From an uncultured Shimia sp. (lineage in GTDB: Bacteria; Pseudomonadota; Alphaproteobacteria; Rhodobacterales; Rhodobacteraceae), in the NCBI GenBank assembly GCA_937897325.1, contig CALCOY010000063.1:1-64000 (forward strand): 64,000 nt of DNA, read 5' to 3'. The first letter of the stretch is position 1; each line of letters opens with the position of its first letter. A program made the position numbers and the translations under genes. Shown in pieces: positions 1-64,000 of the stretch. The notes under the pieces are model-generated. The model was not told where the DNA came from and did not search any database. It saw only the letters and a list, made by a program, of their open reading frames with translations.

Positions 1-305
1 GGAAATCCATCGAAGCTCGCCGCGACGAAATATCGAGCCGCCCTGAAAAGCAGGATGTACTTCAGCAATCGTGATCCAAAACCTAACCAAACAGATTGTT
101 GCAATCAGGTCGGGCCCATACAAATCCACAAAAGCCATTCGCTGGGCCAGGACGAATGAGCGCGTTGGACACACGGACCAAACCGCTCTCCCGGTATTGG
201 CGCCTGTGGCGGATGTTGCGTGATGATGTGAGCGCGGTGGATTCTGTGAACTGGCGTCCCTGTCTGACGATTGGGACTTTCTCAATCCGACGACAGAATA
301 TTTCA
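1..305. other. No gene recognised at the window's left edge
   Basis: No open frame here gives a protein I recognise. An open frame runs through from position 96 into the integrase remnant at 306, but its first 70 codons resemble nothing I know and carry no clear ribosome-binding site. This stretch may be part of the same decayed mobile element. Confidence 0.4.
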
Positions 306-698
306 ATGTCGGATCAATGTGTTCCAACCCTGCGCCGCCGGTTTCTCGAAGATACGTGGATCAAGAGGCTGCAGCCGAAGACGCAGACGATGTATCTGCG
401 GGCTATGCGCGATTTCACCCGGTTTCCGGGGCACTCACCGCACCTCGCGACGCCGGACGAACTGCGCGTCTCTCAACTCGACATGAAGAATGAGGGCGTC
501 GGCGCAACGACCTGCGAAAACCGGCTGACTGTGCGGAGCGTCTTCTTCGCGACGACGGGTCAGCATCCCAAGATGAAGCGGTACATCAGTATCAGTGTGC
601 CGCCAATGAAGGCGATGTCGAAACAAAAAACGCGACGGGTTTTCACGCATCCGCCTCGCAGGCCGCGTGCCGTAGCGCATCAACTTTCTCAACCCTAA
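306..698 (+). pseudogene. Remnant of a tyrosine-type site-specific integrase (N-terminal part only)
   Basis: From the ATG at 306 the frame reads a typical N-terminal SAM-like core-binding domain of phage/integron-type tyrosine recombinases. Recognisable pieces are RRRFLEDTWIKRLQPKTQ, YLRAMRDFTRF and VGATTCENRLT. This resembles integrases that accompany IS91-like elements in alphaproteobacteria. Similarity fades after about residue 100 and the frame stops at 698, so the whole catalytic domain with its R-H-R-Y residues is absent. Function as a recombinase is therefore excluded. The flanks hold no transposase and no clear terminal repeats. The identification comes from motif memory and no search was run. 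Confidence 0.6.
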
Positions 699-1021
699 GG
701 TACATCCCCATACCGCCGGATAGCGTCAAAACCTGCCCGCCCTTTCCCGCTGGTCAGGTTTATCGCCGCTGCGGCGCGCACTGACATCGGCCATAAACCC
801 CAGACAAAACGGACGCCGAAACAAGGCAGTCCGACCAGAATGTGCCAGAACGTCACACTAGATCCCTCGTCTCATGACGGTGAAATGAAACTAAGTCCGG
901 GCGCGTTTGCCACGCTCGTCACATAATCCAAGAGAAGTGACGACACTCTTCAAAAATCCGGCGACGATCTGCAGGCAGACATCGACACAGACGTACAACA
1001 GACATAAGCAAATGTCGGTGT
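699..1021. other. Gap without a recognisable gene, between integrase remnant and usg
   Basis: Short open frames exist on both strands but none gives a familiar protein or has a good ribosome-binding site. The stretch lies downstream of the broken integrase and downstream (3') of usg. It is probably decayed mobile-element DNA plus the 3' untranslated region of usg. Confidence 0.35.
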
Positions 1022-1291
1022 TCAGTGCAGCGCGAATTCGCCCACAACGTTTTGCCATTCACCAGAAGATAGCACCTTACGATGGGTAAAGCGCACCGAA
1101 TGCAGCGGCCCATCCAGTTCGCGCTGCCAGAAGTCGACGAATTCGAACAGCTTAGGATGATCCGGTGCTATGTCGTAGTCCTGCCAGATGTAGCTGTTCA
1201 GCACGTGTTGATAATCGGGCATGCGGTAAAAGAACTCTGCTGTGGTCAGCCCATACCCTTTCAGCAGCAACTCGGTCTCGGAAAGCGCCAT
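1022..1291 (-). CDS. usg: Usg family protein
   Basis: An 89-residue protein with the family signature throughout: LLLKGYGLTTAEFFYRMPD near the start, then IWQDYD, FWQRELDGPLHSVR and a C-terminal GEFALH. Usg proteins are small, nearly invariant alphaproteobacterial proteins, sometimes annotated as linked to tryptophan biosynthesis; the molecular role is not established. The ATG at 1291 has an AAGGAG ribosome-binding site 7 bases upstream. The gene is divergent from gyrA with about 190 bases between the two starts. Length and motifs match the family, so identity is firm although the function is not. Confidence 0.85.
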   Translation of the reverse strand: MALSETELLLKGYGLTTAEFFYRMPDYQHVLNSYIWQDYDIAPDHPKLFEFVDFWQRELDGPLHSVRFTHRKVLSSGEWQNVVGEFALH

Positions 1292-1409
1292 CTCGTACTC
1301 CTTTTTGGCCCCTCTCGACTCAGCTTGGCGAAATAGAATTACTTTTCAATGAAAACAATGCGTTGGCACCGATCAATCTTGGCTGCTAACAAGGTTTAGA
1401 GCGTTGGCA

Positions 1410-1439
1410 TTGCACCTCATGTACTGCCCCTGCTATAAA
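1410..1439 (+). promoter_or_regulatory. Candidate sigma-70-type promoter for gyrA
   Basis: TTGCAC at 1410-1415 and TATAAA at 1434-1439 are separated by 18 bases and lie about 45 bases upstream of the GTG start of gyrA. Both hexamers are one or two bases from consensus. No experimental support is available. Confidence 0.45.
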
Positions 1440-1482
1440 GAAGCGCAAGATATAGATCCAAAGGCAGATTGGACAAAGCTAC

Positions 1483-4215
1483 GTGAACGACACGCCGCAA
1501 CCCCCTGAAAACGAAGACGAACCGCAGCGTCCTGCGTATGAAGGCTCTACCGTCTCTATCGAGGCGGAGATGCGGACGGCCTACCTCGACTACGCCATGT
1601 CGGTCATTGTCAGCCGCGCGATCCCGGATTTGCGAGATGGCCTAAAACCTGTGCATCGGCGCATTCTCTACGCCATGTGGGAAAGCGGGAATACGCACGA
1701 CAAGACCTACCGCAAGTCCGCGCGGCCCGTTGGCGACGTAATGGGTAAGTATCACCCGCACGGGGACTCGGCGATTTATGACGCTTTGGTGCGGATGGCA
1801 CAGGACTTTTCGATGTCGCTGCCCCTGCTCGACGGCCAGGGCAACTTCGGCTCGATGGACGGCGACAACCCGGCCGCCATGCGCTACACGGAAGTTCGGA
1901 TGGACAAGCCGGCAGCTTACGTCCTGGCAGATATCGATCGCGATACCGTTGATTTTCAAGATAACTACGACGGAAAAGACCAGGAACCCACAGTCCTGCC
2001 GTCGCGGTTCCCGAACATGCTGGTTAACGGCGCGGGCGGTATCGCCGTGGGTATGGCGACGAACATCCCCCCCCACAATCTAGGTGAGGTGGTGGACGCA
2101 ACGCTGGCACTGATTGACGACCCCGACCTGTCTTCCGAGCAGCTTATCGAATACGTGCCCGGCCCGGATTTTCCAACGGGCGGGATCATGCTGGGCCGCT
2201 CCGGGGCGCGCAAAGCTTATCTGGAAGGTCGCGGCAGCGTCATCATCCGCGCCAAGACCCGCGTCGAAGAACTGCGCAGGGACCGCTGGGCGATCGTGAT
2301 CGACGAGATCCCCTACCAGGTGAATAAAGCCACGATGATCGAGCGCATCGCGGAGGCCGCCCGTGACAAGCGGATCGAGGGGATCGCCCATGTGCAAGAC
2401 GAATCCGACCGCAACGGCGTGCGCGTGGTGGTGGAACTGAAGCGCGATGCCACGGCCGAGGTCGTTCTGAACCAGCTTTATCGTTTCACCCCGATGCAGA
2501 CGTCATTCGGATGCAACATGCTCGCGCTGAATGGTGGCCGGCCCGAACAGCTGACCCTTCGTCGCTTCCTCACATCTTTCATCGATTTCCGCGAAGAGGT
2601 CGTCGCGCGCCGCACGGCTTACGATCTGCGCAAGGCGCGTGAGCGCAGCCACATACTTTGTGGTCTGGCTGTGGCTGTTTCGAATGTGGACGAAGTCGTG
2701 GCGACCATCCGTGCATCTGCCGATGCGGCAGAAGCTCGCGCCAAGCTGATGGAGCGCCGCTGGCCCGCGCAGGACATCGCCGACTATATTAAGCTGATCG
2801 ATGATCCGACACATACGATGAATGATGACGGGACCTATAACCTCTCGGAAACGCAAGCACGCGCGATCCTAGATCTCCGGCTGCAGCGCCTCACCCAGAT
2901 TGGTGTCAAAGAGGTAACGGGTGAGCTTGAAGAGCTCGCCGCTAAAATCAAGGAATATCTGGAAATTCTGTCTTCGCGCGAACGGATCATGGGCATAATT
3001 TCGGATGAGTTGTGCGAAGTCAAAAACCTCTTTGCCGTGCAGCGCCGCACGGAAATCGTCGAGTGGTCCGGCGATATGGAAGACGAGGACCTGATCGAGC
3101 GTGAGGACATGGTCGTGACCGTAACATCAGGCGGCTACATCAAACGCACGCCCCTCGCAGACTTCCGGTCGCAGCGGCGTGGAGGCAAAGGCCTTGCGGG
3201 CATGCAGACCAAGGAAGAAGACGTTGTCACGACGCTTTTTGTTGCCAATACTCACACGCAGCTTCTGTTCTTCACGACCGATGGCATGGTCTACAAACTC
3301 AAGACGTGGCGTTTGCCGCAAGGTGGACGAACTTCCAAAGGAAAGGCCATTGTAAACATCCTGCCGATCCCGACAGGTGTGTCGATCGCAGCAATCATGC
3401 CGGTAGATCGCGACGAAAAAGACTGGGACGATCTTCAGGTGGTCTTTGCGACCTCAGCCGGAACGGTACGGCGCAACAAGCTGAGCGATTTCACCAATGT
3501 GAAGTCAAACGGCAAGATCGCGATGAAGTTCGAAGACGAACACGCCGAGACGACCCTGATCAACGCGCGTATCGCATCGAATGATGACGATGTGATGCTT
3601 GTAACAGATTCCGGGCGCGCCATCCGCTTTCCGGCAACGGATGTGAGGGTCTTCAACTCTCGCGCCTCAGTTGGTGTTCGAGGGATCAAACTCAACAACG
3701 GTGACAAGGTCGTATCAATGTCGATCATCCGTCATTTCGTTGCCACGCCCGAAGAACGCGTCGCCTATCTCAAGCAGCGCCGCCTGATGGCCGGAATCAC
3801 GGAAGAACCCGAAAACGATGAAGAGGATGTGGCGCCGGGCAACCTGTCCCCACAACGCTATGCCGAGATGTCGGCTGCGGAGAATCTGATCCTGACGATC
3901 ACCTCGGGTGGATCTGGCAAGCTGTCTTCTTCACATGATTATCCCCTGCGTGGACGCGGGGGCATGGGGGTCGCGGCGATGGACAAAGCCATGCGCGGCG
4001 GCCAGCTTGTCGCGTCCTTCCCGGTGGAGATGGAAGACCAGATCATGCTTGCAACCTCCAAAGGTCAGTCGATCCGTGTGCCTGTCGAAGGCATAAGCTT
4101 CCGGTCGCGCAACGCGGGTGGTGTTAAGGTCTTCGACACCGGGCCTGGCGAAGAAGTCGTCAGCGTTGCTTGGATTGCTGATCAAGGAGAAGAAGATCCC
4201 GCCGAAGGGAACTAA
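1483..4215 (+). CDS. gyrA: DNA gyrase subunit A
   Basis: GyrA carries the DNA breakage-reunion activity of gyrase and works with GyrB to introduce negative supercoils. The 910-residue product has the family's full length. The catalytic tyrosine is Tyr135 in [10 protein letters not shown]. The quinolone-resistance-determining region reads [10 protein letters not shown], with Ser96 and Asp100 at the positions of E. coli Ser83 and Asp87, so it looks like the susceptible type. The GyrA box QRRGGKG in the C-terminal beta-pinwheel domain separates it from ParC. An acidic insertion ([10 protein letters not shown]) sits in the C-terminal half. The start is GTG at 1483; the upstream ribosome-binding site is weak. 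A small ORF begins at the base after the stop codon. Confidence 0.97.
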
Positions 4216-4380
4216 TTGGACGACATCTCCAACGCTTTCGTCGGCATCTCGGTCCTGAATCCGCCTTCTTATGGCTGGATGGTCTTTGTCAAACATGCTG
4301 GAAATCTGGGCGGTCTAGGCTTGGCCTGGGCCTTTACCGCGTTTCTCCAGCTCACGATGGAATTGGTCGATCTGCTTTAG
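4216..4380 (+). CDS. Possible small hydrophobic protein directly after gyrA
   Basis: A TTG codon follows the gyrA stop with no intervening base and opens a 54-codon frame in the same reading frame as gyrA, ending with TAG at 4378-4380. An AAGGGA motif sits 6 bases upstream of the TTG, inside the last gyrA codons. The product is mostly hydrophobic, with a glycine/alanine-rich centre (HAGNLGGLGLAWAF) that could form one membrane helix. I do not recognise it. It could be a real coupled small protein or a chance open frame. Confidence 0.35.
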   Translation: MDDISNAFVGISVLNPPSYGWMVFVKHAGNLGGLGLAWAFTAFLQLTMELVDLL

Positions 4381-4446
4381 CATCAGGCGCGATTGACAAT
4401 CCCGGGTCACTCTGGCCCCTTGCGAAAAATCCATGCGGAGGCACAA

Positions 4447-5673
4447 GTGCAGCTTTCAAAACGCATAACATCGCTCACAGGAGGCGTTTCAGATGGGTGG
4501 GACGTGTTCTATCGTGCCCGCGCTATGGTCGCCGCAGGCGAAAAGGTCACCGAATTGACGATAGGCGAGCATGACATCCGCACCGCCGCCCCAATCCTAA
4601 AAGAGATGCATGAACAAGCCATGTCGGGTCATACAGGCTATGCGATGGTGCCCGGCACGGATACGCTGCGCGACACCGTGGCCAAACGCGTGCAGGACCG
4701 GACAGGCGTTCCGACCACCCGGGCGAATGTTCTGATCACGCCCGGTGGTCAGGCCGCACTTTTTGCGGCACACGCCGCGGCCTGTGATCCCGGAGATACA
4801 GCGCTTTACATCGACCCATATTACGCGACCTATCCCGGCACCATCCGTGGCGTATCCGCCATTCCACAGGCGGTGCAAACGCGGGCTGAGGATGCGTTTC
4901 AACCGCGCAAGGCCGATCTGGAGACAGCAGCAAAGGGCGCACGGTCGTTGTTGATCAACACACCGAACAACCCGACAGGCGTCGTCTATGCACATCAAAC
5001 GCTTAAGGACATTGCGGGCGTTGTGAGTGACAAAAATCTCTGGCTGATCTCGGATGAGGTCTACGACACGCAGGTTTGGGAGGGCGAACACATCAGTCCC
5101 AGATCCTTACCCGGCATGGCAGACCGCACGCTCGTAGTTGGCTCAATGTCAAAAAGCCATGCCATGACTGGATCGCGCTGCGGCTGGATCATTGGCCCAG
5201 AAGCCGCCATCGATAAGCTGATCACCCTGGCGACACACACCACCTACGGCGTGCCGGGCTACATTCAGGATGCAAGCGTATTCGCACTGGATCAGGGCAC
5301 CGATTTCGAGACCGACATCGCGGCACCCTTTCGCCGCAGACGGGATGCCGCGCGAAAAATTCTTGCAGGCCAAAACGTGCTTGGCCTGATCCCGGCGCAA
5401 GGGGCGATGTATCTGATGCTGGACATCAGAGCCTGCGCAGAAAGTGGTGAGGGTTTTGCCAACGCCCTGCTAGATCACGAAAAGATCGCGGTAATGCCGG
5501 GCGAAAGCTTTGGTCAGTCTGCGGCAGGGCACATCCGCGTTGCAATGACGATTGAAGACAATGCTTTTGCTCACGCGTTGCGCCGGATCAGTGCATTTGC
5601 TGACGGGCAGGCCGCTAGACGAAAAGGGGCGCACCCAAACGGCGCGCCCCAAATCATATCAGAACCGAAGTGA
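4447..5673 (+). CDS. Class I/II pyridoxal-phosphate aminotransferase, AruH-like
   Basis: A fold-type I PLP aminotransferase of 408 residues. The PLP lysine is Lys236 in SMSKSHAMTGSRCGW; ISDEVY (201-206) supplies the cofactor-binding aspartate and tyrosine, and NTPNNPTG (171-178) is the asparagine loop. Stretches such as LWLISDEVY, EHISPRSLPGMADRT and AGHIRVAM resemble arginine:pyruvate transaminase AruH, but the substrate cannot be fixed from this. I chose the GTG at 4447 because GGAGG lies 5 bases upstream and homologues begin near this point; a TTG at 4393 would add 18 unlikely residues. The 3' end overlaps the convergent outer-membrane gene by 15 bases. Confidence 0.85.
   Translation: MQLSKRITSLTGGVSDGWDVFYRARAMVAAGEKVTELTIGEHDIRTAAPILKEMHEQAMSGHTGYAMVPGTDTLRDTVAKRVQDRTGVPTTRANVLITPGGQAALFAAHAAACDPGDTALYIDPYYATYPGTIRGVSAIPQAVQTRAEDAFQPRKADLETAAKGARSLLINTPNNPTGVVYAHQTLKDIAGVVSDKNLWLISDEVYDTQVWEGEHISPRSLPGMADRTLVVGSMSKSHAMTGSRCGWIIGPEAAIDKLITLATHTTYGVPGYIQDASVFALDQGTDFETDIAAPFRRRRDAARKILAGQNVLGLIPAQGAMYLMLDIRACAESGEGFANALLDHEKIAVMPGESFGQSAAGHIRVAMTIEDNAFAHALRRISAFADGQAARRKGAHPNGAPQIISEPK
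5622..5650 (-). terminator. Rho-independent terminator for the outer-membrane protein gene
   Basis: GGGGCGC (5626-5632) pairs perfectly with GCGCCCC (5644-5650). Read on the minus strand the hairpin is followed by TTTT (5625-5622). It begins 9 bases past the stop codon of the beta-barrel gene and lies inside the last codons of the convergent aminotransferase gene. Confidence 0.6.
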
Positions 5674-6258
5674 ACCGCGGATTGTAAAGGTGGTTGCGTC
5701 TGCATTGACGCCGGTGCCGTCGATATCATCGAACGAGTGTTCAAGGATTTCCGCACCAACGACGTAACGATCACTGACCTGATAGCTCAGGCCGATCCCA
5801 TAAAATTCACCAGTTTCGTTCCCCAGGGATGTGTCCACCTGTGCGACACCACCCGTCAGGTAAATCAGCGCCGGACCGGCGTCATAGCCAGCCTTGGCCT
5901 TTAACCGCGCGACCGAGTCGACCTCTGCAGCCGACGCACCAGCCGCTGTTGTCAGGTCAATGTCGGTGAAGTCATAGTCGATCTCACCACCCAGAACAAA
6001 TTGACCAAAGTCATAGTTGTAGCCGGCATGCAGACCATAGAGGATGTCATCACCACTTGCCGCAAGACCGGGGGCATCTGCATCCACATCGGCATAACCC
6101 AACTGCAGACCGATATAGGGGCCGGTCCAGTCACCACCCAGTTGGACGGGGGGCGGAGGCGGTGGGGGTGCCGTTACAACGGGCTCTTCAAGGCTGCCCG
6201 CGAAAGCTGCACTGCTCAATCCTGCCGTTACGAGTGCGGAGGTTATAATACGTTTCAT
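5659..6258 (-). CDS. Outer-membrane beta-barrel (opacity-type) protein
   Basis: A 199-residue secreted protein. A signal peptide ends at about SSAAFA-GSLEE, followed by a proline run (APPPPPPPV) and then alternating beta-strand segments typical of small eight-stranded porin-like barrels, for example WTGPYIGLQLGYADV and FVLGGEIDYDFTDID. It ends in aromatic ...IRGSLRF, the C-terminal phenylalanine signal recognised by the Bam complex. This pattern matches the Omp25/31-like surface antigen superfamily. I start at the ATG at 6258, which has AGGAG 9 bases upstream, not at the TTG three codons earlier. The role is probably structural or surface-related; no ligand can be inferred. Confidence 0.82.
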   Translation of the reverse strand: MKRIITSALVTAGLSSAAFAGSLEEPVVTAPPPPPPPVQLGGDWTGPYIGLQLGYADVDADAPGLAASGDDILYGLHAGYNYDFGQFVLGGEIDYDFTDIDLTTAAGASAAEVDSVARLKAKAGYDAGPALIYLTGGVAQVDTSLGNETGEFYGIGLSYQVSDRYVVGAEILEHSFDDIDGTGVNADATTFTIRGSLRF

Positions 6259-6615
6259 GTCACTCAACTCCTAAGTTCGGGCGTAGTTTTGCCCTCGTAT
6301 CGAAATTCGGTATTCGGTCGTTTGGTTTCAACGGGCTGAAATCACGCCTGCGTGAAGGTGGCCAATTTTGGCCCAAAACCAGCCATACAGTGCAAAAGGT
6401 TGCCAAAAACGACGTCGCAAACGGCGCAGACAGCCTGTTTCTGTCAATGTAATGTGTCTTTGCGACAACACATGGTGCGGATGATGCAAAGAATTTGGTG
6501 CAAGATCGCACTTGTCTGCCGAACAATCGGTGCCGGTCGCGGTCGGGCGGCACGGGGAAGACCTGAAAGAGCGTGGATCTAGCCATCTCTTTTCTCTTCA
6601 CCATGGAATTTGCAT
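6259..6615. other. Divergent intergenic region between outer-membrane gene and mttB-like gene
   Basis: This 357-base stretch separates two divergently transcribed genes, so it must hold both promoters. It contains a perfect 14-base palindrome, GGCCAA-TT-TTGGCC, at 6360-6373. I could not pick convincing -35/-10 pairs, and the short frames here look non-coding. Confidence 0.4.
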
Positions 6616-8157
6616 ATGAACGATCAAACCCCCACCCGCAGCGGCGGCCGTGCGGCACGCCGCGCCGCGCGCGCAGCACCTCTTGCCGATCACCTGCGGC
6701 CCGTCCGTCCCGGCCTTGAGGGCGGCAGCTATTCACCCCTGACCGATCAAAACGTCGAGCGTATCCACAAGGCTGCGCTGAAGGCGCTCGAAGAAATCGG
6801 TCTGGCGGATGCCCCGGAAAGCGGCATTGCACATATGACAAACGCCGGGGCGGTCTTGGGCGATGACGGGCGGCTTCGATTTTCTCCGGCGCTGATCGAA
6901 GACACGATTGCGAAGGCGAACCGGTCAATCACCCTGTTCGGCCGCGACACTGCACATGACCTGAATCTGTCGGGCAATCGGGTTCACTACGGCACGGCAG
7001 GTGCGGCGGTGCATATGGTAGAGGTCGAGAGCCGCAGCTACCGAGAATCGACACTACAGGATCTCCACGATGCGGCCCGCATCGCCGACGTGCTGGACAA
7101 CATCCACTTTCTGCAACGCCCAATGGTCGCGCGTGATGTGACGGACAACAGGCTGCTGGACCTCAACACGATATATGCCTGTTGTGCCGGGACGACCAAA
7201 CATGTCGGCACGTCCTTCGTCGAGAAAGCCTTTGTGACGGACGCGCTTGGCCTTTTGCACATGATCGCCGGCGGCGAAGCAGCCTGGCGCGCCAGACCTT
7301 TCGTGTCCAACACCAACTGCTTTGTGGTCCCGCCGATGAAGTTCGCAACAGAAAGCTGTGAAGTGATGGAGGCTTGTATCGAAGGCGGCATGCCGATCCT
7401 TCTGCTCAGTGCGGGCCAAGCGGGCGCCACGGCGCCTGCCCCGATTGCAGGCGCCATCGTTCAGGCCGTCGCTGAATGCCTGGCAGGTCTTTTCTATGTG
7501 AACGCAGTCAGGCCCGGACATCCAGCGATTTTCGGCACATGGCCCTTTGTCAGCGATCTGCGCACCGGGGCCATGTCAGGCGGAAGTGGCGAACAAGCTC
7601 TGCTGACTGCCGGCTGCGCTCAGATGCAGCGCTTCTATGATTTGCCCGGCGGGGCTGCTGCGGGTATGGCTGACGCCAAGCTCCCCGATATGCAGGCCGG
7701 TTGGGAACAGGCGATGTCGAATGCCCTGGCAGGACTTTCGGGTCTGAACATGGTTTACGAGGCCGCTGGCATGCATGCCTCGCTCTTGGGCTTCTGTCAT
7801 GAAAGCCTGATTTTGGGCAACGACATGCTGGGGCAGGCTTTGCGCTGCGTGCGCGGCATCGAAGTGACAGAAGACGCCCTGTCGGTGGAGACCATACGCG
7901 CGACCTGCCTGGGTGGGCCGGGCCACTATCTGGGCACAGAACAAACGTTGGGTGTCATGCAGACAGAATACGTCTATCCCGCAATAGCCGATAGATCTTC
8001 TCCCAAGGAATGGGAGGAAAATCAGCGTCCCGATCTGCTGGAGGCGGCCAGCGTGCGTAAGGATCAGATCCTTGCGGCAAGAAGTGCAGCGCGCTTCGAG
8101 CCATCAATCGACAATGCGATCCGGGAGGCATTCGAGATTCTGCTGCCGGAGGCATAG
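6616..8157 (+). CDS. Trimethylamine methyltransferase (MttB) superfamily protein, non-pyrrolysine type
   Basis: A 513-residue member of the MttB superfamily, whose known members transfer a methyl group from a quaternary or tertiary amine to a corrinoid protein. Recognisable stretches include the LKALEEIGLADAP N-terminal region, VHYGTAGAAVHMVE, and the long barrel segment with GQAGATAPAPIAGA. No in-frame UAG (pyrrolysine) interrupts the gene, so it belongs to the non-Pyl group that includes glycine betaine methyltransferases. No corrinoid protein or reactivase gene is nearby, so the partner must lie elsewhere. The arginine/alanine-rich leader (GGRAARRAARAAP) is normal for this group in Rhodobacterales. 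I start at the ATG at 6616 and not the TTG two codons earlier. Confidence 0.82.
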   Translation: MNDQTPTRSGGRAARRAARAAPLADHLRPVRPGLEGGSYSPLTDQNVERIHKAALKALEEIGLADAPESGIAHMTNAGAVLGDDGRLRFSPALIEDTIAKANRSITLFGRDTAHDLNLSGNRVHYGTAGAAVHMVEVESRSYRESTLQDLHDAARIADVLDNIHFLQRPMVARDVTDNRLLDLNTIYACCAGTTKHVGTSFVEKAFVTDALGLLHMIAGGEAAWRARPFVSNTNCFVVPPMKFATESCEVMEACIEGGMPILLLSAGQAGATAPAPIAGAIVQAVAECLAGLFYVNAVRPGHPAIFGTWPFVSDLRTGAMSGGSGEQALLTAGCAQMQRFYDLPGGAAAGMADAKLPDMQAGWEQAMSNALAGLSGLNMVYEAAGMHASLLGFCHESLILGNDMLGQALRCVRGIEVTEDALSVETIRATCLGGPGHYLGTEQTLGVMQTEYVYPAIADRSSPKEWEENQRPDLLEAASVRKDQILAARSAARFEPSIDNAIREAFEILLPEA

Positions 8158-8171
8158 CAATTCTGATCAGA

Positions 8172-8216
8172 GCGATGCCCGATCTTGGCCTGGGGGTGCC
8201 GTGGACCGGGCATCGC
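8172..8216. terminator. Strong hairpin between convergent genes, possible bidirectional terminator
   Basis: GCGATGCCCG (8172-8181) is perfectly complementary to CGGGCATCGC (8207-8216), giving a 10-base-pair stem with a 25-base loop. It lies 14 bases after the mttB-like stop and downstream of the convergent EF-hand gene. There is no T-run on either strand, so it may act with Rho or stabilise 3' ends instead of terminating alone. Confidence 0.45.
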
Positions 8217-8278
8217 GATGCTTCATTCGCGCTCAACGTTGTCGGAAATGCCCCGCAATCGCGCGAACAAAGCTACCT

Positions 8279-8536
8279 TCAGCCGTCCGTTTCTTCCGGC
8301 ATCAGCCCAGCTTCTTGCGCGGCGGCAATCTCATCTGCGTCAAGTGCGCCGTCCGCATTGAGGTCCATGGCCGAAAAGCCATCAGAGCTGACATCGGGGA
8401 AAGAGGCCTGAACCTCATCGATTGTCAGAACGCCATCGCCATTGGCATCCATCTCGGTCGCACTTTCGCCCATGGCCAGTGCCGGGATAGTCAGCGCGGT
8501 TGCGGCTGCAAAACCCAGTGTCGCAAGTCTCTTCAT
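8279..8536 (-). CDS. Small secreted EF-hand calcium-binding protein
   Basis: An 85-residue protein with a signal peptide (MKRLATLGFAAATALTIPALA) and two EF-hand loops: DANGDGVLTIDE and DLNADGALDADE. Both keep acidic or amide residues at positions 1, 3 and 5 and the glutamate at position 12, so they should bind calcium in the periplasm. I use the ATG at 8536, with GGGAGA 8 bases upstream, and not the GTG five codons earlier. The gene is divergent from an ECF sigma factor with about 240 bases between the starts. No enzymatic domain is visible; the role is unknown. Confidence 0.83.
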   Translation of the reverse strand: MKRLATLGFAAATALTIPALAMGESATEMDANGDGVLTIDEVQASFPDVSSDGFSAMDLNADGALDADEIAAAQEAGLMPEETDG

Positions 8537-8613
8537 TTTGGTGTCTCCCACTTTTTGAAGTGTCTTTTGAACGAGAGCTTTTTGTGTCTCTCACCATGTT
8601 TGAGTGGGAAGTC

Positions 8614-8625
8614 GACGTTTACGTC
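8614..8625. promoter_or_regulatory. Perfect inverted repeat between EF-hand and sigma factor genes, candidate operator
   Basis: GACGT-TT-ACGTC forms a perfect 12-base palindrome in the region between the divergent EF-hand and ECF sigma genes, 78 bases upstream of the EF-hand ATG. Its position suits a shared operator. No matching second copy was noticed in the window. Confidence 0.3.
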
Positions 8626-8775
8626 CCAATACCGCGCGACCTCAACCATCGCGGGCAACAGGATGCCGATACGCCGCCACGCCATGCGCGGCGGCTCGCC
8701 CAAAAAGGGCCATTTCGCACGATCGGCCAGAAACCCCCATCTGGTATTGCACCAGAAAGCCGCCAAGTTGATGTC

Positions 8776-9261
8776 ATGTACCTCAAACGCACCCAAGGCG
8801 CCAACAGCGGCCTCATCCGCTTGATACCGATGCTGTCCAAGCGGGCTCGCAAGCTGGCGCACAATGCGGCAGAAGCAGACGATCTGGTGCAGGACACTCT
8901 TCTTTCCTTATGTCAGCGAATGAAAACGGCCGACCGGATCGATGATTTGCCCGCCTACGCCATGCGCACCTTATCCAATCAGGCCCGCAGGGGCTGGAGG
9001 CGCATGGCAGATGAGGAATTGCACGAATGTGATGCTGCGACCCCGCCAGAGGCGGAGGGGCGCCTTGCTTATGCGGATACGCTCGACGCCATCGCACGCC
9101 TGCCAGACGCGCAACGGATCCTTATGGAGTTGGTCGCAGCGGGCGAAACCTCACCCAACCGCCTCGCTGACCAGACCGGTGTGCCGATCAATACGGTGAT
9201 GTCGAGGCTGGCACGTGCGCGTGCGAAGCTGCGGCTTGATCTCGACGCGCGCGACACCTGA
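8776..9261 (+). CDS. ECF-type RNA polymerase sigma factor
   Basis: A 161-residue sigma-70 family protein with only regions 2 and 4, the ECF layout. Region 2 is around residues 20-75 (NAAEADDLVQDTLLSL, then AYAMRTLSNQARRGWRR). Region 4 is near the C-terminus (LPDAQRILMELVAAG, then GVPINTVMSRLARARAKLR, a helix-turn-helix). The ATG at 8776 gives the expected family length, although its ribosome-binding site is weak and the frame is open far upstream. There is no anti-sigma gene beside it; the only close neighbour is the divergent EF-hand gene. A terminator hairpin follows immediately. The target regulon is unknown. Confidence 0.85.
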   Translation: MYLKRTQGANSGLIRLIPMLSKRARKLAHNAAEADDLVQDTLLSLCQRMKTADRIDDLPAYAMRTLSNQARRGWRRMADEELHECDAATPPEAEGRLAYADTLDAIARLPDAQRILMELVAAGETSPNRLADQTGVPINTVMSRLARARAKLRLDLDARDT

Positions 9262-9270
9262 TCCAAAGGC

Positions 9271-9297
9271 GCACGCTCCGCGTGCACGCCGTTTTTT
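9271..9297 (+). terminator. Rho-independent terminator after the ECF sigma gene
   Basis: GCACGC (9271-9276) pairs with GCGTGC (9280-9285) around a TCC loop, and six T residues lie at 9292-9297. It starts 10 bases after the sigma factor stop codon. Confidence 0.55.
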
Positions 9298-9365
9298 GCG
9301 CGCTCATTGGGCGCGTCAGCGCCTAGCTCAAACGTGTTTCTTTGGCCAAGACTGTTGCGTCTGAG

Positions 9366-9394
9366 AAAAAGAAAACGGAGCCCGAAGGCTCCGT
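9366..9394 (-). terminator. Strong rho-independent terminator on the minus strand
   Basis: ACGGAGCC (9375-9382) and GGCTCCGT (9387-9394) form a perfect 8-base-pair stem. On the minus strand the loop is the stable TTCG tetraloop and the tail reads TTTCTTTTTC (9374-9365). It has no annotated minus-strand gene directly upstream except the small basic protein 190 bases away, which suggests it ends a separate small RNA or a long 3' untranslated region. Confidence 0.75.
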
Positions 9395-9565
9395 TGGAGT
9401 TTCGCCGTTCAGGCTCAATTTGTTAACCGCTCGGTATTTTTTGCCTGCGGCCTGAACGTCGTCAGAGGCGAGCGCACCCGCCCCGTGTCACGATGGGCAA
9501 GGACTGATCGTCCGCCCCCACCCTGTTCGGCGGAGACCGGCCTTGGTTTTAGAACCGGCCTCCTG
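9375..9565 (-). ncRNA. Candidate structured small RNA (or long structured 3' UTR)
   Basis: This non-coding stretch ends at a strong terminator and is full of self-complementary segments when read on the minus strand. A first hairpin spans 9563-9532 (GGAG...CTCC outer pairs, GGTT/AACC inner pairs). A second has a perfect 8-base-pair outer stem, 9451-9458 with 9406-9413, and inner CCGC/GCGG pairs at 9427-9430 and 9447-9450. The third is the terminator hairpin. No promoter was identified, so it may be either an independent transcript or the 3' end of the mRNA for the small basic protein upstream. It did not match any RNA family I could recognise. Confidence 0.4.
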
Positions 9566-9585
9566 CTGCGCCATGGAAGGGCGCA

Positions 9586-9726
9586 CTATTTCTTATTCTG
9601 ACGCTGCGTGAGCGCCGACGCCGCTGCTGATTTGGCAGCCTTTGATGACTTCGGATTGGAAAGCACCTTTGCCGCAGCAGAAGCAGCTTTGGCGCTCGTA
9701 ACCTCCGAATTCTTACGTCGAGCCAT
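9586..9726 (-). CDS. Small lysine/alanine-rich basic protein (46 residues)
   Basis: A 46-residue frame starting MARRKNSEVTSAKAASA and ending SALTQRQNKK. A textbook GGAGGG ribosome-binding site lies 7 bases upstream of the ATG at 9726. The composition (many Lys, Ala, Ser and short AAK repeats) and the ending QRQNKK are familiar from small conserved hypothetical proteins that recur in Gram-negative genomes. No function is established; the positive charge suggests nucleic-acid or other polyanion contact, which is only inference. About 20 bases downstream begins the structured RNA region with its terminator. Confidence rests on the ribosome-binding site and on recalled conservation. Confidence 0.68.
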   Translation of the reverse strand: MARRKNSEVTSAKAASAAAKVLSNPKSSKAAKSAAASALTQRQNKK

Positions 9727-9957
9727 GATAGACCCTCCATTTATCCACCGCAGATTGTCGAAAACTCGGGTATGTTCCCTGTATCTCCTTGTATCTTTGG
9801 TAGAACAACAGCGCGTAGTTGAACGCAGTGTCCGAGCGTGTTCCTCCTTTTGCTACGGCCGACTCAGGCCGATCCGCTTTGTCTCCTGTCCACGCTGTTT
9901 AAGAAGGAGACGAGCTGGGAGAGGGTGTTGCATCACTCTCTCCCAACCCTCAATCTC

Positions 9958-12900
9958 TTAGCTACACCCCGACGTCGCGCCGCAGGTGTTGCACTTCATG
10001 CAGGTTCCATTGCGCACCAAAGTGTAGTTGCCGCATTCGCCGCAGGCTTCGCCCTCGTAGCCCTGCATCTTGGCCTTCGTCCGCGCGTCGATCGCCGTGG
10101 CCGAGACCGATTTGCTCATCACAGCTGAAGCGGCAACAGCAACTTCTGGAACAATCGCTTCCAGTGCAGCAGATGGATCGGCGAGCGAAGTCTCCGCCCC
10201 ACCCTGCAACACAACAAGTTCCTGCGGGAGGCGCTTGCGAAGATAGCCGGTCGAGCTGATCTGCTTCAGCACTTCCAATGACTTGGAAGCCGCATTTTCG
10301 CTCAGTTCCTTGACATTCGAAACACCCTCTTCCTCACCGCGGCCCAAATCGTCAAATGTCGCCCCTTGTGGCGCTACATGGGCGAGATCCGTGCGATCCA
10401 GATAGCTGACGGCCAGCTCGCGGAAGATGTAGTCAAGGATCGAAGTTGCGTTCTTGATTGAATCGTTGCCCTGAACCATCCCGGCAGGTTCGAACTTGGT
10501 GAAGGTGAAGGCGTCCACAAATTCCTCAAGCGGGACGCCATATTGCAGGCCAACCGACACGGCGATGGCGAAGTTGTTCATCATCGCCCGGAATCCGGCG
10601 CCTTCCTTGTGCATGTCGATGAAAATCTCACCCAGCGAGCCGTCACCGTACTCACCCGTACGCAGATAGACCTTGTGGCCACCCACAATCGCTTTCTGTG
10701 TGTAGCCCTTGCGACGCTCGGGCATCTTTTCGCGGTGACTGCGCACGATCTCCTTGACCACGACTTTTTCCACGATCTTCTCGGCCAGCACAGTCGCCTT
10801 TTCCTGGATCGATCCGCTTTCAAGCACCTCCGATGCATCCTCGTCATCTTCGACCAGAGCAGCTGCCAAAGGCTGCGAGAGTTTCGAGCCGTCGCGATAA
10901 AGCGCATTGGCCTTCACACCAAGCGACCACGACAGTTCATAAGCGCGTTGGCAATCCTCAATCGTCGCATCATTGGGCATGTTGATCGTTTTGGAAATCG
11001 CGCCAGAAATGAAGGACTGGGCCGCGGCCATCATGTGGATGTGGCTGTCGACACTCAGATAACGTTTGCCTTTCTTGCCGCACGGATTGGCGCAATCGAA
11101 GATGTGGTAGTGCTCTTCCTTCAGATGCGGCGCACCCTCCAGCGTCATCGTCCCGCAGACGTGATCGTTGGCCGCATCGATATCCACCTTTGCGAAGCCA
11201 AGATGGCGTAGCAGATCGAAGGTCGGATCGTTCAGCTTTTCGGCAGGGATACCAAGTACTTGCGTGCAGAACTCTTCGCCAAGCGTCCACTGATTGAAAA
11301 CAAACCGGATATCGAAGGCGCTCTCCAGAGCGGCATCCACCTTAGCCAACTCGTTGGGCCCAAAACCGTGGCCCGCCAGCGTTGTGTGATTGATTCCAGG
11401 TGCATTGCCGATCGTGCCGTGACCGACGGCATAGCTAACGATCTCTTCTATCTGCGCAGACCCGTAGCCAATGTTCTCAAGTGCTGCCGGTACCGATTGG
11501 TTGATGATCTTGAAGTAGCCACCACCGGCCAGCTTCTTGAACTTGACAAGAGCAAAGTCAGGCTCGATCCCCGTTGTGTCACAATCCATCACGAGGCCGA
11601 TTGTCCCGGTCGGTGCAATCACCGTGGCTTGCGCGTTGCGATAACCATGCGCCTCACCCAGTCTTAGTGCTTCGTCCCAGCAGGATTTGGCAACGTCGAT
11701 AAGGCGCGCATCCGGGCAGTTGGCGTGATCCAATGCCACCGGCTTGACGGCCAAGGCTTCATAACCCTCCGTCGCACCATGCGCCGCTGTTCGATGATTA
11801 CGCATCACACGCAACATGTGATCGGAATTCTTGGCGTATCCGGGGAATGGGCCCAGTTCACCCGCCATCTCCGCACTTGTTGCATAGCTCACGCCGGTCA
11901 TGATCGCGGTCAGGGTCCCGCAAAGCGCGCGCCCCTCGGCGCTGTCATAGCCAAGCCCCATATTCATCAAGAGCCCACCAATATTTGCGTAGCCCAGACC
12001 CAAAGTCCGGAAATCATAGCTCCGCTGCGCAATCTCCTTCGACGGGAATTGCGCCATCATCACGCTGATCTCAAGTGTTACAGTCCAAAGACGCGACGCA
12101 TGCATATAATCCTCGACCTGAAACACGCCGTCTTCGAGGAACGTCAGCAAGTTCATCGATGCGAGATTGCACGCCGTGTCGTCGAGGAACATGTACTCGG
12201 AACATGGGTTTGATCCGCGAATCTGACCATCTTCCGGGCAGGTGTGCCACTCGTTGACTGTGTCGTGGTACTGGATACCCGGATCTGCGCATGCCCAAGC
12301 CGCATGCCCTACCTGCTCCCACAGATCGCGAGCCTTGATCGTTTTGGTCACCGAGCCATCGACCCGGTTGATCAATTCCCAATCAGCGTCTTTTTCGACC
12401 GCTTTGAGGAATGCGTTGGTGACCCGGATAGAGTTGTTCGAATTCTGTCCGCTGACCGAGTTATAGGCCTCAGAATCCCAGTCGGTATCGTATGTCGGAA
12501 ACTCAATGCTTGTATGACCCTGCTTGGCATAGTCAAGAACGCGCTTGATGTAGGTCTCCGGGATCGCAACCTTCTTGGCTGCCTTAACAGCCTCCTTCAA
12601 GCTATTGTTCTTGCTCGGATCATATGCATCCCCTTCAACACCATCCCAGTCGCGAAGCGCGGCGAAAATCGCATTGAGCTTCTCTTCGTGCATCTTAGAA
12701 CCGGCGACAATACTTGCCACTTTCTGCTCTTCGATAACCTTCCAGTTGATGAAGTCCTCGATGTCGGGGTGGTCAGCATCCACGATCACCATTTTGGCCG
12801 CGCGCCGCGTTGTGCCACCCGACTTGATCGCCCCGGCCGCACGGTCACCGATCTTCAGGAAACCCATGAGGCCGGAGCTCTTGCCGCCGCCCGACAGTTT

Positions 12901-13605
12901 CTCGCCCTCTCCGCGGAGCGATGAAAAATTGGTGCCTGTGCCCGATCCGTATTTGAACAGGCGCGCCTCACGAACCCAGAGATCCATGATCCCACCGTCA
13001 TTCACCAGATCGTCGGCAACCGACTGAATAAAGCAGGCATGGGGCTGCGGGTGTTCGTAGCTTGACTTCGATTTGGTGAGCTTACCTGACTTGTAGTCCA
13101 CATAGTGATGCCCCTGCGCCGGGCCGTCGATTCCGTATGCCCAGTGCAGGCCCGTATTGAACCATTGAGGAGAGTTTGGCGCCGCACGCTGTGTGGCCAG
13201 CATGTGCCGCATCTCGTCATAATAGGCGCGCGCATCTTCCTCGGTCGAGAAATAGCCGCCCTTCCAACCCCAATAGGCCCATGCACCAGCAAGCCGGTCG
13301 AAGACCTGCTTTGAGGACGTTTCACCACCCATCTCCGCGCCCTTGGCCGGAACGGACCGCCACAGAAACTCTGGTACGTCCTTCTCCTTCACCTTTTGGA
13401 GCTTCGACGGAACGCCAGCCTTGCGGAAGTACTTTTGTGCGATGACGTCGCTGGCCACCTGGCTCCAAGGCGCCGGAACTTCAACTTCATCAAGTCTGAA
13501 AACAACGGTGCCGTCCGGGTTCCGGATCTCGGACAATGTTGTCACGAAATCTAGCTCTGCGTAAGCGTCCTGTCCTGATCGGGTGAATTTTCGTTCAATC
13601 TTCAT
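9958..13605 (-). CDS. nrdJ: Vitamin B12-dependent (class II) ribonucleotide reductase
   Basis: NrdJ reduces ribonucleotides to deoxyribonucleotides using adenosylcobalamin to generate a thiyl radical, so it needs no oxygen-dependent partner subunit. The 1215-residue length is that of the large alphaproteobacterial form. The active-site motif [10 protein letters not shown] places the thiyl cysteine at about Cys468, with redox cysteines near Cys191 (HACFIQS) and Cys479. The last 30 residues hold a Cys-rich zinc-ribbon-like tail ([13 protein letters not shown]). No nrdAB genes are in the window. A possible NrdR box and small upstream ORF precede it. A cobalamin riboswitch was looked for upstream and not seen. 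Downstream, an 8-base-pair hairpin without a U-run at 9916-9945 may mark the transcript end. Confidence 0.97.
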
Positions 13606-13629
13606 CGCGCTGCCTCGTTTCCAGCTTTT

Positions 13630-13830
13630 TCATTCGGTTCCGTCATTGCGGCGCCGCACCTCTTTTGCCTTAACGATCGGGCAAAAACCTCTCCGTCTGG
13701 GATCAGCGCCCCAGTTCAAGCCATTTTCGGCGGGTTGGAAATGCCCCTGTCGCTTGGTATGCCGCCCTTCAATAACTACTAGATCTTGTGGCTTCACACC
13801 CGGCCCACACAAACTGACGTAGATACCCAT
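13630..13830 (-). CDS. Possible small protein upstream of nrdJ
   Basis: A 66-residue open frame ending 24 bases before the nrdJ start, in the same direction. It reads MGIYVSLCGPG..., with a plausible globular middle (GHFQPAENGLNWGADP) and basic C-terminus. I do not recognise it. The ribosome-binding site is weak, third-position GC is about 54% by my count, lower than in the neighbours, and a palindromic NrdR-like box lies inside the frame. It is either a small coupled gene or a chance frame in the nrdJ leader. Confidence 0.35.
   Translation of the reverse strand: MGIYVSLCGPGVKPQDLVVIEGRHTKRQGHFQPAENGLNWGADPRRRGFCPIVKAKEVRRRNDGTE
13776..13791 (-). promoter_or_regulatory. Candidate NrdR box upstream of nrdJ
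   Basis: On the minus strand CCACAAGATCTAGTAG matches the core of the NrdR operator consensus (acaCwAtATaTwGtgt), keeping C-w-A-n-A-T-n-T-w-G. It lies about 170 bases upstream of the nrdJ start. NrdR sites usually come in pairs about 31 bases apart; I see only this one, which lowers confidence. Confidence 0.4.
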
Positions 13831-14121
13831 ATCCCGTCAACGGCTTTTTTATAAGTTTTGTAACAAATTCAGCTTGACCCAAAGCTCGAATGCGGGGCCA
13901 CGAACGGGCGGGTGATTCAATGTGTTAACGCAGCGTGACCCCGCGCGCGCAGAACCAGCTATCAGACAAACCTGAAAATCGTTTTCGATTGAGGGTTTAG
14001 TCACAAAAATTCGTCCGCAACCTAAGCCTTCACAAAGTTTAACAACGTCGATCCCGAAAGCATTTGCTGCGACTGCAGAAATATGATGACCTGTCAGTGA
14101 TTTGTTCAAAGCGAGGGCCGA
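13831..14121. other. Divergent intergenic region between nrdJ side and lipoprotein gene
   Basis: About 290 bases without a gene, AT-richer than the surroundings. It must contain the promoters for nrdJ (minus) and for the lipoprotein (plus). I see no riboswitch-like structure or clear operator apart from the NrdR-like box just outside it. Confidence 0.4.
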
Positions 14122-14583
14122 ATGCGTCTTTTGATCCCCTTGATGCTTGGCCTAGCGGCATGTGCGCCACAATATGTTGAGCGCGAAATTACCTCCGACC
14201 AAGATCTACCCGTGCGAAAGGCGTTTTTTGAGTCGCGCCCCAAGCCGCTTGAGGACGCATTCCGGGCATCCTGCACAGCGCCCGGAGACACCTACAAGCG
14301 GGTCTCGCAAGAGTTGGTGCAATGCCGCATCTTGCCCGCACCGGATCTGGCAGCGTTCCTCGTCTTGGAATTTGACGGGGCGCTCGAAGCACCAACGCTG
14401 ATCATGCAGAAAAAGACCGAACCCCGGGGTGAGGAATACCTTGTCGAGATGTCTTACTATGCCGAGGTGATCCAGAAATCGGGAAGTCCGCGCAGGATCT
14501 ACTTTCAGCAACGGCGCCTTGATCGGCTGGTCGATGAGTTGCTAAGTGCGGCGGGTGGCCGACCATCGCCATCGGAAACCTAG
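14122..14583 (+). CDS. Predicted lipoprotein, unknown function
   Basis: A 153-residue protein with a short lipoprotein signal peptide: MRLLIPLMLGLAAC, where LAAC is the lipobox and Cys14 the lipidated residue. The mature part has no domain I recognise; it contains charged segments and two further cysteines (ASCTAPGD and VQCRIL) that could form a disulfide in the periplasm. A GAGGG ribosome-binding site precedes the ATG. The tRNA-Pro gene follows on the opposite strand. It may be anchored in the inner or outer membrane; the residues after Cys14 (Ala, Pro) do not include the Asp that signals inner-membrane retention. Confidence 0.7.
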   Translation: MRLLIPLMLGLAACAPQYVEREITSDQDLPVRKAFFESRPKPLEDAFRASCTAPGDTYKRVSQELVQCRILPAPDLAAFLVLEFDGALEAPTLIMQKKTEPRGEEYLVEMSYYAEVIQKSGSPRRIYFQQRRLDRLVDELLSAAGGRPSPSET

Positions 14584-14607
14584 GCTGCAAAATGGAATTT
14601 TTTGGAC

Positions 14608-14684
<77 letters not shown>

Positions 14685-14727
14685 ACCATTTCGCCTCTTT
14701 AATGAGATGAATCGGGTTTGAAAAGCC

Positions 14728-15189
14728 CTAACACGCCCAAGCCGCGGGCCCTTTTTCAAAGGCCGGGTGTCGCAGTTGGGATCCAACCGAAATCCCCAAT
14801 GCCTTTGCCAATCCGCCATTGACCTCAAGCACCGCTATTAACCCGTCACCGCCGGTGATCGGCGTTTCATCAAGCGGTTTGGCGCGGTGATGTATGTGAC
14901 GAACGACGCCAGTTGGATCGATGAACAGCATGTCGAGTTCGATCAAAGTGTTGCGCATCCAGAAGCTCAACCGCTGTGGATGCTCATAGATGAAAAGCAT
15001 ACCTGACGAGCGCGCCATTTCCTCGCGGAACATGAGACCCTGCGCACGTTCGGCGTCGTCATCTGCAAGTTCGACGTTGAAACGCGCTTGGCCAAAGTCG
15101 CCGCGAATGTGCACCACATTCAGCGAACAAGCAAATGCAACACATGATGAGGCAAAGAAAAGCCCAAGCGCCAAAAGGACGGATCGCAT
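14728..15189 (-). CDS. DUF192 family secreted protein
   Basis: A 153-residue protein with a signal peptide (MRSVLLALGLFFASSCVAFA) followed by a DUF192 domain. Family hallmarks are AQGLMFREEM, MLFIYEHPQRLSFWMRNT and ITGGDGLIAVLEVNGG. The domain is a small beta-rich fold found in bacteria and archaea; its role is unknown. The ATG at 15189 overlaps the cold-shock gene's TGA by one base, so the two genes are translationally coupled. That pairing, cold-shock protein followed by DUF192, recurs in Rhodobacterales by my recollection. Confidence 0.85.
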   Translation of the reverse strand: MRSVLLALGLFFASSCVAFACSLNVVHIRGDFGQARFNVELADDDAERAQGLMFREEMARSSGMLFIYEHPQRLSFWMRNTLIELDMLFIDPTGVVRHIHHRAKPLDETPITGGDGLIAVLEVNGGLAKALGISVGSQLRHPAFEKGPAAWAC

Positions 15190-15758
15190 CAATCCTGGCC
15201 TTTGGTCAATGCAGCCTCCCAGGCATGGACCTCTGCCGCCATCTGACCGCGCTTGCCTTCGATCACTCGAAGCGCCAGGGCCTCACCCGGCTGAAGGTCT
15301 GCCAAACCAGAACGGCGCAGCACTTCGATATGCAGAAACACATCATCCGCCCGACCGAAGACATTTGCAAATCCGAAACCTTTCGCTTTGTCGAACCACT
15401 TCACACGACCGGGCTCAAGTGGCGCATCTGCTACCTGCCCCTCGTCAAGGTCCGCAATGTCGGTGAGCGCACTGGCACCATTCACAACGGGAGGCTCGAT
15501 CTGAAGCACTTCGACAGCCTGCGCGCCCCGTTGCGTCGATTGCACGCGCACCTTCATGCGCGCGCCATCCGCCACCGAACTTTGACCAAAATTACGCAGC
15601 ACGTTGACGTGAAGCAGAATGTCCGCCCCACCACTTTCAGCAACGACGAAGCCGAAGCCCTTGACCGGGTCGAACCACTTCACCGTACCGTCGATCACTT
15701 CATTGTCTACGTCTTCGTCGGACACGACCTGTCTTTCAGATATGTAATAAGTCGTCAT
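15189..15758 (-). CDS. Two-domain cold-shock protein
   Basis: A 189-residue protein carrying two cold-shock (OB-fold) domains. The first starts at about residue 24 with GTVKWFDPVKGFGFV, the second at about residue 116 with GRVKWFDKAKGFGFA; both keep the RNP1-like KGFGF motif that contacts single-stranded RNA or DNA. An acidic linker joins them, and the N-terminus (MTTYYISERQ) is a short extension. Such tandem proteins are common in alphaproteobacteria and are thought to act as RNA chaperones. The gene is the first of a two-gene unit with the DUF192 gene. Confidence 0.9.
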   Translation of the reverse strand: MTTYYISERQVVSDEDVDNEVIDGTVKWFDPVKGFGFVVAESGGADILLHVNVLRNFGQSSVADGARMKVRVQSTQRGAQAVEVLQIEPPVVNGASALTDIADLDEGQVADAPLEPGRVKWFDKAKGFGFANVFGRADDVFLHIEVLRRSGLADLQPGEALALRVIEGKRGQMAAEVHAWEAALTKGQD

Positions 15759-15844
15759 CCAAGTCTTGCAGGATTCCGCCGGGTGTTTTCAAGGCGAAAT
15801 GTTAACCTTTTATCATAGACTTGTCCAAACTCGGCATGAATTGG

Positions 15845-16450
15845 CTAAGGATTCAGCCTTTCAACAGTCCAATCGGTCTCGGCAGAATTGCGCCGCCAGC
15901 GGAAACGATCATGCAAACGAAAGGCGCCATCTGCCCAAAATTCGATCTCGATCGGCGTGATCCGATAGCCGCCCCAGAATGGCGGCCGGGGTGGATTGGT
16001 GCCTTTGGCTGCAGTGATCTTGGCAACTTCGGCCATGAGAGACGTCCGACTGTCGAGCGGCTGGCTCTGGCGCGACGCCCACGCCCCCAGACGGCTTTTG
16101 AGGGAGCGGGAGGCGTAGTAGTCATCCGCCTGCTTGCCCTCTTCCTTTTCGATGTGTCCGCGCACGCGGATCTGACGCCGCAGCGACTTCCAGTGCATTA
16201 CGAAGGCCGCCTTGCGCGATTGATCAAGCTCGGCCGCCTTCGCGCTTTCGTAATTTGTGTAGAAGACGAATGCGTCATCCTCTACATCCTTTAACAGCAC
16301 CATACGGGCGTTCGGCATTCCTTCCGCGTCTACCGTTGATAGCGCGATAGCGTTGGGATCATTCGGCTCTTGCGCCTCGGCTTCGGCCATCCAGATGCGG
16401 ACGATCTGAAAAGGATCCTCCCCGATAAATTTTCCATCACGATCTGACAT
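15845..16450 (-). CDS. pdxH: Pyridoxine/pyridoxamine 5'-phosphate oxidase
   Basis: PdxH is an FMN enzyme that makes pyridoxal 5'-phosphate, the cofactor of both aminotransferases in this window. The 201-residue product has the family order: [48 protein letters not shown], then the C-terminal signature region [20 protein letters not shown] ending in ERLNP. Length is typical. It is divergent from fabI with about 140 bases between the starts. pdxA, an earlier pathway gene, lies at 31 kb. Confidence 0.95.
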
Positions 16451-16592
16451 GGCCGACCTCTTCTGCTGCGTACCAACCGAGCCCCTTGTCTTAGAGTAAT
16501 TCCCACCAAGGACCAGCCCGGTTGCCTCTCTTGAAGCATAACACGCTATCCCCTAAAGCTGATCGGCAGAAAAAACGCGGCAAGGGACAGGC

Positions 16593-17399
16593 ATGACCAG
16601 TGGGCTGATGAACGGCAAGCGCGGCCTGATAATGGGGCTGGCAAACGACAAATCGATCGCCTGGGGCATTGCCAGGGCGCTGCATGATGCTGGCGCGCAG
16701 ATGGCATTCTCCTACCAAGGTGAGGCTCTCAAAAAACGCGTGGAACCGCTTGCGGGTCAACTAAACAGCAAGCTCGTCCTGCCCTGCGACGTGGGTGACG
16801 AAGAATCGATAGACGCATTGTTCTCCGAACTGAAAGAGCATTGGGACGGGCTCGACTTTGTGGTTCACGCCATTGGTTTTTCGGACAAGAACGAGTTGCG
16901 CGGCCGCTATGTGGACACAAGCCGCGCAAACTTTGCGATGTCGATGGACATCTCGGTCTACTCCTTCACGGCCGTCATGCAGCGAGCTGAAAAGATTATG
17001 TCGGAAGGTGCGAGCGCGCTCACACTCACCTATTACGGCGCCGAAAAAGTGATGCCACATTATAATGTAATGGGCGTCGCCAAGGCTGCCCTTGAAGCCT
17101 CGGTGCAATACTTGGCTGAGGATCTCGGCAAAGACGGTATTCGCGTCAACGCGATCAGCGCAGGGCCCATAAAAACGCTCGCCGCCTCGGGCATTGGCGA
17201 CTTTCGCTATATCATGAAGTGGAACGAGTACAACTCACCCCTGCGGAGGAATGTCACCATAGACGATGTCGGCAAGTCGGCGCTCTACCTGTTGTCCGAT
17301 CTTGGCTCTGGCGTAACCGGGGAATGCATGCACGTGGATGCGGGGTATCACGTGGTCGGCATGAAGGCCGTTGATGCACCGGATATGGCAAAAGGATGA
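16593..17399 (+). CDS. fabI: Enoyl-[acyl-carrier-protein] reductase (NADH)
   Basis: FabI catalyses the last reduction of each fatty-acid elongation round and is the triclosan target. The 268-residue SDR-type protein has the divergent FabI cofactor loop (GLANDKSIAWGIA), catalytic Tyr147/Tyr157 and Lys164 in TYYGAEKVMPHYNVMGVAK, and the conserved NAISAGPIKTLAA segment that covers the substrate. A second ATG five codons in is a possible alternative start. The stop overlaps the start of the next gene by four bases (ATGA), so expression of the orphan downstream gene is coupled. Confidence 0.95.
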   Translation: MTSGLMNGKRGLIMGLANDKSIAWGIARALHDAGAQMAFSYQGEALKKRVEPLAGQLNSKLVLPCDVGDEESIDALFSELKEHWDGLDFVVHAIGFSDKNELRGRYVDTSRANFAMSMDISVYSFTAVMQRAEKIMSEGASALTLTYYGAEKVMPHYNVMGVAKAALEASVQYLAEDLGKDGIRVNAISAGPIKTLAASGIGDFRYIMKWNEYNSPLRRNVTIDDVGKSALYLLSDLGSGVTGECMHVDAGYHVVGMKAVDAPDMAKG

Positions 17400-17932
17400 G
17401 AGCCTTTCTGCCAGCGCTGCTGATTTGCATGGCTTCATCAGGTGCGGCTGATTGTGCGTGGACAGATGATGGTATCATGGCGACCGCGCTATTAAACAGC
17501 CAGTGGCAGCTGACTACCGCCCAGGGATATCGCGTCGACGCTGTCGGAAAGCAAACTCACGTAAAACTGGTGCCTGAAATCCAGAAGTTTTCGTTGTCGT
17601 TTGACGAGACGTTGCGACACGCAAGTGTGGGTAGAAAGACGTTTGATCTAACCGTTGCCGATCCATCTGTGGCAACAGATGGAAGCTTGGAAGTTGGCCG
17701 CCATAGTTTCGTAACGAGGTTTCCAACACTTGATGGAGCACCATGTGAAACATCCGATTTATCGGCACTCCATTTTACAACCAATTCAGATCATTGGCGT
17801 ATGGACACTTGGCTTATATTGCGCGCCTACAGTGAAACAAAGCTGGTCGGTCTCATTAGGATCGTTGGCAATCGATCTGCGAATGGTGTCGGCGCAGGAC
17901 TTTATGCAGTTGAGGCAAGGCCGTTTCCCTAG
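17396..17932 (+). CDS. Hypothetical secreted protein, lower GC, coupled to fabI
   Basis: A 178-residue protein with a signal peptide (MRAFLPALLICMASSGAADC) and no domain I recognise. The mature part contains two cysteines besides the one near the cleavage site and looks beta-rich. The start codon overlaps the fabI stop (ATGA). Base composition differs from the neighbours: 60-base blocks at 17581 and 17761 have 50% and 43% GC by my count, against about 63% in a block of gpt. That suggests recent acquisition or weak constraint, although a signal peptide and an intact frame argue for a real protein. Confidence 0.6.
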   Translation: MRAFLPALLICMASSGAADCAWTDDGIMATALLNSQWQLTTAQGYRVDAVGKQTHVKLVPEIQKFSLSFDETLRHASVGRKTFDLTVADPSVATDGSLEVGRHSFVTRFPTLDGAPCETSDLSALHFTTNSDHWRMDTWLILRAYSETKLVGLIRIVGNRSANGVGAGLYAVEARPFP

Positions 17933-17982
17933 CAGATCCAACATAGTCCGCTATCCGACCGATCTTAATAGAAGGTGATCTC

Positions 17983-18513
17983 ATGACGACCGAACCAAGT
18001 TCTCGTCTTCCTCACGAAAAAGGGTTCCATGTCTCCTGGGATCAGATCCACCGCGACAGCCGGGCCTTGGCGTGGCGGCTGGACGGATACGGGCCTGACG
18101 ACGGATCCTGGCGGGCTGTCGTCGCGATCACACGTGGCGGGATGGCACCGGCGATGATCGTTGCCCGCGAACTCGATATCCGGACGGTCGATACGATTTC
18201 GGTCAAATCCTATCATTCCGGTGGCGGCAAGGCCGACCAAAGGCGCGATGCAGAAGTGATCAAAAGCCCCGACGCCACAGTCATGGGGGACGGAACGGGG
18301 ATCCTGATCGTCGATGACCTCGTCGACAGCGGAAAAACACTGGAACTGGTCCGACATCTTTATCCCAAAGCGCATTTCGCGACAGTCTACGCCAAACCGC
18401 AGGGTGAGCCACAGGTCGACACGTTCATCACCGGTGTTAGCCAGGACACTTGGATCTTTTTTCCATGGGACATGGCCCTGCAATATGTCGAACCCTACCG
18501 GGGCCGGGACTAG
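17983..18513 (+). CDS. gpt: Xanthine phosphoribosyltransferase
   Basis: A 176-residue type I phosphoribosyltransferase that salvages xanthine and guanine. The PRPP-binding motif is [13 protein letters not shown] at 107-119; [12 protein letters not shown] (46-57) forms the pyrophosphate loop. The ending [21 protein letters not shown] is typical of Gpt, with the aromatic residue that stacks on the purine. The stop shares one base with the GTG start of the following aminotransferase gene, so the two are co-translated. Confidence 0.9.
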
Positions 18514-19685
18514 TGTCGTCATCCACACGTACCGCCTCAACATTCGCGCCACCGGTCATGGAGGCCCGGCGCTGGATAGAAGGGATCCGTTTTCCGGAAG
18601 ACCGTCCTTTGATCAATGTCAGTCAGGCTGCTCCGGTCGATCCGCCACCGCAAGCGTTGCGTCAGGTCATGGCGGATGTGGCGTTGAGGCGGGACGACGC
18701 ACATCTTTATGGGCCGGTCCTTGGCAATCCTGATCTTCGCGAAGCACTCGCTGTAGAGACAGCGGCGCACTACGTCGGCTCTGTCAATGCAACGCAGGTC
18801 GCCATCACCTCCGGCTGCAATCAGGCTTTTTCTGCCGCCATCGCGGCGCTGTGCGGCGAAGAAGATGAGGTTATCCTGCCAACCCCTTGGTATTTCAATC
18901 ATAAAATGTGGCTGGACATGTCTGGCATAAAAGCCGTCCCGCTAAAATGCGGCGACGGTATGATGCCCGATCCGCAGCGCGCAGAACGACTGATTACCCA
19001 TAAGACCCGCGCCATCGCCCTTGTGACACCCAACAATCCAACGGGTGTCGAATATCCCGATCATCTCGTTCTGGCGTTTTTTGAACTTGCGCAAAAGTAC
19101 GGGATCCACCTGATCGTTGATGAAACATACCGTGATTTCGACAGTCGGATAGGCGCGCCACATGCCCTTTTTCAGCAAAAGGACTGGGAACAGACGCTTG
19201 TTCACCTTTATTCTTTCTCAAAGGCCTACCGGCTCACGGGGCACCGTGTCGGCGCCATCATCACGGATGCAGCGCTTCTGTCTGAGACAGAAAAGTTTTT
19301 GGACACAGTGGCCATCTGCCCAAGCCAGTTGGGGCAACACGCAGCACTGTGGGGCATCAACAACCTGAAACAATGGCTTTCTGGCGAACGCCACGAGATC
19401 CTCGCGCGGCGGGCCGCAATCGCTGAAGGCATGCCCCAACTCTCCGGCTGGCGGCTTCTGGGGCTGGGCGCCTATTTTGCCTATCTTGAACATCCTTTAG
19501 AAATGTCATCGGCCGATCTCGCTCCGAAACTTGTCGAAGAGGCAGGCATCCTCTGTCTTCCGGGCACAATGTTTTGTCCCAAAGATGATCCAAGCGGCGC
19601 AAAACAATTGCGGATTGCTTTCGCCAATCTGGATGCAGATGGAATCGATATGCTCTTCAAAAGACTGACAGCGCTTTCGTTCTAG
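18513..19685 (+). CDS. Pyridoxal-phosphate aminotransferase, class I/II
   Basis: A 390-residue fold-type I aminotransferase. Lys237 in SFSKAYRLTGHRVG binds PLP; VDETYRDF (202-209) carries the Asp/Tyr pair and TPNNPTG (172-178) the asparagine loop. The substrate is not evident. I start at GTG 18513, which overlaps the gpt stop by one base and gives the N-terminus (SSSTRTASTFAPPVMEARRW) that homologues share; an ATG at codon 16 is an alternative. The pairing of a purine salvage enzyme with an aminotransferase has no obvious metabolic logic and may reflect simple coupling. Confidence 0.85.
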   Translation: MSSSTRTASTFAPPVMEARRWIEGIRFPEDRPLINVSQAAPVDPPPQALRQVMADVALRRDDAHLYGPVLGNPDLREALAVETAAHYVGSVNATQVAITSGCNQAFSAAIAALCGEEDEVILPTPWYFNHKMWLDMSGIKAVPLKCGDGMMPDPQRAERLITHKTRAIALVTPNNPTGVEYPDHLVLAFFELAQKYGIHLIVDETYRDFDSRIGAPHALFQQKDWEQTLVHLYSFSKAYRLTGHRVGAIITDAALLSETEKFLDTVAICPSQLGQHAALWGINNLKQWLSGERHEILARRAAIAEGMPQLSGWRLLGLGAYFAYLEHPLEMSSADLAPKLVEEAGILCLPGTMFCPKDDPSGAKQLRIAFANLDADGIDMLFKRLTALSF

Positions 19686-19749
19686 CCTTGCCGCTCTGCT
19701 TTGGCGCGTCTATGCAGTGCCGACAGTCGAAACCGAGGACAATTCTGCC

Positions 19750-21594
19750 ATGGCCAAAGCAACAAAAAGTCTGTCGAAAACGGCGGTCTGGATCCTGCTT
19801 GGCCTTTTGTTTATCGGGCTCGCAGGCTTTGGCGCTGACGGGTTGACCGGCAATATCCGCACGATCGGAAATGTCGGTGACAAGTACATTGACGTGAACG
19901 CCTATGCGAACCAGCTGCAGCAGGAGATCCGCGCGATCGAGGCGGAACGCGGATCGCCTTTGCGGATGGCAGAAGCGCGCGCGCTTGGCGTCGACCAGCG
20001 CGTGCTTGCCCGTCTCGTTCAAACCCGCGCGCTTGACCATGAAACGACGCGGATGGGCCTGTCCATCGGGGATGAGCGTCTGCGAGAAGAGTTGTTGAGC
20101 ATACCGGCCTTCCGCGGCGTCGACGGCAACTTCGACCGTGAAGGATACCGCTTTTCACTGGAACAGGCCGGGCTAAGCGAAGCACGGTTCGAAGAAACAT
20201 TGCGCGAGGATTCCGCGCGAGCGTTGTTGCAGGGCGCTGTCGTGTCGGGGATCGTCATGCCGGACGTCTATGCGAACACGCTTCTGGCCTATGCACGCGA
20301 AACCCGAAGCTTTACCTGGGCACGACTGGACGAAAGCGATCTCACCTCGGGAATCCCGGCACCGGATGAGGCAGCGCTGCAAGCCTATCATACAGAAAAC
20401 ATCAGTGATTATCAGCATCCTCGCACGAAGCGGATTGCTGCGGCCGTCCTGTTGCCCGATATGCTTTTGGACAGCATAGAGCTGGACGAAGAGGCCCTGC
20501 GCGCAGAGTACGATGCAAGGTCCGATGTATACAATCAACCTGAACGTCGCCTCGTTGAAAGACTTGTCTTTCTGGACGAAGCTGCCGCAGACAGCGCTCT
20601 GGCGCAGCTTGATGCAGGTGGCGCCACATTCGAAACGCTGGTCGAAGGCCGCGGACTGACACTGGCGGATGTGGATCTGGGCGATGTCACAGAGCTTGGT
20701 CTCGCCGACGCGGGCAGTGCCGTCTTTGCGGCGGATGTTGGCACGGTGATGGGTCCCCTTCCCACGGCTCTGGGTCCGGCGCTTTTTCGCGTGAACGGCA
20801 TTCTACCGGCGCAGACCGTCACCTTCGAAGAGGCACAGGAAGAATTACGCCCTGCCATGGCGGCGGACCGGGCGCGCCGTCTTGTCGACACGCAAGCGCA
20901 AGGCTTTGATGACCTACTGGCTGGTGGGGCGACGCTGGAGGAACTGGCCGAAGAAACCGACATGGAGCTTCAAACCGTCGACTGGTTTGCCGGGCTCAGC
21001 GATGGCCTTGCCGCCTATCCCGATTTCCGGCAAGCCGCACAGGCCGTCACCGAAGATGATTTTCCGGAAATCGAAACGCTGGATGATGGCGGGATCTTCG
21101 CCATGCGCCTGGACGAAACACTTCCCGCGCGCCCTGCGCCTTTTGAAGATGTGCGCGATGACGTGTTGACTGACTGGCGCAATGCGCAGGTCGAGGCCGT
21201 TCTGGCCGAGCAGGCAGAAACGCTTGTTACACAGCTGTCCGATGGTGCGGACTTCGCGACGCTCGAACTGACCTCAACCGTCGAAGAAAACCTGGATCGG
21301 ACCGCTTTTGTCGAAGGCACACCTGCCGGGTTCATGACACAGATTTTTGCCATGGAAGAAGGTGATGTGTCCCAATTGTCTGCCGATGGAATCCTCGTGA
21401 TTATAAGGCTCGACAGCATCACAGCCGCCGACGAAAGCGAGGAAAACGTCGCCATCGGCGAACAGGTGACACAGCAGCTAAGCCAGTCACTTGCACGCGA
21501 CCTGTTCACCATCTTCGCCAATGACACAACCCTGCGGGCAGGTCCGGAAATCGATCAGAGGGCGATTGATGCCGTCCACGTGAATTTCCCCTGA
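19750..21594 (+). CDS. ppiD: PpiD-type periplasmic peptidyl-prolyl isomerase/chaperone
   Basis: A 614-residue inner-membrane-anchored folding factor. Residues about 11-29 (VWILLGLLFIGLAGFGA) form the single N-terminal membrane anchor, followed by a SurA-like N-terminal domain (YANQLQQEIRAIEAERGSPL...) and a central parvulin-type segment. The parvulin signature is poorly conserved, so chaperone action without isomerase activity is likely, as known for other PpiD proteins. The ATG at 19750 is chosen because the anchor then begins at the usual distance. trpE starts 5 bases after the stop; ppiD-trpE adjacency is common in Rhodobacterales. Confidence 0.87.
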   Translation: MAKATKSLSKTAVWILLGLLFIGLAGFGADGLTGNIRTIGNVGDKYIDVNAYANQLQQEIRAIEAERGSPLRMAEARALGVDQRVLARLVQTRALDHETTRMGLSIGDERLREELLSIPAFRGVDGNFDREGYRFSLEQAGLSEARFEETLREDSARALLQGAVVSGIVMPDVYANTLLAYARETRSFTWARLDESDLTSGIPAPDEAALQAYHTENISDYQHPRTKRIAAAVLLPDMLLDSIELDEEALRAEYDARSDVYNQPERRLVERLVFLDEAAADSALAQLDAGGATFETLVEGRGLTLADVDLGDVTELGLADAGSAVFAADVGTVMGPLPTALGPALFRVNGILPAQTVTFEEAQEELRPAMAADRARRLVDTQAQGFDDLLAGGATLEELAEETDMELQTVDWFAGLSDGLAAYPDFRQAAQAVTEDDFPEIETLDDGGIFAMRLDETLPARPAPFEDVRDDVLTDWRNAQVEAVLAEQAETLVTQLSDGADFATLELTSTVEENLDRTAFVEGTPAGFMTQIFAMEEGDVSQLSADGILVIIRLDSITAADESEENVAIGEQVTQQLSQSLARDLFTIFANDTTLRAGPEIDQRAIDAVHVNFP

Positions 21595-21598
21595 TTTC

Positions 21599-23110
21599 AT
21601 GGCTTTGATCCCCGAATATGATGCATTTGCGGCAGCCTATGAGGTGGGTCGCAATCAGGTGGTCTATACCCGTTTGGCTGCTGATCTCGACACGCCCGTG
21701 TCGCTTATGCTCAAGCTCGCCGGGGCGCAAAAAGACGCTTTCATGCTCGAATCCGTCACAGGCGGCGAGGTGCGCGGACGCTACTCCATCATTGGGATGA
21801 AACCGGATCTGGTGTGGCGCTGTCGGGGTGAGACATCTGCCATCAACCGCGCTGCGCGTTTTGACTCGGATGCGTTTGAAGAGATCGCGGGCAATCCGCT
21901 GGACACCCTCCGCGATCTGATCTCAGAAAGCCGGATCGAGCTGCCCGATGATCTGCCACAAGCGGCGGCCGGTCTCTTCGGGTATCTGGGTTATGACATG
22001 GTTCGGCTGGTGGAGTATTTGCCAGAGATGAACCCAGACCCCCTTGGTCTGCCCGATGCTTTGATGTTGCGGCCTTCGGTTGTCGCCGTTCTGGATGGCG
22101 TGAAGGGCGAGGTTGCGGTCGTGTCGCCTGCATGGGTCAGCGATGGTCAAACGGCGCGCGCAGCCTATGCGCAAGCAGCCGAACGAGTGATGGACGCCGT
22201 ACGCGATCTGGAACGGGGCGTACCCTCTGAAACCCGCGATCTGGGTGAGGCGGAACCGCCAGGGGAACCGATCAGCAATTTCAGTCACGCGGCCTACCTG
22301 GCGGCGGTCGAAAAGGCCAAGGACTACATCAAGGCCGGCGACATCTTTCAGGTCGTGCCGGCCCAACGCTGGAGCCAGAGTTTTCGCCAGCCGCCCTTCG
22401 CGCTTTATCGCTCCCTTAGACGCACGAACCCTTCCCCCTTCATGTTCTATTTCAATTTTGGCGGATTTCAGGTGGTCGGTGCCAGCCCTGAAATCCTCGT
22501 CCGGGTGTTCGGGCGTGAGGTCACGATCCGGCCTATTGCAGGAACCCGTCCGCGGGGCGCTACCCCCGAAGAGGATCGGGCACTTGAGGTAGAATTGTTG
22601 AAGGATGAGAAGGAGTTGGCGGAGCATCTTATGCTCCTGGATCTCGGCCGCAACGATGTCGGGCGGGTCGCCAAGATCGGTACGGTGCGGCCCACCGAAG
22701 AGTTCATAGTCGAACGCTACAGCCACGTGATGCACATCGTTTCAAATGTCGTGGGTGAGTTGCACGAAGACAAGGACGCGCTGGACGCTTTCTTTGCCGG
22801 GATGCCTGCTGGCACTGTCTCTGGCGCGCCAAAGGTGCGAGCGATGGAGATCATCGACGAGTTGGAGCCCGAAAAGCGCGGCATCTATGGCGGCGGCGTC
22901 GGCTATTTCAGCGCTGGCGGTGACATGGACATGTGTATCGCCTTGCGCACGGCAGTGGTGAAGGATCGGACGCTGTACATCCAGGCGGGTGGCGGCGTTG
23001 TCTACGACAGTGATCCGCAGGCGGAATACATGGAGACCGTGCACAAGTCCAACGCAGTCCGCCGGGCCGCAGCAGACGCAGCACGATTTTCAGGAACGGG
23101 CAATCAGTAG
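21599..23110 (+). CDS. trpE: Anthranilate synthase component I
   Basis: TrpE converts chorismate to anthranilate, the first step to tryptophan, using ammonia from TrpG. The 503-residue product has the chorismate-binding core in order: KAGDIFQVVPAQRWSQ, FMFYFNFGGFQVVGASPE, IRPIAGTRPRG, DEKELAEHLMLLDLGRNDVGRV, GMPAGTVSGAPKVRAMEII and the C-terminal QAGGGVVYDSDP. In many relatives trpGDC lie just downstream. Here trpE is followed by a 300-base gap and the oppositely oriented holC, so the cluster is split or rearranged. No leader peptide or attenuator is visible because trpE follows ppiD by only 4 bases. Confidence 0.96.
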   Translation: MALIPEYDAFAAAYEVGRNQVVYTRLAADLDTPVSLMLKLAGAQKDAFMLESVTGGEVRGRYSIIGMKPDLVWRCRGETSAINRAARFDSDAFEEIAGNPLDTLRDLISESRIELPDDLPQAAAGLFGYLGYDMVRLVEYLPEMNPDPLGLPDALMLRPSVVAVLDGVKGEVAVVSPAWVSDGQTARAAYAQAAERVMDAVRDLERGVPSETRDLGEAEPPGEPISNFSHAAYLAAVEKAKDYIKAGDIFQVVPAQRWSQSFRQPPFALYRSLRRTNPSPFMFYFNFGGFQVVGASPEILVRVFGREVTIRPIAGTRPRGATPEEDRALEVELLKDEKELAEHLMLLDLGRNDVGRVAKIGTVRPTEEFIVERYSHVMHIVSNVVGELHEDKDALDAFFAGMPAGTVSGAPKVRAMEIIDELEPEKRGIYGGGVGYFSAGGDMDMCIALRTAVVKDRTLYIQAGGGVVYDSDPQAEYMETVHKSNAVRRAAADAARFSGTGNQ

Positions 23111-23412
23111 GACCGTCCGCGCAACGGTTAAAGGCGGGATTCCAAGGATTTAAGCGGATCGCCCTCTCAACCCAATAAAACAAGCTCAATCGGCTGTCTG
23201 TTTTGCATCTGTATTTCGGAGGTGCGTATGTCGGCATATTTGGCTGGTCAATGGAGCGGACGGTGGGCTTCATTAAATTGGCGTAAACGGTGGTGATGGT
23301 TTGGCCACCGGCCTGCAAAATTAGGCTCATCGGAGGTGCGGGCTCAGAGTTTTTCGCAAATCCTACCATGGCCGTTTCGACGGATCCCTCATTTTCAGTG
23401 AAGGATCGAACC
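23111..23412. other. Gap between trpE and holC, no gene recognised
   Basis: A 302-base stretch between two convergent genes. A long frame is open on the minus strand (22908-23369), but it overlaps trpE and the product is unfamiliar. An 11-base direct repeat, TCGGAGGTGCG, occurs at about 23217 and 23334. It may be a rearrangement scar where trpE was separated from trpGDC. No terminator with a T-run was found. Confidence 0.35.
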
Positions 23413-23871
23413 TCAGGTCTCGGCTTTCTTTTCCCAGCGGCCGCTTTCTTCGCTCCAATACTGCGCTGATGCGCCTGCGCCTTTCAGGTCTTTCCATTGG
23501 CCCCGCGCAACATTCAGGGCCGCCGGGTCATTGCCGTCGAAGAGGACGCACACCCGGTCAAATGCGCCGACCTCATCGGCTGTGACCTCTGCCCCATCGA
23601 TGGACATAAGGCATTGTGCACCGTTGGGGGCATGCGGTTGGTCGGTCAGCAGGATTGGCTGGTCTGCGTCATGCTCTCCACCCGCGCGGCCATGGGCCAG
23701 AAAGCCGTCATCAGAGATCAGCCACAGCTTTTCTTCGAGCCAGTCTAGCCGCGCAGGGTCGCGCCCCCGCACGACCACCCGCCAACCTGCGCCACGTGAC
23801 TTTTCCAGAAGCATCGCGAGCGTGTCCTCGAGCGGACGGCGCGTGAGGTGGTAGAAGAAGGCCGCACCCAT
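23413..23871 (-). CDS. holC: DNA polymerase III chi subunit
   Basis: HolC is the clamp-loader accessory subunit that contacts single-strand binding protein. The 152-residue product has the family pattern: FYHLTRRPLEDTLAMLLEKS at the start, a conserved region WLISDDGFLAHGRAGGEHDADQPILLT, then VCVLFDGNDPAALNVARGQWK. Length is right for alphaproteobacterial chi. The gene begins two bases after the pepA stop on the same strand, so it is the second gene of a pepA-holC unit. Confidence 0.9.
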   Translation of the reverse strand: MGAAFFYHLTRRPLEDTLAMLLEKSRGAGWRVVVRGRDPARLDWLEEKLWLISDDGFLAHGRAGGEHDADQPILLTDQPHAPNGAQCLMSIDGAEVTADEVGAFDRVCVLFDGNDPAALNVARGQWKDLKGAGASAQYWSEESGRWEKKAET

Positions 23872-23872
23872 C

Positions 23873-25345
23873 CTAGCCCGTCTCGTAAAGGTCCATCACC
23901 AGGCGGTTCAGCGCAGCCACCCCCCAGCCGGTCGCCCCCTTTGGCGCAAGCCTGGTGTCCGACTTCACCGAAGCCACACCAGCGATATCGAGATGGATCC
24001 AAGGCACATCGTCCTTGACGAACCGTTGAAGGAACTGCGCCGCGGTGATCGACCCAGCCGGACGACCACCAATATTTTTCATGTCCGCAATTCGGGATTT
24101 CAGCATGTCATCATAGGCCTTGCCAAGCGGCATGCGCCACGCGCCCTCGCCTTCGGTCGTTGCCGCTTTGAGGAAAGCATCGCAAAAGGTGTCGTTGTTA
24201 GAAAACACGCCTGCATTTTCGTGGCCCAGTCCAATGATGATGGCACCAGTAAGCGTAGCGAGGTCAATCATGCCAGCGGGTTCGTACTTGTCCTGCGCGT
24301 ACCAAAGGATATCACAAAGGACGAGCCTGCCCTCCGCATCCGTATTGATGATCTCGACTGTGTCACCCTTCATCGATCTAACCACGTCTCCGGGGCGGGT
24401 CGCGTTTCCAGAGGGCATATTCTCAACCAGACCAACGATGCCAACCACATTGGCCTTGGCCTTGCGCAGAGCCAGCGCGCGCATGGTCCCCGCGACGGTG
24501 CCTGCGCCCCCCATATCCATGGTCATGTCTTCCATGCCAGCGGCAGGCTTGAGACTGATACCACCGGTGTCAAAGACCACGCCCTTGCCGAGCAGCGCCA
24601 ACGGTGCATCGCCCTTTTTGCCGCCCATCCATTCCATCACGACGACCTTTGAAGGACTGTCTGAACCCTGACCCACCGACAAGAGCGTGCGCATCCCAAG
24701 CTCTTCCAGCGCGTCCTCTTCAAGCACGTCGACCTTGAGACCCAGCGAAGACATCTCGGCGAGGCGGTCGGCAAATTCGGTTGTGGTGAGGATGTTCGCA
24801 GGTTCATTGACCAAATCGCGGGTCATGTGGGCGCCATCGGCGATGGCCATCAGCGGGGCCGCCGCAGCCGCAACGTCTTCCGGTTTGCTTGCCATGAGGG
24901 TCACCTCACCCTTGGCGGGGTCGGCCTTTGTCTTGTGCGCGTTGAAGCGGTAGTCACGCATAGCGATACCAAAGGCCATGTCAGCGGCGCGGCGGGTGCT
25001 GCCTGTCAGGACCAGCATGTCATACTCTCCGCGCAGACGGCCCAGGGCGGCACCGGCCTTGCGGGCATCTGCCTGGCTCGGGCGGCGGTCGAGCTTGACG
25101 ATATCCAGCGCCTCTGCGCTCAAACCGGCGGGAAATCCAAGACTGATCACCTCGCCCTGGCCCAGCTTTTCAAACCGGCTGCTATCGACCATTCGAGCCA
25201 GTGTACCGCGGGTCAGCCGGTTCACCCGGCGACCCGCCGGATCAAGCTTGCCTTCGGTATCGACAAGGATGGCGACGCGTCCCTCCTGCCCCGCTATCGC
25301 CTCGATATCGGTTTCGCCAAATCGGATCGAGGTCACGTTGGTCAT
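23873..25345 (-). CDS. pepA: Leucyl aminopeptidase (M17 family)
   Basis: A 490-residue cytosolic metallo-aminopeptidase that removes N-terminal residues from peptides. The C-terminal catalytic domain has the two-metal motifs: VFDTGGISLKPAAGMEDM and the M17 signature NTDAEGRL. The N-terminal domain is divergent, as usual. The ATG at 25345 has AGGAGAG about 5 bases upstream; the frame is open further but without a suitable start. It is divergent from lptF, with holC following. The pepA-lptF divergent arrangement is widespread in Proteobacteria. Confidence 0.95.
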   Translation of the reverse strand: MTNVTSIRFGETDIEAIAGQEGRVAILVDTEGKLDPAGRRVNRLTRGTLARMVDSSRFEKLGQGEVISLGFPAGLSAEALDIVKLDRRPSQADARKAGAALGRLRGEYDMLVLTGSTRRAADMAFGIAMRDYRFNAHKTKADPAKGEVTLMASKPEDVAAAAAPLMAIADGAHMTRDLVNEPANILTTTEFADRLAEMSSLGLKVDVLEEDALEELGMRTLLSVGQGSDSPSKVVVMEWMGGKKGDAPLALLGKGVVFDTGGISLKPAAGMEDMTMDMGGAGTVAGTMRALALRKAKANVVGIVGLVENMPSGNATRPGDVVRSMKGDTVEIINTDAEGRLVLCDILWYAQDKYEPAGMIDLATLTGAIIIGLGHENAGVFSNNDTFCDAFLKAATTEGEGAWRMPLGKAYDDMLKSRIADMKNIGGRPAGSITAAQFLQRFVKDDVPWIHLDIAGVASVKSDTRLAPKGATGWGVAALNRLVMDLYETG

Positions 25346-25490
25346 GGTGCTCTCCTGTCTTGGATGTGGTCGCTGCCGGATACACCTAACGCGGCCGGAG
25401 GGAAGTGACCAGAAACGAGTTTTCCCCCGGCGCACCTTGGGCTAGTCTGCAAGGAATTACGAGCAGCTGCCACATATTCAGGGGACAAGG

Positions 25491-26615
25491 TTGGCGCGAA
25501 TTGACCGCTATATGCTGTCGCAGATGTTGTGGCTTTTCGGTTTTTGCGCACTGGTCCTTGTGGCAATCTTCTGGATTAATCGGGGCGTTGTGCTGTTTGA
25601 TCGATTGATCGGCGATGGCCAGACAGCGCTTGTTTTCCTTGAGTTTACGGCACTTAGCCTGCCGACGCTGATCGCACGCGTATTGCCGATCGCCGCGTTC
25701 TGCGCGAGCGTCTATGTAACGAACCGCCTGAACAATGAAAGCGAACTGACGGTCATGCTGGCAACCGGTGCATCGCCCTGGCGGTTGGCGCGACCCGTTT
25801 TTCTCTTTGGTCTGGTTGTGGCGAGTATGATGGCGATTCTTACAAACACGCTTGTGCCGACCGCGCAGGCGCAACTGACAGAGCGAGAGGCGGAGATTTC
25901 ACGAAACCTCACCTCGCGCCTATTGACCGAAGGCACTTTCCTAAGCCCGACCGAGAATGTGACGTTTTATACCCGCGAAATCGGTGAAGATGGCGTGCTG
26001 CGCGATGTATTCCTTTCGGATCGTCGAAACCCGAGCGAGCGGGTGATGTATACGGCGGCCGAGGCCTATCTTCTGCGGGACGAAAACAGCACGACGCTGA
26101 TTATGGTGGACGGGCTGGCGCAACGTTTGAGCGAGCCGGGCAAGCGGCTGTCGACCTCGACATTCCAGGATTTTTCGTTCGACATCTTGCCCATGATGGA
26201 CAGTGCTGCAGGCGGTTTTGCTTCAATCCGGCATTTGCGGTCGCTTGCCTTTCTTGAGAATTGGGATGAGATTTCCGAGCAAACGGGCGCCAGCCGCGGC
26301 GCCATTGCCGAAGAGTTGCACAGCCGGTTCGCGCAGCCGCTTTTCTGCCTGGTCGTGGCCCTGGTCGGGTTTGCGACGCTGTTGGTCAGCGGCTATTCCC
26401 GTTTTGGGGTCTGGCGTGAAATCGCGATTGCTTTTGGACTTCTTCTGATCATCGACGGGATGCGCGGGGTGCTGATTGATTTCGTGTTGGAGGATGCGTG
26501 GCTTTGGCCGCTGATGTACATGCCCAGCCTGATTGGCCTGACGCTGGCGCTTGGCATGTTGGGCACTGCGGCAAGGCCGGGCTGGTGGCGGATCTGGCGG
26601 AGCGCACCTGCATGA
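25491..26615 (+). CDS. lptF: LPS export system permease LptF
   Basis: One of the two inner-membrane permeases of the LptB2FG complex that extracts lipopolysaccharide and drives it across the periplasm. The 374-residue protein has the YjgP/YjgQ architecture: three N-terminal membrane helices, a periplasmic beta-jellyroll domain at about residues 130-260, and three C-terminal helices. The start is TTG at 25491 (MARIDRYMLSQMLWLFG), with AGGGGAC upstream, matching the usual N-terminus; an ATG eight residues in is the alternative. Its stop overlaps the lptG start (ATGA). Confidence 0.93.
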   Translation: MARIDRYMLSQMLWLFGFCALVLVAIFWINRGVVLFDRLIGDGQTALVFLEFTALSLPTLIARVLPIAAFCASVYVTNRLNNESELTVMLATGASPWRLARPVFLFGLVVASMMAILTNTLVPTAQAQLTEREAEISRNLTSRLLTEGTFLSPTENVTFYTREIGEDGVLRDVFLSDRRNPSERVMYTAAEAYLLRDENSTTLIMVDGLAQRLSEPGKRLSTSTFQDFSFDILPMMDSAAGGFASIRHLRSLAFLENWDEISEQTGASRGAIAEELHSRFAQPLFCLVVALVGFATLLVSGYSRFGVWREIAIAFGLLLIIDGMRGVLIDFVLEDAWLWPLMYMPSLIGLTLALGMLGTAARPGWWRIWRSAPA

Positions 26616-27709
26616 TCCTGCATCGCTACTTTGCGCGCCGCTTCCTGATGGCCTTCCTGCTGATCACTTCGGTGTTGTTCGGGCTGATCGTGCTGGTCGA
26701 CCTGATCGAACAGACCCGCCGGTTTTCGGAGTTCGACATCACGATGGGTCAACGGCTGGGGCTGACGCTTTTGAACGTGCCTGCCTCGTTGAATGAAATC
26801 CTGCCGCTGATCATGATCCTGGCGACGGTGACGCTGTTTGTCAGTCTCGCACGATCATCCGAGTTGGTCGTTACCCGCGCGGCGGGGCGTTCGGCTATGC
26901 GAGCCCTGGTTGCACCGGTGCTGGTGGCGCTTTTGATCGGCGGGATGGCTGTATCGAGCCTGAACCCGATCGTTGCGGCAACCTCCAAACGCTATGCAAT
27001 GCTGTCCGAAAGCTTCAGAACAGGGGGCGCGTCGGCTCTGGCGGTGTCGGAAGACGGGCTGTGGTTGCGCCAAGGCGGACCCGCGGGCCAAACGGTGATC
27101 CGGGCGGCGCGGTCCAATGCGGATGCCTCGGTGCTGTATGGCGTGACCTTCATTGCCTATGCCCCAAATGGTGGGCCCGTCCGCCGGATCGAGGCGGGAA
27201 GCGCCGCACTTGGACCGGAAGGCTGGTCATTGCGGGATGCGAAGGTCTGGCCCCTGGTCGCCGGCTTGAACCCAGAGACCAACGCTGTGCGCCATGATGC
27301 GCTGACACTCCCTTCGACCCTGACGCTGGAACGTATACGCGAAAGCCTGGGGACACCTTCCATCGTGTCCATCTGGGAATTGCCTGACTTCGTCCGGCAG
27401 CTCGAGATGGCCGGTTTTTCTTCGCGCCGCCATCAGGTCTGGTTTCAAGCGGAATTGGCGCGACCCTTTTTCCTCGTCGCTATGGTGCTGGTGGCGGCGG
27501 GTTTCACGATGCGGCACACCCGCTTCGGCGGCACGGGCATTGCCGTGCTGTCGGCTGTCCTGCTGGGCTTTGGCCTTTACTTTGTGCGCAGCTTTGCGCA
27601 GATCTTGGGGGAAAACGGTCAGATCCCTATCCTTCTGGCCGCTTGGGCGCCACCACTCGCTTCGATCTTCCTGGCGCTTGGCCTGCTGTTGCACGCGGAG
27701 GACGGCTAG
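26612..27709 (+). CDS. lptG: LPS export system permease LptG
   Basis: The second permease of LptB2FG, 365 residues, with the same plan as LptF: N-terminal helices (FLMAFLLITSVLFGLIVLVDLIEQ, split over two spans), a periplasmic domain and C-terminal helices (GIAVLSAVLLGFGLYFVRSF). The motif VDLIEQTRRFSEF after helix 1 is typical. The ATG at 26612 overlaps the lptF stop by four bases. lptD follows 4 bases after the stop, so the transport permeases and the outer-membrane translocon are made from one transcript. Confidence 0.93.
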   Translation: MILHRYFARRFLMAFLLITSVLFGLIVLVDLIEQTRRFSEFDITMGQRLGLTLLNVPASLNEILPLIMILATVTLFVSLARSSELVVTRAAGRSAMRALVAPVLVALLIGGMAVSSLNPIVAATSKRYAMLSESFRTGGASALAVSEDGLWLRQGGPAGQTVIRAARSNADASVLYGVTFIAYAPNGGPVRRIEAGSAALGPEGWSLRDAKVWPLVAGLNPETNAVRHDALTLPSTLTLERIRESLGTPSIVSIWELPDFVRQLEMAGFSSRRHQVWFQAELARPFFLVAMVLVAAGFTMRHTRFGGTGIAVLSAVLLGFGLYFVRSFAQILGENGQIPILLAAWAPPLASIFLALGLLLHAEDG

Positions 27710-27713
27710 GATC

Positions 27714-29870
27714 ATGCGGCAGCTTCTCTGTGTTTTGATGCTCTGGTTGCCGTTGCCACATGACCTTGCCGCGCAAGAAGCACCAGAAGAAGACCGGCCT
27801 GCCATACTGATCGCCGACGAAATCGAGGTGACGCGCGACCGGGTTCTGGTAGCGCGCGGAAATGTGGAGGCATTTCAAGGTCAGACATATCTGCAGGCCG
27901 AAAGCGTCCGTTACGACCAGAACAGCGAACAACTGACAATCACCGGACCCATTGTGATCAATGACGGTGAGGGAGTGCGCATTCTCGCTGATGCGGCCCA
28001 GTTGGACCGAGACCTGCAAAACGGCCTGTTGAACGGCGCGCGGCTGGTGCTGAACGAACAATTGCAGCTTGCTTCGGTTGAGATGAATCGGGTGAACGGC
28101 CGCTATACGCAGCTTTACAAAACAGCGGTGACATCTTGCCGGATCTGCGGAAACGATCCACGCCCGCCCTTGTGGCAGATCCGGGCGAAGCGTGTCGTAC
28201 ATGATCAGGAAGAACAGCAAATTTATTTCGACGGTGCGCAATTCCGCATCCGCAGCGTGCCGATCTTCTACTTGCCGCGCCTGCGCCTGCCTGACCCGAC
28301 GCTGGACCGTGCGACTGGGGTGCTTTTTCCCCGGCTGCGCACGACCTCGAACCTTGGGACGGGGCTGAAAGTGCCGTATTTCATCAAGCTGGGGGATCAT
28401 AGGGATCTGACGCTGACACCCTATCTGTCGGGGCGCACGCGCACCCTAGAGTTCCGCTACCGTCAGGCCTTTCGACGCGGACGGATAGAATTCAACGGGG
28501 CTTACACCCGCGATGACGAACGCCCCGGCGAGACGCGCGGATATCTCTTCGGCTTTGGTCGCTTCGATCTGCGCAACGACTTCGTGTTGAATTTCGATCT
28601 AGAGACGACATCCGACGACGCCTATCTAAAGGATTACGGCTATTCCGAGAAAGACCGGCTCGACAGTGCAATCCAAATCAGCCGAGCGCGGCGCGATCAG
28701 TATATTTCGTTCGGAGCCACCAACTTCAAGACCCTGCGGGACAACGAGGAAAATGCCATCCTGCCAACAAATGTTCTGAACGCGATCTATGAGCAGCGGG
28801 TCTTTCCGCGGCAGATCGGGGGCGAGGTTCGACTTGCCCTGAACGCGCATTCGCATTTCAGGCGGTCCTCACTTCTGACCGATGGACCAGATTTCGACGA
28901 CATTTCGGATGGTGCCGACATTGTACGGCTGAGTGCCGATCTGAGTTGGTTGCGCACCTTCACATTTGCCGGTGTGCGCGCCCACACTGAGCTTGGTGTG
29001 GCGATCGACGCGTTCGAGGTCAAGCAGGACCCGAACTTCCCCAATGCCGATGCAGGCACGTTCCCGCGTGCAGCGATCACCCTGCGCTATCCCTTGATGC
29101 GGCGCGAAGAAAACGGTGCGATGCAATATCTAGAGCCGGTTGTTCAGGCAGGCTGGACGGGCGGGTCTGCGCTGGATGTGCCGAACGAGGAAAGCACGCG
29201 CGTGGAATTCGACGAAGGCAATCTTCTGTCCCTGTCGCGTTTTCCGTCAGCAGACAGGCGTGAATTGGGGGCGGCCGTCGCCCTGGGCGTAAACTGGGCC
29301 CGGATCGCACCGGAGAGCTGGCAAGCAAACCTGACAATTGGGCAGGTCCTGCGCGACGAAGCCGATGACGACTTTACGACGACCTCCGGTCTGTCGGGCA
29401 GCACCACCGATTTCTTGGTCGCAGGTCAGATGAAGCTACAGAACGGTCTGGCGGTGTCGGCCCGCACGCTTTTCAACGAAAGCTTCGACTTTTCCAAGGC
29501 CGAGGTCCGCGGATCCTGGGCAACAAAGCGCGTCGATGTAGGCGGCAGCTACCTCTGGCTCGGAGCCGATCCCGAGGAAGAACGCGCCGACCGGACAAGT
29601 GAGTTGGCTCTGGCAGGCACGTTCGCTCTCGACCGGCATTGGGATGCAAGCGTCGATTGGCGCTATGACCTGGAAGACGGCAGGTCGGCCCGGGCTGGGC
29701 TTGGTGTGACCTACAATAACGAATGCGTCTCGGTGGGCCTTTCGGTGATCCGGCGCTATACGTCTTCGACAAGTCTTGAGCCCTCGACCGACTTAGGATT
29801 TACAGTGGCGCTCAAGGGCTTTGCTGTTAGTAACGGAACCGAAAAGTATCAAAGATCATGCGGGAATTAG
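27714..29870 (+). CDS. lptD: LPS-assembly outer-membrane protein LptD
   Basis: The outer-membrane beta-barrel that inserts lipopolysaccharide into the outer leaflet. The 718-residue product has a signal peptide (MRQLLCVLMLWLPLPHDLAA), an OstA/LptA-like beta-jellyroll at about residues 30-150 (ILIADEIEVTRDRVLVARGN), then the LptD barrel. Cysteines in TSCRICGND and near the C-terminus (NNECVSVG, QRSCGN) could form the disulfides that link the two domains. The stop lies just before, or overlaps, the start of surA, whose product chaperones this barrel. Confidence 0.94.
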   Translation: MRQLLCVLMLWLPLPHDLAAQEAPEEDRPAILIADEIEVTRDRVLVARGNVEAFQGQTYLQAESVRYDQNSEQLTITGPIVINDGEGVRILADAAQLDRDLQNGLLNGARLVLNEQLQLASVEMNRVNGRYTQLYKTAVTSCRICGNDPRPPLWQIRAKRVVHDQEEQQIYFDGAQFRIRSVPIFYLPRLRLPDPTLDRATGVLFPRLRTTSNLGTGLKVPYFIKLGDHRDLTLTPYLSGRTRTLEFRYRQAFRRGRIEFNGAYTRDDERPGETRGYLFGFGRFDLRNDFVLNFDLETTSDDAYLKDYGYSEKDRLDSAIQISRARRDQYISFGATNFKTLRDNEENAILPTNVLNAIYEQRVFPRQIGGEVRLALNAHSHFRRSSLLTDGPDFDDISDGADIVRLSADLSWLRTFTFAGVRAHTELGVAIDAFEVKQDPNFPNADAGTFPRAAITLRYPLMRREENGAMQYLEPVVQAGWTGGSALDVPNEESTRVEFDEGNLLSLSRFPSADRRELGAAVALGVNWARIAPESWQANLTIGQVLRDEADDDFTTTSGLSGSTTDFLVAGQMKLQNGLAVSARTLFNESFDFSKAEVRGSWATKRVDVGGSYLWLGADPEEERADRTSELALAGTFALDRHWDASVDWRYDLEDGRSARAGLGVTYNNECVSVGLSVIRRYTSSTSLEPSTDLGFTVALKGFAVSNGTEKYQRSCGN

Positions 29871-29875
29871 GCAAG

Positions 29876-31096
29876 ATGACACGGGCGGCTTTGACACACT
29901 GTTTCTTAGGGCTTTGCCTTGCGCTGATCATGGCGCTGCCAGGCACGGCGCAGGGTCTGTTCGATCCGGCCGCGCGGGTAAATGACAGCATCATCACCGA
30001 ATTCGAGATCCAGCAGCGCGTTCGTCTCTTCCAGGTGTTGAACGCGCCGGGGGCTAGCCGGAAAAGCATTCTGGACGCGCTGATCGACGACCGGTTGCGC
30101 GTGGCAGAGGCACGCCGACTTGGCCTGACGCTGACCGATGAAGAGCTGATCGAAGCACAAACCGAGTTCGCCGCACGTGGGGATCTGGGCCTTGAAGAAT
30201 TCCAGCAGGCGCTTGGGCGCGCAGGGGTAGAGCCCGAAACGCTGCGGGATTTCGTTTCGGTCAATGCGATCTGGCGGGAGTATATCCGGGCGCGCTATGG
30301 ATCGCGCGTGCAAATAAGCGAACGAGAGATTGATCGGGCCCTTGCGGCGACGACCAACCCGACAGGCCTGCGGGTGCTTTTGTCAGAGATTATCATTCCT
30401 GCTCCGGCGCAGGGTCTGGCGCAAGCGCAGGCCAGAGCCGAACGTGCCTCACAGGCGGCAAGCTTCGCGGAGTTTGAATCTTTCGCACGGCAGTTTTCTG
30501 CATCGGGATCGCGCAATGCGGGCGGTCGGTTGCCATGGACACCGGTGAACCAACTGCCCCCAGGTTTGCGTTCGGTCATCCTTGGCCTCGCGCCGGGTGA
30601 AGTAACGGACCCACTGCCTATCCCGAACGCCATCGCTTTGTTCCAGCTGCGCGCGCTCGAGGAAACGAGCACTCCAACGCCCAGCTATGCCGCCATCGAA
30701 TATGCCGCCTACTACATAGACGGAGGGCGGACCGAGCAGACACTGGCAGCCGCTAAACGATTGAAGACGCAAGTGGACGTGTGCGACGATCTTTACGGGG
30801 TAGCACAAGGTCAGCCGGAAGAGGTGCTGGAACGCGGCAGCCTGCCACCATCGGAGATCCCAGAGGATATTGCGATTGAACTTGCGAAGCTCGATCCCGG
30901 TGAAGTGTCAACAAACCTGACACGCGCAGATGGAAGGACACTCGTCTTTTTGATGCTTTGCGGTCGCACCGGCGTTGTCGAGGAAGATGTCGACCGGGGA
31001 CAGATCGCCAATCAATTGCGCGGACAGCGTTTGCAGGGCTTCTCTGACAGCCTTCTGGAAGAGTTGCGGTCCGAGGCGCGGATCGTCCGATTCTGA
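29876..31096 (+). CDS. surA: Periplasmic chaperone SurA (peptidyl-prolyl isomerase)
   Basis: A 406-residue secreted chaperone for outer-membrane proteins. A signal peptide (LTHCFLGLCLALIMALPGTAQG) is followed by the SurA N-terminal domain (VNDSIITEFEIQQRVRLFQVL), a parvulin-like domain (SEIIIPAPAQGLAQAQ..., FARQFSASGSRNAGGRLPW) and a C-terminal region. I chose ATG 29876, with AGG nearby; an ATG at 29858 would add six residues and overlap lptD. Its place after lptD and before pdxA-rsmA is the same as in E. coli, which supports the assignment. Confidence 0.9.
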   Translation: MTRAALTHCFLGLCLALIMALPGTAQGLFDPAARVNDSIITEFEIQQRVRLFQVLNAPGASRKSILDALIDDRLRVAEARRLGLTLTDEELIEAQTEFAARGDLGLEEFQQALGRAGVEPETLRDFVSVNAIWREYIRARYGSRVQISEREIDRALAATTNPTGLRVLLSEIIIPAPAQGLAQAQARAERASQAASFAEFESFARQFSASGSRNAGGRLPWTPVNQLPPGLRSVILGLAPGEVTDPLPIPNAIALFQLRALEETSTPTPSYAAIEYAAYYIDGGRTEQTLAAAKRLKTQVDVCDDLYGVAQGQPEEVLERGSLPPSEIPEDIAIELAKLDPGEVSTNLTRADGRTLVFLMLCGRTGVVEEDVDRGQIANQLRGQRLQGFSDSLLEELRSEARIVRF

Positions 31097-32055
31097 TGCC
31101 AGCCCCGCTGATCGTCAGCTGTGGCGACCCGGCAGGTATCGGACCAGAGATCGCGGCCAAGGCCTGGGATGCATTGCGCGACGTCATCCCGTTTGTGTGG
31201 CTTGGCGATCCGGCACATTTGCCGGTCGGCACGCCCTTCCAGGTGATCTCAGATATGGCGGATACCGCTGGCATGCGCGACGCGATGCCGGTCATGTCCA
31301 TTCCCTTTGCGGCAGCGGCGGTTCCTGGCAAACCGGATTTGTCCAATGCGGAAGGCGTGATCGCGGCCATCCGTCGCGGGGTCGAACTGGTCCAGGTTGA
31401 TGAGGCATCAGCCCTCTGCACGGCTCCCATCAACAAGAAGGTCCTGATTGACGGGGCAGGATTTCACTATCCTGGCCATACGGAATTCCTTGAGGCACTG
31501 ACCGGGTCCGGGCGGGCTGTCATGATGCTTGCTTCCGACAGGCTGCGGGTGGTGCCGGCCACGATCCATATCGCCCTTGAAGATGTGCCAGAGGTCCTGA
31601 CACCTGCGCTTCTGCGCGAAACGATCCAGATCACGGCGATTGATCTGACCCGCCGCTTTGGGATCGATGATCCGCGCATCGCGGTGGCAGGGCTGAACCC
31701 CCATGCGGGCGAAGGCGGAACCATGGGGCGACAGGAAGGCGACTGGATCGCGGGATTGATCGCAGACATGGCACGCGACGGCTTGAAGGTGACTGGGCCC
31801 TGGCCTGCCGACACCCTGTTTCACACCGAGGCGCGCAAGGGATACGACGCGGTCATTGCGATGTATCACGATCAGGCGCTGATACCGATCAAGACGCTGG
31901 ATTTCGACAAGGGCGTCAATACCACGCTGGGCCTGCCTTTTATACGCACGTCGCCCGATCACGGGACGGCGTTCGATATCGCGGGGCGCGGTATTGCGAA
32001 CCCGACAAGCATGATCGAAGCCTTGCGCATGGCCTGGAAGATGGCAGGGGGATGA
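31096..32055 (+). CDS. pdxA: 4-hydroxythreonine-4-phosphate dehydrogenase
   Basis: PdxA oxidises 4-phosphohydroxy-L-threonine on the DXP-dependent route to pyridoxal phosphate. The 319-residue protein begins with the family signature [21 protein letters not shown]. It has the metal-binding histidines in [12 protein letters not shown] and [12 protein letters not shown], and ends with a conserved [22 protein letters not shown] region. The ATG overlaps the surA stop by one base (TGATG) and its own stop overlaps the rsmA start by four bases. pdxH, the last enzyme of the pathway, is at 16 kb. Confidence 0.96.
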
Positions 32056-32894
32056 GCACAATCGATGGCCTGCCCCCCCTGCGCGAGGTCATTGCCACGC
32101 ATGGGCTTTCGGCAAAGAAATCGCTGGGGCAGAATTTCCTCTTGGATCTGAACCTGACCGCTAAGATCGCGCGGCAGGCCGGTGAACTGACGGGATGCGA
32201 TGTGCTGGAGATTGGTCCGGGACCTGGCGGTTTGACACGCGGTCTTTTGGCGGAAGGAGCGCGCAAGGTGCTTGCAGTCGAAAAAGACCCGCGCTGCCTA
32301 CCGGCTCTTCAGGAGATCGCTGCGGCCTATGGAGGGCGGCTGGAGGTGCTGCAGGGTGATGCGCTGGCCATCGATCCACTTGTCCATCTGGTACCTCCAA
32401 TAAAGATCGCGGCAAACCTGCCCTACAATGTCGGGACGGAATTGCTGGTGCGCTGGCTGACCCCCCCTACTTGGCCGCCATTTTGGGAAACGCTTACATT
32501 GATGTTCCAGCGGGAAGTGGCGGAGCGTATTGTCGCCCGACCCGGATCAAAGGCCTACGGGCGGCTTGCCGTGCTGGCCCAATGGCGCGCGGAGGTGAGG
32601 ATTGCCATGCAGTTGCCGCCAGACGCGTTTACCCCGCCTCCAAAGGTTTCGAGTGCTGTGGTGCATCTGGCCGCCCTGCCCGCACCAAGATTCGAGGCGG
32701 ATGCGGCCGTCTTGTCACGTGTTGTCGCGGTCGCTTTCAACCAGCGGCGCAAGATGTTGCGAGCCTCTTTGCGAGGTCTAGCGCCGGACATCGAAGAACG
32801 GCTGAAGGCTGTCGGCATCCCACCGACCGAGCGGGCAGAACAGGTCGAATTGGAAGCGTTTTGCGCATTGGCCCGAGCCGTAGCGGCACCTTAG
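32052..32894 (+). CDS. rsmA: 16S rRNA (adenine1518/1519-N6)-dimethyltransferase
   Basis: RsmA (KsgA) dimethylates two adenosines in the 3'-terminal helix of 16S rRNA during small-subunit assembly. The 280-residue product has the SAM-binding motifs [30 protein letters not shown] and the catalytic [11 protein letters not shown], with a C-terminal domain holding [17 protein letters not shown]. Its start overlaps pdxA by four bases; it is the last gene of the lptF-to-rsmA run. A DUF4167 gene converges from the other side only 4 bases away. Confidence 0.96.
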
Positions 32895-32898
32895 ATCG

Positions 32899-33477
32899 TT
32901 ACTCTGCCGCTTCTGGGGCGTTGTTGTCCGGCTGATCGGGCGTTTTATCGGTCTTTTCAGCCTTCGGCTTTCTGGTGGTGCGGGCGCGCGCTTGCTTGGG
33001 CTTCGGCTTGGGTTGACTTTCTGGCGTCTCCACAAGGCCACTGTCGCCATCGTCATCCACAATGCCCGTATCAACCACCACGTCCGGTTGGGGCGACTGG
33101 GTCGGGTCGGGCTGGGGCTGTGACTGCGGCTGTGAATCCTGTTCTTGTCGGGCAGCGCGGTCGCGATCGCGTTCGGCCTGACGTTCGCGGTTCTGACGCT
33201 CCTGCTCTTCCCGGCGGGCCTCGACCTCACGCTGCGCTTCGCTGAGCAGGCGCAAATAATGTTCTGCATGTTGCTGAAAGTTTTCAGCGGCGACCCGGTC
33301 ATTGGACAATTGCGCGTCACGGGCAAGTTGATTGTATTTATCAATGATCTGCTGGGGTGTGCCGCGCACCTTGCCTTCTGGACCCGAGCTGTCGAAGACG
33401 CGATTGATAACGTTGCCGCCAGCATTCGAGCGGTTGCGGTTGCCCTTTGAGCGTGACCTTGATCTCGAAGATTTCAT
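32899..33477 (-). CDS. DUF4167 domain protein with disordered tail
   Basis: A 192-residue protein. The first 80 residues are a DUF4167 domain, common in alphaproteobacteria: a basic start (RSRSRSKGNRNRSN) then NVINRVFDSSGPEGKVRGTPQQIIDKYNQLARDAQ (positions about 22-56), and AENFQQHAEHYLRLL. Residues about 80-115 are a charged, probably coiled segment rich in Arg/Glu/Gln, and the rest is a low-complexity Pro/Gln/Asp/Lys region, likely disordered. The basic N-terminus suggests nucleic-acid binding; the function is not established. A 217-base gap upstream should hold its promoter. Confidence 0.85.
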   Translation of the reverse strand: MKSSRSRSRSKGNRNRSNAGGNVINRVFDSSGPEGKVRGTPQQIIDKYNQLARDAQLSNDRVAAENFQQHAEHYLRLLSEAQREVEARREEQERQNRERQAERDRDRAARQEQDSQPQSQPQPDPTQSPQPDVVVDTGIVDDDGDSGLVETPESQPKPKPKQARARTTRKPKAEKTDKTPDQPDNNAPEAAE

Positions 33478-33694
33478 GAATTCAGTTCAGCTTTCGTGCA
33501 GTTTTTGCTGATCGCGGGGCACGCCATCAATTGCGTGCTGGCCCGTTATGCGATTGTTTCGGCTTGATCCGGGATGTGTCAGGGACCAACATACCGACCG
33601 GATAGTTCTGAATATGCATGCGATCCGGCTTTGAGCAAGGGCAAATGCGCGTTTTTATATATTTTGTGCAGTCTCTCGCGCCTTTTTGACACGG

Positions 33695-34525
33695 CTAGCG
33701 CAAACGAGCCTGCACAACGCGGTCGCGTCCGTCGAGATCGGGCAGCAGATCAAGACAGGTCCACCCGGCCTTTTTAAAGATCTCACAGACCACGGGGCCT
33801 CGCGTCCAACCGATTTCCACCAGCACCCGCCCACCAGGCACCAGATGCTTTTGCGCACCCGAGGCAATGACCTGGTAGGCAGACAGTCCGTCGCCCTCGT
33901 CGGTGAGTGCCATTCGGGGTTCGTGATCGCGCAACTCAGGTGCGACGCCGTGCATCTCATGAGCCGCAAGATATGGCGGGTTGGCCACGATCAAGTCGAA
34001 CTGATCGGTGACGGCCGAAAACCAGTCAGATTGCAGAATTTCGGCGCGTGGGGCGACGCCATTCAAAACGGCATTGGCGCTGGCCTGCAGACAGGCGGCC
34101 GCGCTCATATCGACACCCGTTCCGGTGGCGCGGTCTCTTTCAGCCAAGAGCGTGACAAGAATGCAGCCAGATCCCGTGCCAAGATCCAGAAGATGTCCAA
34201 AGGGTTCGGCCAGCGCAGCCTCAATCAGCGTTTCGGTTTCTGGCCTTGGGTCAAGCACTTCGCTGCTGACCTTAAAGCTACGGCCATAAAACTCACGCTC
34301 TCCGATCAGGTGCGACACCGGTACACGCACCGCCCGAAGCGAGATCAGCTTTTCAAAGCGCTCCTCAATCTCAGGCGCGATATCTTCCGGGGCAATCAGC
34401 GTCACGCGGGCCGCATCAACTTGCGCCGCATGGGCCAGCAGAATCCGCGCATCACGCGCGGGATCGGGCACCCCTGCGGCCCGCAACCGGGCGGTCGCAG
34501 CCACCATGGCCTCGGCGGCCGTCAC
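33695..34525 (-). CDS. prmC: Release factor glutamine methyltransferase
   Basis: PrmC (HemK) methylates the glutamine of the GGQ motif in release factors. The 276-residue product has an N-terminal helical domain ([18 protein letters not shown]), the SAM motif [18 protein letters not shown] and the catalytic NPPYL in [11 protein letters not shown]. The start overlaps the stop of prfA by four bases (ATGA), so the modifying enzyme is made together with its substrate RF1, an arrangement conserved across bacteria. Confidence 0.95.
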
Positions 34526-35577
34526 GCGCCCATCTCCGCAAGTTTGCGGGCTTGGTCATCGGCGGTCAGGGCATCGATCACCTCATCGAGATCACCCGCC
34601 ATCACGGCATCAAGCTTGTAGAGCGTTAGGTTGATACGGTGATCCGTCATGCGTCCCTGCGGGAAGTTATAGGTGCGGATCCGTTCCGAACGATCTCCGG
34701 ATCCCACCTGAGCAGCTCGGTCTGCACTGCGTTCGCTGTCGACACGACTGCGTTCCAGATCATAAAGTCGCGCGCGCAGGACTTGCATGGCAATCTCGCG
34801 GTTGCGGTGCTGGGATTTCTCGGAGCTGGTGACGACGATGCCCGAAGGTTCATGGGTGATGCGTACGGCAGAATCGGTCGTGTTGACGTGCTGGCCCCCA
34901 GCCCCCGAAGATCGCATCGTATCGATGCGCAGGTCGTTCGGATCGATATGAATGTCCACCTCTTCGGCTTCGGGCAGCACGGCGACGGTGGCCGCAGAGG
35001 TGTGAATACGACCTCCGCTTTCTGTCGCAGGCACCCGCTGGACACGGTGCACACCAGATTCGAATTTCAGCCGGGCGAAAACATTTGTTCCGGTGATGTG
35101 GGCCACCACCTCTTTGACACCGCCCAGTTCCGTCAGCTGTTCCTCGATGATCTCAAAGCGCCAGCCGTGTTCCTCGGCATAGCGTTGATACATGCGCAGC
35201 AGATCGCCCGCAAAAAGTGCGGCCTCGTCCCCGCCCGTGCCCGGTCGGATTTCCAGCATCGCAGGCTTTGCATCCGCTGCGTCCTTGGGCAAAAGCGCAA
35301 GTTGCAAAGCCGCTTCAGCCTCCGGAATGGCCGCCCTGATCGTCGGCAGTTCCTCTTGCGCGAGCGCGGCCATGTCGGGATCACCCAGCATCTCTTCAGC
35401 CTCTCCCAGATCGGCCAGAAGCTGTTGATAGGATCGGATCTGGTCCACCACAGGTTTTAGATCAGAATATTCCTTGGCCAGCGTTGCGATGTCCGCGCCA
35501 GCTGCGCCATCGGCCATTGCCGCTTCGAGAAATTCAAAACGCTCTGTTATTTGGCTCATACGCTCGGTTGGGATCAT
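34522..35577 (-). CDS. prfA: Peptide chain release factor 1
   Basis: RF1 reads UAA and UAG stop codons. The 351-residue product has the GGQ motif at 227-229 ([15 protein letters not shown]) that triggers peptide hydrolysis and the tripeptide anticodon P-A-T at 183-185 (RVPATESGG). The start is set at ATG 35577 ([16 protein letters not shown]) by similarity to relatives; a second ATG six codons on is possible and neither has a strong ribosome-binding site. prmC follows with a four-base overlap. Confidence 0.95.
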
Positions 35578-35640
35578 GAAGGTCGTTTGGTTGATGATTT
35601 GAATTTGGTCAAGGCCACCGCTTGTGGTAGCTTTTCTGCC

Positions 35641-35928
35641 ATGTTTAGAGCAATCGCAATATTTCTCCTGTTGAATTCCGCGGTTTTTGCGGATGTTACG
35701 GGGCCCGGTGGCAAGACGGTGGAGTGTTATTGTACAGACAAGACGGGCAGCCGGATTGAGCTGGGCGAAACCATTTGCCTGCAGGTCGACGGGCGCATGT
35801 TCATGGCGCAATGCCAGATGTCACTGAATTCACCCATGTGGCGCGAGGTGCAGGAGGGCTGTCTCAGTTCATCGCTGGGCAGCGGCCACCAGTTTCTCCA
35901 ATCGCGCGCGATTGACCCCAAAATCTGA
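35641..35928 (+). CDS. Small secreted cysteine-containing protein, unknown function
   Basis: A 95-residue protein with a signal peptide ([17 protein letters not shown]) and a mature part with four cysteines ([33 protein letters not shown] would give five in total), consistent with periplasmic disulfides. I cannot assign a domain. The last 60 bases overlap the convergent DUF1499 gene. The start is 63 bases from the prfA ATG, on the opposite strand. Confidence 0.62.
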
Positions 35929-36282
35929 ACGGCCAAAGCGCAGGCGGGCATGCATGCGTATCTCTCCGTCCCGCAGTTCAACCGTCGTGAAATCGGGAAA
36001 TCCGAAGACGAACGAACGGGTCATATAGGTGATCCGGCCGTCGTCCACCGACCCGGCGACAGGCGTGGTGCGCGGCAAGGCGCGGGCAGTTTCGTCGATG
36101 CGTGCCAGCGTCGCAGCGTCGGCTTCGACCACCCTGATGGCGCCGCCTTCGCGGTCTTCGTTCTGGGTCGCCTCCACTGGCTGATGCCACTTCGAAGGCT
36201 CTGTCGGGGCAAGTCGGAAGTAAAGCATCGCGCCCACGACAACGATTAGAAGAAGCCAGCCCAGCATGCTATTCCACCTCAT
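35869..36282 (-). CDS. DUF1499 family membrane-anchored protein
   Basis: A 137-residue protein with one N-terminal membrane helix (MLGWLLLIVVVGAMLYFRL) and a periplasmic DUF1499 domain. Family features include the IRVVEADAATLARIDETARALPRT region and the ending [19 protein letters not shown], with GRITYMTRSFVFGFPDFTTVEL in the middle. DUF1499 proteins are widespread; the function is unknown. Its 3' end overlaps the convergent small secreted protein gene by 60 bases, so the two transcripts are complementary there. Confidence 0.8.
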   Translation of the reverse strand: MRWNSMLGWLLLIVVVGAMLYFRLAPTEPSKWHQPVEATQNEDREGGAIRVVEADAATLARIDETARALPRTTPVAGSVDDGRITYMTRSFVFGFPDFTTVELRDGEIRMHARLRFGRSDFGVNRARLEKLVAAAQR

Positions 36283-36310
36283 TTTTTTCTTGTGCTCTGT
36301 CTATCGGGGG

Positions 36311-37264
36311 TCAGCGGTATGCGACCCCTGGAAAGACACATAAGAGTTCATAAAGAATATTCGCCCCCGTCAGCGCAGTATTGCCGGAAGGATCGTAGGG
36401 CGGTGAAACCTCGACCAGATCGCAGCCTACGATGTTGAGCCCTCGCAGCCCCCGGATCAATTGTAGAGCCTGGGGTGTAGTCAGTCCGCCAATCTCTGGC
36501 GTGCCGGTGCCGGGGGCATAAGCGGGATCAAGACTGTCAATGTCGAACGTGACATAGGTCGGCGTCTCTTGCCCGATGTCGCGACGGATCTCACCGCCGA
36601 GCGTATCCAGCGGGCGGTGCCATAAATCAGCTGCCAGCCACTGCTGAAAGCCCCAAGCGGCGGCCTCTTTGAAGTCATCCGCCGTGTAACCCGTACCGCG
36701 CAGGCCGATTTGATAGGTTTTCTGAGGGTTGATCAGCCCTTCTTCATGGGCACGGCGAAAGACAGTGCCATGTGTTTCCCGCTCGCCGAACATATGTTCA
36801 TTGACGTCGGCATGGGCATCAACATGCACCAAGGCCAACGGCCCATGCTTTTCAGCGGCCGCGCGCAAGATGGGCAGTGTGATCGAATGGTCCCCCCCTA
36901 TGGTCATCGGGCGCACGTCATGAGCAATGATCGCTTTGTAGCTGTCACGTATGATCGTCAGCGTGTCCGACAGCGAAAAGGTGTTGATCGCCATGTCACC
37001 TACATCCGCCACTTGAAGGGTGTCAAAAGGGGCGGCCCCTGTCTGGACGTTATAAGGCCGGATCATCGCGGATTCCGCGCGCACCTGCTTTGGCCCGAAG
37101 CGCGTGCCCGAGCGCCAGGATGTGCCGATATCCGTAGGAACACCGACAACGGCCACATCGAGCCCACCCAGATCGTTTGCCTGAGGCAAGCGCATGAAGG
37201 TGTTCGGCCCCGAAAAACGCGCGAGGTCATTACCGCTGATCGGTTGGTTCTTAGGCACCGTCAC
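36311..37264 (-). CDS. speB: Agmatinase/ureohydrolase family protein (second copy)
   Basis: A 317-residue arginase/agmatinase-fold enzyme. All three binuclear manganese motifs are present: GGDHSITLP, HVDAHADVNEH and FDIDSLDPAYAPGTGTPEIGG. Agmatinase makes putrescine and urea from agmatine; related enzymes act on guanidinobutyrate or guanidinopropionate, so the substrate is open. The GTG at 37264 is preceded by GGAGG at 4 bases and overlaps the previous gene by 14 bases; a GTG two codons on is an alternative. It is the third gene of an amidohydrolase-ureohydrolase-ureohydrolase operon. Confidence 0.85.
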   Translation of the reverse strand: MTVPKNQPISGNDLARFSGPNTFMRLPQANDLGGLDVAVVGVPTDIGTSWRSGTRFGPKQVRAESAMIRPYNVQTGAAPFDTLQVADVGDMAINTFSLSDTLTIIRDSYKAIIAHDVRPMTIGGDHSITLPILRAAAEKHGPLALVHVDAHADVNEHMFGERETHGTVFRRAHEEGLINPQKTYQIGLRGTGYTADDFKEAAAWGFQQWLAADLWHRPLDTLGGEIRRDIGQETPTYVTFDIDSLDPAYAPGTGTPEIGGLTTPQALQLIRGLRGLNIVGCDLVEVSPPYDPSGNTALTGANILYELLCVFPGVAYR

Positions 37265-38219
37265 GCATCCTCCAGCCGAGAAGGCAGCAGATTTCAGTGG
37301 CGACATGGGCACCCGCGACGGCCGTGGCCCCGGTCGTGTCGAAGGGGGGTGATACCTCCACAACATCGCCGCCCATGATATTGATGCCAGCGAGGCCGCG
37401 CAGGATCGCAGCCGCTTGCCCGCTGGAAAGTCCGCCCCAAACCGGCGTGCCCGTGCCGGGGGCAAAGGCCGGATCCAGCCCGTCAATGTCAAAACTGAGA
37501 TAGACAGGGTTTTGCCCAACGATCTCTTTGGCGCGCGAGACAACCATGTCAGGGCCGATCCTGTGCACCTCTGCTGCGTCGATGATATTGACGCCAAGAG
37601 TATCGGCGTTTGTTGTGCGGATGCCGATCTGAACAGAGGTTGCAGGATCCACGATGCCGGACTTCACCGCCTTGTAGAACATGGTGCCGTGGTCGATCCG
37701 CTCCATGTCGTCGTCCGGCCAGGTGTCAGTATGCGCGTCGATCTGGATGAGGCTCATGGGTCCATACTTTTCGGCATAGGCACGCAGGATTGGAAAGCTG
37801 ATGTAATGATCACCTCCGAGCACTACGCTGGCGGCCCCTATTCCAAGAATGGATGATATATGCGCGGTAAGTGCCTGCGGGAATTCAGAAATCTTGGCGT
37901 AGTCGAAAGGCAGATCGCCGTAGTCCACGAGCACCCGCTCGCTCAGGACGTCAAAGGGCCAACCGTAGGGCGGATCGGGTGCCTGCAGACTAGAGGCTTC
38001 TCGGATCGCGCGGGGACCTAGGCGCGTGCCGGGGCGGTTCGTTACCGCCTGATCGAAGGGCACACCGGTGATGGCGATGTCCACGCCGGTCAGATCCTTG
38101 GTGTAGCGGCGGCGCAGAAAGGATGTTGCGCCTGCAAACGTCAACTCAAACGATGGGCCACGCGGATCATCGCGTGTAAAGGCGTGATCCATCTGGGTCT
38201 TGGCATCTTCCAGCGCCAT
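37251..38219 (-). CDS. speB: Agmatinase/ureohydrolase family protein (first copy)
   Basis: A 322-residue ureohydrolase with intact manganese motifs GGDHYISFP, QIDAHTDTWPDDD and FDIDGLDPAFAPGTGTPVWGG. It is clearly diverged from the downstream copy and has a longer N-terminus (MALEDAKTQMDHAFTRDDPRG), so this is not a recent duplication. It probably acts on agmatine or another guanidino compound. The ATG overlaps the stop of the M20 amidohydrolase by four bases; its stop overlaps the start of the second ureohydrolase. Tight coupling suggests all three enzymes serve one pathway. Confidence 0.87.
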   Translation of the reverse strand: MALEDAKTQMDHAFTRDDPRGPSFELTFAGATSFLRRRYTKDLTGVDIAITGVPFDQAVTNRPGTRLGPRAIREASSLQAPDPPYGWPFDVLSERVLVDYGDLPFDYAKISEFPQALTAHISSILGIGAASVVLGGDHYISFPILRAYAEKYGPMSLIQIDAHTDTWPDDDMERIDHGTMFYKAVKSGIVDPATSVQIGIRTTNADTLGVNIIDAAEVHRIGPDMVVSRAKEIVGQNPVYLSFDIDGLDPAFAPGTGTPVWGGLSSGQAAAILRGLAGINIMGGDVVEVSPPFDTTGATAVAGAHVATEICCLLGWRMRDGA

Positions 38220-39385
38220 CAGCGGGCGACGGGCTGCGCCGTCTCCACCAGACGCGCAAAGAATGAGGCACCGATGGGCCCGATCTCATCGTTGAAGTTG
38301 TATTCCGGGTGATGCAGCCCCGCCCCGGGCCCTGCGCCAAGAAACAGATAGGACCCGGGCCGCGCTTCGAGCATATAGGCGAAGTCTTCGGCCCCAGTGA
38401 CCTTCTCCACGTCGTCCGTTACCGCAGCCGCCCCCACCAGATCCCGCGCCACATTGGCTGCAAAGGCGGTTTGTTTTGGCGTGTTCACCGTGGCCGGGTA
38501 GTGATCGACAAGGTCCAACCGAGCCTCCACACCATAAGCTGTCGCCTGCCCTTCGATGATTTCGGCCATCCGCTTTTTGACCATGTCCGCCACGTCTTTT
38601 TCGAAGGTGCGGATCGTCCCGTTAATCATCGCTGTCGACGGGATCACGTTATCGACTGTCCCGGTATGGATCTGAGTGACGGAAACGACCAGATCCTGCT
38701 GGGTATTGTGGTTTCGGCTGACGATGGTTTGGATCGCCTGGACCATACCGCAGGCAGCGACAACCGGATCTGCGGTGTCATGTGGCATCGCCCCATGCCC
38801 ACCGCGACCATCAATATGCACCGTGAACGTGCCAACGGCTGCCATGATCGGACCGGGGGTCGTGAAAAACTGGCCAAACTCCAAACCCGGCACGTTGTGG
38901 ATCGCGTAAACTTCGCCAATGTCGAAACGGTCCATAATCCCTTCCTCGACCATGACACCCGCGCCGCCACCATTTTCCTCGGCCGGTTGAAAGATCAGCG
39001 CGACCTTACCCTTGAAATTGCGGGTCTCTGCCAGGTACTTCGCAGCCCCAAGCAACATCGCCGTGTGTCCGTCATGGCCGCAGGCATGCATCTTCCCCTC
39101 GTGTTGGCTTTTGTAGTCGCGTTCCGTCAGTTCGGTGATGGGAAGCCCGTCGAAATCAGCACGCAGACCGATCGTCGGCCCCTCACCCTGTCCTTCGACA
39201 ATGGCAACAAGACCGGTTTGGGCGATGCCTTCGTGAATTTCATCCACGCCGATCTCTTTCAGCCGCTCGGCGATGAAGGTCGCGGTTTTTGGGCAGTCAA
39301 AGCTCAGTTCCGGGATCTGATGCAGCGCTTGCCGCCACTTCGTGATCTCGGGGCCGAATTCGCCGATGCGGTTGATGATCGCCAT
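38219..39385 (-). CDS. M20 family amidohydrolase (hippurate hydrolase/aminoacylase-like)
   Basis: A 388-residue zinc peptidase-family amidohydrolase. It has the M20D features: RADFDGLPI, MHACGHDGHTAMLLGAAKYL, QPAEENGGGAG (Glu catalytic), and the dimerisation-domain histidine in GRGGHGAMPHDTADP. The metal ligand near the C-terminus is in HHPEYNFND. Relatives cleave N-acyl amino acids or hippurate. The ATG at 39385 has GAGGAG 8 bases upstream. It heads an operon with two ureohydrolases, which suggests a substrate that yields a guanidino compound after deacylation; this is inference. Confidence 0.9.
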   Translation of the reverse strand: MAIINRIGEFGPEITKWRQALHQIPELSFDCPKTATFIAERLKEIGVDEIHEGIAQTGLVAIVEGQGEGPTIGLRADFDGLPITELTERDYKSQHEGKMHACGHDGHTAMLLGAAKYLAETRNFKGKVALIFQPAEENGGGAGVMVEEGIMDRFDIGEVYAIHNVPGLEFGQFFTTPGPIMAAVGTFTVHIDGRGGHGAMPHDTADPVVAACGMVQAIQTIVSRNHNTQQDLVVSVTQIHTGTVDNVIPSTAMINGTIRTFEKDVADMVKKRMAEIIEGQATAYGVEARLDLVDHYPATVNTPKQTAFAANVARDLVGAAAVTDDVEKVTGAEDFAYMLEARPGSYLFLGAGPGAGLHHPEYNFNDEIGPIGASFFARLVETAQPVAR

Positions 39386-39448
39386 GTCTGGACTCCTCTG
39401 CCGGGGATGCGTCACATGCCACTCAATCGAAAAACGAGGGGGGCTGCA

Positions 39449-40273
39449 ATGGATGATCTGATCCACGATCGGGAGGCAGGCATCGAACGTCTGCTGGAAA
39501 TCATGCAGCGCCTGCGCAATCCGCAGACGGGCTGCCCCTGGGATATCGAACAAACGTTTCAGACGATTGCACCATACACAATCGAGGAGGCCTACGAGGT
39601 CGCCGACGCCATCGAGCGCGGGAATTGGACAGAACTTGAGGGGGAGTTGGGGGATCTCTTGCTGCAAACGGTCTATCACACGGCGATTGGAGAAGAGGCC
39701 GGCCATTTTTCGTTCAAGTCCGTTGTGACCGCGATTTCCGACAAGATGGTTGCGCGACATCCCCATGTCTTTGGCGATGACACGCGCGAGAAATCTGCCG
39801 ATCAGCAGACCTTGGATTGGGAGACGATCAAGGCCGCCGAGCGCGCTGGCAAAGCGCAGGGCGGCGCGCTCGACGGTGTTGCAACGAACCTGCCAGCGCT
39901 ATTGCGCGCGGTAAAGCTGCAAAAGCGCGCGGCGCGGGTGGGCTTTGACTGGCCCTCGACCGATGAAGTGATCGATAAGATCGCTGAAGAAGCAGCCGAA
40001 TTGGTCGAGGCACGAGATCGGCTGAGCCAGGACGAAATCACGGAAGAGTTTGGCGATCTGCTCTTTGTCATGGCAAACCTTGCGCGGCATCTGAAGATCG
40101 ACCCGGAAGAGGCCTTGCGCAAAACCAACGCCAAATTCACGCGGCGCTTCGAGGCGGTCGAGGCACGACTGGCCGCACGCGGGAGGCAACCCGAGGAGAG
40201 TGATCTGGCGGAAATGGACGCGCTTTGGGATGCGGTGAAAGCCGATGAAAAGGCTAGTCAGGGTAGCAACTGA
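39449..40273 (+). CDS. mazG: Nucleoside triphosphate pyrophosphohydrolase MazG
   Basis: MazG hydrolyses NTPs and dNTPs to monophosphates and helps sanitise the nucleotide pool. The 274-residue product contains two MazG domains: the N-terminal one with CPWDIEQTFQTIAPYTIEEAYEV (about 27-49) and ELEGELGDLLLQTVYH, the C-terminal one with KIAEEAAELVEAR and EEFGDLLFVMANLARHL; both keep the EExxE and ExxD magnesium-binding residues. A GAGGGGGG ribosome-binding site precedes ATG 39449. The 3' end overlaps the convergent DUF1906 gene by 20 bases. Confidence 0.95.
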   Translation: MDDLIHDREAGIERLLEIMQRLRNPQTGCPWDIEQTFQTIAPYTIEEAYEVADAIERGNWTELEGELGDLLLQTVYHTAIGEEAGHFSFKSVVTAISDKMVARHPHVFGDDTREKSADQQTLDWETIKAAERAGKAQGGALDGVATNLPALLRAVKLQKRAARVGFDWPSTDEVIDKIAEEAAELVEARDRLSQDEITEEFGDLLFVMANLARHLKIDPEEALRKTNAKFTRRFEAVEARLAARGRQPEESDLAEMDALWDAVKADEKASQGSN

Positions 40274-41267
40274 CGCCCGATTTGCGGATGGGTGCAGTGT
40301 AGCTTCGACTGCGCGGGCCAGGTTCGTTCCATTGGCCAAAGTCTGGGCGACCATCTGCGACACGGTTGAAATCAAGGCTGACCGGGCCGCCGGATTTGCG
40401 CGGCCAGTCGCGGCAAGTGGTGACGAGCTGCTGTTCTAGCGACCAACGACCCGAGGTTAGAAAATCCTTGTACCCCGGCCATCCCGTCGATTGCGCCAGC
40501 CAGCAAAAATCCACGAGCCCCCGTTCCAGCACGAAGTCACAGACAAGCCCGCTGCCGTAGCCTCCTATCCGGTAACTTTGACCGGTCCGGGCCGTATGCT
40601 CGGCAAAGACAGCTGCGATCTGCTCGAAATAGGTACGTATGTAGGGCAGGATTGCCTCGGGCGGGGTCGCATTGGGCGGTGTCTGGAAGAACTCTGCGTA
40701 ACGCGTCCGGTAGATCTCGTAGAACTCACGATGCTTGTCGAAGGGACCGCGTCCCATCCGCCCAGCCATCTCAGCGGCTTGCCCGCCTGAGATAGGCGCG
40801 CCTTTGTTGCGACCGTATTGCCAGCTTGCGCCTTTCAGCGCCTCATCCACACCATCGACCCCGAAATAGATCGCGCTGCCCGAAGGCTGGCCATTGGCAG
40901 CAGCAAGCTCCAGTGCCCGAGCGGCATCCTTGCGACCTCGGTCACCCTGCAAGAACGTCATGGGCCGGTCGTTATTGTGCTGGAACACCACGGCGACACT
41001 GAACCCGTTGCGGATCAGAAAGTCCGTCTCGGGCGGGGTGAGCGTTTTGCAGGGGATCGTCTCGTTCGGGTGGTCATAGTAGCGGATGATCGTCTGGATG
41101 CCGAGGCGGATCAGTTCAAATTCAGCCGGGAAACCATTGCGATCCCCAAGATCGGTGATCGGGGCGGAAAAGTCCGCCGCGCGAAACTCGGGATGCGGGG
41201 TGCATTCGGGTGCGGCCACGGCAGGAAGGCCAACACAGAAGAGCAGAAAGGCAAAAAGACGATGCAT
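40254..41267 (-). CDS. Secreted DUF1906 (glycoside-hydrolase-like) domain protein
   Basis: A 337-residue protein with a signal peptide (MHRLFAFLLFCVGLPAVAA). The body resembles the DUF1906 / Rv2525c-like TIM-barrel family related to GH25 lysozymes: TIIRYYDHPNETIPCKTLT, FSVAVVFQHNNDRPMTFLQ, ALELAAANGQPSGSAIYFGVD, and YRIGGYGSGLVCDFVLERG. These are thought to act on cell-wall glycans, though activity is unproven. The C-terminal part ends with a TCRDWPRKSGGPVSLDFNRV-type segment and a final cysteine pair, suggesting disulfides. The start ATG 41267 has AGGA 8 bases upstream. Confidence 0.78.
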   Translation of the reverse strand: MHRLFAFLLFCVGLPAVAAPECTPHPEFRAADFSAPITDLGDRNGFPAEFELIRLGIQTIIRYYDHPNETIPCKTLTPPETDFLIRNGFSVAVVFQHNNDRPMTFLQGDRGRKDAARALELAAANGQPSGSAIYFGVDGVDEALKGASWQYGRNKGAPISGGQAAEMAGRMGRGPFDKHREFYEIYRTRYAEFFQTPPNATPPEAILPYIRTYFEQIAAVFAEHTARTGQSYRIGGYGSGLVCDFVLERGLVDFCWLAQSTGWPGYKDFLTSGRWSLEQQLVTTCRDWPRKSGGPVSLDFNRVADGRPDFGQWNEPGPRSRSYTAPIRKSGVSCYPD

Positions 41268-41408
41268 GAAATCGGTCCTGAAATTGACGCGTCCAGCATC
41301 CCCGGCCTGACCCGCACCGGTCAAGCGGGAAGTTGCCGGCGCGCGCCTGTTGGCACCGTCCCGGCCCCATGATACGCGAGCGCATCGCCGCAACATCGAA
41401 GGCCCCAC

Positions 41409-42350
41409 ATGCCCCCACGCAAGATCATCATCGATACCGATCCTGGACAGGATGACGCTGTTGCGATCCTTCTTGCACTGGCGAGCCCGGATGAGATTGA
41501 GGTTCTGGGCATCACCGCAGTCGCCGGGAATGTACCCCTGCATCTGACGGCGAAGAACGCCCGGATCGTCTGCGAATTGGCCGGAAGGCCAGACGTCAAA
41601 GTGTATGCGGGCTGTGACCGACCGCTCGATCGGGAACTGGTTACGGCAGAACATGTGCATGGCAAGACGGGGTTGGATGGCCCGGTTTTGCCGGATCCGA
41701 CGATGCCGTTGCAAGACGCGCATGCGGTCGAATTCATCATTGAGACACTGCGAAATGAGCCAGGTGGAACGGTCACGCTGTGCCCGCTTGGACCGCTCAC
41801 AAATATCGCCACAGCCCTGACCCGCGCGCCTGATATCGCAGACAAAATCCAGCAAATCGTGTTGATGGGCGGGGCCTATTTCGAAGTGGGCAACATCACA
41901 CCTACGGCGGAGTTCAATATCTACGTCGATCCAAAAGCCGCTGATATCGTTATGAAAAGCGCCGTTGATATCGTTATTATGCCGCTGGATGTCACGCATA
42001 AGGCGCTCGTTACAAAGCCGCGCAACGATGCATTTCGGGCGCTTGGCAATGCCGCCGGTGTTGCAGCAGCCGAGATGACCGATTTCTTCGAACGTTTCGA
42101 CAAGGAGAAATACGGCAGCGCCGGGGCGCCATTGCACGACCCTTGCGTGACGGCCTACCTGATCCGGTCAGAGATCTTTTCGGGCCGGACGGTGAACGTG
42201 GAGGTCGAGACGACCTCGAACCTGACGATGGGCATGACGGTCGCCGATTGGTGGGGTGTCACTGACCGAGCACCCAATGCAACCTTCATCGGGGATCTCG
42301 ACGCGGACGCCTTCTTTGATCTGCTGACCGAAAGGCTGGGTCGGTTATGA
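41409..42350 (+). CDS. Inosine/uridine-preferring nucleoside hydrolase
   Basis: A 313-residue nucleoside hydrolase that splits ribonucleosides into base and ribose. The calcium-binding signature DTDPGQDDAVAILLAL is at about residues 9-24, and PLGPLTNIATAL, LMGGAYFEVGNITPTAEFNIYVDPKAA and HDPCVTAYLI complete the active site. Base preference cannot be told from the sequence. The stop overlaps the start of the GNAT gene by four bases. Confidence 0.93.
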   Translation: MPPRKIIIDTDPGQDDAVAILLALASPDEIEVLGITAVAGNVPLHLTAKNARIVCELAGRPDVKVYAGCDRPLDRELVTAEHVHGKTGLDGPVLPDPTMPLQDAHAVEFIIETLRNEPGGTVTLCPLGPLTNIATALTRAPDIADKIQQIVLMGGAYFEVGNITPTAEFNIYVDPKAADIVMKSAVDIVIMPLDVTHKALVTKPRNDAFRALGNAAGVAAAEMTDFFERFDKEKYGSAGAPLHDPCVTAYLIRSEIFSGRTVNVEVETTSNLTMGMTVADWWGVTDRAPNATFIGDLDADAFFDLLTERLGRL

Positions 42351-42796
42351 GTGCGCAGCTTACCCTGGCCAAAGCCGAACACGCGGCCGTCCTGATGCCA
42401 CTTGTCACGGCCTTTCATACTGAAGAAGGGTTGGAGACAACCGAGGAAAGCCGGGCAGCCGCCATCTCGCCGCTGCTCGAAGGCTCGCCCCTTGGGGTGG
42501 TCTACCTCGTCGGTCCGGCCAAAGCGCCCATCGGATACATTGTGATCTGCTTTGGTTGGTCCATCGAATTCGGCGGCATGGATGGTTTCGTGGACGAACT
42601 CTACATCCGGCCCGGCGTGCGCAAACGCGGGATCGCGGGTGAAGTGTTGCACAGCCTGCCGCTTGCCTTGGCAAAGGGAGGCCTGCGGGCCCTGCACCTG
42701 GAAGTCAGCACTGAAAACGATGCTGCCCAGCGTCTATATGCGCGCAGCGGATTTCGCCTGCGCGACAAGTATCAGTTGATGACCCGCCCGCTCTAG
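42347..42796 (+). CDS. GNAT family N-acetyltransferase
   Basis: A 149-residue single-domain acetyltransferase. The acetyl-CoA binding segment is YIRPGVRKRGIAGEVLHSL (Q/RxxGxG/A type), with a downstream LHLEVSTENDAAQRLYARSGFRLRDKY motif usual for the family. The acceptor is unknown. Its ATG overlaps the nucleoside hydrolase stop, so the two are co-expressed; a link to nucleoside or aminosugar metabolism is possible but unproved. It converges on the CBS protein gene with a four-base overlap. Confidence 0.88.
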   Translation: MSAQLTLAKAEHAAVLMPLVTAFHTEEGLETTEESRAAAISPLLEGSPLGVVYLVGPAKAPIGYIVICFGWSIEFGGMDGFVDELYIRPGVRKRGIAGEVLHSLPLALAKGGLRALHLEVSTENDAAQRLYARSGFRLRDKYQLMTRPL

Positions 42797-43329
42797 AGCG
42801 AGCGTACGACCAGTATCATCAGAAGGGTATAAAGCCCGATACCACCGCCGATCAGCCAGACGGCATAATTGCGCCCGATTGAGGCCTTTGCCATTTGCGT
42901 GGCCTGATACACAAGGTCCGGCCAAGTGTAGCTGACGAAATCGCCTTGGGTGAAAACAGCCTTGATGCGGCCCTGATCATCGACGACGGGCAGACGGCGG
43001 AACCGGTCATTCGACATAATCCGCAACCAGTCCACCACATCGTCGGTTTCCCTCGCCACGCGAGGATCGTGCGTCATGATCTGGGTCAGCTTGGTCGATT
43101 TGGGATCAAGCCCCTGATGCACGAGCTTGCGCATGATGTCCCGTTCGGTCATGACGCCGATCACCTTGTCGTCGGTGTCGACCACCACAACAGATCCGAA
43201 ATTCTTGGCGCACATCGCGTCAACGGCTTCCGAGACCGTCGCATCCGGCGGAAAGGTCAGAGGTTTGGGCTTGTTGGTGAATTCAGGGCGGTCGCGAAGC
43301 TGCATCCCGACATAATTGGACGTGGCCAT
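42793..43329 (-). CDS. CBS-domain protein with a C-terminal membrane helix
   Basis: A 178-residue protein with a pair of CBS domains: the first about residues 20-75 (DATVSEAVDAMCAKNFGSVVVVDTDDKVIGVMTERDIM) and the second about 84-140 (VVDWLRIMSNDRFRRLPVVDDQGRIKAVFTQGDFV). Such pairs bind adenine nucleotides and act as energy or ionic sensors. A C-terminal hydrophobic segment (WLIGGGIGLYTLLMILVV) should anchor it in the membrane with the CBS pair in the cytoplasm. ATG 43329 has GGAGA 6 bases upstream. No partner transporter is adjacent. Confidence 0.87.
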   Translation of the reverse strand: MATSNYVGMQLRDRPEFTNKPKPLTFPPDATVSEAVDAMCAKNFGSVVVVDTDDKVIGVMTERDIMRKLVHQGLDPKSTKLTQIMTHDPRVARETDDVVDWLRIMSNDRFRRLPVVDDQGRIKAVFTQGDFVSYTWPDLVYQATQMAKASIGRNYAVWLIGGGIGLYTLLMILVVRSL

Positions 43330-43432
43330 GGTTTTTCTCCATCCGAGTAGTAAGAGATAAACCATAGCGCGCGCGGCGGGATTCCAAGGGGATGCGCTGG
43401 TACCCCGATCCTCACCGGCCTATATCTGGGGC

Positions 43433-44854
43433 ATGACACTGCACATCCCCTTCGACAATTCCTATGCCCGCCTGCCGCCGCAATTCTACACGCAATTGCC
43501 GCCGACGCCGGTGAGTGCGCCGCGGATCTTGGCCTTCAACGATGATCTCGCGCATGGCCTTGGGATCAGCGCAGCGGATGCGACTGACATTGCGGCGGTC
43601 TTCGCCGGCAACGCGGTACCTGAGGGGGCAACACCACTTGCCCAGCTTTATGCAGGCCATCAGTTTGGCAGCTTCAACCCGCAATTGGGTGATGGCCGTG
43701 CGATCCTTCTGGGCGAAGTGATCGGCACGGATGGCAACCGCCGCGACATCCAACTGAAGGGCTCTGGCCCTACGCCATATTCCCGCATGGGCGATGGCCG
43801 CGCCTGGCTTGGGCCTGTTCTGCGCGAATATGTGGTCAGCGAGGCGATGCACGCACTGGGCATCCCGACAACGCGGGCCCTCGCGGCAGTGGCGACAGGT
43901 GACACGGTCTACCGCGAGATGGGTGCGCTGCCCGGTGCCGTACTGACCCGTATCGCAGCAAGCCACCTGCGCGTGGGCACGTTCGAAGTGTTTGCCCATC
44001 GTGGCCAGATCGATGAACTGCGTACACTAACGCACTACGCCATCAAAAGACATTATCCGAACGCTGACGGACCATTGGGTCTGCTGGAAGCGGTCGCTGC
44101 GGCACAAGCGGAACTGATCCCGGCATGGATGTCGGTTGGGTTCATCCATGGCGTAATGAACACCGACAATTGCACGATCTCCGGTGAGACAATTGACTAC
44201 GGCCCCTGCGCCTTCATGGACAACTATCATGAGGCGCGCGTTTTCAGCTCGATCGATCAGATTGGGCGCTATGCATTCGGCAACCAGGCCCGGATCGCCG
44301 TCTGGAACATGGCGCAATTCGCGACAGCACTAATACAGCAGATCGAGGACAGGGATGTGGCGGTCCAGGATGCCACAAAGATCGTCCATGCCATGCCGGC
44401 GCAATTGCAAGCGGCTTGGGTCAGGCGTTTCGGTCGCAAGATCGGACTGGAGGATGCAACTTCAGCGGACCAGCCTTTGATCGAAGCACTTCTGGCCCTG
44501 ATGCAAGAGGATGGTGCGGATTTCACCAACACTTTCCGCGCACTGGGAACGGGGACTGCGCGAGATCACTTTGTTCAGCGCGACACCTTCGATGAATGGA
44601 CTGCAAGATGGGCCAAGCGGCTTCAAAGCGAGGGCGCGCCAGAGGCGGTGATGGCCTCGGCAAACCCCGTCCTCATCCCGCGCAACCACCGGATCGAACA
44701 GATGATCGAGGCGGCTGTGGCGGGGGACATGGCACCTTTCGAGCGCATGATGGCAGCGGTGGCAAAACCCTTCGAAGTAAATCCGTCCTTCACCGATCTG
44801 CAACGTCCGCCGACCACCGACGAAATCGTACCCGCCACCTTCTGCGGCACCTGA
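43433..44854 (+). CDS. selO: SelO-family protein adenylyltransferase (UPF0061)
   Basis: SelO is a pseudokinase-fold enzyme that transfers AMP from ATP to serine, threonine or tyrosine of target proteins in redox homeostasis. The 473-residue product has family motifs LYAGHQFGSFNPQLGDGRA, DIQLKGSGPTPYSRMGDGRA, the catalytic loop FIHGVMNTDNCTISG and the metal-binding DYGPCAFMD. The C-terminus ends FCGT; eukaryotic SelO carries selenocysteine near the end, whereas this gene uses ordinary cysteine. It starts about 100 bases from the divergent CBS gene. Confidence 0.94.
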   Translation: MTLHIPFDNSYARLPPQFYTQLPPTPVSAPRILAFNDDLAHGLGISAADATDIAAVFAGNAVPEGATPLAQLYAGHQFGSFNPQLGDGRAILLGEVIGTDGNRRDIQLKGSGPTPYSRMGDGRAWLGPVLREYVVSEAMHALGIPTTRALAAVATGDTVYREMGALPGAVLTRIAASHLRVGTFEVFAHRGQIDELRTLTHYAIKRHYPNADGPLGLLEAVAAAQAELIPAWMSVGFIHGVMNTDNCTISGETIDYGPCAFMDNYHEARVFSSIDQIGRYAFGNQARIAVWNMAQFATALIQQIEDRDVAVQDATKIVHAMPAQLQAAWVRRFGRKIGLEDATSADQPLIEALLALMQEDGADFTNTFRALGTGTARDHFVQRDTFDEWTARWAKRLQSEGAPEAVMASANPVLIPRNHRIEQMIEAAVAGDMAPFERMMAAVAKPFEVNPSFTDLQRPPTTDEIVPATFCGT

Positions 44855-44935
44855 TGCGCCTCCTTTTTGCCTAAAGCGATAAAAACTGTGGCAAGATCGT
44901 CCTTGACTGATTCTGAAAGCGGGAGGTGTCAGAAG

Positions 44936-45754
44936 ATGAGCCTGATGAGAACACTGGCAAAAGTCGCCATCGGTGTGGCCGTGGCCAAAGGGGCCAGCCG
45001 TATGATGAACCGCTCGGGCAGCTCGGGCAGCGGCGGCGGGCTTGGTGGGCTTCTGGGCGGTCTAAATGCCGGATCTCCCGGCACAGGTCAGCCTTACTCG
45101 GCGGGTGCGGGCGGCGGGGTGCAGGACATGCTGGGCGGTCTTCTCGGCGGGGCGGGTGCCGGCCAAGGTGGCGGCCTCGGCGGGCTTTTGGAAAGCCTCG
45201 GCGGCACGCAAGGTGGTGGCGGTGGTCTGCAAAACATGCTGGGCGGTCTTGCGGGTGTGGCGGGTGCAGGTGGCCTTCTGGGCGGCCTCACCGGACAGAT
45301 GGGCAACCGCCCTGCCAGCAACAATGCAGATTTTGGCACGGTTCTGAATTCGGCTTTTGACGAGACGCCCGAACCCGAGATTGAACCGACCGCCGATCAG
45401 GAGGCCGCAGCCGCGCTGATGCTCAAGGCCATGATCCAGGCCGCGAAATCCGACGGAGAGCTGGACGACGCCGAACAGGAAAAACTGATCGGCCAATTGG
45501 GTGGCGATGTCGATCAGGAAGAGGCCGCCTTCGTTCAAGCTGAAATGCGCGCACCTGTCGATGTGGACGCGCTGGTGGGTCAGACGCCGCAAGGCATGGG
45601 TCCGCAGATCTATGCGGTGTCACTTCTGGCCATCGACCTAGACAGCGAAGCAGAAGCGCAATACCTGCACAAACTCGCCCGGGGTTTTGGGCTGGATGCA
45701 ACACAAGTGAACGACATCCATGCCCAGCTTGGGGTGCCATCGCTTTACGCTTAA
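44936..45754 (+). CDS. DUF533 / TerB-like tellurite-resistance-fold protein with glycine-rich region
   Basis: A 272-residue protein. The N-terminal 20 residues are a hydrophobic amphipathic helix (TLAKVAIGVAVAKGASRMM). Residues about 25-130 are strongly glycine-rich with repeated LGGLLGG units, and the C-terminal 110 residues form a helical DUF533 domain of the TerB superfamily (LKAMIQAAKSDGELDDAEQEKLIGQLGGDVDQEE, VSLLAIDLDSEAEAQYLHKLARGFGL), with acidic residues that could hold a metal ion. E. coli YebE is a relative. ATG 44936 has GGGAGG 9 bases upstream. The function is unknown. Confidence 0.85.
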   Translation: MSLMRTLAKVAIGVAVAKGASRMMNRSGSSGSGGGLGGLLGGLNAGSPGTGQPYSAGAGGGVQDMLGGLLGGAGAGQGGGLGGLLESLGGTQGGGGGLQNMLGGLAGVAGAGGLLGGLTGQMGNRPASNNADFGTVLNSAFDETPEPEIEPTADQEAAAALMLKAMIQAAKSDGELDDAEQEKLIGQLGGDVDQEEAAFVQAEMRAPVDVDALVGQTPQGMGPQIYAVSLLAIDLDSEAEAQYLHKLARGFGLDATQVNDIHAQLGVPSLYA

Positions 45755-47010
45755 CGCCGTTTGCGCGGGCGGCCGGGTTTGCCGCCCTGCCCGGTCGGCT
45801 TTGATCCAGGCCTTTGGCCAGGTCGTCCGCTGCGGCGCGATCGCCCCTTCGGTTTACCCCCAACCTCTTCGCTGGTCGGTGTCTCCCACGGACGCCCCGA
45901 GGCCACCTCCACCGCGGCTTTCATGGCCTTTTCGATGGCTTTCAAATACGGCATCTCATCAGGCGCGCAAAAGGCGATGGCTTCTCCGTCCTTGCCCGCC
46001 CGCGCGGTGCGCCCGATCCGGTGAACGTAGGCCTCTGGCACGTTGGGCAGTTCGTAGTTGTAGACGTGGTTCACATCCGGAATGTCGAGACCACGCGCCG
46101 CGACATCCGTGGCCACCAGGACCCGCAGATCGGAAGCTTTAAACGCCTTTATCGCGCGATCGCGGGCATTCTGACGTCTGTCCCCGTGGATTGCCTCGAC
46201 CGCGAAGCCGGCCTTGTCGAGCGCTTTGGCCAGTTTTTCCGATCCCCATTTCGTTCGGGCAAAGACCAGCGCGCGGTCATCGCGGTGCTTGTCCAAAAGC
46301 TCGATCAGCAATGCGGTCTTTTCGGTCTTGGCAATGAAGTGCACGACCTGACGGATCTTATCCGCCGCTTTACCGGGCGGGGAGACTTCGATCCGGACAG
46401 GACTTTTGAGGAACGCCGCTGCAATCTCGTTCATCTGCTTGGGCATCGTCGCGGAGAAGAGCATCGTCTGGCGTTCTTCGCCGATCAGTTCGGCGACCTT
46501 GCGCAGCGCGTGAATGAAACCCAGATCCAGCATCTGGTCTGCCTCGTCCAGCACCAGAAAACGCGTCTGCTTTAGGTCCACCGCCCCACGGTCCACGAGA
46601 TCCAGCAAGCGGCCGGGTGTGGCCACCAGCACATCCGTACCGCGCGCAAGGTTCTTGATCTGCGGGCCAATGCCGACGCCACCCACAACCCGTTGAATGA
46701 ACAGCGATTTGCCAGCGAGCTTACCCAGAACTTCGGCGATCTGCGTGGCCAATTCACGGGTCGGCGCAAGGATCAGGCCGCGTGCTACTTTGGGCTTCTG
46801 TTTGCCGCGGCCTTCCAGCAATCGCGTGATCAAAGGCAGCCCGAAAGCCGCCGTTTTGCCTGTCCCGGTTTGCGCCAAACCCAGCACATCGCGTCCGTTC
46901 AGCGCATGCGGAACGGCCTGTTTCTGGATCGGTGTCGGTTCGGTCAGGCCAAGGTCTGGCAACCGCTTGGCCAACGGGTCGGGCAGGCCCATCATGTCAA
47001 AATCGCTCAT
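45751..47010 (-). CDS. DEAD-box ATP-dependent RNA helicase, RhlE type
   Basis: A 419-residue RNA helicase. The helicase core fills residues 1-360: Q motif (LTEPTPIQKQAVP), Walker A (AQTGTGKTAAFGLP), APTRELATQ, DEAD in LVLDEADQMLDLGF, SAT in LFSATMPKQ, and HRIGRTARAGKDG. The last 50 residues are basic and low in complexity (KPKGRSRRSGRPGQRPGS), the usual RNA-binding tail. It is likely to be involved in ribosome assembly or mRNA turnover in the cold. It is divergent from the fur-like gene with 76 bases between the starts. Confidence 0.92.
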   Translation of the reverse strand: MSDFDMMGLPDPLAKRLPDLGLTEPTPIQKQAVPHALNGRDVLGLAQTGTGKTAAFGLPLITRLLEGRGKQKPKVARGLILAPTRELATQIAEVLGKLAGKSLFIQRVVGGVGIGPQIKNLARGTDVLVATPGRLLDLVDRGAVDLKQTRFLVLDEADQMLDLGFIHALRKVAELIGEERQTMLFSATMPKQMNEIAAAFLKSPVRIEVSPPGKAADKIRQVVHFIAKTEKTALLIELLDKHRDDRALVFARTKWGSEKLAKALDKAGFAVEAIHGDRRQNARDRAIKAFKASDLRVLVATDVAARGLDIPDVNHVYNYELPNVPEAYVHRIGRTARAGKDGEAIAFCAPDEMPYLKAIEKAMKAAVEVASGRPWETPTSEEVGGKPKGRSRRSGRPGQRPGSKPTGQGGKPGRPRKRR

Positions 47011-47086
47011 GCCCCCCTCTGAACCTATGACTCGCCAGCGTCAACCGCAATTGCCCCTCGCGCCAAACCCCGCTAGAGGAACGCAC

Positions 47087-47506
47087 ATGACGAACGACCG
47101 GCGCACGATACTTGAACGATGCGAGGCAAAGGGCCTGCGTATGACCGGTCAGCGTCGGATTATCGCGAAAGTGCTGCAAGATGCAGAAGACCACCCGGAT
47201 GTGGAGCAGCTATATGCCCGCGCCAGCGCTGTGGATGAGGCTATTTCTATTGCGACGGTTTATCGGACGGTGAAACTGTTCGAAGAGGCCAGGATCCTCG
47301 ACAAACTGGAATTCGGTGACGGGCGTGCGCGCTACGAAGACGCGGAACGCGATCACCACGACCATCTGATCGATATTAACTCAGGCGAAGTTATTGAATT
47401 CGTTGACGAAGAGATCGAGGCTCTGCAGGAACGGATCGCTGCCAAACTGGGTTATGAACTGCGCGGCCATCGGCTGGAACTGTATGGGGTTCCGAAAAAG
47501 AAATGA
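47087..47506 (+). CDS. fur: Fur-family metal-responsive regulator (Fur/Mur type)
   Basis: A 139-residue ferric-uptake-regulator family protein. The winged helix (LRMTGQRRIIAKVLQDAEDHPDVEQLY..., with recognition helix ISIATVYRTVKLFEEA) covers residues 18-70; metal ligands include His36 and the HHDH cluster at 90-93 (RDHHDHLIDINSGEVIEF). The C-terminal CxxC zinc pair is absent and no Irr-type haem motif is seen. In alphaproteobacteria such proteins respond to iron or manganese (Fur or Mur), so the metal is uncertain. AGAGGA lies 6 bases upstream of ATG 47087. Confidence 0.88.
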   Translation: MTNDRRTILERCEAKGLRMTGQRRIIAKVLQDAEDHPDVEQLYARASAVDEAISIATVYRTVKLFEEARILDKLEFGDGRARYEDAERDHHDHLIDINSGEVIEFVDEEIEALQERIAAKLGYELRGHRLELYGVPKKK

Positions 47507-47528
47507 CCCCTGACAACTGGCCCCCGAG

Positions 47529-48407
47529 ATGAGCCCAAATCTGCGTGGCGCCGGGCTGATGACCCTGGCGATGCTTTGCTTTGCAATAGAAGACGCGTTG
47601 ATCAAGATGCTGTCAGGGGCGCTGCCTGTCGTTCAGATCATTGTGCTTCTGGGGATCGGTGGCGCCATTATCATGGCCGTGGCCTGTCGATTGCAACGCC
47701 AGCCTTTGCTCCCACCTGAACTGAAGACGCGGAGCGTTGTTATTCGCAATATTGGCGAGGTCATAGGCACGCTGGGCTTTGTAAGCGCCATCGCCCTGAT
47801 CCCGCTTGCCACGGCGTCGGCGATCCTGCAAACCACGCCCTTGGTCGTTACTTTAGGGGCAGCCCTTTTTCTTGGTGAACAGGTAGGGTGGCGGCGATGG
47901 CTGGCCATTCTCGTCGGGCTTGCCGGGGTTCTTGTCATCATCCGGCCCGGAGCCACAGGCTTTGACTGGAACGCGCTTTTTGCCCTGCAGGGGGTTTTGG
48001 GCCTCGCCATTCGCGACGTCGCAACCCGGCGCGTCCCGGCGCGTCTTTCGGCACTTCAGCTCAGTTTTGTGGCGTTTTCGCTTTTGGTTCCCGCAGGCCT
48101 GATCGCCGCATTGGCGATGGGCACCCGGTTTGTCTTGCCAGGTTCGCAGGATTGGGTGCTGCTGGTCGGGGCGGCGATCGTCGGCGCGTTTTCCTACCGC
48201 TTCATTGTCTCTGCGATGCGCATTGGTGAGATCAGCTTTGTCACATCTTTCCGGTACACGCGGATGATCTTCGCCTTGGCCATAGGCGTCCTTGTCTTTG
48301 CGGAACGTCCCGATCAGCTGACGCTGATTGGCGCAGCCATCGTGATCGGCTCCGGCCTTTATACACTTTGGCGGGAAAGGCGAGTGATGTCGCAAACATC
48401 TGCCTAG
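47529..48407 (+). CDS. EamA/DMT-family transporter
   Basis: A 292-residue membrane protein with ten predicted helices arranged as two EamA repeats, each about 140 residues. Typical helices are LGFVSAIALIPLATASAILQ and the second-repeat start LFALQGVLGLAIRDVA. DMT permeases export metabolites or amino acids; the substrate is unknown. The gene starts 22 bases after the Fur-like gene and may be co-transcribed with it. Confidence 0.88.
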   Translation: MSPNLRGAGLMTLAMLCFAIEDALIKMLSGALPVVQIIVLLGIGGAIIMAVACRLQRQPLLPPELKTRSVVIRNIGEVIGTLGFVSAIALIPLATASAILQTTPLVVTLGAALFLGEQVGWRRWLAILVGLAGVLVIIRPGATGFDWNALFALQGVLGLAIRDVATRRVPARLSALQLSFVAFSLLVPAGLIAALAMGTRFVLPGSQDWVLLVGAAIVGAFSYRFIVSAMRIGEISFVTSFRYTRMIFALAIGVLVFAERPDQLTLIGAAIVIGSGLYTLWRERRVMSQTSA

Positions 48408-50349
<1,942 letters not shown>

Positions 50350-50380
50350 TTGCGCTGACGGACGGTCGTAGACATGATCC

Positions 50381-50794
50381 ATGAACCCTGACGACATCAT
50401 CATCAAGCTAGGTCTGCAACCCCACCCGGAGGGTGGACACTATCGGCAGACATGGGTCGCGGACGGGCCCGGACGACCCTCGGGTACGTGCATCTACTTT
50501 CTTCTCGCCAAGGACGAACGCAGCCATTGGCACAAGGTCGATGCAACGGAGATTTGGCTGTATCACGCCGGCGCGCCGCTGGTTCTATCGATCAGCGCTG
50601 CGGAGACAGGACCGCGGAAGGATCATCTGCTGACCCCCGATCTTGAGACCGGCGCGCCACAAATCATTGTGCCCACCGGGCATTGGCAATCGGCGCAAAG
50701 CAGTGGCGAATGGACCTTGGTCAGCTGCACCGTCTCACCCGGCTTTCAGTTCGAAGGTTTCACGCTGGCCCCAGAGGGCTTTGAAATCCCCTAA
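50381..50794 (+). CDS. Cupin family protein (DUF985)
   Basis: A 137-residue single-domain cupin. The DUF985 signature is clear: LGLQPHPEGGHYRQTW at the start, FLLAKDERSHWHKVDATEIWLYHAGAPL (about 42-69) and the C-terminal GEWTLVSCTVSPGFQFEGF. The histidines and glutamate in these motifs are placed to bind metal. Function is unknown; relatives have been suggested to act on sugar nucleotides. The stop overlaps the convergent ABC-F gene by four bases. Confidence 0.88.
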   Translation: MNPDDIIIKLGLQPHPEGGHYRQTWVADGPGRPSGTCIYFLLAKDERSHWHKVDATEIWLYHAGAPLVLSISAAETGPRKDHLLTPDLETGAPQIIVPTGHWQSAQSSGEWTLVSCTVSPGFQFEGFTLAPEGFEIP

Positions 50795-52599
50795 TCCTCG
50801 GCCTTTTCGGCCAGGGTCAGCCATTCATCTTCCGATGTGGCCAGTTTCTCCTGCCGCTCGGTTAGCGCCTCAGTCGCCTTGCGAAACTTCACCGGCTCGC
50901 GGTTAAAAAGATCCGGATCGGAAAGCAATTCTTCGAGCTTTCCGATTTCAACTGTGAGACGGTCGATTTCGGTTGGGAGCGCCTCCAGCCGGTGTTTCTC
51001 GGTGAAACTGAGGCCAGGTTTCACGGTGCTTTTGGTTTGTGGCTTTGGCAACGAACTCTTCGATCTAGGAGTCTTTTCATCGGCCTTGATGTGCGGCTTT
51101 TGCGTCTGATAGTCGGACCAACCACCTGCATAAACGGTTGCCTGCCCGTCCCCTTCCATAACAATCGTTGTGACCGCCACGCGGTCGAGGAAGTCGCGAT
51201 CGTGGCTGACCAAAAGTACTGTCCCTTCGAACGCGCTGATCAGATCCTGCAACAGATCCAGTGTTTCCACGTCAAGATCGTTTGTCGGTTCGTCCAGTAC
51301 CAGAAGGTTCGAAGTTTGCGCGAGGATACGCGCCAGCAACAGCCGCGCCTTTTCACCCCCCGACAGCGAACGCACCGGTGCGCGGGCCTGGGCTTCATCG
51401 AACAGAAAGTCCTTGAGATATCCTACCACGTGCCGGGGCTGACCACGCACCATCACCTGATCTGATTTGCCACTGACGCGCATGTCGGGATCTTGCGTGA
51501 GGCTGTCCCAAAGCGTGGCATCGGGATCAAGCTGCGCGCGGGTTTGATCAAAGATGGCGAGCGTCAGGTTGCTGCCAAGTGTCACGGTTCCCAAGTCCGG
51601 TTTTTCTTTACCGATCAGCATGTTGAGAAGCGTTGTCTTGCCCACACCGTTCGGTCCGACAAGTGCGATCCGGTCACCGCGCTTCACGGTCAGCGAAAAC
51701 GGTTTGAGGATTGTCTTGTTGCCGAAGGCCTTGGTGATGCCCCGCGCTTCGATCACCTTTCGTCCAGACTTCGAGCCTGCTTCGAGCGACATGTCTGCGG
51801 TGCCCTGACGCTTGATCTGTGCCGCGCGCTCGGCACGCAGGGCGTGCAGCGCCCGGACCCGACCCTGGTTCCGCTTACGACGGGCTGAGATGCCCTCGAC
51901 CGCCCAGCGGGCCTCGGCCTTGATCTTGCGGTTAAGCTTGTGGCGGGCGGTGTCTTCCTCTTCCCAGGTCGTGTCGCGCCACGCCTCAAACGCATCAAAG
52001 CCTTTGTCCTGACGACGCACAATTCCTCGGTCAATCCAAAGGGTTGCCCGTGCAAGTGCGCGGAGGAAGGCGCGGTCATGGCTGATGAGGACAAAGCCCG
52101 ATCGGGTGGCACGCAATTCGCTTTCGAGCCAACCGATCGCCTCGATATCCAGATGGTTTGTCGGTTCGTCCAGCAGCATCAGATCGGGCTCTGACGCCAT
52201 GAGACGGGCAAGAGCTGCGCGGCGGCGTTCGCCACCCGACGCTATGCCGACAGGGCGCGCCGGATCAAACTTCAGACCCTGGCCCGCCCGTTCGACGCGG
52301 TACATCTCGGACGTTTCCAGACCATCGATCGCGAAGTCACCAAGCGTGGAAAATCCGGTCAAGTCAGGATCTTGCTCCATGTACTTCACAGAGATACCGG
52401 GGCCCGCCACGATCTCACCGCGGTCGGGTTCGACCAGACCGGCCATGACCTTCATCAACGTCGACTTGCCCGAGCCGTTGCGCCCGACAAGCGCCAGACG
52501 ATCGCCCGGTTGAACGATCAGGGACAGGTCATCGAAGACAGGATCGCCGCCAAAAGTCAGCGAGATCTCATTGACCTGCAAGAGAGGAACGCGCGCCAT
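50791..52599 (-). CDS. ABC-F family ATPase (Uup-like)
   Basis: A 602-residue soluble protein with two ABC ATPase domains and no membrane segments. Walker A motifs are GRNGSGKST (domain 1) and GPNGVGKTT (domain 2); signature motifs are SGGERRRAALARL and LSGGEKARLLLARIL; Walker B regions are LMLLDEPTNHLD and LLVLDEPTNDLD. The linker is arginine-rich, and the C-terminal 90 residues form a coiled coil (FTEKHRLEALPTEIDRLTVEIGKLEELL), as in Uup. ABC-F proteins act on the ribosome or, for Uup, in DNA repair-associated processes. The ribosome-binding site lies in a hairpin directly before ATG 52599. Confidence 0.9.
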   Translation of the reverse strand: MARVPLLQVNEISLTFGGDPVFDDLSLIVQPGDRLALVGRNGSGKSTLMKVMAGLVEPDRGEIVAGPGISVKYMEQDPDLTGFSTLGDFAIDGLETSEMYRVERAGQGLKFDPARPVGIASGGERRRAALARLMASEPDLMLLDEPTNHLDIEAIGWLESELRATRSGFVLISHDRAFLRALARATLWIDRGIVRRQDKGFDAFEAWRDTTWEEEDTARHKLNRKIKAEARWAVEGISARRKRNQGRVRALHALRAERAAQIKRQGTADMSLEAGSKSGRKVIEARGITKAFGNKTILKPFSLTVKRGDRIALVGPNGVGKTTLLNMLIGKEKPDLGTVTLGSNLTLAIFDQTRAQLDPDATLWDSLTQDPDMRVSGKSDQVMVRGQPRHVVGYLKDFLFDEAQARAPVRSLSGGEKARLLLARILAQTSNLLVLDEPTNDLDVETLDLLQDLISAFEGTVLLVSHDRDFLDRVAVTTIVMEGDGQATVYAGGWSDYQTQKPHIKADEKTPRSKSSLPKPQTKSTVKPGLSFTEKHRLEALPTEIDRLTVEIGKLEELLSDPDLFNREPVKFRKATEALTERQEKLATSEDEWLTLAEKAED

Positions 52600-52622
52600 G
52601 GCCCTCCCGTAAATCGGAGGGC
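52600..52622 (-). promoter_or_regulatory. Hairpin enclosing the ABC-F ribosome-binding site
   Basis: GCCCTCC (52601-52607) is complementary to GGAGGGC (52616-52622), with an 8-base loop. On the minus strand the 3' arm GGAGGGC is the only ribosome-binding sequence for the ABC-F gene and ends one base before its ATG. Folding would hide it from ribosomes. There is no T-run, so a terminator is less likely. Confidence 0.5.
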
Positions 52623-52733
52623 GCAGCACGTCAACGGCACCAGGCGAAACGGTTCAAAAAGACGCAAGTTCGAGGTCGGTATCACATCGGTATTGTGTCG
52701 GTAATTCATCGGTGCCGACATGTTTGTGGTCGC

Positions 52734-53462
52734 TTAACCCGACACAGCCCGCAATAGGCGTTTGCGCGTTGGTGGAATCGCCCCAATCTCGAGCCCGGTG
52801 AACACGTGAAGCGTATTCATCTGTCGGTCGACCACGGCGTGATCACTGACCCATCCGCCCATGACGAGGTAGGTGCGCAGCAATGGCGGCATTCGCAACA
52901 TGGCCTTTTTGGCGTCGGGCTTGCGGCGCAGACGGGCGGCGAATTTGAAAACATCGGGCGCCTTGACCCGAGGCAACCAGCGTTTGGGCGCAAGATGCCG
53001 GTGCTTCAGCATGGCAAAGGCATCAAGATAGTCGGCTGTATCGATACCAGCGAAGGAGGAACAGCCAAACAGAAGCTGCACATCGTTTTCGTCGACATAA
53101 GCTGTCATCGCGCCCCAAGCGACGCGCAGGATATCCGGATCAGTCACGTCAGGATGTACGCAGAAGCGGCCCATTTCGACCATCTTGCCTTCGAAATCCC
53201 GCAGAGCGTCGAGATCATAGAACTGGGCCGAATAGCTGTTGGCGATGTCGGCCCCGGAAAGCGTGAGCATCCGAAAGCAGCAAACAAGGCGGTGACTGTC
53301 TGCTTCTTCGATCAGCATGTGAGTACAAAACGCGTCGAACGCATCGGCGTCACGCACTTCGTCAGTCGAAAAGCTGATGGCCCGCAATCGCTGGGCAGCC
53401 TCGATGTCGTGCCGCGTGTTCGCGCTACGCACGTTGTATCTGCCCTTCTTGAACAAAGTCAT
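52734..53462 (-). CDS. olsB: Ornithine N-alpha-acyltransferase OlsB
   Basis: A GNAT-fold acyltransferase of 242 residues that makes lyso-ornithine lipid from ornithine and 3-hydroxyacyl-ACP. Family features are GRYNVRSANTRHDIEAAQRLR at the start, RLVCCFRMLTLSG, YDLDALRDFEGKMVEMGRFCVHPD (about 92-115) and LLFGCSSFAGIDTADY. OlsA, which completes ornithine lipid synthesis, commonly lies next to olsB; here the downstream neighbour is the ABC-F gene, so olsA is elsewhere if present. Ornithine lipids replace phospholipids in phosphate-poor sea water. Confidence 0.85.
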   Translation of the reverse strand: MTLFKKGRYNVRSANTRHDIEAAQRLRAISFSTDEVRDADAFDAFCTHMLIEEADSHRLVCCFRMLTLSGADIANSYSAQFYDLDALRDFEGKMVEMGRFCVHPDVTDPDILRVAWGAMTAYVDENDVQLLFGCSSFAGIDTADYLDAFAMLKHRHLAPKRWLPRVKAPDVFKFAARLRRKPDAKKAMLRMPPLLRTYLVMGGWVSDHAVVDRQMNTLHVFTGLEIGAIPPTRKRLLRAVSG

Positions 53463-53527
53463 GTGCCCGTCCGCCGTCTGATTTATGAGGGCCCTACCAC
53501 AATCGACATGACGATTGCGTAACGCGC

Positions 53528-53989
53528 CTAAGGTGACGTACCCGGCAAAGCATCAATACGACCGATATTCGTCAGAAGCTGACGCAGGAAGGTGCGGTTG
53601 TCGATGCCTGTATCCGTCACGCGCCGCGCGAGGGGGACGACTTGCCCGTCTTCGAGACCGAAGCGTTCGATGTTTGTAACGACACCGGCCTGATCAAAGC
53701 TGATCGCAAGCACCTGGCGCTCGACCTCTCTCGGCTCCATGAAGCCAAGGGTCCGCATGCGGCTGCGCACATAATAGTAACCGCTTTCGTTCAGAACGCC
53801 TGCAGATGAGGGTGAGCCGATCGTCTCCTCAACGGATGCGCGGGTGTCGATGCCTACGACGATTTCATCAAGCTGTTCCTGCGGTGGAATGTAGCCATGG
53901 TTCTGAAAGGTTGGCGAGCAGGCACCCATCGCCAGGACGACCAGGAAAGATCCCAGCGTTCGGCTGCGTGCGAGAATGCGCTTGCTCAT
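53528..53989 (-). CDS. bamE: Outer-membrane assembly lipoprotein BamE (SmpA/OmlA)
   Basis: BamE is a small lipoprotein of the Bam complex that inserts beta-barrels. The 153-residue protein has a lipoprotein signal peptide ending VLAMGAC (lipobox MGAC), then the BamE domain with GYIPPQEQLDEIVVGIDTRASVEETIGSPS, YYYVRSRMRTLGFMEPREVERQVLAISFD and IERFGLEDGQ. Alphaproteobacterial BamE proteins have this longer form. It is divergent from yceD with 85 bases between the starts. Confidence 0.92.
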   Translation of the reverse strand: MSKRILARSRTLGSFLVVLAMGACSPTFQNHGYIPPQEQLDEIVVGIDTRASVEETIGSPSSAGVLNESGYYYVRSRMRTLGFMEPREVERQVLAISFDQAGVVTNIERFGLEDGQVVPLARRVTDTGIDNRTFLRQLLTNIGRIDALPGTSP

Positions 53990-54074
53990 GTGGCCCTTGC
54001 TCCTGTCGCGTCCGGCTTTTATCAGGCATTACTCAAGATATAGACCCTGTTCAAGAAACGAAAGGTCTGTTCCC

Positions 54075-54620
54075 ATGCCCAAATTGCCTTCGGATACGGC
54101 CCTGCGGGTGCCGGATCTGTCCAGCGCTGCACCGACCGGATTTGATCTGCGCCCTGCACCGGAAAGCCTTGCAAATCTGGCCGAAACGCTGGGTGTTATC
54201 GGTTTGCGTAAAGTCCGATTTAGAGGGGACATCCGAGCAGAAGGCCAAGACGACTGGGTGCTGCGGGGAAAACTTGGCGCAAGCGTGATTCAGGCCTGCA
54301 GTGTCACGCTTGAGCCGGTAACGACGCGAATCGATACAGACGTGACCCGGCACTACACGCGCGATTTCCAAGAGATCGAAACGCCTGAGGCCGAGATGCC
54401 CGAAGACGATAGCGTCGAGCCACTGGGCCAATGGATTGATCCAGGTGCTGTTCTGCAAGAGGCGCTCAGCCTGAACCTGCCACTCTATCCGAGGGCAGAA
54501 GGTGCCGAACTAGGCGAAGCCATCTTCACAGAACCCGGTGAATTACCGATGCGGGACGAAGATGCGCGCCCTTTTGCTGGTCTTGCCGGGTTGCGGGACG
54601 CGTTGAAAAAGGAAGATTGA
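54075..54620 (+). CDS. yceD: DUF177 protein (YceD)
   Basis: A 181-residue protein of the YceD/DUF177 family, linked in E. coli and plants to 23S rRNA accumulation or processing. The segment ASVIQACSVTLEPVTTRIDTDV with its cysteine is the family hallmark (C..C-like motif region), and the acidic middle (ETPEAEMPEDDSVEP) precedes the conserved IDPGAVLQEALSLNLPLYPR. Its ATG at 54075 matches the usual N-terminus. rpmF, encoding ribosomal protein L32, follows; the yceD-rpmF pair is conserved in many bacteria. Confidence 0.9.
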   Translation: MPKLPSDTALRVPDLSSAAPTGFDLRPAPESLANLAETLGVIGLRKVRFRGDIRAEGQDDWVLRGKLGASVIQACSVTLEPVTTRIDTDVTRHYTRDFQEIETPEAEMPEDDSVEPLGQWIDPGAVLQEALSLNLPLYPRAEGAELGEAIFTEPGELPMRDEDARPFAGLAGLRDALKKED

Positions 54621-54824
54621 GGCCTGCAAAGTTTCCGCTTGCAAGATCAAGACTTTTGACTATTTTCCCGCGACCATCGAATTTAAGGTTGGACAGGCGT
54701 GCGACAGAGGCATAAACGCCACCAGACGCCCTTTCGCTGAACGACCGATAAGCAGGCCCGGATGCTCGGGCAAGACGCAACCCAGACCGCCCGCGTGCGG
54801 CAGCTAGAACGAAAGCCCGAAGCC

Positions 54825-55031
54825 ATGGCTGTGCAACAGAATAAAGTGTCGAAATCGCGCCGCAACAACCGCCGCGCGCATGACCGACTGATCGCCTCAA
54901 ACCCCAACGAATGCCCCAATTGTGGTGAGTTGAAGCGCCCGCATCACATCTGTGCGGCATGCGGTCACTACAACGACGCCGAAATCATCGCTCTGACCGA
55001 AGAGATTGATCTGGAAGACGACGCGGCCTGA
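54825..55031 (+). CDS. rpmF: 50S ribosomal protein L32
   Basis: A 68-residue L32. It begins [20 protein letters not shown] and has the zinc-binding cysteines in [19 protein letters not shown] (C-x2-C and C-x2-C). The acidic C-terminal extension ([10 protein letters not shown]) is usual for alphaproteobacteria. It lies 204 bases after yceD, with room for its own promoter, and starts the rpmF-plsX-fabH-ihfA block that links ribosome and membrane synthesis. Confidence 0.96.
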
Positions 55032-55069
55032 TTTCGGACGACGCAACAAACAGCAGGCGGCCTGCGCAA

Positions 55070-56152
55070 ATGACGGCTGAGACCGATCAGACTGCATCGC
55101 TGGCCTTCCCGATCATTGTTTCTGTGGATGCCATGGGCGGGGATCAAGGCCCCGCCGCTGTTGTTTCTGGCTGCTCGAAATCAGCCAAAAAGAATCCACG
55201 GCTTGGATTCATTCTACACGGACCCCGTGACGAGCTGGAAAAGCTGATCCAGAGGCGCAAGCCACTGAAGGGACGTTGTGAAGTTCGGGATGCGGTCGAA
55301 GTCGTCAGTATGGACGACAAACCCAGCCAAGTTGTTCGCAGTGCCAAAGGCACGTCGATGTGGTCGGCCATCGAGACAGTGCGATCGGGCGAGGCAACTG
55401 TGGCCGTGTCCTGCGGCAATACCGGCGCGCTGATGGCGCTTTCCATGATCCGCTTGCGCAAACTGCCGGGGGTGAATCGCCCCGCCATCGCGGTTTTGTG
55501 GCCCAGTCGAAACGCACAGGGTTTTAACGTTATGCTGGATGTCGGGGCCGATATCAGGGCAGATGCGGATGATCTTCTGCGGTATGCGTTGATGGGTGCC
55601 TCTTACGCGCGCAACGGTCTGGAATTGCCGCGCCCCCGCATCGGGCTTTTGAATGTGGGCACTGAAGAACACAAGGGCCGGGCCGAGCTGAAAGAGGCCT
55701 ATGATCTGATCGGCGCGCAGGCGGATGCGGCAGAGTTCGACTTTGTCGGATTTGTCGAAGGCAGTGATATACCGGGCGATGTGGCGGACGTTATCGTCAC
55801 CGATGGCTTCACAGGCAATGTTGCGATCAAGACGGGCGAGGGCACGGCGAGCCTGATCGGTGATCTTCTGCGCGAGGCGTTTCGTTACACACCGCTGTCG
55901 CGGCTGGCCTCGATTCTGGCGCTGACTTCTCTGCGTCGGCTCAAAAAGCGGATTGATCCACGGCGGGTCAATGGCGGCGTATTTCTGGGCCTGAACGGAA
56001 CGGTCGTCAAATCGCATGGGGCGGCAGATTCGACGGGCGTGTCGGCAGCGATCAAACTGGCCGCGCAACTGGCCGAGCAGAACTTCAACGACAAGCTGGC
56101 CGCGCGTGTCGCGGGCGCCGCGCCGCCTGCCATCGACGAGGCGCAGGCCTGA
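55070..56152 (+). CDS. plsX: Phosphate acyltransferase PlsX
   Basis: PlsX converts acyl-ACP to acyl-phosphate, the first step in phospholipid synthesis with PlsY. The 360-residue protein has the hallmark IIVSVDAMGGDQGP, then SAKGTSMWSAIETVRSGEA, VSCGNTGALMALSMIRL, LLNVGTEEHKGRAELKEAY and DVIVTDGFTGNVAIKTGEG. The start is ATG 55070. Its stop overlaps the fabH ATG by one base. Confidence 0.95.
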   Translation: MTAETDQTASLAFPIIVSVDAMGGDQGPAAVVSGCSKSAKKNPRLGFILHGPRDELEKLIQRRKPLKGRCEVRDAVEVVSMDDKPSQVVRSAKGTSMWSAIETVRSGEATVAVSCGNTGALMALSMIRLRKLPGVNRPAIAVLWPSRNAQGFNVMLDVGADIRADADDLLRYALMGASYARNGLELPRPRIGLLNVGTEEHKGRAELKEAYDLIGAQADAAEFDFVGFVEGSDIPGDVADVIVTDGFTGNVAIKTGEGTASLIGDLLREAFRYTPLSRLASILALTSLRRLKKRIDPRRVNGGVFLGLNGTVVKSHGAADSTGVSAAIKLAAQLAEQNFNDKLAARVAGAAPPAIDEAQA

Positions 56153-57120
56153 TGCGCCGGGCCGTCGTAATCGGAGTGGGACACCACCTGCCTGACCGCA
56201 TTGTCGAAAACGCGGAATTCGAAAAAACGCTCGACACATCGGACGAATGGATCCGCGCCCGGTCGGGCATCGAACGCAGGCATTTTGCATCCGATGGCGA
56301 GACGACTTCCTCTATGGCCTCGGCGGCGGCCAATGCGGCCCTGGCTCAGGCGAGCAAAGCCGCAGATGATGTCGACGCCATTGTACTGGCGACCTCGACG
56401 GCCGATCTGACATTTCCCTCAGCGGCCACGATGGTGCAGGATCAATTGGGCATGACACGCGGTTTTGCTTTTGATGTGCAGGCAGTGTGCGCGGGCTTTG
56501 TCTATGCCTTGGCCAATGCGAATGCGCTGATCGCTTCTGGTCAGGCGGAGCGGGTTCTGGTGATCGGGGCGGAGACGTTCAGCCGGATCATGGACTGGAC
56601 CGACCGCAGTACATGTGTGCTCTTCGGCGATGGCGCCGGTGCTGTTCTACTGGAAGCACAGGAGGGTGACGGGACATCGCAGGATCGAGGCATTCTCTCC
56701 ACCGATCTTAACTCGGACGGACGCCATCGCGACCTGCTTTATGTCGATGGCGGTGTGAGCACGGGGACCAGCGGGTATCTGCGGATGCAGGGCAACCAGG
56801 TCTTCCGCCATGCCGTCGAAAAGCTGGCGCAAACAGCCGAGACCGCGATGGAGCGAGCCGGCGTATCGGCGAGCGATGTCGATTGGATCGTTCCGCACCA
56901 GGCCAATATTCGGATCATACAGGGCACGGCCAAGAAGATGGATTTGCCTATGGAGCGCGTCGTGGTGACCGTACAGGATCACGGCAACACGTCGGCGGCG
57001 TCGATTCCCCTCGCACTGTCTGTCGGGGTCGAGCGCGGCCAGATCAAACGGGGTGACCTGATCGTGACCGAGGCTATCGGCGGAGGATTGGCCTGGGGCG
57101 CGGTTGTGATGCGCTGGTAA
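56152..57120 (+). CDS. fabH: 3-oxoacyl-[ACP] synthase III
   Basis: FabH starts fatty-acid synthesis by condensing acetyl-CoA with malonyl-ACP. The 322-residue product has catalytic Cys113 in [12 protein letters not shown], the histidine in [12 protein letters not shown] and the asparagine in [16 protein letters not shown]. The N-terminal part keeps [18 protein letters not shown] and [13 protein letters not shown]. It is coupled to plsX by TGATG and precedes ihfA. Confidence 0.96.
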
Positions 57121-57164
57121 ACGCGCAGGCACCGGCAAATCATACGCTCTGCAAGCCATTGATA

Positions 57165-57194
57165 TTGACTCGGAAATTGGCCCGGACCTATTCT
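57165..57194 (+). promoter_or_regulatory. Candidate promoter for ihfA
   Basis: TTGACT at 57165-57170 and TATTCT at 57189-57194 are separated by 18 bases, about 20 bases before the ihfA ATG. The -35 element differs from consensus in one base and the -10 in two. Confidence 0.4.
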
Positions 57195-57215
57195 CAGCGG
57201 AATCAGGGGGACAAG

Positions 57216-57518
57216 ATGAGCGAAAAGACATTGACGAGGATGGACCTCAGTGAGGCCGTCTTTCGCGAAGTGGGGTTGTCGCGCAACGAAAGCGCGCAAC
57301 TGGTGGAAAGCGTGCTTGAGCACATGTCCGACGCCCTGGTGCGCGGAGAGCAGGTCAAGATCTCATCGTTTGGTACATTCTCGGTCCGAGACAAGTCGGC
57401 ACGTGTGGGCCGAAACCCCAAAACGGGTGAAGAGGTTCCGATCAACCCGCGCCGCGTTCTGACCTTTCGACCGTCACACCTGATGAAGGATCGAGTTGCC
57501 AGCGGCAACAAGAAGTAG
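57216..57518 (+). CDS. ihfA: Integration host factor subunit alpha
   Basis: IHF-alpha pairs with IHF-beta to bend DNA at specific sites. The 100-residue product has [21 protein letters not shown] at its start, the HU/IHF signature [26 protein letters not shown] (about 49-74), and the intercalating proline in INPRRV. Length is the alphaproteobacterial norm. ATG 57216 has CAGGGGG 5 bases upstream; ATG of the MerR gene follows the stop immediately. Confidence 0.95.
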
Positions 57519-58430
57519 ATGAGCAAATCACCCGAAGCCTTTCGCACGATCTCCGAAGTCGCAGATTGGCTGGGCGTTCAGGCCCATGTACTGCGTTTCT
57601 GGGAAAGCAAGTTTACACAGGTCAAACCGGTCAAACGGGCAGGCGGTCGGCGATATTATCGCCCAGCGGACATGCTGCTTCTTGGAGGTATCCGAAAGCT
57701 GCTTCATGATGATGGACTGACGATCAAAGGCGTTCAGAAGCTGCTGCGCGAGGAAGGCGTGGCGCACGTGGCGGATCTGTCACGCCCGCTGGATGATCTG
57801 ACGACGGCGCAACTGGATGATGACCTGACGCCTGAAGCGGCAAAGGCCGACATCGACAGACCTGATGTGACATCAGCGGTGACAGAACCTGCCCCCGAAC
57901 CCTCCGCCGAAGAAACGCCCGAGCCGGCGGTGGTGGAAACGGCTCCAAAAGACACATCAGAATCTGAGACAAAAGAGGCTGCATATCCTGTCGCGAATGA
58001 AAACCCACCAATGACGCAAGCCGCGTCCGAAGCCTCGGAACCGGCCGAGGATACGTCGCAGCCGGGCCTGCCATTCGGGGATCCCCTGCCAGAAGTTGCA
58101 CCGCCCGCTACGGAAACGGGCTTGCCGTCGTTTCTGCACAGGCCGAGCCGTATGGCACAACCGATCGAAGCTGATCCCGCGCCCGTCGAAGAGTCGCCCC
58201 CCCCGGAGGAGGATGCAACCGCCGAGCCAACCGCGCGGCCCGCGATTGTCGATGTGCCCCACACGCCCGACGAGGCGGACTATGCGGCGGAGCCGTCGAT
58301 CCTGTCGCGCGCGGGACGGGTTTCACGGATCTCGACACAGGATGCTGGGGCGGTGAAACCCTTGCTGGCACAACTGGCGGCTTTGCGCGATCAGATGGCA
58401 AGTGCGCATCAGGAAGATCGCGGGCGTTAA
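57519..58430 (+). CDS. MerR-family transcriptional regulator with long acidic tail
   Basis: A 303-residue protein. Residues 8-80 are a MerR-like winged helix ([60 protein letters not shown]). The rest is a long low-complexity acidic and proline-rich segment with repeated EP and PAP units, probably disordered, ending with a short helix ([16 protein letters not shown]). No metal or drug-binding cysteines are present. The ihfA-merR pair is conserved in alphaproteobacteria. The role is unknown; it may regulate cell-cycle or membrane genes, but that is guesswork. Confidence 0.86.
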
Positions 58431-58492
58431 GATACACCTATGCGAATTCGTCCTTGCCCCCGGCTGGAATTCGGGTATGACGCTCAGCACGT

Positions 58493-58569
58493 CGGGCTAT
58501 GGCGCAGCCTGGTAGCGCGTCCGTCTGGGGGACGGAAGGTCGCAGGTTCGAGTCCTGCTAGCCCGACCA
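58493..58569 (+). tRNA. tRNA-Pro (anticodon GGG)
   Basis: A 77-base cloverleaf with encoded CCA. Acceptor arms are CGGGCTA and TAGCCCG, the anticodon stem TCCGT/ACGGA holds loop CTGGGGG with anticodon GGG, and the T arm has GGTTCGAGTCC. It reads CCC and CCU. The dCTP deaminase gene follows. Confidence 0.95.
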
Positions 58570-58605
58570 AATTCTCGCTCTGCCTTGCACCACAACAGGG
58601 ATGAG

Positions 58606-59682
58606 ATGACCGGCGTATTTCCCAACCAGATGATCGAAGCGATGGTGGCAAGCGGCCGGATCGCTATCGATGCCCCGCTGGTCGAAGGCCAGGTACAACC
58701 CGCGAGCCTGGATTTGCGCTTGGGATCCGTGGCCTACAGGGTGCGGGCCTCGTTCCTTGCCGGACAGGGCGCAAAGGTCAGCGACCGGCTGGAAGAATTC
58801 GAGATGCACCGCATCGAGCTGTCACAAGGCGCGGTCCTCGAAAAAGGCTGTGTCTACGTGGTGCCTCTAATGGAAAGCCTGAAGCTGCCGGATGATGTGC
58901 AGGCGGTGGCAAACGCCAAATCGTCGACCGGTCGGCTGGACCTTCTGACGCGCACAATCACCGATGGCGGCACGGAATTTGACCGAATCCCGCAGGGCTA
59001 TCACGGCCCGCTTTATGCGGAGATCTGCCCGAGGTCTTTTTCTGTGCTTGTGCGCCCGGGCATGCGGTTGAACCAGATCCGCTTTCGCAGCGGTCAAGCG
59101 GTGCTGGATGACGATACCCTGCGCGACCTGCACGCCAAGACATCTTTGGTGAATGTTGACGCGGTGATTGATGATGGCTTGGGCTTTTCAGTCGATCTGC
59201 GCTTGGCCGACACAACGCTCGTGGGATACCGCGCCAAGCCGCATACAGGTGTGATCGATCTGGATAGGATCGGGCAGTATGAGCCGGCCGAGTACTGGGA
59301 GGAGGTGCATTCGCAAAACGGGCGGATCATCCTCGATCCGGGGGCCTTTTACATTCTGGTCAGCCGCGAGGCGGTGCATATACCACCCAGATATGCCGCT
59401 GAGATGGCTCCCTATCTGGCAATGGTGGGTGAATTCCGCGTGCATTACGCAGGCTTTTTTGATCCCGGTTTTGGCCATGATGCTGCTGGCGGTGCCGGAT
59501 CGCGCGGTGTTCTTGAAGTCCGCTGTCACGAGGCGCCCTTCGTTCTCGAGCACGGGCAGATCGTGGGCCGTTTGGTCTATGAGAAGATGGCCGAAGTTCC
59601 CACGCAGCTATATGGTGCGGGGATCGCCTCGAACTATCAGGGGCAGGGCCTAAAGCTGTCGAAGCATTTTCGAAGCGTGTAA
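58606..59682 (+). CDS. dcd: 2'-deoxycytidine 5'-triphosphate deaminase, double-length
   Basis: A 358-residue enzyme, about twice the size of classical Dcd. The N-terminal half has the nucleotide-binding pattern QPASLDLRLGSVAYRVRAS and NAKSSTGRLDLLTR; the C-terminal half repeats the fold, with FRVHYAGFFDPGFG carrying the candidate catalytic acidic region and LVYEKMAEVPTQLYG near the end. This internally duplicated form is common in alphaproteobacteria. It makes dUTP for thymidylate synthesis. An inverted repeat at 59641-59650 and 59683-59693 at the 3' end may help termination. ATG 58606 is preceded by AGGGA. Confidence 0.9.
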   Translation: MTGVFPNQMIEAMVASGRIAIDAPLVEGQVQPASLDLRLGSVAYRVRASFLAGQGAKVSDRLEEFEMHRIELSQGAVLEKGCVYVVPLMESLKLPDDVQAVANAKSSTGRLDLLTRTITDGGTEFDRIPQGYHGPLYAEICPRSFSVLVRPGMRLNQIRFRSGQAVLDDDTLRDLHAKTSLVNVDAVIDDGLGFSVDLRLADTTLVGYRAKPHTGVIDLDRIGQYEPAEYWEEVHSQNGRIILDPGAFYILVSREAVHIPPRYAAEMAPYLAMVGEFRVHYAGFFDPGFGHDAAGGAGSRGVLEVRCHEAPFVLEHGQIVGRLVYEKMAEVPTQLYGAGIASNYQGQGLKLSKHFRSV

Positions 59683-59692
59683 GGCCCCTGCC

Positions 59693-59830
59693 CTAGTCGT
59701 CGTGTCGGCGCTTTTCAGCTTCGGCCTTACGGACCTTGGCGAGCTTCTTGAAACCCGTATTCATGCCCAGATGAATCACTTTGCGCATGAAGATGCGCAG
59801 GACCATATTGGCGATCTGATTGGGGTTCAT
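59693..59830 (-). CDS. Small basic protein, 45 residues
   Basis: A short frame, MNPNQIANMVLRIFMRKV then IHLGMNTGFKKL and a charged tail ending RRHDD. A perfect GGAGGT lies 6 bases upstream of the ATG at 59830; the earlier in-frame ATG at 59836 is only one base from it, so the second is chosen. The hydrophobic amphipathic first half followed by a lysine/arginine-rich tail suggests membrane or RNA association. I recall similar proteins in Rhodobacterales but no function. It lies 60 bases downstream of scpB on the same strand and may belong to that operon. Confidence 0.65.
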   Translation of the reverse strand: MNPNQIANMVLRIFMRKVIHLGMNTGFKKLAKVRKAEAEKRRHDD

Positions 59831-59890
59831 GCCCATACCTCCTTTGTCGATGCTCCGGTCAGATATGCATCAGAGCCTGTTAATGCGAGG

Positions 59891-60553
59891 TCAATCCTCA
59901 AAAAGCTCGCTTTGACCTTCGATCGCTTCGTCTTCTTCCTCGGTCTCCGGGCCGGGCAAAGTGCCGGGAGGCGGACGGTTTTCCAGAAGGCCCGCCGCGC
60001 GCAGTTCCTTTAAGCCCGGCAGATCGCGCGCGTTTTCGAGCCCGAAGTGATCAAGGAAATTCTGAGTGACGACAAACGTCACCGGACGGCCAGGGGTCAT
60101 CTTGCGGCGGCCGAAGCGGATCCACTCAAGTTCGATCAACTGATCGACAGTGCCCCGGCTGACGGACACGCCGCGGATCTCTTCGATCTCGGCGCGGGTC
60201 ACGGGCTGATGATAGGCTACAATGGCAAGCGTTTCGATGGCTGCCCGGGACAGTTTGCGCGTCTCGACCGTTTCCTTTTGCATCAGAAAGCCAAGATCGG
60301 GCGCTGTACGCATGGCCCAAGCATCGCCCACCCGCACGATGCGCACCCCGCGCCCTTCATAGCGTCTGGTCAAATGCACCAATGCTTCCGCAGGATCGCA
60401 GCCATGGGGCATCCGCGCCTCAAGCTCTTTCACCGTGATGGCAGCGGCCGTCGCGAACAACACAGCCTCGACCATCCGTTCCTGTTCAGCCATCGGCGGA
60501 GCTTCAAACAGGCTTTCTTCTTGTTCTTCAGGCGTTTCGGTCACGTGACCCAT
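59891..60553 (-). CDS. scpB: Segregation and condensation protein B
   Basis: ScpB is the winged-helix partner of the SMC-ScpA condensin. The 220-residue product has the characteristic MVEAVLFATAAAITVKELEARM start region and KLSRAAIETLAIVAYHQPVTRAEIEEIRGVSVSRGTVDQLIEL (split across residues about 105-148). The tail is acidic. The start ATG 60553 overlaps the scpA end by 26 bases, so the two are coupled. A later GTG would shorten it by three residues. Confidence 0.94.
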   Translation of the reverse strand: MGHVTETPEEQEESLFEAPPMAEQERMVEAVLFATAAAITVKELEARMPHGCDPAEALVHLTRRYEGRGVRIVRVGDAWAMRTAPDLGFLMQKETVETRKLSRAAIETLAIVAYHQPVTRAEIEEIRGVSVSRGTVDQLIELEWIRFGRRKMTPGRPVTFVVTQNFLDHFGLENARDLPGLKELRAAGLLENRPPPGTLPGPETEEEDEAIEGQSELFED

Positions 60554-61331
60554 CTTTCTTTCGCAGCTGGATCGGGGCGAAAGTCTCTGATTGCCGCATT
60601 TCCAGATGACCTTCCTTGACCAATTCAAGCGAGGCCGCAAAGGTTGATGCTGTCGCTGATCGTCTGCGAACCGGATCCATCTCCCAACCCTCGGGCAGAT
60701 AGCTAAGGATATCCGTCCAGTCGCCTGCAAAACCGATCAGCCCGCGCATCCGGTCCAGCGCCTGTTCCATAGTAAAGACGCTGTCGCGATCCATCACGAA
60801 CGGGCGGAATTCATCTCGGGTGCGTATCCGCGCATAACCCTGCATCAGGTCCAGCAGCGTTGCTGAGTATGTGACACGCCGAATGCGAGTTACGTCCTCC
60901 GCCTCACCTCGCGCAAAGAAATCGCGGCCAAGCTGATCTCGCGCCATGAGCCGGGCCGCCACGTCACGCATGGCTTGCAGGCGTTCAAGTTGAAAGGCCA
61001 GATGCGCGGCGAGATCCTCACCCGACGGGCCTTCCTCTTCTGGATCTGGGGGCAGCAGGAGACGCGATTTCAGGAAGGCGAGCCAGGCCGCCATGACAAG
61101 GTAGTCGGCCGCCAGTTCAAGGCGCAGTTCCTTGGCCTTTTCGACAAATGCGAGGTATTGGTGGGCGAGCTGCAGTACCGAGATCTTGCGCAGGTCAACC
61201 TTTTGCGTGCGCCCAAGTGTCAAAAGAAGATCAAGCGGGCCCTCAAAGCCATCGACATCTACGATCAGCGCCTCGGCGGCAAGCCGATCAGCAACCGAAA
61301 CACGGTCTTCTTCGAAAGGGATTTCAGCCAT
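60528..61331 (-). CDS. scpA: Segregation and condensation protein A
   Basis: ScpA is the kleisin subunit that bridges SMC heads. The 267-residue protein begins with the conserved VDVDGFEGPLDLLLTLGRTQKVDL region, then ISVLQLAHQYLAFVEKAKELRLELAADYLVMAAWLAFLKSRLLLP (residues about 50-95) and a C-terminal winged helix ending in FAASLELVKEGHLEMRQSETFAPI. The ATG 61331 overlaps the nagZ stop by 8 bases. No smc gene is in the window. Confidence 0.94.
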   Translation of the reverse strand: MAEIPFEEDRVSVADRLAAEALIVDVDGFEGPLDLLLTLGRTQKVDLRKISVLQLAHQYLAFVEKAKELRLELAADYLVMAAWLAFLKSRLLLPPDPEEEGPSGEDLAAHLAFQLERLQAMRDVAARLMARDQLGRDFFARGEAEDVTRIRRVTYSATLLDLMQGYARIRTRDEFRPFVMDRDSVFTMEQALDRMRGLIGFAGDWTDILSYLPEGWEMDPVRRRSATASTFAASLELVKEGHLEMRQSETFAPIQLRKKDGSRDRNA

Positions 61332-62331
61332 GCACCTGTCCGCCGAGCAGCATCTCAAGTTCGGCGCTGAGGGCGGAAATGTCAATGTCATCGGGCGTTT
61401 TGCGCCGTGCCAGTGCAGCTACGGCACGGGCCTGGGCTGCGGTGCTCATCCGGCCCGCAGCAGCAGCGACCTCTTGGCGTTCGGACAGCGGCGCATTGCA
61501 ATGAAGGATCACGTCACATCCGGCTTCAAGAGCGCGCGTGGTGATGTCGGACAACGATCCTGACAAAGCCTTCATACCAATGTCGTCGGTCATGATCAGA
61601 CCTTCAAAGCCAATATCTTCACGGATCAGATTCATAACAGGTCCGGAAAGTGTAGCGGGGGCGCTGTCGTCGACATCCATCAGTCGGATATGGGCGGTCA
61701 TGCCCAGTGGGAGATCGTTCAGAGCACGGAAGACAGCAAAGTCGGCAGCTTGCAGATCGGCCAAGGGCGCGTCGATCCGGGGCAGTTCGAAATGGCTGTC
61801 CTGTGTGGCGCGACCATGGCCGGGGATATGTTTAATGACAGGCAGAACCCCTCCGTCGAGATGGCCTTGAGCCCCTGCGCGAGCGAGCTTAGCTATCGTG
61901 GCAGGCTCTGTTCCATAGCAGCGGTTGCGCAGGAATGCATGCGTTTCAGCAAAGGCGATATCGGCCATTGGGGCGCAATTGCTGTCAATGCCGAGATCGC
62001 GAAGCTCTGCCGCGATGAGCAGATAGCGCAAGTACATCCCGCGCTCGCCCTCTTCGCCTGCTGCCGCCACGAAGTCCAGCGGTGCGGTCCATTGGCGGGC
62101 CATGGGCGGCACGATGCGTTGCACCCTACCCCCTTCCTGATCGATGGTGATCGGCGCCGCACGTCCCACCGCTTCGCGCATCTGATCGCACAGCGCACGC
62201 ACCTGTTCAGGATTGTCGATGTTGCGGGCAAAAAGGATGAAGCCGAAAGGGTCTGCGTCACGAAAAAACGCAGCCTCATCGGCAGTCAGCGCCAGACCGT
62301 CGGCATCAAGGATCGTGGCGCCGAAACTCAC
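61324..62331 (-). CDS. nagZ: Beta-N-acetylhexosaminidase NagZ
   Basis: NagZ removes N-acetylglucosamine from anhydromuropeptides during cell-wall recycling. The 335-residue GH3 enzyme has the active-site motif KHIPGHGRATQDSHFELP and the nucleophile region LIMTDDIGMKALSG. I start at GTG 62331 (SFGATILDADG), which overlaps the SPOR gene stop and matches related N-termini; ATG 62352, seven codons upstream with AAGGAG ahead, is a serious alternative. It leads into scpA with an 8-base overlap. Confidence 0.93.
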   Translation of the reverse strand: MSFGATILDADGLALTADEAAFFRDADPFGFILFARNIDNPEQVRALCDQMREAVGRAAPITIDQEGGRVQRIVPPMARQWTAPLDFVAAAGEEGERGMYLRYLLIAAELRDLGIDSNCAPMADIAFAETHAFLRNRCYGTEPATIAKLARAGAQGHLDGGVLPVIKHIPGHGRATQDSHFELPRIDAPLADLQAADFAVFRALNDLPLGMTAHIRLMDVDDSAPATLSGPVMNLIREDIGFEGLIMTDDIGMKALSGSLSDITTRALEAGCDVILHCNAPLSERQEVAAAAGRMSTAAQARAVAALARRKTPDDIDISALSAELEMLLGGQVHG

Positions 62332-63212
62332 CGGGTGACAACCGGAATGCATTCGGCTCCTTCGGCGAGCAGTGCAGAGCAGAAGCGGCGCGCGTCGCTC
62401 AGTGCTTCGAAACCGGCTGCGCGAAGGCGATAGAAGGTGCGCCCGCTGGTCTCAGCCTTTTGTACGACGCGGCCCTTGCCACTGAGATAGTCGGCGAACT
62501 TTGCATCCAATGAGCTCCACCTCTCGTGTGCCAGGTCGACCGTGTCGAAGGCACCAAGCTGAACCAGCCGGGTGCCGGCCGGTATCGTGTCAGCTGCGAC
62601 GTCTTGTACGGTACGCGGCGCAGGCGGCGCGACGGTCCGAACAGAAGCGGGGCGCAAAAACGGACGCAGTGAACTTTTGAGGCCAGGCGCGTCAATGACA
62701 TCCGCCGAGGTTGCACTGGCGAGGATCGGTTGAGTTTCTTCGGCAAGTTGCGCCACAAGTCGATCGATGTCCTGATCAAGTGAAGCGGAAACGTCCAGCG
62801 GTTGCGGCTGTTCAACGGGGGCGGCAGGTTCAGCGGTAGGTTGCAGATCCTCTTCGGTCAAATCCACAGGTGGCGGGGCCAGGACCACGGTTTCGGATGT
62901 CGTCTCGGCACTGCCATCTGCGGCCACTGCATTGACGGCCAGGCCCTGGTTCAGTGCAAGCTGCCCGCCTGGATCTTCGGGGCTCACCCGCATCTCGCCC
63001 TCTGCGGCGCGGACAACCGGAATACCGCTGACATCGCGGACCACCAGTTTGTAGCCCCAGACCGATATGCCGACGATTAGCGAAAGCGACATTATTGCGC
63101 CAAGCACGTTGGCAAACGAAGCCAGTCGGCCCGATCGCTGTTTTTCATAACCACCGTCGGGATCATCATACCCCGGCGCGCCCATGTTTTGGGTGTACTG
63201 CACGTCCGCCAT
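62328..63212 (-). CDS. SPOR-domain membrane protein
   Basis: A 294-residue bitopic protein. Residues about 32-55 (FANVLGAIMSLSLIVGISVWGYKL) form one membrane helix, followed by a long proline/glutamate-rich periplasmic linker and a C-terminal SPOR domain at about 217-294 (RLVQLGAFDTVDLAHERWSSL... and TFYRLRAAGFEALSDARRFC). SPOR domains bind glycan strands lacking stem peptides at the division site, so a septal role is likely. It sits between argS and nagZ, as in other Rhodobacterales. Confidence 0.9.
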   Translation of the reverse strand: MADVQYTQNMGAPGYDDPDGGYEKQRSGRLASFANVLGAIMSLSLIVGISVWGYKLVVRDVSGIPVVRAAEGEMRVSPEDPGGQLALNQGLAVNAVAADGSAETTSETVVLAPPPVDLTEEDLQPTAEPAAPVEQPQPLDVSASLDQDIDRLVAQLAEETQPILASATSADVIDAPGLKSSLRPFLRPASVRTVAPPAPRTVQDVAADTIPAGTRLVQLGAFDTVDLAHERWSSLDAKFADYLSGKGRVVQKAETSGRTFYRLRAAGFEALSDARRFCSALLAEGAECIPVVTR

Positions 63213-63284
63213 TTTTGCCTCTTTGTCCGGCGGATGCGTTGCCCGCTAGATCATCTTGGAGTTGCCTGTGTGCCGGTGGCCGCG

Positions 63285-64000
63285 TTAACGCAGCTCTTGT
63301 TCCGGTGTTACGCCAAGAATACCAAGACCGGCCTGAATCACAAGCATCGTGGCACGGGCGAGCGCGATTTTTGCCTGCGAAATGGCACTGTCATCCTGCA
63401 GAAAGCGCAATTTCGGCAACTCATTGCCCTTGTTCCACAGAGCGTGGAAATCCCCAGCCAGTTCATAAAGGAAAAAGGCGATCCGATGTGGTTCGTTGTT
63501 GCGCGCCGCAATCTCGACCAGTCGCGGCCATTCGGACAGTTTGGCGGCGAGCGTTAGCTCGGCCTCGTGCGCAAGCATGGACAGATCGGCGGTTTGCAGC
63601 GTGGCATCATCGGCTGCGATGCTCTCATCCGCGGCCTTACGCAGGACAGAAGCCACCCGCGCATGTGCATATTGAACGTAGAAGACGGGATTGTCGCGCG
63701 ATTGTTCGAGCACCCTGTCAAAATCGAAATCAAGCGGTGCGTCGTTTTTACGGGTCAGCATGTGAAACCGTGTGACGCCTGGGCCAACCTGATCGACCAC
63801 GTCGCGCAGGGTCACGAAGGTGCCAGCTCGCTTGGACATCTTGAAAGGTTCCCCGTTCTTGAAAAGCTTCACGAGCTGCGTCAGCTTGATGTCAAGGGTT
63901 ACATTGCCCTCTGACAGGGCAGAGACCGCCGCCTTCATCCGTTTGACATAGCCGCCATGATCCGCGCCAAACACATCAATAAGCGCGTCGAAACCTCTGG
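63285..64000 (-). CDS. argS: Arginyl-tRNA synthetase, C-terminal part (runs off the window)
   Basis: The last 238 residues of ArgS; the 5' end lies beyond position 64000. The visible part begins in the catalytic domain ([18 protein letters not shown]), contains the class I KMSKR loop in [19 protein letters not shown], and continues with the anticodon-binding helical domain ([17 protein letters not shown]) to the C-terminal region ending [12 protein letters not shown], where the family normally has VLGI. The frame is open to the window edge with no disruption. Confidence 0.94.

Follow-up and report, generated by a model that had tools for sequence, protein, structure and literature searches.

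What does the minus strand around positions 9366-9600 encode, to which gene does it belong, and does it act as part of a message or as an RNA of its own? These questions are raised by the window, a stretch of 64,000 nucleotides from an uncultured Shimia sp. (contig CALCOY010000063.1). The preliminary description had read 9366-9565 as a highly structured, non-coding minus-strand segment ending in a strong terminator, and as either a small RNA or a processed 3' UTR of the gene of a small basic protein. Further upstream on the same strand is nrdJ; NrdJ is an enzyme that makes DNA precursors. The features, from nrdJ downwards, are:

9958-13605, minus strand: nrdJ, vitamin B12-dependent (class II) ribonucleotide reductase, 1215 amino acids (NCBIfam NF005736, Pfam)
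9586-9726, minus strand: gene of a lysine/alanine-rich basic protein of 46 amino acids, an open reading frame between nrdJ and the RNA
9489-9566, minus strand: two predicted upstream hairpins (9530-9566 and 9489-9525), variable in sequence (predicted fold)
9398-9487, minus strand: whole conserved core (match to the covariance model R1 with 100.4 bits, E 5e-18, the sole match in its own genome)
9465-9484, minus strand: P1 hairpin, GGGGCGGG-UGCG-CUCGCCUC (pairs changing on both sides: 6 of 8 in alignment A2, 8 of 8 in A3)
9407-9457, minus strand: P2 hairpin with an 8-base-pair outer stem, GUUCAGGC/GCCUGAAC (outer helix: both sides change in 5 of 9 pairs, and 98.5% of cells are paired)
9398-9405, minus strand: conserved single strand GCGAAACU in the interval between P2 and terminator (alignments)
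9362-9395, minus strand: intrinsic terminator with a 9-base-pair stem (9374-9395), UUCG loop and T-rich tail

A conserved, structured RNA

The minus strand between 9366 and 9600 folds with -104.5 kcal/mol, compared to -82.7 ± 4.5 kcal/mol for dinucleotide shuffles (z -4.86), and none of 200 shuffles was as low; for 9370-9487 alone (118 nucleotides) the z-score was -3.18, with one of 200 shuffles equally low. The strong structure noted in the preliminary description is thus confirmed, and so are the 8-base-pair outer stem around an inner stem, which is P2, and the tetraloop terminator with its T-rich tail. Only the count of hairpins before the terminator needs correction: the predicted fold has four (the two upstream hairpins, P1 and P2) rather than three. 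The absence of a coding frame also held up: no open reading frame of at least 40 amino acids is listed over the core on the minus strand, and the minus-strand frame at 9549-9740, which is a different one, touches the edge of the 9366-9565 segment only. Relatives differ from each other by insertions or deletions of one or two nucleotides, which fits a non-coding RNA and speaks against coding.

The conserved unit (9374-9487) is narrower than 9366-9600 and consists of the core (P1, P2 and the single strand) and the terminator stem. Of the hairpins, relatives share only P1, P2 and, in some form, a terminator, while the two upstream hairpins vary in sequence. P1 reads GGGGCGGG UGCG CUCGCCCC across the alignment and is followed by a short linker to P2; in a few members (L019, L023, L025) its sequence differs. 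Inside its outer stem, P2 has a short inner stem and a large internal loop that hardly varies (CGCAGGCA...CGRGCRGU...GAG), and P2 holds 16 of the 20 columns that are invariant over the 23 sequences of alignment A1, from which one false match (L027) had been removed beforehand.

Covariation was measured in A2, which contains 22 of the 23 rows of A1 (L020 was left out). In this alignment 97.0% of cells are paired, 11 of the 21 pairs have changes on both sides, and the covariation score is 0.283 compared to 0.124 in shuffles, none of 500 being as good; when the partner was slid by one to three columns, pairing dropped to 31-46%. RNAalifold gave essentially the same helices unaided and guided the structure that was tested. 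The larger alignment A3 (82 sequences) has two-sided changes in 13 of 21 pairs; the invariance of the inner loop in A3 is partly built in, as the search pattern fixes the inner loop, and P1 and the outer part of P2 lie outside the pattern. The four innermost pairs are invariant or vary on one side only and are therefore outside the reach of the covariation test. The core is a structured non-coding RNA with compensatory changes beyond shuffled expectation, and the covariation in the stems, whose absence the preliminary description had named as evidence against its own reading, is clearly present.

These data bear on the simplest possible explanation, a terminator region or a chance fold with no further function. 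GC-rich DNA folds easily, and strong hairpins of unrelated sequence do precede the core. However, P1, P2 and GCGAAACU are conserved and the stems covary, while the sequences of terminator and spacer vary, and we consider this explanation hardly credible.

Where the spacer is at least 45 nucleotides long, many genomes have strong hairpins of unrelated sequence upstream of the core. Over the last 45-70 nucleotides of the spacer, 80 copies have a mean z-score of -3.1 and 71% are below -2 (mononucleotide shuffles), with no alignment between copies. Judged from these predicted folds, the spacer may keep structure without keeping sequence, perhaps as a barrier or as an RNase III site.

The RNA has a near-fixed place behind nrdJ

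The nrdJ product is identified by NF005736 (2229.6 bits, cut-off 1737) and by the Pfam domains Ribonuc_red_lgC and Ribonuc_red_2_N. Coordinates of both the RNA and nrdJ are listed for 108 of the 162 carrier genomes, and in 107 of these 108 the RNA lies on the same strand, about 4-683 nucleotides behind the nrdJ stop codon (median 116). The distance is less than 30 nucleotides in 21 of the 107 genomes and just 4-10 nucleotides in 20 genomes. When distinct copies are counted (111 in 109 loci; identical cores counted once; L125 and L143, at locus edges, left out), the 3' end of nrdJ is found upstream of 108; in two of the remaining three, the DNA on that side is limited to 45 and 107 nucleotides. 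Among the matches listed there are 27 further matching loci: in 26 the RNA follows an nrdJ 3' end on its own strand, and the last one (L174) has about 130 nucleotides of upstream DNA. In L158 (at 7443 and 6645, minus strand) and in L018, two successive matches to the C-terminus of nrdJ are found upstream of the RNA, which would fit a partial duplication of the nrdJ 3' end.

The 46-amino-acid protein, rich in K, A and S, has no match in Pfam or NCBIfam. Proteins with 82-91% identity are encoded just upstream of the RNA in L153, L117, L093 and L113; in total, the gene precedes 5 of the 111 copies and, among the matches listed, none of the 27 further loci. It is an inserted neighbour, not a constant part of the arrangement, and its 3' UTR was rejected as the origin of the RNA. 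The near-fixed place indicates that the RNA belongs to nrdJ instead. The preliminary description was therefore right about the kind of RNA and wrong about its parent gene. Like 3' UTR-derived sRNAs, the RNA sits behind a coding sequence on the same strand, at what would be the end of its transcript, and has a terminator that we infer to serve nrdJ as well.

On the other side of the RNA, the window has a sigma-70/ECF-type gene (plus strand) and a gene of an EF-hand protein (minus strand), read divergently, at 8279-9261. Both are found downstream of the RNA with the same orientations in 11 other loci, which suggests that the sigma-70/ECF-type factor may control the EF-hand gene; an EF-hand gene lies downstream on the same strand of 28 of the 111 copies, at varied distance. 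Further away, Rfam places PYLIS_3 above threshold at 7666-7765 (plus strand), inside an MttB-family gene (6610-8157). This gene is open throughout, with no in-frame stop codon; its product would thus be a homologue that needs no pyrrolysine, and the name PYLIS_3 misleads. Further matches to PYLIS_3 are found in L002 and, slightly under its threshold, in L003.

Presence and absence in the family

A DNA search covered 61 genomes: the own genome, 36 others of the same family and 24 from other families. At E ≤1e-5, 20 of the 36 had a match and none of the 24 did. Of these 20 matches, 18 fall within 9365-9495, and two more genomes of the family match weakly. With the covariance model R1, and with filters that lose weak matches in both genome searches, the RNA was found in 162 of 248 genomes of the family, with one match each, and in 5 of 385 genomes from across the class, all five from the same family and the own genome among them. 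A pattern scan gave at least 119 loci. Among the matches listed, R1 recognises 64 of 80 pattern loci, the 16 non-matching ones bearing the names of other lineages, and 27 of the other 39. Named carriers include Ruegeria, Shimia, Sulfitobacter, Celeribacter and Roseobacter, all Rhodobacteraceae-type genera; Rhodobacter sphaeroides probably belongs to the same family.

NrdJ is encoded in 241 of the 248 family genomes, and all 162 carriers are among these. The seven genomes with no nrdJ match have no match to the RNA either, four of the seven being less than 90% complete. The 79 nrdJ genomes with no RNA match indicate that the RNA is dispensable. Hidden, decayed copies were searched for in 31 nrdJ 3' regions from these 79 genomes (four of them cut by a contig end): 29 had nothing convincing, and two had weak copies, one directly behind nrdJ (L197, 20.4 bits) and one about 440 nucleotides behind it (L219, 27.3 bits).

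A tree of NrdJ C-termini (FastTree, 133 of 138 rows, midpoint-rooted, many weak forks) requires nine changes between presence and absence of the RNA, compared to a mean of 28 when presence was shuffled; none of 500 shuffles was as low. One group contains 25 of the 31 RNA-less rows, together with five carriers and G010, the genome with a detached copy described below. Six carriers make up the group that splits off at the midpoint root; the RNA is 8-11 nucleotides behind the stop codon in four of them and 69-70 nucleotides behind it in the other two. An early origin of the RNA with later losses is likely, on a tree that is itself weakly supported.

Transcription and exceptional copies

A simple script test found a terminator-like hairpin with a T run, variable in sequence, behind 107 of the 111 copies. 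Upstream of 107 copies, sigma-70-like scores were on average no better than in shuffled sequences, with typed, E. coli-like weights that may miss alphaproteobacterial promoters. Grouped by distance to nrdJ, the mean promoter z-score was -0.89 at up to 50 nucleotides (30 copies), -0.59 at 51-150 nucleotides (36 copies) and -0.16 at more than 150 nucleotides (41 copies); scores above 1.5 were reached by 7% of the most distant group and by none in the two nearer ones. No sigma-70-like promoter was found in the window between 9300 and 9990. An own sigma-70 promoter was therefore rejected as a general feature of the copies, and the 21 genomes with less than 30 nucleotides between nrdJ stop codon and core have no intergenic room for one. 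The simplest inference from these sequences is that the RNA would be co-transcribed with nrdJ and share its terminator.

Two loci depart from the common arrangement. G010 (L194 4842-5200) has the only copy that is clearly detached from nrdJ: the RNA shares contig and strand with nrdJ but lies at a distance of 112 kb, between a divergently read open reading frame and an EF-hand gene. It is intact (91.1 bits, terminator kept), which stands against a strictly cis role, and, apart from nrdJ as it is, it must be served by some promoter other than that of nrdJ. By eye, a candidate (TGTCAA-16 nt-TATTGT) ends about 110 nucleotides upstream, with a score that is not significant (9.5 compared to 6.5 ± 2.4 in shuffles). 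The nrdJ gene of G010 is now trailed by what reads by eye as an ordinary terminator-like hairpin. L145, from an uncultured Sulfitobacter, has three tandem copies behind nrdJ (minus strand, 2117-2205, 2495-2587 and 2814-2906), each with a terminator-like hairpin; to judge by their scores of 87, 66 and 44 bits, the later copies may be decaying. A perfect TATAAT, seen by eye, stands about 70 nucleotides before the second copy.

Could the RNA then be a free-standing sRNA gene with its own promoter, merely syntenic with nrdJ? The promoter that the G010 copy needs and the position of the second and third L145 copies behind terminators are what such a gene predicts. The missing promoter-like enrichment upstream of the 107 copies, the 4-10 nucleotides to the stop codon in 20 genomes and the non-significant G010 candidate all speak against it, and we regard a free-standing gene as decidedly unlikely.

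Comparison with known RNAs

At the Rfam 15 gathering threshold, a scan of the window returned two tRNAs and PYLIS_3, with no family at this RNA, and a permissive scan of 9300-9990 gave no match over the core; the Rfam scan of the minus strand that the preliminary description had proposed thus names no family for the core at threshold. Among 20 relatives, the one match overlapping the RNA region was weak (ctRNA_pGA1 in L008, 23 bits, threshold 45). SymR and Pseudomonas P5 were rejected, as their Rfam matches are far below threshold and off the core. 6S RNA (RF00013) is likewise a conserved structured non-coding RNA of this genome, but its single match (53.3 bits) is on another contig, C34. The RNA does not fit a riboswitch in the sense of a 5' leader aptamer, as it lies downstream of nrdJ in 107 of 108 genomes; on the downstream side, the survey covered the window's own neighbour genes.

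In the literature searched, we found no description of an RNA trailing nrdJ, and supplements may list it, for example among the genome-8 motifs of PMC8632094 or in the sRNA lists of PMC4809877 and PMC5107571. The main texts of PMC4809877, PMC8632094, PMC5107571, PMC11109978, PMC2864571, PMC6429828, PMC8625941, PMC9438474 and PMC6238624 mention neither nrdJ nor ribonucleotide reductase. 'Intergenic 134' of P. denitrificans shows strong expression, and its conservation extends over Rhodobacteraceae and further; the available part of the text on it does not place it relative to nrdJ. Two motifs described by Brewer et al. 2021 (PMC8632094) are similar in kind, as far as the available part of that paper goes. 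HRC-28-1 is also structured, ends in an intrinsic terminator and may, in its authors' view, belong to the 3' UTR of the gene before it, but it is mostly from Polynucleobacter and has six stems and other neighbour genes, and no relation is suggested. HRC-8-4 is also an uncharacterised structured RNA, confined to Rhodobacterales, but has a terminator stem with a conserved tip and is mostly found between ccoNOQP and ccoGHIS, not behind nrdJ.

The closest parallels in kind are several 3' UTR-derived sRNAs that R. sphaeroides makes by RNase E cleavage. According to the available parts of PMC8625941, PMC9438474 and PMC6238624, SorX, PcrX, CcsR1-4, UdsB, UdsC and UdsH are stable RNAs from the 3' ends of mRNAs; several end at the mRNA terminator, and their 5' ends are mostly made by RNase E, whereas for the nrdJ RNA such a release is supposition. 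Compared by description, the nrdJ RNA also looks distinct from these sRNAs in its large conserved internal loop. The RNA family thus appears to be new, while its kind, a structured 3' UTR RNA or 3' UTR-derived sRNA, is already known.

A possible regulatory RNA from the nrdJ message

Given the observed structure, conservation, covariation and near-fixed place, our reading is that the nrdJ mRNA ends in this conserved, structured segment and that this 3' tail is probably released as a regulatory sRNA; we put the probability of this reading at roughly 55%. RNA polymerase would pass nrdJ (here also the 46-amino-acid gene), P1 and P2, and stop at the intrinsic terminator. A 3' fragment of about 115-130 nucleotides would then probably be cut free, most likely by RNase E, and would serve as a small regulatory RNA, with the P2 internal loop and GCGAAACU as its sequence-specific parts. 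Release and action in trans are supposed by analogy: the RNase E-cut 3' UTR-derived sRNAs of R. sphaeroides make release as an sRNA our first choice and a cis element the second. An intact copy apart from nrdJ, as in G010, fits an RNA acting in trans. For autoregulation through the 5' region of nrdJ there was no signal: in 32 copies, pairing was no better than in mononucleotide shuffles (mean z 0.30 and -0.21).

Simple antisense sRNAs do not usually have an internal loop so large and invariant, and the P2 loop would suit a cis element that binds a protein or ligand just as well. The RNA could be a purely cis-acting 3' UTR element that sets the stability or translation of the nrdJ mRNA, perhaps with a protein or small ligand in the P2 loop, and with no sRNA acting in trans. 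Its near-fixed place behind nrdJ, its absence from all seven genomes with no nrdJ match and the concentration of invariant nucleotides in the internal loop are consistent with such an element. The same is true for the reductase content: no class I small subunit was found in 219 of the 248 family genomes (the window's own genome is among the 29 with one), and, judging from gene content, most of them probably have NrdJ as their sole aerobic ribonucleotide reductase. It also fits that no cobalamin riboswitch was found in the window at gathering score, nor at 13500-14700, upstream of nrdJ, with E up to 1. Against it stand the intact RNA of G010, 112 kb from an nrdJ that has an ordinary terminator-like hairpin instead, and the tandem copies of L145, which lie behind terminators. 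We consider a purely cis-acting element possible but rather unlikely, and prefer the released sRNA.

A more specific function is doubtful: the P2 internal loop might sense adenosylcobalamin, a nucleotide or a protein, and the tail of the nrdJ message would thereby control deoxynucleotide supply or, once released, tune B12 use or DNA synthesis in trans.

In a hand tally, the RNA is present in 21 of 29 genomes with a class I small subunit and in 141 of 219 with none, and a link to the class I reductase was rejected. With no class I small subunit found in so many genomes, many of these bacteria probably cannot do without the nrdJ message. The conserved RNA attached to this message points to a level of control over deoxynucleotide supply, or to an sRNA made in step with it. 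As the family is outside Rfam 15 and a working covariance model is at hand, the RNA can be annotated at once in many genomes.
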